Positions 1 through 33,439 of a DNA stretch of 33,439 nt are shown one piece after another. A model generated the notes under the pieces. It made no database searches and had not been told where the DNA came from. It saw only the letters and a list, made by a program, of their open reading frames with translations. A program made the position numbers and the translations under genes. Position 1 is the first letter of the stretch; each line of letters opens with the position of its first letter. Source of the DNA: Opitutales bacterium (GTDB lineage Bacteria; Verrucomicrobiota; Verrucomicrobiia; Opitutales; UBA2987); the NCBI GenBank assembly GCA_021772535.1, contig JAJFLV010000241.1, positions 1 to 33,439 of the forward strand, written 5' to 3'.

Positions 1-66
1 CGTCTTGCCAAATTTAATGATATTTTCACTTCCACAGTGCCGACAATTAATAATTTTAGTAACCAT
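1..66 (-). CDS. N-terminal fragment of an IS1-like transposase (InsA-type), cut by window edge
   Basis: A minus-strand frame opens with ATG at 66 and stays open for 22 codons to the window edge. The peptide contains CRHCGSENIIKFGKT, a CxxC zinc-ribbon half followed by a hydrophobic-K-x-G-K-T stretch. This is the usual start of the InsA/IS1-type and related transposase zinc-ribbon domain, where a second CxxC pair follows. Only one CxxC pair is inside the window. The AT-rich flank and the terminal-repeat-like sequence near 142 agree with a mobile element. It could instead be another small zinc-ribbon protein; the visible part is too short to be sure. Confidence 0.5.
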   Translation of the reverse strand, partial: MVTKIINCRHCGSENIIKFGKT

Positions 67-142
67 GCACTAAGAATAAACTGCCTAACGCTATTTGTAC
101 AGCAAAAACTACAAAATAACATTCTTTTTTTATACACTACCC
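1..142 (-). mobile_element. Probable terminal part of an IS1-like insertion sequence
   Basis: The transposase-like start codon at 66 faces left, so the end of the element should lie to the right of it. Read on the minus strand, the sequence beginning near 142 is GGTAGTGTATAAAA, which has the GGT(G/A) start seen at IS1-family ends. About 75 bases of AT-rich DNA separate it from the start codon, a plausible leader for this family. The other end, and so any target-site duplication, is outside the window. The boundary at 142 is an estimate. Confidence 0.35.
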
Positions 143-174
143 TATTATAACTTCAATTAATGCCAGGGCATATT

Positions 175-202
175 TTTACAATTAACTGCCGTTGATTATA
201 AA
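175..202 (+). promoter_or_regulatory. Candidate sigma-70 promoter for the PAS kinase
   Basis: TTTACA at 175-180 and TATAAA at 197-202 are separated by 16 bases, each one mismatch from consensus. A start near 209 would leave a leader of about 40 bases before the kinase ATG at 250. No clear Shine-Dalgarno sequence precedes that ATG. Confidence 0.4.
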
Positions 203-249
203 CGGGCGCTTATTCCTGTCTGAGTCCTTCGGTAAAACAATATACTGAC

Positions 250-3200
250 ATGCATCCATCAACAGCTAACCCGATAAAGAGTGAGGAAAATTACCGAACA
301 CTCTATGAAAATGCTCCTATCTCGATCTGGGAAGAAGATTTCTCCGCCGTTAAAAACTATATTGATAATTTGCGCAAAAAAGGCGTCTCCGATTTCCGGG
401 CTTATTTTAACAAACATCCCGAAGAGGTCAGTCATTGCGCCGATCTGGTTAAGGTAATCGATGTCAATCAGGCCACCTTGAGGCTTTTTGGGGCGGAATC
501 CAAAGATGAGTTCTTCAAAGGCATAACGACCATCTTTGCGGATCAATCGATGGAGGCGTTCAAGGATGAAATAGTTGCCCTGGCAGAGGGAGAAACCCGT
601 TTTGAAGGTATAGGAACCAGCCGGTTGTTGAATGGAGAGCAAATTAATGACCAGTTTTTTGTGGCACTGGTGCAAGGCTGCGAGGAAACCTGGTCAAAAG
701 TAATTGTCGGCATCATAGACATCACCGGGCGAGTGCAAGCGGAGGAAAAACTCCAGAATAGCGAAAAGCGCTACCGTACCCTCTTCAAGAATTCTCCTAT
801 CTCAATTTATGAGGAGGATTTTTCCGGAGCAAAAAAATATATCGATGGGTTGCGCAAAGAAGGCGTATCCGATTTTAGGACCTATTTTAAAAAATATCCC
901 GAAGCGGTCAAACAGTGCGCCAGGCTGGTTGAAATCATCGACCTCAACGATGCAACCTTGAGGCTTTCCAAGGCTAAAACCATAGAGGAGTTCAAAAACG
1001 GGCTGCATTCTTTTATGACGGATCAATCCTGGGAAACCATCCGGGAAGAATTTATTGTATTGGCAGGGGGCAAAACTTCATTCGAAAGTGAGATGATTGT
1101 TCGGAACATGTACGGAGAGGAACTGATTACGGAAGTATTTCTTTCAATAGTTCCCGGTCATGAAGATACTTGGTCAAGAGTATTTATTTCGGATATTGAC
1201 ATCACCAAACGCAAACGAGCGGAAGCAAAACTTCGGGAGCGCGAAAAACATTACCGCACCCTTTTTATAAAATCTCCCATCTCGATTTGGGAAGAAGATT
1301 TTTCTGAAGTGAAAATACATATCGATAGCTTGCGAAAAAAAGGTGTATTCGACTTCAAGAAATATTTTGAGGAACATCCGGAGGAGGTTCCTCATTGCGC
1401 TTCCCTGATTAAAATCATCACCGTTAACGAGGCAACGTTGAGGCTATTCAAGGCAAATTCCATAGAGGAGTTCAAAAACGGGCTGCATTTAGTTCTAACG
1501 GACAAATCCTGGGAAACAATCAGGAATGAATTTATTGCTCTGGCCGAGGGGAATACTACGTTTAAAAGTGAGATTATCGTTCAAAATTTGAAGGGAGAGA
1601 CACTGAATACGGAATTATTTCTCTCCATAGTTCCCGGTTATGAGGATACCTGGTCAAAAGTATTCCTTTCCGATATAGACATCACGAAACGGAAACGGGC
1701 GGAGGAAAAACTTCAAGTTAATGAAGACCGCTACCGCACTCTTTTTGAGAATTCTCCGACATCGATCTGGGAGGAAGATTTGTCCGCCGTTAAACAGTTT
1801 ATCGACGGTTTACGCGAAGAAGGGGTCTCCGATTTCCAAACCTACTTTGACAAGCATCCGGAAGCAGTCGACCATTGCATCAAACTAATAAAAATTCTTG
1901 ATGTCAATCAGGCTACTCTGAAGCTCTACGGGGCAAAAAGCAAGGAGGCCCTCTACTCGGGCTTTAGATCTTTGTTCTCCCAACAATCCTGGCAGGTCTT
2001 AAAGGAAGAACTTATCGCCCTGTGCTCGGGAAAGACCAGCTTCGAGGGAGAGATGGTGGATCGAACCATGGACGGTAAGGAAATCCATAATGAGACATTT
2101 TTGACTCTTGTTCCCGGTCATGAAGATACGTGGTCAAGGGTTTTCCTATCCGATTTTGACATAACCGAACGGAAACGGGCTGAAAAGGAGCTTCGTGAAA
2201 GTGAAAGGCGTTATCGTACGATTTTCGAGCATTCTCCCATCCCGATTTGGGAGGAAAATTTCTCTGCCGTTAAACAGTATATCGATGACCTCCGCGAAAA
2301 TGGGGTGTCTGATTTCAGGACCTATTTTGATGATCACCACGAAGCCGTCAAACATTGCGCGGGTCTGGTTAAAATAATCGAGGTAAATCAGGCCACATTG
2401 AAGCTGTTCGGAGCCAAATTCAAAGAAGAGCTTTTCCAAGGCATAGATTCCTTGTTCACAGACAATTTCTGGACGTTGTTCAAGGAAGAATTAATCGCTC
2501 TGTGTTCAGGAGAGAATAGTTTTACTAGTGAAATGAAAGGTCGAAAATTAGATGGAAATGAGATAAATATAGAGCAATTTCTAGTTGTATCGCCGGGTTC
2601 TGAAGACACTTGGTCCAAGGTTTATATTTCCAATTTCGACATTACCGAAGGCAAACTGATGTTGGAAAAGCTTCGCAAAAGCCAGGAGCGTTTTCAAATG
2701 TTATTTGATGAATGTCCCATATCTTTATGGGTGGAAGATTACACAGAGCCTAAGAAACGCCTGGCAGATTTGCGCCAATCGGGCGTTTCCGACTTCAAAG
2801 CCTACTTCGAAAAACACCCTGAGTTTGTCACTGACTGCCTTAGCCACCTCAAAGTTGTGGACGTTAATCGGGCTACCCTCGATCTGAACGGTCATAATTC
2901 AAAAAAGGCACTCATGGCCAAATGGGGGAAATTTTTCGACCAAATCCCCATCGATCATTTCGAAGAACAATTGATTGCGCTGACTGAGGGAAAATCATCA
3001 TTTCAATCGGAAACTGAGTGGGTAAACCTGGACGGTGAAAAAAAGCATTCAATCATAAAATTGTCATTTTTTCCCGATCCCGAGAAATCGGAGGGTCACG
3101 TTCTTCTATCAAACGTGGACGTCACGGATTATAAGCGGGCTGAATCGGCCCTAGTAAATGCTGAACAGCGGCTGCGCGTCCTCTCTCGCCGCCTCCTCCA

Positions 3201-3834
3201 GGTGCAGGAGGAGGAGCGCCGCCACATCGCGCGGGAACTGCACGATGAAATCGGTCAGACATTGACCGCCATCAAAATAAATTTACAGGCATTGCAGCAA
3301 AATGACGAGCCGGAAACATTTCCGCAACAATTGGGCAATAGTATAAATTACCTGGATGACATGCTACATCGGGTACGTAATCTCTCCCTCGATTTGCACC
3401 CGCCAATGCTCGACGATCTGGGGCTTAAGGCCGCTTTGAGATGGTTGGTGGATCATGAATTCGGACAAAGCAATATCGATGTCAGTTTTTCTTCCGATAG
3501 TTTCGATTATCGGCCCGGCGGCCAAGTCGAAACAGGTTGTTTTCGAGTCGCCCAGGAGGCATTGACTAATGTGATCCGGCACGCTCGGGCGCGTTCTGTT
3601 GCGGTACAGTTGACGCCGGAATCCGGAGTTTTACATTTAATCGTTGGTGACGATGGGGTTGGTTTCGATGTCGAGGATAAGTTCCAACGTGCCGAAAAAG
3701 GTAAAAGTTTCGGTTTAACTGGGATGAAAGAACGAGTTGACATGCTTGGCGGCCGCATTGAATTCCGATCAACCCCTGGTAATGGAACCGAAGTACACGC
3801 TTGGTTTCCCAACGCATCGTCTCCCCTCGCATAA
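250..3834 (+). CDS. Cytosolic sensor histidine kinase with six tandem PAS domains (HisKA_3 / HATPase_c)
   Basis: 1194 residues, no signal peptide and no membrane segment, so it should sense an intracellular signal. Residues 15-974 are six PAS repeats of 160 residues each, starting at nt 292, 772, 1252, 1732, 2212 and 2692. Each has the pattern (F/Y)xxxPISIWEEDFS, then an IDxLRxxGVxDFxxYF insert, a central VNxATL, and ends in DIT plus a linker helix. The transmitter follows. A dimerisation helix carries the phospho-acceptor His998 in ELHDEIGQ, typical of HisKA_3 kinases. An ATPase domain has an N-box (QEALTNVIRHA) and a G-box (DDGVGFD). The cognate regulator starts 10 bases downstream. Repeats 2 and 3 are the most alike and share a 30-base exact match (980-1009 and 1460-1489), a sign of recent duplication or gene conversion. 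The signal is unknown. Confidence 0.93.
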   Translation: MHPSTANPIKSEENYRTLYENAPISIWEEDFSAVKNYIDNLRKKGVSDFRAYFNKHPEEVSHCADLVKVIDVNQATLRLFGAESKDEFFKGITTIFADQSMEAFKDEIVALAEGETRFEGIGTSRLLNGEQINDQFFVALVQGCEETWSKVIVGIIDITGRVQAEEKLQNSEKRYRTLFKNSPISIYEEDFSGAKKYIDGLRKEGVSDFRTYFKKYPEAVKQCARLVEIIDLNDATLRLSKAKTIEEFKNGLHSFMTDQSWETIREEFIVLAGGKTSFESEMIVRNMYGEELITEVFLSIVPGHEDTWSRVFISDIDITKRKRAEAKLREREKHYRTLFIKSPISIWEEDFSEVKIHIDSLRKKGVFDFKKYFEEHPEEVPHCASLIKIITVNEATLRLFKANSIEEFKNGLHLVLTDKSWETIRNEFIALAEGNTTFKSEIIVQNLKGETLNTELFLSIVPGYEDTWSKVFLSDIDITKRKRAEEKLQVNEDRYRTLFENSPTSIWEEDLSAVKQFIDGLREEGVSDFQTYFDKHPEAVDHCIKLIKILDVNQATLKLYGAKSKEALYSGFRSLFSQQSWQVLKEELIALCSGKTSFEGEMVDRTMDGKEIHNETFLTLVPGHEDTWSRVFLSDFDITERKRAEKELRESERRYRTIFEHSPIPIWEENFSAVKQYIDDLRENGVSDFRTYFDDHHEAVKHCAGLVKIIEVNQATLKLFGAKFKEELFQGIDSLFTDNFWTLFKEELIALCSGENSFTSEMKGRKLDGNEINIEQFLVVSPGSEDTWSKVYISNFDITEGKLMLEKLRKSQERFQMLFDECPISLWVEDYTEPKKRLADLRQSGVSDFKAYFEKHPEFVTDCLSHLKVVDVNRATLDLNGHNSKKALMAKWGKFFDQIPIDHFEEQLIALTEGKSSFQSETEWVNLDGEKKHSIIKLSFFPDPEKSEGHVLLSNVDVTDYKRAESALVNAEQRLRVLSRRLLQVQEEERRHIARELHDEIGQTLTAIKINLQALQQNDEPETFPQQLGNSINYLDDMLHRVRNLSLDLHPPMLDDLGLKAALRWLVDHEFGQSNIDVSFSSDSFDYRPGGQVETGCFRVAQEALTNVIRHARARSVAVQLTPESGVLHLIVGDDGVGFDVEDKFQRAEKGKSFGLTGMKERVDMLGGRIEFRSTPGNGTEVHAWFPNASSPLA
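292..3171 (+). repeat. Six in-frame 480-bp tandem repeats encoding PAS domains
   Basis: Unit starts are 292, 772, 1252, 1732, 2212 and 2692, and the transmitter begins at 3172, so every unit is exactly 480 bases with no net insertion or deletion. The first five units are clearly alike at the protein level. The sixth is the most diverged, with WVEDYTEPKKRL in place of WEEDFSAVKxYI. Confidence 0.95.
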
Positions 3835-3844
3835 ACCAAATACT

Positions 3845-4495
3845 ATGAAAAAAATCCGTATTCTCCTGGTGGATGACCACCGTCTGGTGCGTGCCGGAAT
3901 TCGCGCCCTTCTCGAGCAAATTCCAGATGTCCATGTGGTGGCAGAGGCCGGAAATGGCCGCCAGGCCCTCAATCTGATAAAGACACATGCCCCGGATATA
4001 TTGCTAATAGATATCGCCATGCCCGAACTGAACGGGCTGGATGCAACCGAGCGGGCATTGACCAGACATCCGGGAATTAAAGTAATAATCCTCTCCATGC
4101 ACGCTAACGAAGAGTATGTCTTGCAAGCTTTGAGAGTTGGGGCCTCGGGGTATTTACTCAAAGATTCCGCCACCCGTGAACTCGAATTAGCCATTCATTC
4201 GGTTTTTCGCGGCGATAGTTTTCTCAGTTCCAGTGTCTCCCGGCATATTATCAATCATTATCTGGACCGCACGATGGGGCACCCCGGACCCTGGAACCAA
4301 TTGACCTCCCGTCAAAGGGAGATCTTGCAGATGATTGCCGAGGGCAAAACAACCAAAGAAATCGCATTTTTTCTCAATATTAGCTCCAAAACAGTAGAAT
4401 CACACCGCAAGCAGTTGATGGATCGGCTTGATATTCACGATGTGCCGGGTCTGGTTCGATATGCAATGCAAAGGGGAATCATCCAGTCTTATTAA
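3845..4495 (+). CDS. NarL/FixJ-family response regulator
   Basis: 216 residues. The receiver domain (about 1-120) has the acidic pair D10-D11, the phospho-acceptor D56 in LLIDIAMPELNG, a serine in the ILSMHA switch segment and the conserved lysine in YLLKD. The C-terminal LuxR-type helix-turn-helix has LTSRQREILQMIAEG, then KEIAFFLNISSKTVESH. The ATG at 3845 was chosen because it begins directly with MKKIRILLVDDH; the longer frame from 3737 would overlap the kinase and add residues unrelated to the family. It starts 10 bases after the kinase stop codon, so the two are surely cotranscribed and form a cognate pair. Its target genes cannot be read from the sequence. Confidence 0.93.
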   Translation: MKKIRILLVDDHRLVRAGIRALLEQIPDVHVVAEAGNGRQALNLIKTHAPDILLIDIAMPELNGLDATERALTRHPGIKVIILSMHANEEYVLQALRVGASGYLLKDSATRELELAIHSVFRGDSFLSSSVSRHIINHYLDRTMGHPGPWNQLTSRQREILQMIAEGKTTKEIAFFLNISSKTVESHRKQLMDRLDIHDVPGLVRYAMQRGIIQSY

Positions 4496-4776
4496 ATTAA
4501 TTTTACTCCTCAAGTAAACCTGTTTCACCAAGGTTGGAACCGGCAAAAGGGTGAACGCGTGGCAAAAGCAACGGGATTGGTTTCAATAGGCCAAATGTAA
4601 TGGGCGGGCATAATATTGCAGGGATGGGGGAATACCCAGCGCCATCACAGAATGTGGGTTGTAAGGTAGTTTTCCACCCAATATAAGGAATTTCCCTATA
4701 TCGAAGAATTCCAAATTGGTGTATCGTTGTCCAAGGAAACGCTCACGATTGAGTCTTCCTTAACAACTATTTCATA

Positions 4777-5142
4777 GTGCCCAACTTGGATACCTATCCA
4801 ACATACTTATCAAATAATTATATTCCTGCACCTTCAGGTTGCCGCCAGCCGATGGGATTGCAGGAACGCTTCGATGGTAAGTTCTCCTCTCCAGATAAGA
4901 TGTTGGGTGCATACATTTTTTTGAATTATCCCGACAATATATCGTCCATTACCGTTGAGTTGTGGACCGCAGTTGAGATTGCGGTTGGCGCAACAAGGAT
5001 GGACGGTTTAACTAATCCGGCTCCAATTGCTGGAATGTTCTCCCCCGACGACGAGGAAAGTTTGACCCTATCCATCCCCCCCGATAGGATGGTCAAAATG
5101 AATGGCAGCCCCTTGGTCGGCATTTACGACGCTATCAATTAA
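4777..5142 (+). CDS. Hypothetical protein, possibly a gene remnant
   Basis: A 121-residue frame opening with GTG and lacking a Shine-Dalgarno sequence. I do not recognise a family. The peptide has no signal sequence or membrane segment. It has a plausible globular composition (FDGKFSSPDKMLGAYIFL, then SLTLSIPPDRMVKMNG near the end). The DNA just upstream is open in another frame for about 35 codons (FPYIEEFQIGVSLSKETL) before a stop at 4774-4776, so this may be the rear part of a frameshifted gene. It could also be chance. Confidence 0.3.
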   Translation: MPNLDTYPTYLSNNYIPAPSGCRQPMGLQERFDGKFSSPDKMLGAYIFLNYPDNISSITVELWTAVEIAVGATRMDGLTNPAPIAGMFSPDDEESLTLSIPPDRMVKMNGSPLVGIYDAIN

Positions 5143-5193
5143 TATTGATATGCATGGTAAATGCCGGCCGGTTGCCAACCTTGCCAACGCGAT

Positions 5194-5424
5194 TCACAGG
5201 TCCCAACCTGCCTCCTGTTTCACTCTATTGAAAGTGAAGTCGTACTCATTTTCTGAAGTGAAACCTATCTCAAAATCGCTCTCTTCTTTCCAATCACCGG
5301 TTTTGGGATAAGTTCTGCTAAAAGGACCTGTCCTCTCCTCCCGGGGTAGCGCGATCAAGATTTCTTCCTTCGCATTCCACCGGTATCGATACCCGGTTTC
5401 TATTGAATATACCGACCTTTTCAG
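5194..5424 (-). pseudogene. C-terminal remnant of an unidentified protein
   Basis: A minus-strand frame is open for 76 codons between a TAA at 5425-5427 and a TGA at 5194-5196 but contains no ATG or GTG. Its translation looks like real protein: GYRYRWNAKEEILIAL, later TGDWKEESDFEIGF, and the ending FNRVKQEAGWDL. Aromatic and charged residues alternate as in a beta-rich domain. With no start and an upstream stop in frame, it is best read as the tail of a broken gene. I do not recognise the family. Confidence 0.35.
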
Positions 5425-5546
5425 TTATCAATGCTAGTCGGTCAAAGAAGCAAAGACTTGCCAAAATGCTTTGAAGATTGCGTGAACGGAATTTTTTAGT
5501 TATATTTGGAACATCATCCAATCTCCAATCTGAACTGAAGAAAGCT

Positions 5547-6284
5547 ATGAGAACAAGCTATGGCCATCCCGGATGGTGCCCGAGCAAGACATACCTGATT
5601 TGTTGCTTGTTTTTCTTCGAGTCCTGCCTTGTGGGTGAAATACCCGATCTGAATCATATCTCAAAGCCTCAACCTCTTAAAAATATCGTCGTCAATTACC
5701 CAATTTTGGCGCAATACGAAGGCACCGGTTTTGCTGAAGTTGCCTTTCTTGTCGATCTAGAAGGAAATCCAACCGATTTTGTTGTCTTGCAGGCCACTCA
5801 CCCAGCCTTCGGAAAGGCAATCATAGAGGCAGTGCAAAAGGTAAGATTTTCTCCAGCCAGAAGAAATGGCACACCTGAATCCGCCTACTTGATCCATCGG
5901 ACGAATTTTTTCATGGAGAGGGCAGTGATGGAAATGATGCCCGGAGAAAAAGTCGAGCGTGACCACTCCCAACGTCGCTCGCAATCTACTCGCATCAGCT
6001 CAATGAGCGAGTTGGACAGTCCGCCCAAGGTAATTGAGAAAGTTGTTCCGGTCTATCCGGAAGAACTTTTGGAACAATCCCTCACCGGCGGCGTCCTGAT
6101 CGAATTTTATCTCGGGCCCGATGGCAAAGTGCGTATTCCGCGAGTCATTTCCACTAGCCACAAGTCCTTCAGTAAAGCCGCCCTAGCAGCAATCAGGGAG
6201 TGGAAATATGAACCGCCCTTAAACAAAGGCCATCCGGTTTGCGTGCTGACCCGGCAACAAATCAATTTCGGATCGGTAAATTAA
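5547..6284 (+). CDS. TonB-family protein with two TonB C-terminal-like domains
   Basis: 245 residues from the ATG at 5547; a TTG at 5478 would add 23 residues before the hydrophobic segment. The N-terminus has a short hydrophobic run (YLICCLFFFESC) that looks like a signal peptide, possibly of a lipoprotein. Two domains resembling the TonB C-terminal fold follow. The first is at about residues 30-110, with NYPILAQYEGTGFAEVAFLVD and VRFSPARRNGTP. The second is at about 155-245, with VVPVYPEELLEQSLTGGVLIEF and EWKYEPPLNKG. The usual proline-rich spacer between the inner-membrane anchor and the TonB domain is missing. It probably acts in the periplasm, but a role in energising outer-membrane receptors is uncertain because no ExbB, ExbD or receptor gene is nearby. 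Confidence 0.7.
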   Translation: MRTSYGHPGWCPSKTYLICCLFFFESCLVGEIPDLNHISKPQPLKNIVVNYPILAQYEGTGFAEVAFLVDLEGNPTDFVVLQATHPAFGKAIIEAVQKVRFSPARRNGTPESAYLIHRTNFFMERAVMEMMPGEKVERDHSQRRSQSTRISSMSELDSPPKVIEKVVPVYPEELLEQSLTGGVLIEFYLGPDGKVRIPRVISTSHKSFSKAALAAIREWKYEPPLNKGHPVCVLTRQQINFGSVN

Positions 6285-6625
6285 GTTCTGCCGTTTTCGG
6301 GAATAAGTGGAAACTCAGGTTTACTTTTTTTTCCTATTCTTTGATTCCTCTACAAGTTGCACGATTTCCTGATAGGATTTCGGGATAATTAGTTCTCAGC
6401 TCAGCCTTGCAGCCCTATCCGTCGGCTGTCTGGACCTACTATGAACATATTTCGCGGTTCAACCTGAGCCACCCACGGTCTGACTGCACTGAATTCAAGT
6501 CCTTGTGTAAGCAGCGTTATCCATCCATGCTTTCTGCTAAAGGTCCTAAAGAGCAGGTTATCTATTTATGATAAACGGTAATTTTTACTTTGAAAAAATG
6601 CCCTTTTGAAGATTGCTTGGATTTT
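6285..6625. other. Gene-poor spacer with a minus-strand remnant
   Basis: About 340 bases between the TonB-family gene and the DUF985 gene. Apart from the minus-strand remnant listed separately, I see no gene, RNA or clear promoter here. A T-run at 6324-6332 lies just inside the end of the remnant. Confidence 0.4.
6321..6565 (-). pseudogene. Frameshifted C-terminal remnant of an unidentified protein
   Basis: Two minus-strand stretches in different frames read as protein. The first (6401-6565) includes KHGWITLLTQGLEFSAVRPW and VEPRNMFIVGPDSRRIGLQG and ends at a stop. The second ends at a TAA at 6321-6323 with ELIIPKSYQEIVQLV and a basic tail ESKNRKKK, a typical natural C-terminus. A frame change in the bases around 6390-6410 would join them. 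There is no start codon for the combined frame. I infer a decayed gene and cannot name its family. Confidence 0.35.
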
Positions 6626-7132
6626 ATGACCTCAACGGAATTGATTGAATTATTACAATTGGAACCACTGCCACAGGAAGGGGGGTTTTATCGGCAAACC
6701 TATGTTTGCCCTGAAAAAATTCCGGCTAACGCCCTTCCCGGACGCTACAAGGAGGATATGCCTTACTGCACAGCCATTTACGCGGTGCTGACCGCAGTGG
6801 ACTTCTCGGCCATGCATATTCTGGAAACCGACGAAGTTTACCATTTTTACGGGGGCGACCCATTGGAAATGCTCCTCCTCCACCCCGACGGGTCGGGAGA
6901 AATCTTTCTCTTGGGCACCGATCTGGCGGCAGGCATGAGGCCGCAAAAAGTCGTCCCCAAAAGCGTATGGCAAGGCTCTTTTCCGGTTCGCGACGGACCT
7001 CAGGGTTATTCCTTAATCGGCACTACCATGGCCCCGTCTTTCGAATGGGATCATTTCGACTTGGGCGGCAAAGAGGAACTTATACAAAAATTTCCTGCCT
7101 TCCGGGAGCAAATCGATGCAAGGGTACGCTGA
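6626..7132 (+). CDS. Cupin superfamily protein, DUF985 (Cupin_5)
   Basis: 168 residues. The family signature is clear: MTSTELIELLQLEPLPQEGG, then GFYRQTY, a central HILETDEVYHFYGGDPLEML, and SLIGTTMAPSFEWDHFDLG near the end. The length matches the usual 160-170 residues of DUF985 proteins. The ATG at 6626 fits the family start; a TTG at 6590 would add 12 residues. These are single-domain beta-barrel proteins of unknown substrate, some of which bind metal. A second cupin gene follows after 34 bases, so the two are probably cotranscribed. Confidence 0.85.
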   Translation: MTSTELIELLQLEPLPQEGGFYRQTYVCPEKIPANALPGRYKEDMPYCTAIYAVLTAVDFSAMHILETDEVYHFYGGDPLEMLLLHPDGSGEIFLLGTDLAAGMRPQKVVPKSVWQGSFPVRDGPQGYSLIGTTMAPSFEWDHFDLGGKEELIQKFPAFREQIDARVR

Positions 7133-7166
7133 TTCAACCAAAACCCATTTCCCAAGGAACTCCATC

Positions 7167-7487
7167 ATGCCAGCATATGATCTAGCCAAGATTCAGACCG
7201 CAGAACCCATGCAGGGCTTTCAAGGTAAATTTATCCATTCCGAATTTATGACCTTCGTTCATTGGGATATTGAAGCAGGCGCGAAATTGCCGGTCCATTC
7301 ACATCCGCACGAGCAGGTTGCCAACATCATCAGCGGCGAATTCGAACTGATAATCGACGGAGAAACCCACTTGCTTAAAAGCGGTTCTGTAGCCGTTATT
7401 CCCCCGAATGCCGTCCACTCGGGCAAATCCCTGACAAAGTGCTACATCATCGACGTTTTTCATCCCATCCGTGAAGATTATCGATAG
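7167..7487 (+). CDS. Small cupin-domain protein
   Basis: 106 residues forming a single conserved-barrel cupin. Motif 1 is seen in PVHSHPHEQVANIISGEFEL, which supplies the metal-binding His, His, Glu and a final Gly-Glu. Motif 2 is seen in GSVAVIPPNAVHSG with its His. The ATG at 7167 follows AAGGAA at 7154-7159, a good ribosome-binding site. Substrate unknown; similar proteins act as dioxygenases, isomerases or sugar-binding proteins. It follows the DUF985 gene closely and precedes the PhoD-like gene by 62 bases. Confidence 0.85.
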   Translation: MPAYDLAKIQTAEPMQGFQGKFIHSEFMTFVHWDIEAGAKLPVHSHPHEQVANIISGEFELIIDGETHLLKSGSVAVIPPNAVHSGKSLTKCYIIDVFHPIREDYR

Positions 7488-7549
7488 GCTTAACCAAGGT
7501 CCCCCTTGAAAAGGATCCGGGAATATCTTAAAAATCTTACCATTATCAA

Positions 7550-9043
7550 ATGATGACAAAAAAAATATTCGAATCGCTCGGCCTCCTGATGGTCTTTATC
7601 GGCGCAATTCCGGCCTCTTTATCTGGAGCTTGGATAAAATCGGGCCCAATGCTTGGTTACAGTGAGATGGAAGAGGTATTGATTTGGGTGCAAACAGACG
7701 AACCGGCCGGTGTAGAGGTCCACTACTGGAAGCCGGATCAGCCTGAATTGATCCATAAAACCAGACCCGTTCTTACCTTGTCGGAGAATAATTTTATCGC
7801 AAAGTGCATCGCCGATAAGGTGGACGAGGGTGATTCTTATGAATACGCGGTTATTGTTGACGGCAGAGAGATCGACCCGCTTTTCCGGGAGGACTACCAT
7901 AAAAAAGGCCCCATTCCACTTCGATTCCAGGCCAAAAAAAGGTGGCGCGATACGGCCGAGATTCATCCACCCGATTTCACTGTCGCATTAGGTAGTTGTT
8001 CGTTTATTAATGAAGAGGGTTATGGTTGGGGTTATGATCCTCCTTATGGGGGTGACTACGAAATATTTGAATCCATCTATGAGAAACACCCCGACTTGAT
8101 GGTCTGGCTTGGTGATAACATTTACCTGCGGGAAGCGGATTGGACAACCCGCACGGGGATTATCCACCGCAACAACCATACGCGCGCCCTGCCCCACCTG
8201 CGGGCGCTCCTGGGCTCCACCCACCATTATGCAATTTGGGACGACCACGACTACGGCCCCGATAATTCCGGCGCGGAGTTCTTCAATAAAGCAATCACGA
8301 CTGAGGCCTTTAAACTTTTTTGGGGAAATCTAACCTACGGCATGCCCGAGTTGCCGGGCTCGTTCTCCTATTTTAACTGGGGCGACGTTAATTTTTACCT
8401 TCTCGACAATCGCACCTACAGAACATTCGAAGACGTGGAAACTGAACCTTTCGGACGCCCCAAGAACCACCTGGGTAAAAAGCAGGTGGATTGGCTGATA
8501 GACAACCTCCGCTACAACCAGAGCCACATGCAATACCAGACTAGCTCGTTCAATATCATCGTCAGTGGCAACCAGGTGCTCAGCGACGCCTCCAATCACG
8601 AAATCTACCGCCAATATAAGGAGGAATGGAACTACTTGATGGACCAGATCATGGCAAACCATATCGACGGAGTCTTCTTCCTCAGTGGAGACATGCACTT
8701 CACCGAATTAAGCCGGGAAGTGCGCACCTCAAACAGTCATGGAAATAAGAGTAAAGGCCAATATACTTTTTACGACCTCACCGTTTCACCCCTTACGGCC
8801 AAAGTAAATGAAACCCCAAATGAAAATTCCTTTCGGGTGAATATTTTTCCCGAATCAGATAAAGACTACATCGCCCAAAGAAACTTCGCTATTCTTGAAT
8901 TTTCGGGCCACAAGGACAATCGCGTTATGACCGTTAAAATCTACGACACTTACGGCAAACTCCTCAATGGTAAGACCGGTGGGGGAAAGGATGAAGTGTC
9001 TGATCTTTGGCATTTCCACGCCCAGGACCTGCTTTCCCCGTAA
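7550..9043 (+). CDS. PhoD-like alkaline phosphatase / phosphodiesterase family protein
   Basis: 497 residues. Residues 1-26 form a Sec-type signal peptide (hydrophobic core LGLLMVFIGAIPASL), so the enzyme should be exported. The N-terminal PhoD beta-sandwich domain is at about 30-130. The metallophosphatase domain follows with GSCSF (148-152), WLGDNIY (187-192), WDDHDYGPDNSG (230-241) and FFLSGDMHF (about 379-387). These supply the metal-binding Asp, Asn, Cys and His residues typical of PhoD enzymes, which usually use Fe and Ca. It probably hydrolyses phosphomonoesters or diesters outside the cytoplasm. No Pho box is evident to me. Confidence 0.9.
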   Translation: MMTKKIFESLGLLMVFIGAIPASLSGAWIKSGPMLGYSEMEEVLIWVQTDEPAGVEVHYWKPDQPELIHKTRPVLTLSENNFIAKCIADKVDEGDSYEYAVIVDGREIDPLFREDYHKKGPIPLRFQAKKRWRDTAEIHPPDFTVALGSCSFINEEGYGWGYDPPYGGDYEIFESIYEKHPDLMVWLGDNIYLREADWTTRTGIIHRNNHTRALPHLRALLGSTHHYAIWDDHDYGPDNSGAEFFNKAITTEAFKLFWGNLTYGMPELPGSFSYFNWGDVNFYLLDNRTYRTFEDVETEPFGRPKNHLGKKQVDWLIDNLRYNQSHMQYQTSSFNIIVSGNQVLSDASNHEIYRQYKEEWNYLMDQIMANHIDGVFFLSGDMHFTELSREVRTSNSHGNKSKGQYTFYDLTVSPLTAKVNETPNENSFRVNIFPESDKDYIAQRNFAILEFSGHKDNRVMTVKIYDTYGKLLNGKTGGGKDEVSDLWHFHAQDLLSP

Positions 9044-9097
9044 CGGCATTAGCGACCACCAGGATTTGTCATAATGTTGACCAGAACGAACTGCTGA

Positions 9098-9589
9098 TTA
9101 GCGGTCGATGCGCAAAACCCCATCCTGGTCGAAGCGCTTAATATATTCTGACACTAAGGCGTGAATCTTTTTCTCATCATTACCGCCCTGATGAAGAATA
9201 ATAAGGATTTTCGTGCCTTCGCGCAATCCTTGATAATCCCCCATCGCATTGATTACCGTAAAGGAAGAAAATCGAGGCCGCACGGAGGCCTCAAGAAAAG
9301 CCTCCCATTCCTCTGATGATATCGCAATTACAGAGTCATTTTCAATTCTGGAAAGACCGAAAAAGAGGCGTGTTTCAAACAGATTCAGAGTAACAGGACT
9401 CAGGTCTCCTGGATTATAGCGTAAAATTCTATCTTTAACACTGACAGGAGGGATCAAAGCAGTTTGCTCAATATCCCTTCCGCTTAAATCCATTTGCTGG
9501 CTATAAAAACCTACCGGCATGAAGCTTGTTGCAAAAACCAAGATGCGGATAAAATAATGAGTTTTCATGGTAAAATAAGTGTGCTTCAT
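9098..9589 (-). CDS. DUF3574 family exported protein
   Basis: 163 residues from the ATG at 9589; a second ATG at 9568 would shorten it by seven, and a TTG at 9637 would lengthen it by 16. The N-terminus is a likely signal peptide (FIRILVFATSFMPVGFYS). The DUF3574 pattern follows: ETRLFFGLSR, then an EEWEAFLEASVRPRFSSFTV segment, a short GDYQG, and REGTKILIILHQGGNDEKKI. The function of the family is unknown. It converges on the PhoD-like gene, with 54 bases between the stop codons. Confidence 0.7.
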   Translation of the reverse strand: MKHTYFTMKTHYFIRILVFATSFMPVGFYSQQMDLSGRDIEQTALIPPVSVKDRILRYNPGDLSPVTLNLFETRLFFGLSRIENDSVIAISSEEWEAFLEASVRPRFSSFTVINAMGDYQGLREGTKILIILHQGGNDEKKIHALVSEYIKRFDQDGVLRIDR

Positions 9590-9881
9590 AATAGTTGATC
9601 TACGATTTATTAAGTGTGATTTACAATATAAAATCAAAAATATTTAGAAACTGTAATTAACCATTTACTATCACCGAAACAAGCAGACTGACACACTAAC
9701 CCATACCCGTAATTATAACAGAGTCCTGTGACCAGCAATCCCATTAAATCCCGGAAGGGTAAAGGACTCAATCGTGCGGTTTTGGGGGTTATTTTTTGGC
9801 AAACCTACAAGCCGCGAAGGAGGTTATTTCAACCAGAAAAAAAGTGAGATTGAAAATTGTTTTGCGGTCAATTTCCCTCAC

Positions 9882-11129
9882 TCAAGCCGATGTCTCGGCA
9901 CGGGTTAATGGCTCTCCTTTCGGCCCTGGTTCCTCCACCGGCATGAATAGCTTGAGGAAGACCCAAAGGATGACGAAGGGCAGGATCAGGAGAACGAGAG
10001 CAAACGACATGGTGAATCCTTCATGGCTGGCCATGGCCAGTTCCATTTTGTAAGTCGTAAAGCCGCGCAGGCTCTTGGAAAAAAGCTGGCCCCCGATGAC
10101 GACATTCCAGCGCATGGCGAGAACTCCTATTAGAATCAGCACACTGCTGAGAAAGTAGATCCATTCACGGGCTCGCGCGGCGATGTCTTTTTTGAAGATT
10201 TGAATCAATCCAAGAAGGACGAGAGGAACGGCGCTGCCGAGAAAAGCCTGTATGACGACGATACTGACAAATAGCTTTCCCGTCGCCAGGGTCTTGATGA
10301 TGTGGATGGATTCCTCGGCCTCATAAAGGCGGTGTATCCAATCCAGCGATTCGATGGCAGCGGCGATGATGAGGGTGTAAAAGAGAAACTTTGCCGTCAC
10401 ATCCAGGCAATCCATATCCATTTTCAGGCGCCGGGCCTGGCTGATTATCATAAATAGAAAGAGGCACAGGGCGATCCCTGAAACGATGGCCGAGAAAATA
10501 AAAATAATCGGCATGAGAACGTTGCCCCACCATGGATTTGCCTTCACTGAACCGAAGATGAATCCAACATATCCGTGCAGCAGGAAGGCAGAGGGGATGC
10601 CGATTATGGTAACGATATTGCAAAGACGAGCATCATATTTCAAAGATTCTTCCGAGATATCCGTTACTCCCAAAGTGAAGATAAGGTAAAGCCACCGCTT
10701 GGGTCCGGTGGTATACCTTGACCACAAAACGAAATCTTTGCGGTAATCGAACCACAATTCGAGCAGAAGAACCGCCATTAAATACCAGGCATAAACAAAG
10801 CCGAATATCGCCATGGGAGAAGAAAGGTGCGGTGTAATCATTACCTGCAGACTGCGTTCCGGATGCCCGAGATGAAAAAGTAGTGGCAATGGGGCCGCCA
10901 GGAGAAAGGCGAGCGATGTCAGTAGAGCCAGCCGATAGGTGGGTTCCAGCGCCTTGACTTTGAAAACGCGAACCAGGGAGGCGAGAATAAAGGCCCCCGC
11001 AACCAGTCCGGTAATGTAAGGGTAAAGAACAATCAGGTCGCCCCAGAGCAAATTCAGCTCATTGGGATAGATATAGCCCTCGACTTGCGGAAGAACATCT
11101 GTGGCCGGGATTTCGTAGGCGGACATCAT
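9882..11129 (-). CDS. NrfD/PsrC-family integral membrane quinone-interacting subunit
   Basis: 415 residues, about nine or ten transmembrane helices, no c-type heme motif. The NrfD pattern shows in the first helix (LYPYITGLVAGAFILASLVR) and in PLLFHLGHPERSLQVM and GAVPLVLLG-like helices; the closing helix is FVILWVFLKLFM. NrfD proteins exchange electrons and protons between the quinone pool and a periplasmic iron-sulfur subunit. The start is a double ATG (11129 and 11126) with a perfect AAGGAGG just upstream, inside the end of the iron-sulfur gene. It is the last gene of the module: tetraheme cytochrome, iron-sulfur protein, NrfD. No catalytic subunit is encoded alongside. Confidence 0.92.
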   Translation of the reverse strand: MMSAYEIPATDVLPQVEGYIYPNELNLLWGDLIVLYPYITGLVAGAFILASLVRVFKVKALEPTYRLALLTSLAFLLAAPLPLLFHLGHPERSLQVMITPHLSSPMAIFGFVYAWYLMAVLLLELWFDYRKDFVLWSRYTTGPKRWLYLIFTLGVTDISEESLKYDARLCNIVTIIGIPSAFLLHGYVGFIFGSVKANPWWGNVLMPIIFIFSAIVSGIALCLFLFMIISQARRLKMDMDCLDVTAKFLFYTLIIAAAIESLDWIHRLYEAEESIHIIKTLATGKLFVSIVVIQAFLGSAVPLVLLGLIQIFKKDIAARAREWIYFLSSVLILIGVLAMRWNVVIGGQLFSKSLRGFTTYKMELAMASHEGFTMSFALVLLILPFVILWVFLKLFMPVEEPGPKGEPLTRAETSA

Positions 11130-11130
11130 C

Positions 11131-11943
11131 TTATCTTACCTCCTTATCCATACCCGCGTAGAGGACTCGCGGAGAGGTGCCCAGGTGTGGTTTGAGGGTT
11201 TGCACCTTGTTCTTTTCGATAAACTGCATCAACGGATCGTCGTCCACCGGGTTTTTCAGATCGCCGAAAATCCGTGCCTCGGTGGGACAAACTTCGACAC
11301 AGGCTGGTAGCAAACTACGCGTAATGCGGTGGTAGCAAAGGGTGCATTTTTCGGCTGTTCCGGTCTCCGGGTGCATAAAGCGGCAGCCGTAGGGGCAAGC
11401 CTGGATGCAGAATCCGCAACCTATGCAATAGTTGGGATCGACCAGAACTACTCCGTCGGGAGCATCGAAGGTAGCGCCTACCGGACAGGCCTGAACGCAC
11501 GGTGAATCCACGCAGAGGTTGCAAAGTTTGGGCACATAAAACGATTTCAGGATCTCCTCTCGTGGAACAGAAGTGGGAGGGAATCCGTTGATGCCACCGG
11601 ACGGTGAATCAACCTGAGTTTCTCCTCGGGCCCTGGAAGAACCGGGTTTCCGTCTCTTGATGACGTAGCGTTCGATCCAGGTCCGGAAATAGGTGGGACC
11701 CGGCGGCACTTTGTTCTCCAATTCGCAGGCCTGGACGCACATCCCGCAACCGATGCATTGCTCGATGTCAAAAGCCATGAGCCACTTGTGTTTGGTCGGG
11801 TCATAACCCTTGGGGGCGGGTGTTTTGACCATAAACTTCCTCACCGCGCCTTTGGCCTTGCGAGCAGTGGCAAGGCTGACAAATCCAGCCAGCGCTTTGC
11901 CGGTGAGGGAAATCAGTTTTCGCCTGGTAATTGAACTTTTCAC
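11131..11943 (-). CDS. Tat-exported ferredoxin-type electron-transfer subunit with four [4Fe-4S] clusters
   Basis: 270 residues from a GTG at 11943. That start gives a twin-arginine signal (ITRRKLISLTGKALAGF), so the protein should be folded in the cytoplasm and exported. Four four-cysteine groups bind [4Fe-4S] clusters: C63/66/69/73 (CIGCGMCVQAC), C141/144/149/153, C173/176/179/183 (CIGCGFCIQAC) and C200/203/215/219. This is the layout of DmsB, NrfC, HmcB and DsrO-type subunits that partner NrfD proteins. The GTG lies one base after the TAA of the cytochrome gene, and the next gene starts the same way, so translation is probably coupled. Longer starts upstream would overlap the cytochrome gene and mask the Tat signal. 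Confidence 0.92.
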   Translation of the reverse strand: MKSSITRRKLISLTGKALAGFVSLATARKAKGAVRKFMVKTPAPKGYDPTKHKWLMAFDIEQCIGCGMCVQACELENKVPPGPTYFRTWIERYVIKRRKPGSSRARGETQVDSPSGGINGFPPTSVPREEILKSFYVPKLCNLCVDSPCVQACPVGATFDAPDGVVLVDPNYCIGCGFCIQACPYGCRFMHPETGTAEKCTLCYHRITRSLLPACVEVCPTEARIFGDLKNPVDDDPLMQFIEKNKVQTLKPHLGTSPRVLYAGMDKEVR

Positions 11944-11944
11944 C

Positions 11945-12397
11945 TTATTCGTTCGGTTGGTGGGGGGTATGACAATCCGTACAGCTATCACTCTCGTAGT
12001 GATCATCGAGGGAAATCTGGGCAAGCCAGGAAGGTCTGCTCGGATCGGACCGATGGCAGCGCAGACAGCTCCCGTCCTCGATTTTTACTAAAGGTGTTTC
12101 AGGATCGATAACATGACTCATGGCCGGGCCGTGACAGGTCTCGCAGGAAAGGGTTTTATGTTCGAATTGGGAAACCAGTTGCAATGCCTCTTCGTGGCAA
12201 TTTCGGCAGGATTCCTTGCCGGCGAATGACAAAGGGCGAGTCGCATGCTCATTCAATGAAGCCCCTCGGTAAAACCCGAATTGGCCGAAAGTTTCCGGGG
12301 TCATGAAATACCTGGCCGTAAAATAAAGGGCAATGATGGCCAGGGTGACCAATACCAACCTGACGAGTTGGGGTGGAATCCCGTTTTTCCGTGCCAT
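11945..12397 (-). CDS. Membrane-anchored tetraheme cytochrome c
   Basis: 150 residues. One hydrophobic helix at about 11-28 (LVRLVLVTLAIIALYFTA) anchors a periplasmic domain. Four CxxCH motifs start at C64, C85, C111 and C139. The ATG at 12397 follows GAGG about 11 bases upstream; an upstream TTG at 12406 is less likely. It is the first gene of a three-gene unit with the iron-sulfur and NrfD proteins and probably passes electrons between that pair and another cytochrome. A similar arrangement (multiheme c, ferredoxin, NrfD) is known in the Hmc, Qrc and Cbc complexes, but this protein is smaller than the cytochromes of those. Confidence 0.88.
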   Translation of the reverse strand: MARKNGIPPQLVRLVLVTLAIIALYFTARYFMTPETFGQFGFYRGASLNEHATRPLSFAGKESCRNCHEEALQLVSQFEHKTLSCETCHGPAMSHVIDPETPLVKIEDGSCLRCHRSDPSRPSWLAQISLDDHYESDSCTDCHTPHQPNE

Positions 12398-12459
12398 GAT
12401 TTCCAAATCCTCTTTTCTGCCAATTCTGGTTGTTGATTAACTTTACAACACAATAGCCA

Positions 12460-12488
12460 ATTTTAAGTTTGACTCAACTTTTTATCAA
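12460..12488 (-). promoter_or_regulatory. Candidate sigma-70 promoter of the tetraheme/FeS/NrfD module
   Basis: On the minus strand TTGATA (12483-12488) and TAAAAT (12460-12465) are 17 bases apart, each one mismatch from consensus. It sits in the only AT-rich gap of the cluster (12398-12557) and would give a leader of about 55 bases. A 7-bp inverted repeat (TGTATTA/TAATACA) lies just upstream of it. Confidence 0.5.
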
Positions 12489-12557
12489 ATTTGTTAATAA
12501 TACGTTAGAGGTGTATTAGTTTTATTAATACAAAACCGAGTTTCGTGCAATGCGGAA

Positions 12558-14714
12558 TTATTGTGTAAAATGTAACGCCAAGGCGTAGATAATGAGAAAC
12601 AAAAGGATCAGCCCGAGGCCGAAGAACAGGTATCCGAAAGTGCGGGCGATGGATCTCCAGTTTTCCCATTCGTCCTTTACCCGGAAGTCGTCGAGCCTGC
12701 CTTCCGCCACCAGGCGGTCGTACCAGCGTTTGCGCTCGTGCAGCATTTCAATCTTGGGGATGCGGCCGGAGAAGATGACCGTGTCCATGGGAAACTTCTC
12801 AATGCGGAAGTGGGTGTTGAAAAAATGGAAAGTGAAGATGAAACCGGCGGCCAGGAGGGCTTCGTCGGAGTGCACGATGAGGGCCACGTTGATGGCCCAT
12901 CCGGGCAGAAACTCGGAAAAAAATTGGGGAAACCATAAAATGAGACCGGATACTCCGATGATGGCAACACCCCAGAAAACGGCGAAGTAGTCGAACTTTT
13001 CCCAATAGGTCCAGCGATCGAACTGCGGTTGCGGGCCGCGCCCCGTAAACCATTTAACATGAGCGACCAGATCTCGCCAGTCAGCCATGCTGGGAACCAT
13101 GGAATCGGGTCCAAAAATTCCGTTCCAAGCCTTCTTCCAGGGAATCTTGCGGTTCCCATTTTCATCCTTGGCCCGATAGTTTTGAACAAACCATCGCCAG
13201 ATTTTTTTAGCCAAACTGCCCAGGTGCAAAGCGAAATAGAGAAACGTCACAATCGCGCCAAAGTGGTGCAGGGAGCGGGCCACCTCGACTCCTCCAATCA
13301 TGTTGAGGAGGACTTTGGCCCAGTCGGCATAGTAGAATTTGAGAGGCATTCCGGTGAAAACGAGGAGGAGAAAACTGGTCACCACCATGAGGTGGAGAAA
13401 TCGCTCGAATGGGGTAAAGCGGGTAAACCACTCTTTTTCCTGTTTGCCCAACAGGCGGGCTTTGCGAAAACTTTTTGAGTCGCTTATAAAAAGTCTCGCC
13501 GCCCGGTAAAACCAGGCGGAGGTGTGCACTCCGAAAACCAGAAATACCCCACCCAGGAGCGAAGTCATGAATATAAAAGCGAAGAAAAGTGTAGGATAAT
13601 TTTCAGCATCGAGGGGATCGGCGTGTGGGATGTATCCAGTAAACCCCCCATTGGCTCCCGGGTGGCAATTGCTGCACGTTTCCACAATATTGTCCGCCGA
13701 TAGCTTGGAGAGCGGATCGGTCGAGGGGAGCACATCGTGGGCTCCGTGGCAGTCGTAACATGCGGCCACCTCAACGGCTTGGTTCGGACGGCCCAGAGCC
13801 AAAGCTTTACCGTGATAGGTGTCTTTGTAACGAACCAAGCGGTCCTGGTGGCATTGACCGCAGCGCATGTCGCTGAGCGCTTTATACTCGATGGCGTCGG
13901 TCGTCTGGATTCCGTGAGCGGTGTGACAATCGGTGCAGACGGGCCTGTCATGGCCGCCGTTGGTCATCAAATCCCCATGGATGCTCTGATTGAATGTTTC
14001 TTCCACTCCGACATGGCATTTCCCGCAAGTTTCGGCAATTTGAGCCCGGTTGATAGGGGAATCGGGGTGGACGGTGCGGTTAATATCATGCACCCCGTGG
14101 CAGTCATTGCAGGAGGGCGCCACCACAAGACCCATCTGCAAGAGCCCTCGTCCGTGTATGCTTTCCAGATAAAGCGATTCCACATGCGGAAATTTCATGT
14201 CGAATTCTTCAGTAATATCCGGATTTTCATGGCAGCGGGCGCAGGTGAAAGGAAGGTTCAGCTTGAACACAGGTGAACTTAGATCGTTGACCGGCTGGAT
14301 GTAGTGGGAGCCATGGCAGTCCCCACAGGAGGCTGCCGAAGTTGCGCCGGTGCCGCGGCTGGCTCCGTGGATGCTCGTGGCGTAGTCTTTTTGGATATCG
14401 TCATGGCATTCGGCACAGTTGACGGGAGCCAATTTCGGGGCGTGCCCCATTTTTTCGATGTCGAGGTGGCAATCGACGCAATCGAAGATCCCATGCACCG
14501 AGTCATCGAACCGGTCGCTTTCCAGTTTCAGTTTGGAAACCTTCAATCCGGCCTCAATTTCAGAGGGCGGAGGATCGCCATGGCATTGCAGGCACCCATC
14601 GGAGGGCAGAGAGGCAATCGCCCCACTGAGGGCACAGAACAGAAATACCAAGACTAAGACCAGTCGGTATCTTAAACCAACCGGTCGGTGAAAGAGTTCT
14701 CGGTAGGAACTCAT
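12558..14714 (-). CDS. Undecaheme cytochrome c fused to a cytochrome b membrane domain (CbcL-like)
   Basis: 718 residues. A signal peptide (about 1-35) precedes a periplasmic domain with eleven CxxCH motifs, at C41, 79, 100, 130, 158, 202, 230, 260, 285, 319 and 347. Between them recur SIHG-type histidines (72-75, 114-117, 185-188, 244-247), likely distal heme ligands. The C-terminal third has five hydrophobic segments with histidines placed as in FdnI/HydC-type diheme cytochrome b (ERFLHLMVV, RSLHHFGAIV, ALHLG, TFHFFNTHFR). The fusion of a multiheme c domain to such a b domain is the architecture of CbcL, a quinol oxidase of Geobacter. It probably takes electrons from menaquinol and passes them to the periplasm. 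ATG at 14714; AAAGGA lies somewhat far upstream. Confidence 0.9.
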   Translation of the reverse strand: MSSYRELFHRPVGLRYRLVLVLVFLFCALSGAIASLPSDGCLQCHGDPPPSEIEAGLKVSKLKLESDRFDDSVHGIFDCVDCHLDIEKMGHAPKLAPVNCAECHDDIQKDYATSIHGASRGTGATSAASCGDCHGSHYIQPVNDLSSPVFKLNLPFTCARCHENPDITEEFDMKFPHVESLYLESIHGRGLLQMGLVVAPSCNDCHGVHDINRTVHPDSPINRAQIAETCGKCHVGVEETFNQSIHGDLMTNGGHDRPVCTDCHTAHGIQTTDAIEYKALSDMRCGQCHQDRLVRYKDTYHGKALALGRPNQAVEVAACYDCHGAHDVLPSTDPLSKLSADNIVETCSNCHPGANGGFTGYIPHADPLDAENYPTLFFAFIFMTSLLGGVFLVFGVHTSAWFYRAARLFISDSKSFRKARLLGKQEKEWFTRFTPFERFLHLMVVTSFLLLVFTGMPLKFYYADWAKVLLNMIGGVEVARSLHHFGAIVTFLYFALHLGSLAKKIWRWFVQNYRAKDENGNRKIPWKKAWNGIFGPDSMVPSMADWRDLVAHVKWFTGRGPQPQFDRWTYWEKFDYFAVFWGVAIIGVSGLILWFPQFFSEFLPGWAINVALIVHSDEALLAAGFIFTFHFFNTHFRIEKFPMDTVIFSGRIPKIEMLHERKRWYDRLVAEGRLDDFRVKDEWENWRSIARTFGYLFFGLGLILLFLIIYALALHFTQ

Positions 14715-14817
14715 GGTTTTTGTTTATCCTTTCCCTATTTTGGCCGCTGGAATTTGCGGCACAAGACACCTTCTATCCGGAAGGAGTCTGCGTTTTTCCC
14801 CATAAAAATTTCAGTTT

Positions 14818-16353
14818 TCATTGCAAGGCGCCCGTGTGGCAATCGCTGCACGTCAGCCCCAGAAAATCGCCGTCGGGATGATCGAACTCCAAACCCTTGG
14901 GCGCCAGCAGGTTCAGTTGTTCCCCGCTTCCCTGGGCGATAATGGTGTGACAGGCGTTGCAGTCGTCCGCCTTAATATTGAGCAAGCCATCTACGGAAGA
15001 ATGCAATCCGTCGTGGCAGCGAAAGCAGCCCAGCCAATTTTTGTGACCGATGTTGTCCGGGTAAACTTGCCAGTTCGCCTTCATCTCCGGAAAGAAATTA
15101 TTGAGATAAATTTGCTGCACCGCATCAATGGTGGATTTAACGCGCAGATCGTTCCTATAAACGAGGTTGAGAGCTGTGGCGATTTGCTGAAGAGCCTCAT
15201 TCTCGGTGGAATAGTCCCCGGTCAACACTTCCACCGCTTTTCTTTTAATGCCGGGGATAGTACTATCCAGGGCTCCAATACTGAGGGCCAGATCGACGGC
15301 GTCATTGGGCGATTTGAAAATATGGGCCGGCCGGTTATGGCAATCCATGCAATCCATTACGCTTATGGAGGACTTATCCGGTTCCCCTTGAAACTCTTCG
15401 TTACGATAAACGGTGACCACTCCCTGGGGATCGGTCATGCGCACCCAGGGGATGTTCTGCTTTTGCTTGTCGGCGGCATAGTATTCCACCTTGTTGGCTA
15501 CGTTCATGTGCCAATGGATGCCACCAATGGGTCCTTGGGTGGCATCGCCGCCTCCCACTTTGAGGGAAAGCCGGATGGAATAAGGCGTATTTTCCTTGTC
15601 GGTCAGGAAGTGGTTGTAGGTGCGGTCGAGATTACCTACATACATAGGCGGCCAGTGGCATTGTTCGCAGGTTTCCTGGGCGGGCCGCAGGTTGGAAATC
15701 GGTGTCGTGATGGGCCTTGGATACTTGTCGAAGGCCGTGGCATAGACCTGGTAGGCCCCGCTAATTTTAGATTTAACGTACCAGTTGGCGCCCGAACCGA
15801 TGTGGCACTCAGAGCAGGAGACACGGGCGTGGGGGGAATGCATGTAGGTGACGAATTCCGGCTTCATGACCTCATGACAGGCTTGTCCGCAAAAGACCAC
15901 CGACTCGGTAAAATGGTAGGTCTGGTAACTGCCGATGGCGGTCAGGAGCATAAAGATGGAGGCGCCGACGGCAAAAAGAACGAGATCCTTTTTATAGCGC
16001 CGGCGGGTTAATTGCACTTCCTTTGGAAGCAGCTCTCCACGCGCCGTGGCGCGGGCGATTTTGCTGCGCCGTAGCAACGCGCCAATACTAATCAGGACTA
16101 TCCCGATCACGAGAAAAACGGGCGCCACGAGATAGGCCAGAATCCCCATGTAGGGATTATTGTGGCCCGTCAAAATATCGATTCCGAAAAGAAGTATAAA
16201 AGCAAAAAGGCTTCCAAACGCCACGATGACACCGCTCAGGCTGATCCAGTTGCGGAAAATGGAAGCCCGTTTGTAGGCCGGCTGCTCCTCGGGTTTTACT
16301 TCCTCTGGTTTTGCTTCCTCTGGATTTGCTTCCTCTGGATTTGCCTCAGTCAT
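14818..16353 (-). CDS. NapC/NirT-type seven-heme inner-membrane cytochrome c (ImcH-like)
   Basis: 511 residues. After a charged N-terminus with a repeated five-residue motif come three membrane helices (about 35-60, 69-93 and 123-142). The periplasmic part has seven heme-binding motifs: an unusual CX3CH at C155 (CGQACH), then CxxCH at C180, C229, C335, C443, C465 and C502. The CX3CH followed by HSPHARVSCSECHIG matches the NapC/NirT quinol-dehydrogenase start. Three helices plus seven hemes is, from memory, the plan of ImcH, the inner-membrane quinol oxidase used by Geobacter with high-potential acceptors. It lies 103 bases upstream of the CbcL-like gene and 119 bases after the monoheme cytochrome gene. 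A long plus-strand frame opposite it is a shadow. Confidence 0.9.
   Translation of the reverse strand: MTEANPEEANPEEAKPEEVKPEEQPAYKRASIFRNWISLSGVIVAFGSLFAFILLFGIDILTGHNNPYMGILAYLVAPVFLVIGIVLISIGALLRRSKIARATARGELLPKEVQLTRRRYKKDLVLFAVGASIFMLLTAIGSYQTYHFTESVVFCGQACHEVMKPEFVTYMHSPHARVSCSECHIGSGANWYVKSKISGAYQVYATAFDKYPRPITTPISNLRPAQETCEQCHWPPMYVGNLDRTYNHFLTDKENTPYSIRLSLKVGGGDATQGPIGGIHWHMNVANKVEYYAADKQKQNIPWVRMTDPQGVVTVYRNEEFQGEPDKSSISVMDCMDCHNRPAHIFKSPNDAVDLALSIGALDSTIPGIKRKAVEVLTGDYSTENEALQQIATALNLVYRNDLRVKSTIDAVQQIYLNNFFPEMKANWQVYPDNIGHKNWLGCFRCHDGLHSSVDGLLNIKADDCNACHTIIAQGSGEQLNLLAPKGLEFDHPDGDFLGLTCSDCHTGALQ
16286..16345 (-). repeat. Four 15-bp tandem repeats at the start of the NapC-type gene
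   Basis: Four consecutive 15-base units (16286-16300, 16301-16315, 16316-16330, 16331-16345) encode a cytosolic run of NPEEA, NPEEA, KPEEV, KPEEQ type at the N-terminus of the seven-heme cytochrome. The two units nearest the start codon are almost identical, so the number of copies may vary between strains without changing the frame. Confidence 0.9.
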
Positions 16354-16472
16354 ATTTTTTCGATCTGTGAAGGACCGCTGAACGGTTCATCCTTTTGCTT
16401 TTAAAAATACCCGCCATAACCCGCAGAAATCTGCCAGTTGGACATGGTTCTTGATTACTGGAAAAGGACGTC

Positions 16473-16808
16473 TTATTTCCCCATCGCTCGGATATAGGCT
16501 ACCAATGCCTCAATATCTTCATCGGAGAGTTTGTCGGCGAATGGCTTCATTTTAACCTTCTCGCCCTCTTTTACTCCCTCCTTGGTGGCATCGAATAATT
16601 CCTTGTCGGTAATCGACTCCTGAAACTCGGCGGTGGTATAATCTTTAAGCTTCAGCTTAATGCCAGCCTTGGTTTTCGCCTTGCCGTCCGCCCCGTGGCA
16701 TTTGGCGCATTGTGATTTCCAGTTTTCTTCGGCACTCTCGGCCATCAACTGCCAGGGCAGAAGTAGAAGACTGACAAATAGAGCGATTAATTTAACCAGT
16801 TGGTGCAT
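16473..16808 (-). CDS. Small class I cytochrome c (monoheme, periplasmic)
   Basis: 111 residues. A signal peptide (VKLIALFVSLLLLPWQLMA, cleavage near residue 23) precedes a single CAKCHGADG motif at C34. Met87 in KVKMKPFADKLS is the likely sixth ligand, and the C-terminal helix DEDIEALVAYIRAMG is typical of class I cytochromes c. The ATG at 16808 has AAGGAA at a good distance. An in-frame ATG at 16949 with its own ribosome-binding site would add 47 residues before the signal peptide. It is the first gene of the upstream module and probably shuttles electrons in the periplasm from the membrane cytochromes. Confidence 0.88.
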   Translation of the reverse strand: MHQLVKLIALFVSLLLLPWQLMAESAEENWKSQCAKCHGADGKAKTKAGIKLKLKDYTTAEFQESITDKELFDATKEGVKEGEKVKMKPFADKLSDEDIEALVAYIRAMGK

Positions 16809-16825
16809 TCTTATGTTCCTTTCTC

Positions 16826-16938
16826 TCCAATTATAGTGGGAGTAATTTACGAGCAATCCCTCTTTGGAGGACCAGAACCGTGGGTTCCACCAGCAGAAAG
16901 ACCGGCTTTCCACGTTCTCAATCCATTTCCAATTATAG
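16826..16938 (-). repeat. 11-bp direct repeat in the cytochrome operon leader
   Basis: The minus-strand sequence CTATAATTGGA occurs at 16928-16938 and again at 16826-16836, spaced 102 bases (34 codons). Each copy contains TATAAT. In the upstream in-frame extension both encode Tyr-Asn-Trp. Confidence 0.8.
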
Positions 16939-16961
16939 ATCGCAGACATTTATTTCCTCAA
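16932..16961 (-). promoter_or_regulatory. Second candidate promoter (P2) of the cytochrome operon
   Basis: On the minus strand TTGAGG (16956-16961) and a perfect TATAAT (16932-16937) are 18 bases apart. Its -35 box is one half of the 12-bp palindrome. A transcript from here would start near 16925 and exclude the upstream ATG at 16949. Confidence 0.4.
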
Positions 16962-16967
16962 TTGAGG
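16956..16967. promoter_or_regulatory. 12-bp perfect palindrome, candidate operator
   Basis: CCTCAATTGAGG is fully self-complementary. It covers the expected start point of promoter P1, the -35 box of P2 and the ribosome-binding site of the ATG at 16949. A dimeric regulator bound here could switch between promoters. No regulator is identified. Confidence 0.4.
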
Positions 16968-16969
16968 CC

Positions 16970-16998
16970 AATATAATCTAACCCCAAAGGAATGTCAA
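16970..16998 (-). promoter_or_regulatory. Strong candidate sigma-70 promoter (P1) of the cytochrome operon
   Basis: On the minus strand a perfect TTGACA (16993-16998) is followed after 17 bases by TATATT (16970-16975), one mismatch from consensus. Transcription would start near 16963 and leave a leader of about 155 bases before the ATG at 16808. Confidence 0.6.
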
Positions 16999-17078
16999 AT
17001 GCTGGAATAACGGATTTTTTCAATATTCCTGAGAACCCTTTCCCAAAAGAGCTGGAATACAGTTTATAAAAGGTAGAA

Positions 17079-17102
17079 GGACCAAGTCTGAGAACTTGAT
17101 CC
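17079..17102 (-). terminator. Candidate intrinsic terminator of ahcY
   Basis: On the minus strand GGATCAAGT and ACTTGGTCC form a 9-bp stem with one G-U pair and a 6-base loop, followed by TTCTACCTTTTATAA. The T-run is interrupted. It lies about 60 bases after the ahcY stop codon and before the cytochrome promoters, where a terminator is expected. Confidence 0.45.
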
Positions 17103-17163
17103 GGAAGCAGCTATATCCACCTAACTAATACCTGCTCCAACCTCATCAATTTTGAGATCGGTC

Positions 17164-18588
17164 CTAATACTTATAGTGGGCCGCTTTATATGGTCCGTTA
17201 ACAGGCACCCCGATATAGTCGGCCTGCTCCTTTGTCAGTTTAGTCAATTTGACGCCTATTTTTTCCAAGTGCAGCCGGGCTACCTCTTCATCCAACTCCT
17301 TGGGAAGCACATAAACGCCTGGAGTGTATTTTTCGAGGCTCTCCCAAAGATCGACCTGAGCCAGCACCTGGTTGGTAAAGGAGTTGGACATGACAAAGGA
17401 CGGATGGCCGGTGGCGCAGCCGAGATTGACCAGCCTTCCTTCCGCCAGCATAAATACCTGATGTCCGTCTGGGAAAGTGTATCGATCCACCTGGGGCTTA
17501 ATGTTTTCTTTGACCACCCCTTCTTCGGTATTCAGCCTTTCCACCTGGATTTCATTGTCAAAATGCCCGATATTGCAAACGATGGCCTGATCCTTCATAC
17601 GGGCCATGTGATCCGTTGTAATGATATCCATGTTGCCAGTTGAAGTGACGTAAATATTGGCTTCCCCAAGTGCATCCTCAAGTGTTTTTACCTCGAATCC
17701 CTCCATGGCGGCCTGTAAGGCGCAAATGGGATCGATTTCGGTGACGATAACGCGGGCTCCCTGGAACCGGAGCGCCTGGGTGCAGCCTTTACCCACATCC
17801 CCGTAACCGCAGACAACGGCCGTTTTTCCGGCGATCATGACATCGGTGGCCCGCTTAATCCCGTCGATCAGCGACTCCCGGCAACCGTAGAGGTTGTCGA
17901 ATTTCGACTTGGTGACGGAATCATTAACGTTAATTGCCGGAACCAGCAGAGTGCCCGCCTCCTGCATTTGATAGAGGCGTTTTACACCGGTGGTTGTTTC
18001 CTCGGACACCCCTTTCCAATCTTTGACTACATTGTGCCAATGGATGGGATCTTCGGAATTTTTTTTCCGCAACAAGTCCTTAATGACCCCTTCTTCAATG
18101 CTCCCTGAGGGCTCATCCACCCAACGGCTACCATCCTCCAACTCGTAACCTTTGTGGATCAGAAGCGTGGCGTCGCCCCCGTCATCGACGATAAGCTGGG
18201 GTCCCTTGCCGTCGGGCCAGGTCATAGCCTGGTAAGTGCACCACCAATATTCTTCCAGGCTTTCGCCCTTCCAGGCGAAAACCGGCACCCCGGCGATGGC
18301 CATGGCGGCTGCGGCATGATCCTGAGTGGAAAAAATATTGCAACTGCACCAGCGAATATCGGCCCCCAGGTCGCGAAGAGTCTCTATGAGCACCGCTGTC
18401 TGCACTGTCATGTGCAGCGATCCCATTATTCGTACGCCGCCCAAAGGCAGTTTGCCGGCGTATTTTTCCCTCAAGGCCATGAGGCCGGGCATTTCCTTTT
18501 CAGCGATGCCTATTTCACTGCGACCCCATTCGGCCAGGCTGATGTCTTTGACTTTATAGTCCTGCGCAACTTCGGTTTGTGTACTCAT
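17164..18588 (-). CDS. ahcY: S-adenosylhomocysteine hydrolase
   Basis: 474 residues, the usual bacterial length including the insert of about 40 residues absent from mammalian enzymes. It splits S-adenosylhomocysteine into adenosine and homocysteine with bound NAD. Signatures: the substrate-domain start [37 protein letters not shown], the NAD-binding [27 protein letters not shown] and the C-terminal PYKAAHYKY with the conserved Lys and Tyr. It follows metK after 65 bases, so the two steps of the methyl cycle are probably cotranscribed. Confidence 0.97.
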
Positions 18589-18615
18589 AAAATAGATTTC
18601 CTAATGGAAGATTAA

Positions 18616-18644
18616 GGCGATGAGTTGCTCTTGCAGGCATCGCC
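18616..18644. other. Hairpin between metK and ahcY
   Basis: GGCGATG (18616-18622) and CATCGCC (18638-18644) form a perfect 7-bp stem with a 15-base loop in the 65-base gap between the two genes. No T-run follows on either strand, so it is not an intrinsic terminator. It may be a processing or stability element. Confidence 0.4.
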
Positions 18645-18653
18645 AGTGTTGGG

Positions 18654-19820
18654 TTATCCCAGATGGCTCAACAATTCACCCGTTCGGTTGACCTGCTCCC
18701 AGGGAAGACCGGGTTTGGTAAAATGCCCGTAATTGGTGGTGCTGCGGTAAATTGGCCGTAACAGGTCGAGCTGTTCAATGATATCGGCGGGCTTAAAGCT
18801 GAAAACCGATTTGACCGCATCAGTTAAGCCCTCATCGGAGACCTTGCCGGTTCCGAAGGTATTGATTAAAATGCTGGTCGGCTCAGGGTAACCGATCGCG
18901 TAGGCAACCTGTAGCTCCACGCGCTCGGCGAAGCCTGCGGCAACGATATTTTTGGCTGCCCAGCGGCACATATAAGCCGCCGAACGGTCCACTTTCGAGG
19001 CGTCTTTGCCGGAAAAGGCGCCCCCGCCATGCCGGGACCAGCCGCCATAGGTATCGACAATAATTTTACGCCCGGTCAACCCGGCGTCGCCCTGGGGCCC
19101 GCCGATGACAAATTTACCCGTTGGATTTACGAAATACTCGGTCTTCTTTGTCAAAAGCCTTTTGGGCAGAACTCTGGGGATGACTTTCCTTATGATAAAA
19201 TCGGAGATGGTAGAATGCTCGGTTTCGGCCGTGTGCTGGGTCGAAACTACAACACTGTCGATTGCTACCGGGGCATTGCTGTTATAAACTACTGCAACCT
19301 GTGATTTACAATCGGGCCGCAGCCATTTTTGCCTTCCAGTATGGCGTATGCGGGCAAGATCCTGATTGATTCGATGAGCGTACATGATGGCTGCCGGCAT
19401 CAGTTCCTTGGTTTCATTGCAGGCGTACCCGAACATGATTCCCTGGTCCCCGGCTCCCTGTTCGGCTCTTTTCTTTCCTTTTGCCCTCCTGGCATCGACA
19501 CCCTGTGCTATGTCCGGGGATTGCTGGGTCAAATTGTTGGAGATAAAAACCGTGTCGGCGTGAAAAACATCATCGTTGTTGACGTAGCCGATATCCCGGA
19601 TGGCCTGTCGCACGACCTGATCGTAATTGATGTCGGCTGTGGTGGAAATCTCCCCGGCGAGGAATACGCAATTGCTTTTAACCAGCGTTTCGCAGGCCAC
19701 ACGGCTGGCGGAGTCCTGTTCCAGGCAAGCGTCCAGGATGCTGTCGGATATGTAATCGGCCACCTTGTCAGGATGACCCTCACCCACTGATTCGGAGGAA
19801 AATATGAACCGCTCGGACAT
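18654..19820 (-). CDS. metK: S-adenosylmethionine synthetase
   Basis: 388 residues. It makes S-adenosylmethionine from methionine and ATP. Signatures: [20 protein letters not shown] at the start, [12 protein letters not shown] and [19 protein letters not shown], with the usual length of about 385-400. The ATG at 19820 gives the standard [17 protein letters not shown] start; a TTG at 19850 would add ten unrelated residues. No clear Shine-Dalgarno sequence precedes it. It lies upstream of ahcY and 95 bases downstream of the PEP carboxykinase gene. I looked for a SAM or SAH riboswitch upstream and saw none. Confidence 0.97.
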
Positions 19821-19915
19821 AAAAAGTCGTTTAATATCGGTGCTTTTCAAGAATTATCAAGAAAAACCTCCTCGCGCAAAACTGTCTTCTCGACGTTACT
19901 CGTAAAAGTAAGCCT

Positions 19916-21715
19916 CTAAAGCCTGCAAACCAGCGATTGCCTTTCGAAAATAAGTTCCTTGGGCAATCGCTCAAAGAGTTTCAAAAACAGCTCTTCATGA
20001 CTCAGTGTTTGCGCCTTCAACCGTTTTACATCAAGGGACATCAGCTCGTCCCACTGTTCATCGGTAATATTCAAACCTCGCAAATCCATATCTGAAAAAC
20101 GGGGTATCCATCCGATCGGAGTCTCTTTGGCACCAGTCCGATCCAGCGAACGCTCCACAATCCATTTGAGAACCCGCATATTTTCACCGTAGCCGGGCCA
20201 CAAAAATTTCCCCTCCTCATTTTTCCTGAACCAGTTGACGTGGAAAATACGGGGCGGTTCCGGCAGGGTTTTGCCCAACCGCAGCCAATGCTTAAAATAG
20301 TCACCCATGTGATAGCCGCAAAAAGGAAGCATGGCCATGGGATCACTGCGTAAAGCTCCCACTTGACCTTCCGCTGCGGCGGTCATTTCGGAACCCATTG
20401 TAGCACCCACATATACGCCATGAGACCAGTTGAGAGCCTGGAAAACCAAAGGCACATCATGCATTCTTCGTCCACCGAAAATGAAAGAACTGATGGGAAC
20501 TCCGGCAGGATCTTCCCAAGCCGGATCGATGGTTGGACATTGTGCTGCCGGAGCCGTAAAGCGTGAGTTCGGGTGTGCCGCAACACGACCGCAATCGGGC
20601 GTCCAATCGTTCCCCAACCAGTCTATTAGGTGGGTGGGTGGCTCTGTTGTCATTTCCTCCCACCAGACATCGCCGTCGTCGGTCAAGGCAACATTGGTAA
20701 AAATGGCGTTTTCGAGCATGGAATCCATGGCATTTGGATTGGTGTCATAGGAAGTGCCCGGGGCGACTCCGAAAAACCCTGCCTCGGGATTGATGGCGTA
20801 GAGACGGCCATCCTCCCCCGGCTTGATCCAGGCAATATCGTCGCCGATGGTGGAAATCTTCCAATCCGACAATTCATCCGGCGGGATCAGCATGGCGAAA
20901 TTGGTTTTTCCGCATGCGCTGGGAAATGCCGCGGATACATAAGTCGTTTCGCCCTTGGGGGATTTTACACCCAGGATAAGCATATGCTCGGCAAGCCAGC
21001 CCTCGTCTCTTGCCATGCAGGAGGCGATTCGCAGGGCCAGACATTTTTTACCGAGTAAAGCATTGCCTCCATATCCGCTCCCAAAGGAGAATATGGAACG
21101 CTCTTCGGGAAAATGGACAATATAGCGGTTGTCTGGATTGCAGGGCCAGGGTACATCCTCCTGCCCCTCACCCAGCGGCTGACCGACCGAATGCAAGCAG
21201 GGGACAAAAAATCCATCCTGACCCAGAACTTCCAATACTTTGGCCCCGATGCGAGTCATGATACGCATGTTGACCACCACATAGGGGGAATCGGTTAACT
21301 CCACCCCAATCTGGGATATGGGCGAACCGATCGGCCCCATGCTGAAGGGGATAACGTAGAGGGTACGCCCCTTCATACAACCGCTGAACAACCCATCCAG
21401 AGTGCGGTGCATTTCGACTGGGTCTGCCCAATTGTTCATCGGTCCCGCATCGGCCTCATTGACACTACAGATAAAAGTACGGTCCTCGACTCTGGCCACA
21501 TCCCGCGGGTCAGAGCGGCAGAGAAAACTGTTGGGCCGCTTCTCTGGGTTCAAGCGGATGAAAGTCTCACCTTCCACCATTTGCCCGCAAAGTATGGTGT
21601 TTTCCGCCTCGGAGCCATCGCACCAGTGGACATTTACCGGTTGGCACAATTCAACGACTTTTTCGACCCATTCGTTCAGGGCTATATGATTGGATTTAAT
21701 ATTATTTTCAGACAT
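19916..21715 (-). CDS. pckG: Phosphoenolpyruvate carboxykinase (GTP)
   Basis: 599 residues, the size of GTP-dependent PEPCK. It converts oxaloacetate and GTP to phosphoenolpyruvate, GDP and CO2, the first step of gluconeogenesis, and may run in reverse. Signatures: the P-loop FPSACGKTN (264-272) with the reactive cysteine at 268, the metal-binding GDDIAW (291-296), [15 protein letters not shown], and [29 protein letters not shown] near residue 70 is the substrate-binding start. The start ATG at 21715 gives [17 protein letters not shown]. It lies upstream of metK with no obvious terminator between. Confidence 0.97.
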
Positions 21716-21939
21716 ATGGGGTATCTCTACATTTTAGAAAATATTCTTAGATAGCTTTTCACCAAGGATTGGCAACAAATAACGATTATTTTCTAGTCCC
21801 TTTGTTTGCACCTTCATAAAACACAGACCTCAGAGGGCTTTTTGCGTTCGTGGATTGATACAATCAGGCATTGCAAGGTTCAACCGTTCCCAGGCTGAAA
21901 GAAGACTCAAAGATGAATAAACACTAAATGCTTTCCCAA

Positions 21940-23274
21940 TCAGGCCACCCGTTCGACAATCAGCTGGGGAGGATTTGGCCGCTTCGGAGCGAGCCGATAG
22001 GCCGAGCGCAAGTATTCGAGCGAACTGTCCAGGCGTGATTCATCATTATAATGAATCATCATTAGAGGTTCGCCTTGTTTGACTTGAGTACCCACTTTCC
22101 TGATTTCAGAAACGCCCACGGCCGGTTCATATCTTCCCTTTTTATCAGTTGCCAGTAACTGCACTCCACGAGCGATCATGCCGGCATTAATTGTGTGGAC
22201 GTAGCCCCTTTTGGGCGCAGGAAGCTTACGCACATATTTGGCTTCGGGAAATTTACTGTCATCGTCCAGCCAATCAGCCTTTCCACCTTGGGCAGCAACC
22301 ATTTCCTTGAATTTTTCCAGAGCGGTGCCATCCTCCAGATGGCGCAAAACGGTCTGCTTGGCTGAAAGGGTGGAACCAGCCACACCAGCCAATCGAACGA
22401 TTTCCATGCCGAGTTTGAGAACCAGTTCCTTGAGGTCTTCCGGTCCTTCCCCGCGAAGCAATTGCAGGGCCTCCCGGATTTCCAACCCAGTTCCAACAGT
22501 ATCGCCCAACGGCTGGTTCATATCGGTCACCAAAGCGACGCAGCGACGTTTCATGGAACGACCGACGCGGGTTATCGAGCGGGCCAACTGCCGGGCCTGC
22601 TCCACATCCTTGATAAAGGATCCGTTGCCCCATTTCACATCGACCACCAGCCCCTCGGCCCCTTGGGCCAGTTTGCGGCTGAGAACGCTGCCAGTAATGA
22701 GAGGGATGCTCGGTATGGTGGCGGTTTTCTTCCGCATGGCATAGAGCGTTTCATCAATCGGGGCAATCTCCGGGCATTGCTTGACAATGGTGCAGTTAAC
22801 GGTGGAAAGTAATTCGATGAATTTTTTCAGATCGACGTCCGGATTGAAACCCGGGATTGAGGACAATTTGTCCAGATTGCTGATAACAAACTCCTCATCC
22901 ACACCATTCATCATGGGCATGACAACGCCACATGCGGCCGCCAAGGGCGCCAGCACAAGAGAGGTTTTGTCCCCCACACCTCCGGTTGAATATTTGTCGA
23001 TTTTCGGCTTGGTGATCTTCGAAAGATCCATCACCTCCCCGGAAAGCATCATTTCCTCAGCCAGAAAGGCTGTTTCCTGGGCAGACATCCCACTGAAGTA
23101 AATAGCCATGGTCAGGGCGGCTAGCTGGAAATCGGGCATTCTGCCTTCCATAACCGAATCGACTACATGTCGGATTTCTTCCTGCGCGAATTCACCCCCA
23201 TCACGTTTCTTCTCAATCAGATATTTGAAAGAGGGCTTGATGAACTTTCGCGGTGATAAAAGCTTTTTCCTCAT
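21940..23274 (-). CDS. deoA: Pyrimidine-nucleoside / thymidine phosphorylase
   Basis: 444 residues, the usual size. It splits thymidine (or uridine) with phosphate into the base and deoxyribose-1-phosphate in nucleoside salvage. Signatures: an N-terminal helical domain (LIEKKRDGGEFAQEEI, FSGMSAQETAFLAEEMM), the phosphate-binding KYSTGGVGDKTSLVLAPLAA (after residue 90), MRKKTATIPSIPLITGSVLSRKLA, and a C-terminal domain with GVSEIRKVGTQVKQGEPLMMI. Sequence alone does not separate thymidine phosphorylase (deoA) from pyrimidine-nucleoside phosphorylase (pdp). It is divergent from argS across a 257-base gap. Confidence 0.93.
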   Translation of the reverse strand: MRKKLLSPRKFIKPSFKYLIEKKRDGGEFAQEEIRHVVDSVMEGRMPDFQLAALTMAIYFSGMSAQETAFLAEEMMLSGEVMDLSKITKPKIDKYSTGGVGDKTSLVLAPLAAACGVVMPMMNGVDEEFVISNLDKLSSIPGFNPDVDLKKFIELLSTVNCTIVKQCPEIAPIDETLYAMRKKTATIPSIPLITGSVLSRKLAQGAEGLVVDVKWGNGSFIKDVEQARQLARSITRVGRSMKRRCVALVTDMNQPLGDTVGTGLEIREALQLLRGEGPEDLKELVLKLGMEIVRLAGVAGSTLSAKQTVLRHLEDGTALEKFKEMVAAQGGKADWLDDDSKFPEAKYVRKLPAPKRGYVHTINAGMIARGVQLLATDKKGRYEPAVGVSEIRKVGTQVKQGEPLMMIHYNDESRLDSSLEYLRSAYRLAPKRPNPPQLIVERVA

Positions 23275-23531
23275 TTTATATAAAATCCCTTGCTACCAGT
23301 GGATTTAGCAAAACCGTAAACCTTTTACCATTAGGCCATTAAGAAGAGGAGTGTCGAGCCTTTTCTGGATTCCAGGGTTTCTCCACACCTTCTAAAGCAG
23401 GGTAAACAAGCCAAAGACAACGATTTCAGAAGTTAAGGAAAATTTTCTTTTTTTTCCAAAAAAGTGGAAAATTTCTGATATTCGGCACTTGCCCCGACCC
23501 TCTTTAAGACCATTCCTTATTGATTTTAGAT

Positions 23532-25301
23532 ATGGAAATTTGTTTCAACCCGGCGGATTTTCTGGATCGGCATTTGCAAAAAGCCGCCCTTGAATCCGGC
23601 CTTTTCGAAAAGTCCTTCGATCCTCAAATCCGATTGGCTGATCCGCGACATGGAGACTTTCAAGCTAATGGCATACTTCCCGCAGCTAGAGAAAGGAGCC
23701 TCAACCCCCGTCAGACAGCCATCCAACTAATCGAATTTCTGGAGAAATCGGGGGAAATCGATAAGAATATGGTCGACTTTTCAGTGGCAGGCCCGGGTTT
23801 CATCAACTTTAACCTAAAAACCTCCTATTTGAAAGGCTGGTTGGCGGCCCACAGCACGGTGGACCAACTTCGCCGGGCTGCCGGGGACATCTTTCCAAAA
23901 AGGAGTTTCGTGGTCGATTTCAGCTCTCCCAATACAGCCAAACAAATGCATGTTGGGCATATTCGCTCTACGGTTATAGGAGAGGCCCTCTGTCGCTTGC
24001 TGGAATTTTGCGGAGCATCCGTCCTGCGCGATAATCACATTGGTGATTGGGGGACGCAATTCGGCATATTGGTATGGATCATAAAAAAGACCGGCTTTGA
24101 CCCAAACCAACCCGTTGCCGACCCGTTGGGTGAACTGGAAGATTTATATAAAAAGGGAGTCGCTTTGACCAACGAGGAATCGTCCTCCCTTGAGGAGGCG
24201 CGTCAGGAACTGGTCAAGCTGCAAAATGGAGATGAGGAAAATTTGGCCCTATGGAAGAAAGTCAACTCCGTCAGCTATGGCGCTTTTGAGGAAATCTACG
24301 AACGACTGGGAATCCGTTTCGATACAGTCCTGGGGGAGAGTTTTTACCGGGAAAAGGTCGGGCGTATCTACCGGGAATTGGCCGAGACAGGGGTGGCGGA
24401 GGAAAGCCGGGGCGCTCTGGTGGTCTTTCACCCGGAACATCCACGATTCCGGGATCAACCTTTTATTATCCGCAAAACAGACGGAGCGAGCAATTATGGC
24501 ACTACCGATTTGGCTACCATCCTGCACCGGGTCGAGCACTACAAGGCGACCGACATCCTTTACGTGGTTGATTCCCGCCAAAGCGACCACTTCGAGCAGC
24601 TCTTCCTGACAGTCCGAAAGTGGTTTCTGAAAAAAAACCTGCTCGTTCCAAGGCTCGAACACATAAGCTTTGGTACAATCCTGGGCGAAAGCGGTAAGGC
24701 AATTCGCACGCGCGATGGAGAACCGGTCAAACTCAAGGATCTCCTCAATGAGGCCGTCGACCGGGCCTATGCCATTGTCTCGGAAAAAAATCCCGATCTT
24801 AGCGAATCGGAACGCCGGAAGGTGGCCAAAGTTGTTGGCCTGGGAGCGGTTAAATATGCCGACTTGATGCAGAATCGAACCAGCGACTACCTCTTTTCCT
24901 GGAGTAAAATGCTCAGCTTCGAAGGCAACACCGCTCCCTACCTGCTCTACGCAGTGGCGCGAGTTCACAGTATATTCCGCAAAGCGGGCCTCAGGCCGGA
25001 GTCCGGGGATGGGCAGGCCAACCCCTCTGAATTTGAAACCGAGGCGGAGATGGCCCTGGCCCGCAAGCTGGTCGAGTTCTCAAGTGTGCTCAAACAAACG
25101 CTCAACGACTGGAGGCCTCATTTTCTCTGCACTTATTTGTATGAATTAGCGGGCGTATTTAGTGCCTTTTACAATTCGGATAAAGTCATAGTGGAAGAAA
25201 GTGGGGTTCGCGCGCGCCGCCTTATTCTCTGTGCCCGCACCCTTCTTTTCCTCGAAACCGGCCTCCATCTGCTCAGCCTGGAAACCTTGGAGAGAATGTA
25301 A
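23532..25301 (+). CDS. argS: Arginyl-tRNA synthetase
   Basis: 589 residues. It charges tRNA-Arg. Signatures: the N-terminal additional domain, the class I HIGH box as HVGH in FSSPNTAKQMHVGHIRST, DNHIGDWGTQFG, KTDGASNYGTTDLA, YVVDSRQSDHFEQLF, and the anticodon-binding DALR-type domain with LLYAVARVHSIFRKAG. The KMSKS box is replaced by GESGKAIRTRDGEPVKL, as is normal for ArgRS. The ATG at 23532 was preferred to a TTG four codons upstream. The C-terminus ends in LSLETLERM, the typical family ending. Confidence 0.96.
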   Translation: MEICFNPADFLDRHLQKAALESGLFEKSFDPQIRLADPRHGDFQANGILPAARERSLNPRQTAIQLIEFLEKSGEIDKNMVDFSVAGPGFINFNLKTSYLKGWLAAHSTVDQLRRAAGDIFPKRSFVVDFSSPNTAKQMHVGHIRSTVIGEALCRLLEFCGASVLRDNHIGDWGTQFGILVWIIKKTGFDPNQPVADPLGELEDLYKKGVALTNEESSSLEEARQELVKLQNGDEENLALWKKVNSVSYGAFEEIYERLGIRFDTVLGESFYREKVGRIYRELAETGVAEESRGALVVFHPEHPRFRDQPFIIRKTDGASNYGTTDLATILHRVEHYKATDILYVVDSRQSDHFEQLFLTVRKWFLKKNLLVPRLEHISFGTILGESGKAIRTRDGEPVKLKDLLNEAVDRAYAIVSEKNPDLSESERRKVAKVVGLGAVKYADLMQNRTSDYLFSWSKMLSFEGNTAPYLLYAVARVHSIFRKAGLRPESGDGQANPSEFETEAEMALARKLVEFSSVLKQTLNDWRPHFLCTYLYELAGVFSAFYNSDKVIVEESGVRARRLILCARTLLFLETGLHLLSLETLERM

Positions 25302-25351
25302 TTTTTGGGGGCAACAGTCTCGTTTTTCTACTAATCCACCTCTTGTCTGGA

Positions 25352-25381
25352 TTGACAGCTAGCTGGTCCGTAAAATAATGT
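25352..25381 (+). promoter_or_regulatory. Weak candidate promoter of the VOC-family gene
   Basis: A perfect TTGACA at 25352-25357 is followed after 18 bases by TAATGT (25376-25381), a poor -10 box. It lies 50 bases upstream of the ATG at 25433, in the 131-base gap after argS. Confidence 0.3.
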
Positions 25382-25432
25382 ATCAGCTTGTTAGAACTGA
25401 AAAAATAATTTCAACTAAAAGAAGGAGAAAAA

Positions 25433-25795
25433 ATGGCCAATCCCTTTTGTCACATTGAACTGAACACCACCGATCCCGATAAAGCGAAAGAGTTTTACAG
25501 CCAATTGTTCGACTGGGAAATGCAAGACATGCCGATGGGCGAAGAGACCTACACCATGATCAATGTGGGCGAGGGAACCGGCGGCGGCATGATGAAAAAT
25601 CCCGTCCCCAATGTTCCCTCCCACTGGTTGTCGTATATCCAGGTGGATGATGTGTCGGCTTCCCTCGAAAAGGCGAAATCCCTGGGTGGCACGGTACTGC
25701 ATGAAAAGCATGAAATCCCTCAATACGGTTGCTTCGGCATCGTTCAGGACCCCACCGGAGCGGTCTTCGCCATGTGGCAACCGATGACAGAGTAA
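25433..25795 (+). CDS. VOC-superfamily protein (glyoxalase/bleomycin-resistance-like)
   Basis: 120 residues, one VOC domain of paired beta-alpha-beta-beta-beta units. The first half is FCHIELNTTDPDKAKEFYS, then LFDWEMQDMPMG; the second half is HWLSYIQVDDVSASLEKAK, then GGTVLHEKHEIPQYGCFG and QDPTGAVFAMWQP. His6 and Glu8 in HIE and related residues are typical metal-binding positions. AAGGAG stands six bases before the ATG. The substrate is unknown; such short proteins are often annotated as glyoxalase-like. Confidence 0.88.
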   Translation: MANPFCHIELNTTDPDKAKEFYSQLFDWEMQDMPMGEETYTMINVGEGTGGGMMKNPVPNVPSHWLSYIQVDDVSASLEKAKSLGGTVLHEKHEIPQYGCFGIVQDPTGAVFAMWQPMTE

Positions 25796-25835
25796 AGGTT
25801 GTCGACTTGTATTCTTAGCTGATTTTTAGACGGAA

Positions 25836-26369
25836 TTATGGTAACCTTGAGACAAGCTCAAATAGGTTTTCTCGGACGGCAATCTGGTGGTTCTGAACAA
25901 ATTCTTTCTCTTCGGCGGAAAGGCCGGGGAGAGATTTTACCATTATCGGAGTGATTCCGGCATTGAGTGCTGCTTGCAGGTCTCTGATAGTATCGCCGGC
26001 CATGAAACATCCTTCCGCTGTTAATCCATGCTGAATGAGCATTTCGTTTATGAAGCGGGGAGAGGGTTTGCGATAAACCGCCGGTTCATCCGGGCTTTCG
26101 GGGGCTATACAAATGGCGCTAAAGCCAGGATCGGGTAGGTTCAGTAGATCGAGCATCCGGCGGTTGCAGGCATGGACGGCCTCCAGGTCGAACCAGCCCC
26201 TGCCCACCCCGCTTTGATTGGTGTGCAAAAATAACAGGTAGCCACGCTCGAGAGCTTTTTTCAGTCCTTCCGCCGCTCTCGGTAATAACTCCACTCCATG
26301 GGGGTCGGAGAGATAATTTTTTTCGCGGATGATGGTTCCGTCGCGGTCGAGGAAAAGGGCTTTACTCAT
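25836..26369 (-). CDS. gmhB: HAD-family heptose-bisphosphate 7-phosphatase (GmhB-like)
   Basis: 177 residues. HAD motif I is LFLDRDGTII (Asp8, Asp10), motif II HTNQSGVGRG, and motif III/IV KPSP with AGDTIRDLQAALNAG. The NQSG and RKPSP boxes mark the histidinol-phosphatase/GmhB branch. It probably removes the 7-phosphate of D-glycero-D-manno-heptose 1,7-bisphosphate on the way to ADP-heptose for lipopolysaccharide. The ATG at 26369 lies inside the end of the heptose kinase gene (8-base overlap, ATGAGTAA), so translation is coupled and the pathway link is strong. The cysteines of the zinc loop in Escherichia coli GmhB are not evident. Confidence 0.87.
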   Translation of the reverse strand: MSKALFLDRDGTIIREKNYLSDPHGVELLPRAAEGLKKALERGYLLFLHTNQSGVGRGWFDLEAVHACNRRMLDLLNLPDPGFSAICIAPESPDEPAVYRKPSPRFINEMLIQHGLTAEGCFMAGDTIRDLQAALNAGITPIMVKSLPGLSAEEKEFVQNHQIAVRENLFELVSRLP

Positions 26370-27336
26370 TGGCCGCCCCGTAAAGGAGTATCTCCTCGGG
26401 AGTAGCAGTGGCTGTGCCCAGTTTGGCCACCACGACACCTGCGGCGGTATTGGCAAAATGGGCAGCTTCTTCGAGGGTAGCGCCCGCCGCCAGCGAGGCT
26501 GTCAGTGCGGCGATAACGGTGTCTCCCGCCCCCGATACGTCGAATACTTCGCGGGCATAGGTCGGTATGATCTTGGAAACCTCGCCCTTTTCACTTATAA
26601 GCATGCCCTCCCCGCCCAGCGTGATAACGAGGTAGCGCGGCGCATAACGCTCCCAGATGCGAGCACATACCTCTTCCGCTGGGTAGGGCTGATGGGGTTC
26701 CATTTCCACTCCGGCCATCTCCAGAGACTCGGCCCGGTTCGGGGTGATCAAGTCCAATCCATGGTGAGTCAGTCGGCGCTTGGGCTTGGGATCGTAAGTG
26801 ACCAAGGCCTGACAGGTGGCGGCTCTTTCCTGCACTTCCGTAATCAATTCATTGGTCACGACTCCTTTGGCATAATCGGAGAGAATCAAGGCATCAAATT
26901 TTTCAATTTTTTCTAAAATATCGAGTGTGTGGTCCTTTAGAATAGCGCTATAGGAGTCTGGATCCCTCTCCCGATCCAATCGACATAATTGCTGCCGCCG
27001 GACAATGACACGCGTTTTCAAAATGGTAGGAATTTCGGAGTTGCCGAGGGCATCGTCGTAAGCCACCGAATGTTCCAGCAGCAAACCGCGCAGCATTATG
27101 CCCGCATCGTCATTGCCAGTGACCCCGCAAAGCTCTGTTTTCGCGCCCAGGGCTACCAGGTTCAAAGCTACATTGGCTGCTCCGCCGGCCACATAGCTGT
27201 CGCGGTCCACTTCCACCACCGGCACAGGGGCCTCCGGCGAAATACGCGAGGCGTCGCCCCAGATGTAGTGGTCCAGAATAATATCGCCGAGGACAAGTAT
27301 TTTCAGATCCGCAATTTTATCGAGAAGCGCTTTCAT
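26362..27336 (-). CDS. rfaE1: D-glycero-beta-D-manno-heptose-7-phosphate kinase (PfkB family, HldE N-terminal type)
   Basis: 324 residues. It phosphorylates heptose 7-phosphate at C1 for ADP-heptose and lipopolysaccharide core. Signatures: LVLGDIILDHYIWGD, VAGGAANVALNLVALGA (about 49-65), a PfkB signature 2 at VFDVSGAGDTVIAALTAS with catalytic Asp272 in GAGD, and DYDPKP-like YDPKPKRRL. The E. coli protein also carries an adenylyltransferase domain; here that half is absent, so hldE2 must be encoded elsewhere. It overlaps the phosphatase gene by 8 bases. Confidence 0.9.
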   Translation of the reverse strand: MKALLDKIADLKILVLGDIILDHYIWGDASRISPEAPVPVVEVDRDSYVAGGAANVALNLVALGAKTELCGVTGNDDAGIMLRGLLLEHSVAYDDALGNSEIPTILKTRVIVRRQQLCRLDRERDPDSYSAILKDHTLDILEKIEKFDALILSDYAKGVVTNELITEVQERAATCQALVTYDPKPKRRLTHHGLDLITPNRAESLEMAGVEMEPHQPYPAEEVCARIWERYAPRYLVITLGGEGMLISEKGEVSKIIPTYAREVFDVSGAGDTVIAALTASLAAGATLEEAAHFANTAAGVVVAKLGTATATPEEILLYGAANE

Positions 27337-27382
27337 ACCTGGATGATTTTAAAGGATGAGCGATACAGGATACAGGAGAAAT

Positions 27383-27417
27383 AAGACAGAAGGCGGGATT
27401 GTCGATTCCTGACACTT
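27383..27417 (+). repeat. Copy A of a 35-bp dispersed intergenic repeat
   Basis: Matches the sequence at 30235-30269 read on the opposite strand in 28 of 35 positions without gaps, with AAGACAG at the start and TCCTGACAC near the end. It lies between the heptose kinase and the aminopeptidase gene. Confidence 0.6.
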
Positions 27418-27460
27418 AAAACTTTCCCCCTTCATCATTCTCCACAAAATCTATTGCCGT

Positions 27461-28624
27461 TCATGTGAATTCCCAGCGGTAGTGGCATTTTGAAAGCATT
27501 TCGCAACCTTTCTTCGTAACCAGCACTACGTCTTCGATGCGACAGGCACCCAGACCCCTGTAATACAGGCCCGGCTCGACAGTGACCACATTGCCGGCCT
27601 TGAGACGAGGCCCTCCCCGGCTCAGGCGTGGGGGTTCATGTATTTCCAGACCCAAGCCGTGCCCGGTTCCATGAATGAATCCCTGCGGAATACCGTTTGA
27701 TGTTTTTGTTTGGTAACCTGTTTTCTCGAAATGGGATTCCACAGACGAGTGTATTCTAGCTCCCGAAATTCCTGCCTTGATGGTATCGATTGCCAATTGG
27801 TGAGCCTCTCGCACCGTGTGGACGAGTCGACGCTGCTCGGGACTGGCGCGGCCCTTGAGAAAAGTGCGGGTCATGTCCCCGAAATAACCTGTGCGGGCGA
27901 CCCGAGGGAATACATCGATGATGATTAACTGATTGGCCCGCAAAGGACCAGAACCTCTGCAATGCGGATCGCAAGCCTGGTCACCGCCCGCCACAATGGT
28001 TTGAGCAGCCAGGGCGCCCTTTTCCAAACAGGCGATCTCGATTGCCTGCCGGACTCTTTGGCTGGTCAGCGGGCGACCATCGTAAATCAATTTGCCATTT
28101 TTAATTTTGGCAGCGCGTAACATTTTTTCCGCTGCGCGAATTCCAGCGGCACTGGCCGCATTGCCCTCTTGAACGGCTTTGGCCTCAACCTCGCTTTTGC
28201 AACACCTACCGGGGAAAAGCGGACCTTCGGCTATTTGCAAGGGAACACGAGCGGCACGCAGCTTAAATGCGATTCCAGCGGGAAAATCGGTGGCTACCAC
28301 AAATTCCGAAATTTTGAACTCACGCGCCACAAGACGAACGATATCAACTATCGTGGCGGCTTTTTTTCGATAATGTCGGGCTGCTTTTTGACGCCATTCT
28401 TCCAGGGAATACACCACGTCAAACGAAGATTCTGTTTTTAATCGCGATATCTCCAAGGCGCTGGCAAAGGCGTATTTTTTCCCTTTGAGGCCGAAGGAGA
28501 GAAAAGCGTCGGGCACGAAGGCCTGACCAAAATACAGTTGGTCGGCATTGACATCAGAATCAGCGTAAAGAAGCGGGGACGGGTTATGTGTCTTTTTTCT
28601 CCGAACCATGCGACCGTTAAGCAT
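27461..28624 (-). CDS. Xaa-Pro aminopeptidase / M24-family metallopeptidase
   Basis: 387 residues, an N-terminal creatinase-like domain followed by the pita-bread catalytic domain (about 150-387). The five metal ligands are visible: Asp in IIIDVFPR, Asp in GDMTRTF, His in IHGTGHGLGLEIH, Glu in VTVEPGLY and Glu in CRIEDVVLV. It probably removes an N-terminal residue before proline, in the cytoplasm, as there is no signal peptide. The ATG at 28624 has AGGA at a good distance. The gene is divergent from the DUF192 gene, with only 33 bases between the two starts. Confidence 0.9.
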   Translation of the reverse strand: MLNGRMVRRKKTHNPSPLLYADSDVNADQLYFGQAFVPDAFLSFGLKGKKYAFASALEISRLKTESSFDVVYSLEEWRQKAARHYRKKAATIVDIVRLVAREFKISEFVVATDFPAGIAFKLRAARVPLQIAEGPLFPGRCCKSEVEAKAVQEGNAASAAGIRAAEKMLRAAKIKNGKLIYDGRPLTSQRVRQAIEIACLEKGALAAQTIVAGGDQACDPHCRGSGPLRANQLIIIDVFPRVARTGYFGDMTRTFLKGRASPEQRRLVHTVREAHQLAIDTIKAGISGARIHSSVESHFEKTGYQTKTSNGIPQGFIHGTGHGLGLEIHEPPRLSRGGPRLKAGNVVTVEPGLYYRGLGACRIEDVVLVTKKGCEMLSKCHYRWEFT

Positions 28625-28657
28625 TGTGATTCCTGTAATATTGTCTAGAGAAAATCC

Positions 28658-29197
28658 ATGGCGAAAAGACCTCGGATTTATTGGTGGGCGGTATTGGCTA
28701 TTGGTCCGTTAATTCTATCGTCCTGCCGTGCGGAGGAGGTTTCGGTGGAATTAGGCCCCGAACCGGCAACCCGGGAGACTTATTTTTCCATCAGCTTGGG
28801 AAACAGCAAGTTCGAAGCACAACTGGCAGTCACCAGTTCGGAGATGAGTCGCGGCCTTATGCATCGAAAATCCCTGGGCAAAAACCGAGGAATGCTTTTT
28901 GTTTATGAAAAAGCCGATCAACTCAGTTTCTGGATGCGAAACACCTTCATTCCGCTGGATATTGGGTTTTTCGATTCCGAAGGACGATTGCGGGAAATCC
29001 GCCAAATGTATCCTCATGATGAAACATCAGTCCGTTCAAGAGATGAATCCATCCAATTTGCTTTGGAAACTAATATGGGTTGGTTTAAGGAAAAAAACCT
29101 TCTACCGGGTGTAAAAATTGACCTTGTGGCGGTGGCTTCAGCCCTCCGGGCAAGGGGCTTCGACCCGACTCGATATCAATTGCCCAGATCGCCTTAA
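28658..29197 (+). CDS. DUF192 family lipoprotein
   Basis: 179 residues. A lipoprotein signal peptide ends in LSSC with the lipid-bearing Cys23, so the protein is anchored to a membrane in the periplasm. The DUF192 domain runs from about 40 to 155: AQLAVTSSEMSRGLMHR, GMLFVYEKADQLSFWMRNTF, IPLDIGFFDSEGRL and ETNMGWFKEKNLLPG. The function of the family is not known. Its TAA shares bases with the stop codon of the convergent psd gene. Confidence 0.88.
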   Translation: MAKRPRIYWWAVLAIGPLILSSCRAEEVSVELGPEPATRETYFSISLGNSKFEAQLAVTSSEMSRGLMHRKSLGKNRGMLFVYEKADQLSFWMRNTFIPLDIGFFDSEGRLREIRQMYPHDETSVRSRDESIQFALETNMGWFKEKNLLPGVKIDLVAVASALRARGFDPTRYQLPRSP

Positions 29198-30108
29198 CCT
29201 CCCTGGGATGCCGCGGTCCCCATTCCATCGGACATGCGGGCAAAGAGTTCGAGGCCCCGGCGGGAGTTTTCCAGTAAATCCTCATCAAGCCGAATACGTC
29301 CTTTTTCAAAAAAAGTCAGAACCATGGAACCGCCAAAACGGAAGTAACCCTTTTCGGCTCCTTTCGAGACAGGCTTTCCGGACTGAAAAATTTGCCGAAC
29401 CAACCCCACACAGGTGGCCCCTACCTCAATTATTAATATGGGGCCGAATTTATCCGTTTCAAAGAAAGTTAAAAACCGTTTGTTTTGCCACAGGATATCG
29501 ATCCGCTTTCTCAAGGAAATCGGGTTTACTGAAAAAAGAAATCCATTAAGCAGCCGGGTTTTTCCAGGAATCCCCGATGCCGGAAAGTGGAACCGATGGC
29601 AATCCACCGGGCAAAGCCTTGAAAGAATCAATGAACCATCCCTGTAATTCCGGACAAGGTTGTCATCGGCCAATAGCTCGGGCAGGTTAAAGCGCTGACT
29701 TTTGACATAAATGCTGTCGGTCTTTGAGATATCCTGAAATCCAAGGTGTCGCCCATCAACGGGAAATAAGGCGGCTTCTGGTCTGGAATCAATTGGTCGT
29801 GAATCCGGTTTTAATCGACGGGAGAAAAAGTCGTTAAAAGTAGGGAAAAATTCGACTGGTTTTTCAAATTCCGAGGTGTCCAGCTCATAGGATTGACAAA
29901 ACGGCTCTATTTTTATCCGGCTGCTGGGCCTGTTCATCTTCCAGCCGTACCAGTTGGAAAACCAGATTCTTTTGCCTGCCGCCCAGAGAAGCAACTGCCC
30001 GGAGGGTCTTTCGTAAGCCCACTTCAGCCAGTTCTCCCCATAAATCCGCTCCGTCTCAACCTGCCCGGTATAGCGGTTGAAAAATTGCACTGAACCATCG
30101 TCATCCAT
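29194..30108 (-). CDS. psd: Phosphatidylserine decarboxylase, chlamydial-type
   Basis: 304 residues. It makes phosphatidylethanolamine from phosphatidylserine at the inner membrane. The start QFFNRYTGQVETERIYG and length of about 300 match the chlamydial/PVC branch. Catalytic features: PVDGRH with Asp118 and His121, CPVDCHRFH with His171, and the self-cleavage site FGGSM (Gly260-Ser261) that produces the pyruvoyl group; the classic LGST is FGGS here. The ATG at 30108 was preferred to a GTG at 30201, which adds 31 residues not seen in the family. It follows hpt in the same direction after 185 bases. Confidence 0.9.
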   Translation of the reverse strand: MDDDGSVQFFNRYTGQVETERIYGENWLKWAYERPSGQLLLWAAGKRIWFSNWYGWKMNRPSSRIKIEPFCQSYELDTSEFEKPVEFFPTFNDFFSRRLKPDSRPIDSRPEAALFPVDGRHLGFQDISKTDSIYVKSQRFNLPELLADDNLVRNYRDGSLILSRLCPVDCHRFHFPASGIPGKTRLLNGFLFSVNPISLRKRIDILWQNKRFLTFFETDKFGPILIIEVGATCVGLVRQIFQSGKPVSKGAEKGYFRFGGSMVLTFFEKGRIRLDEDLLENSRRGLELFARMSDGMGTAASQGG

Positions 30109-30234
30109 AAAATTTCTTTTTTGCCTTCCACACGAAAAGGGTGAGGATGATTTCAACGCCACGGGATTTCCGGGGTCAAAAGAAAAATAAGGTTCTACCA
30201 CAATATATGGAGAAGGAGGCAGGTTTCAGCGTTC

Positions 30235-30269
30235 AGGTGTCAGGACTCGCCATTTCTGCCTCCTGTCTT
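30235..30269 (-). repeat. Copy B of a 35-bp dispersed intergenic repeat
   Basis: Inverse orientation to the copy at 27383-27417; 28 of 35 bases match without gaps. It lies between hpt and psd. The bases just beyond it (30212-30234) contain a short CAGGTTTCAGCGTTCAGG array that may belong to a longer element. Confidence 0.6.
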
Positions 30270-30293
30270 CTTCCAAACGGGTCCGGCAGCCCG

Positions 30294-30833
30294 TCAAGTC
30301 GGTTGTAATTCCGGTTTGAGAATGCCGATGCACCGTAAATTGCGGTAGCGCTGGGCGTAATCGAGTCCATAACCGATAACAAATTCATCCGGGATCTGGA
30401 AACCCACCCAATCTACCGAAAAAGCAACTTCCCGCCGAGCCTTTTTCTCCAGCAAAACGCAAGTCCTTAGAGATGCCGGGTGCATATTCTCCACATATTT
30501 GACCACTTTGGTAATGGTCTTGCCGGTATCGAATATATCGTCCACCAAGAGGACGTGCCTGCCGTCCAGATCGAGTGAAAGCGTGCTTGTAATTCTCGGC
30601 GCCCCCACCGGGCTGGAAGCATCCTCATAGCTGGAAACCCGGATACAGTCAATCCTCACCGGCCCCGGCATATTGCGGACCAGGTCTGCGGTAAAAAGAA
30701 TGGCGCCGTTTATGATGGAGATTACGGTTACTTCTTCCTGCCCGTAATGGGCGGAGATTTCCGCCGCAAGCTCCTTCACGCGAGTTTTTATCTGGTCTTC
30801 CGTAATTAAGGTTTTGGCGAGATCGTCCAGCAT
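30294..30833 (-). CDS. hpt: Hypoxanthine phosphoribosyltransferase
   Basis: 179 residues, the usual size. It makes IMP or GMP from the free base and PRPP in purine salvage. The PRPP-binding signature is HVLLVDDIFDTGKTI; the base-side loop is VDWVGFQIPDEFVIGYGLDY and RNLRCIGIL follows. The flexible loop SSYEDASSPVGAPRI is also present. The ATG at 30833 fits the family start (MLDDLAKTLITEDQI); an upstream ATG at 30926 would add 31 residues. The gene is divergent from the ABC transporter genes. Confidence 0.94.
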   Translation of the reverse strand: MLDDLAKTLITEDQIKTRVKELAAEISAHYGQEEVTVISIINGAILFTADLVRNMPGPVRIDCIRVSSYEDASSPVGAPRITSTLSLDLDGRHVLLVDDIFDTGKTITKVVKYVENMHPASLRTCVLLEKKARREVAFSVDWVGFQIPDEFVIGYGLDYAQRYRNLRCIGILKPELQPT

Positions 30834-31087
30834 GGGGGTGGGGTTTTTCAGATGTTGTAGGATTTGATCTTTATTCTGTCCGGTAGAATCGCAAAGGCTG
30901 GTTCGAATCGAGCCAGCTTGCCCCATAAAAACGCATGCTCGAAGGCCCTGTCAATTGTCATCCCGAACTTTCCTCTGAAATATCCGGTGGATTTGCCCGC
31001 AATCCGTCTCGTCGCCAAGGGTGGAAGGAGGGAATACGGCAACTTATTCTTTTGACATGGTTTTCAGGCCCCGCAAAAAGACAGACT

Positions 31088-32158
31088 ATGATTTCGGTGG
31101 AAGTCCGGAAATTGGTCAAAACTTTCGGCTCCACAGCCGCATTGCAGGCTATTGATATAGACGTCGAGCCGGGGGAATTGTTCTTTCTTCTCGGCCCCAG
31201 TGGTTGTGGTAAAACGACTCTTTTACGATGCCTGGCCGGGTTTTACATCCCGGATAGCGGAAGAATCCTGTTTGGTGACGAAGAGGTTACCAACCTGCCG
31301 CCCCACAAACGCAAAACCGGTATGGTTTTCCAAAGTTATGCCCTCTGGCCCCACATGACCGTGGCCCAGAATGTCGGCTTCGGGCTTGAACAGTTGAAAA
31401 AACCTCGGGCCGAGATTGATAAACAGGTCGCTGAAGCCCTCGATTCCATCCACATGCTTCCCTATGCCGGCCGCAAGCCCAACCAGTTGTCCGGCGGTCA
31501 ACAGCAAAGGGTGGCTTTGGCCCGCGCCTTGGTCGTCCGCCCGCGCTGCCTCCTGTTGGACGAACCGCTTTCCAACCTCGACGCCAAACTGCGCCTGGAA
31601 ATGCGGGTCGAAATTCGCCGTGTCTGCAAACAATACCGGCTGACCACCATTTACGTAACCCACGATCAGAAGGAAGCCCTTTCCATCGCCGACCGCATAG
31701 CGATCCTGCACAATGGCCGAATCCTGCAATCGGGGGCGCCCCAGGAAATTTACCGTCGCCCCAGGAACCGGTTCGTGGCGGACTTTATCGGGGAAACCAA
31801 TTTCATTACGGGAAAGGTTATACGCTGCGGAGGCGGTCTCTGCTTGACCCACACCCCTCTGGGTGAAATTCAGGGCATCCTTGGCCATCCCGATAATGAA
31901 CCGGCGGAGGGTTCAGAAGTCACTCTCTCAATTCGACCGGAATGTTGCCAACTGACAACCTTGCCCATAGAGGAAAACTGCTTTCCAGGGGCAATCGGAG
32001 AAACCACTTACTACGGTGAAGTCGCCCGTTACCAATTCCAAAGCGGAGAAATGAGCCTGAAAATATTCGAGCTTAATCCCCGCTATCTGGTGCATCCGGC
32101 GGGCAATGACCTCTATGCCTGGGTTGCCACCGAAGATGTGGTGGTCCTGAATGATTGA
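31088..32158 (+). CDS. ABC transporter ATP-binding protein (iron(III)/polyamine-type, with TOBE domain)
   Basis: 356 residues. The ATPase domain spans about 1-235: Walker A GPSGCGKTT, the Q-loop VFQSYALWPHMTV, signature LSGGQQQRVALARAL, Walker B CLLLDEPLSNLD, and the switch histidine in VTHDQKEA. A C-terminal TOBE-like domain follows (about 240-356). This layout is shared by FbpC, PotA, CysA and MalK types. It energises an importer at the inner membrane. The ATG at 31088 was chosen because it begins at the family start; the frame is open 51 codons further upstream. Its stop overlaps the next gene by 8 bases (ATGATTGA). Confidence 0.92.
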   Translation: MISVEVRKLVKTFGSTAALQAIDIDVEPGELFFLLGPSGCGKTTLLRCLAGFYIPDSGRILFGDEEVTNLPPHKRKTGMVFQSYALWPHMTVAQNVGFGLEQLKKPRAEIDKQVAEALDSIHMLPYAGRKPNQLSGGQQQRVALARALVVRPRCLLLDEPLSNLDAKLRLEMRVEIRRVCKQYRLTTIYVTHDQKEALSIADRIAILHNGRILQSGAPQEIYRRPRNRFVADFIGETNFITGKVIRCGGGLCLTHTPLGEIQGILGHPDNEPAEGSEVTLSIRPECCQLTTLPIEENCFPGAIGETTYYGEVARYQFQSGEMSLKIFELNPRYLVHPAGNDLYAWVATEDVVVLND

Positions 32159-33439
32159 AAGACTCGTGAAGCGGAAAGCTCTCATAACCACCCTGTTGCT
32201 CGCTGCCATCCTTGTCTTTCCCTTTTTGATGCGCAAAGAGGAAGTCCGTTTGGTTTCGCCCGACTCGGTGGTTGTGGTAGTGACCCCTCACAACGAATCC
32301 ATCCGGCAGGAGTTCAGGCGTGGATTCCGCCAATGGTACCGGGAAAAAACCGGTCAAAGAGTCGAGGTCGATTGGCGCAACCTGGGGGGCACCAGTGAGA
32401 TCACCCGTTTTGTCAACTCTGAGTACTTGAATGCCTTCCGATTACATTGGGAAAAGAATTTGAGCCGAACCTGGAGCATCGAAGTTCAGCAAGCCTTTGC
32501 CGACCCCAATATTACCCCCGATGACACTCCAGAGGATGACACCCCGGCACAGTCTGCCAGGCGCGCTTTTCTTCAATCGAGTGTCGGTTGCGGAATCGAT
32601 GTCTTTTTTGGCGGCGGCAGTTACGACTTTATCCAGCTTTCCAATAATGGCCTTCTGGCCGATAGCGGAATCATCGAACGCCACCCTGAATGGTTTGGTC
32701 CCAATGCCATACCCCAGTCCTTTGCCGGCGAACCTTTCTGGGACCCTCAAGGTCGTTGGGTGGGCGCCGTCCTCTCCTCCTTTGGGATCATTTACAATAA
32801 GGATGCCCTGCGCAGGCTCGGTTTATCCACACCGCCTGCTCAATGGAACGATTTGACTGACCCGCTCCTCTTTGGACAGGTGGCCGCTGCCGATCCTACT
32901 AAAAGCGGCTCCATGAACAAAGTCTTCGAAATGATCCTGCAGGAACAAATGCAGAAAATTCTCAAAGATCTGGAATCGGAAAAACCGGCACTATCTCCCG
33001 ACGAAAGAGGAAATATGGCCATCCGCCATGGTTGGGACAAAGGCATGCGCCTGGTGCAAAAATTGTCCGCCAATGCCCGTTATTTCACTGACACTTCCAC
33101 CAAGCCCAACATCGATGTCTCCCTAGGCGAATGCGCGGTCGGAATGACCATCGATTTTTACGGGCGTTTCCAGGCGGAATCCACTCGCAACCGCGGGGGC
33201 GGTGATCGCTTCGGATACCTCACCCCGGTCGGGGGTTCGACCGTCTCCGTTGACCCCATCGGAATCTTTCGCGGCGCACCCAACAATAAACTGGCCATCG
33301 AATTCATGGATTATGTCATGTCCGTGGAGGGCCAGAAGTTGTGGGATTTCAAAATCGGCGCACCTGGCGGGCCAAAACAATTTACCCTGCGCCGCCCGCC
33401 CATCCGCCCGGAACTTTACACCGCCGAATACCGCGACTA
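32151..33439 (+). CDS. ABC transporter substrate-binding protein, iron(III)-type, cut by window edge
   Basis: At least 429 residues; the end lies beyond the window. An N-terminal hydrophobic segment after MIERLVKRKALI serves as signal peptide or anchor. The mature part resembles periplasmic iron(III)-type binding proteins: VVVVVTPHNESIRQEFRRGF, VDVFFGG-type GIDVFFGGGSYDFI, GAVLSSFGIIYNKDAL, AAADPTKSGS and ECAVGMTIDFY. It has an insert of about 70 residues (from VNSEYLNAFRLHW to DDTPAQSARRAF) between strands. It overlaps the ATPase gene by 8 bases, so both are surely one operon; the permease gene is presumably just to the right. The true substrate cannot be read. Confidence 0.88.
   Translation, partial: MIERLVKRKALITTLLLAAILVFPFLMRKEEVRLVSPDSVVVVVTPHNESIRQEFRRGFRQWYREKTGQRVEVDWRNLGGTSEITRFVNSEYLNAFRLHWEKNLSRTWSIEVQQAFADPNITPDDTPEDDTPAQSARRAFLQSSVGCGIDVFFGGGSYDFIQLSNNGLLADSGIIERHPEWFGPNAIPQSFAGEPFWDPQGRWVGAVLSSFGIIYNKDALRRLGLSTPPAQWNDLTDPLLFGQVAAADPTKSGSMNKVFEMILQEQMQKILKDLESEKPALSPDERGNMAIRHGWDKGMRLVQKLSANARYFTDTSTKPNIDVSLGECAVGMTIDFYGRFQAESTRNRGGGDRFGYLTPVGGSTVSVDPIGIFRGAPNNKLAIEFMDYVMSVEGQKLWDFKIGAPGGPKQFTLRRPPIRPELYTAEYRD

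Follow-up and report, generated by a model that had tools for sequence, protein, structure and literature searches.

A histidine kinase with six serial PAS units

The window, a 33,439 nt stretch of DNA from an Opitutales bacterium, carries on its forward strand a histidine kinase gene with six tandem PAS units and, beginning 10 bp past the kinase stop codon, a response regulator gene of the NarL/LuxR type. The relatives used for comparison were Opitutales (Verrucomicrobiota) MAGs, the nearest of those taken being OFTM292 (locus L039) and OFTM35 (locus L038); units are labelled W for the window, B for L039 and C for L038. The main features are as follows.

250-3834 (+): histidine kinase, 1194 aa, six PAS units with HisKA_3 and HATPase_c (ORF, profile matches)
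292-771 (+): PAS unit 1, 160 aa; ortholog of L038 C1, 81% identical
772-1251 (+): PAS unit 2; groups with unit 3 and L038 C2
980-1009 and 1460-1489 (+): 30-base exact match between units 2 and 3 (self-comparison)
1252-1731 (+): PAS unit 3; 67% identity to unit 2
1732-2211 (+): PAS unit 4; pairs with L039 B4 (DNA tree, 96/93)
1783-1887 (+): three-helix insert of unit 4 (residues 18-52), between Aβ and Bβ (AF2 models, alignment)
2164-2229 (+): unbroken 22-residue helix from Jα of unit 4 into A'α of unit 5, model residues 145-166 (AF2 pair model)
2212-2691 (+): PAS unit 5
2692-3171 (+): PAS unit 6, kinase-proximal and divergent; ortholog of L039 B6 (72%)
2692 to ~3350 (+): probable mosaic segment, unit 6 and DHp start (protein 815-1030), nearer L039 (site comparison)
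3214-3405 (+): HisKA_3 dimerisation/phosphoacceptor domain (PF07730 profile match)
3241-3243 (+): phosphoacceptor His998 within ARELHDE(IGQ) (sequence)
3529-3813 (+): HATPase_c catalytic domain (PF02518 profile match)
3845-4495 (+): response regulator, receiver and LuxR-type (GerE) HTH (Response_reg and GerE matches)
4777-5142 (+): small ORF 3' of the regulator, no Pfam match (ORF)

Domains were called with Pfam and NCBIfam models, and the PAS/S-box (TIGR00229, 131.9 bits on the whole kinase protein against a cut-off of 22.9), HisKA_3 (PF07730, 54.9 bits, cut-off 24) and HATPase_c (PF02518, 54.8 bits, cut-off 26.4) matches all exceeded their cut-offs. The pair has HisKA_3, HATPase_c and an adjoining LuxR-type regulator in common with DesK/NarX-type kinases and their NarL/FixJ-type regulators, and its sequence places it in that class on all three counts. 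It differs from the DesK/NarX type in lacking a transmembrane sensor, the cytosolic PAS array being the input; the 19-residue Kyte-Doolittle mean peaks at only 1.09, and the kinase is therefore probably cytosolic.

The original prediction was of six units and a transmitter start at an exact spacing of 480 bases, with no net indel despite a diverged sixth unit and with a 30-base exact match between repeats 2 and 3, and all of this was borne out. The units start at 292, 772, 1252, 1732, 2212 and 2692, followed by the transmitter anchor LRVL at 3172, and all six 160-aa units align gap-free (MAFFT L-INS-i). Ungapped comparison of the protein with itself gave 52.6% matches at a lag of 160 and at most 13% at any lag outside the multiples of 160, with no compensating gaps needed; for the DNA, the values were 62% at a lag of 480 and ~33% or less off-period. 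Pairwise amino-acid identity is 51-67% within units 1-5, falling to 35-41% where unit 6 is compared. A single profile made from the six units scores each of them at 245 bits or more, and an independent family profile gives them 183-238 bits. The units thus represent a single PAS subtype, as had been proposed, and not different PAS families, although with a typical identity of ~55% the description of the array as near-homogeneous was generous.

Fold of the PAS subtype and the inter-unit helix

An AF2 model of unit 4, built from 103 family rows (pLDDT 95.9), has a PAS fold with three additional helices, and this three-helix insert was found in all six units by AF2 models and alignment. The closest solved folds are the LOV and NifL FAD-PAS domains (Z 12-13.6), which share the PAS core with the unit over 110-126 residues at 2.3-2.8 Å; the unit differs from them in its insert between Aβ and Bβ, in an identity of 14-22% and in having no NCRFLQ. 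The TIGR00229 match, the AF2 fold and the similarity to PAS/LOV structures in the PDB (Z up to 13.6) together place the units among PAS (S-box) domains. In the one unit searched, Pfam matches begin at residue 54, past the insert, and no Pfam model covering the helical insert was seen; a search of PDB sequences with the family profile gave no match.

Residues P9, E15 and N59 are invariant across the family and C49 is present in 91/103 members (88%). The subtype was found in Verrucomicrobiota, Chloroflexota, Desulfobacterota, Zixibacteria and several archaeal groups and, in the loci sampled, is mostly single-copy per protein. The insert and the conserved Cys49 also occur together in L046, L049, L067 and other loci. 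The LOV flavin-adduct motif NCRFLQ does not occur in the translation of any of the six units, and units 1-5 have no heme His of the FixL/DosP type in Fα; unit 6 does have an Fα His (IDHF), which is Leu in B6, and this unit does not qualify as a heme PAS.

We modelled units 4-5 with the start of unit 6 as a monomer (33 rows; pLDDT 93.4, pTM 0.66). In this model a continuous helix joins unit 4 to unit 5 and a like helix follows unit 5. An equivalent helix may be inferred at every junction. At a pTM of 0.66, the orientation of one module to the next is only moderately defined.

Among units 1-5 conservation is uneven, the better kept segments being A'α/Aβ (74%), the insert (64%) and the Iβ region (66%), and the least kept Fα (45%), Gβ (43%) and Hβ (40%). 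The Fα, Gβ and Hβ segments usually line PAS pockets. Because the units differ most in these segments, identical sensors, as originally proposed, are unlikely; the pattern is consistent with modules built on a common frame that may differ in what they sense.

Origin of the 480-bp period

A census was made on samples of phyla comprising 1184 genomes in all, with at most ~10 candidates scored per genome. Only the best-scoring loci were compared, and longer arrays elsewhere could be missed. Among the 179 distinct proteins (215 units) from these loci, the longest run of the subtype is one unit in 162, two in 12, three in 3 and six in 2, these last being the window kinase and its L039 relative alone. 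This is in line with the view that a periodic array of one PAS type is unusual. Homogeneous arrays of other PAS types were sought in 350 ORFs near the subtype, and none of these ORFs had more than ~3 similar PAS copies. Tandem, regularly spaced PAS domains have already been noted (PMC6798134). The mean for PAS proteins is two PAS domains, and one kinase has as many as 19 (PMC10468136), so that six is not extreme in number and the run of one type is the uncommon part.

Counted from the unit start, the D-I-T anchor lies at a distance of exactly 142 residues in 153 of 209 family units. At 54 scorable junctions, anchored by profile column, the linker helix between D-I-T and the following unit has 18 aa in 48, 11 aa in five and 23 aa in one, while the core preceding it varies from 137 to 154 aa. 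Spacings of 155-171 elsewhere have an altered core and an unchanged linker, and the spacing of 153 reflects a linker short by exactly seven residues, or one heptad. Further pairs with negative linker values, in which the next PAS is generic and without the insert, were left out of the 54; their commonest value, -16, equals 18 minus ~34 and again points to an 18-aa linker. The 11-aa linkers occur in five similar Chloroflexi PAS-PAS-GGDEF proteins (L111, L172, L189, L190 and L200) and may reflect a single ancestral event.

Since the 142-aa core and 18-aa linker are also modal in single-copy units across phyla, the 480-bp period is inherited: 480 bp is 3 x (142 + 18), as the subtype is normally built, with no array-specific rule. 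The proposed length constraint special to the array was therefore not upheld, and on the evidence of the 209 units and 54 scorable junctions array-specific length selection was discarded as the main cause. The related suggestion that helical phase matters fared better. What is held constant is linker phase, not unit length, and the linkers follow the rule for PAS kinases that lengths differ by multiples of seven, with 18 or 18 - 7 = 11 aa in 53 of the 54. This agrees with published coiled-coil linker rules, a heptad length dependence being described for PAS-kinase linkers in passages of PMC6798134 that cite Moglich et al. 2009 and 2010.

In another lineage, units 2 and 3 of L110 (5998 onward) are 89% identical, with a 166-aa period, a longer core and the same 18-aa linker, and appear to be a recent tandem duplication.

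Evolution of the units

Copy number differs between the relatives: L039 has six units, each of 160 aa, and L038 has three, of 161 aa (unit 1) and 160 aa. Protein and DNA trees were made from the 15 units of W, B and C. Support is 100/100 for a branch of W6, B6 and C3, 100/99 or better for the W1/C1 pair and 97/91 or better for a group of W2, W3 and C2; the DNA tree also joins W4 to B4. A clade made up only of W1-5 is rejected (p = 8e-81). As units pair by position across species (W1/C1, W4/B4 and W6/B6), most duplications predate the split. The original proposal of stepwise in-frame duplication thus stands as regards the in-frame build from one PAS type and is not supported as a recent expansion. 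Units were apparently lost or gained after the species split, leaving copy numbers of 6, 6 and 3 in W, B and C.

Only units 2 and 3 look locally duplicated. In the protein tree W3 falls with C2 (97/94), a W2/W3 pair not being rejected (p = 0.064), and the DNA tree weakly favours W2/W3 (75/55). Of the within-array pairs for which dS was computed, theirs has the lowest value (0.84), and their 30-base match (codon-shuffle p = 0.014, uncorrected for 15 unit pairs) is weak evidence of local duplication. Other unit pairs have no unusually long matches, with a borderline run between units 2 and 4 (p = 0.03). A late duplication would suffice for these observations, local conversion being possible.

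The 3' end of the array appears to be a mosaic. The window is closer to C than to B in the transmitter (79% against 65%), in the regulator (87% against 73%), which adjoins the kinase in both relatives, and in unit 1 (81% against 54%). For unit 6 the relation is reversed (72% to B and 55% to C3), and the sites that tell these two relations apart change over near residues 1028-1037, within the DHp region. This suggests that unit 6 and the DHp start have a history different from that of the rest of the gene, probably through recombination in one lineage; an alternative is fast change in C3. As the history of unit 6 conflicts with that of the rest of the gene, a 'conserved anchor' is not the whole story.

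Proposed mechanism and alternative explanations

We consider it probable (roughly 0.75) that the locus encodes a cytosolic DesK/NarX-type kinase with a LuxR-type regulator, in which one PAS subtype has been duplicated in frame to give six serial sensors. Each module would comprise a PAS core with the three-helix insert and a closing Jα helix that passes without a break into the next module, the last Jα continuing into the DHp helix, and duplication or loss of whole modules would preserve both frame and linker phase. A change in any module may then pass along a parallel dimer via the stacked linker helices, with the six inputs summed or gated at kinase-proximal unit 6, apparently the unit most conserved in position, to set phosphorylation of the regulator. 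The number of distal modules would be open to evolutionary change (3 or 6 modules in the species compared), and these modules, whose likely pockets have diverged, probably respond to signals that differ in kind or in tuning. More speculatively, and with low odds, the array may be a copy-number-tunable sensor in which diverged copies of one under-described PAS subtype act serially in a single helical register; if so, gain or loss of whole modules would alter gain or cooperativity without breaking the kinase.

Other explanations of the uniform array were weighed against serial sensing. A length-constrained stalk, with equal units selected for one helical phase and indels purged in the array specifically, would account for the finding that all 12 units of both six-unit arrays have exactly 160 aa at ~50% identity, and 160 is common but not universal in tandem pairs elsewhere. 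These 12 units are, however, related and are not independent draws, 160 aa is also the commonest module length where the subtype is single-copy, unit 1 of the near relative L038 has 161 aa, and spacing elsewhere shifts via the core with the linker unchanged; we regard this explanation as unlikely. That the distal units are mostly degenerate spacers from neutral duplication, with only unit 6 (perhaps unit 1) sensing, is quite unlikely: copy number does range from 3 to 6 with the kinase/regulator pair retained, but all units are free of stops and frameshifts, the unit comparisons with an estimable dS give a dN well below it, and P9, E15, N59 and C49 are kept in all six units.

Concerted evolution, in which gene conversion holds the units alike and equally long, seems very improbable. 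It draws on the 30-base match of units 2 and 3 and on their dS, lower than that between species for W1/C1 (1.28), both of which a simple late duplication explains equally. Against it, units group across species and other pairs mostly lack unusually long matches. Conversion across the whole array was rejected together with the W1-5 clade, and the gene-conversion tests originally proposed leave it as a possibility for units 2 and 3.

The serial-sensor kinase of the window can be set beside known systems. It shares with the cyanobacterial multi-PAS kinases, which have up to 19 PAS domains (PMC10468136), many serial PAS domains before a histidine kinase and the duplication of sensor modules; it may differ from multi-PAS kinases in general in having five of its six units in one subtype clade with no length change. 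With the engineered PAS-PAS-kinases YF1 and YHF, as described in passages of PMC6798134, it has in common PAS domains joined by continuous coiled-coil helices with heptad-class linkers, the helix here coming from a monomer model; it differs from these in being natural, with six modules and without a LOV or heme signature. The observation of a regular array is true and its cause mostly ordinary, that of a multi-PAS kinase with an unusually uniform array. The regularity leads to a simple rule, observed for this PAS subtype in archaea as well as in several bacterial phyla, by which module length is a conserved core plus a linker of one heptad class. The effect of the number of serial PAS inputs has so far rested mainly on engineered two-sensor kinases, and the trio of kinases with 6, 6 and 3 modules provides a natural test set for relating this number to kinase response.

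Other observations in the window

The small ORF downstream of the regulator (4777-5142) includes a 38-aa stretch that is 50% identical in L038, where it also lies downstream of the regulator. On the reverse strand, positions 9882-16949 hold a cluster of NrfD-like, 4Fe-4S and multiheme or c-type cytochrome genes that looks like a respiratory complex. Within it, the NapC/multiheme cytochrome ORF at 14818-16353 (-) contains a 15-base tandem repeat (16286-16344, -) encoding an N-terminal ANPEE-like pentapeptide repeat.
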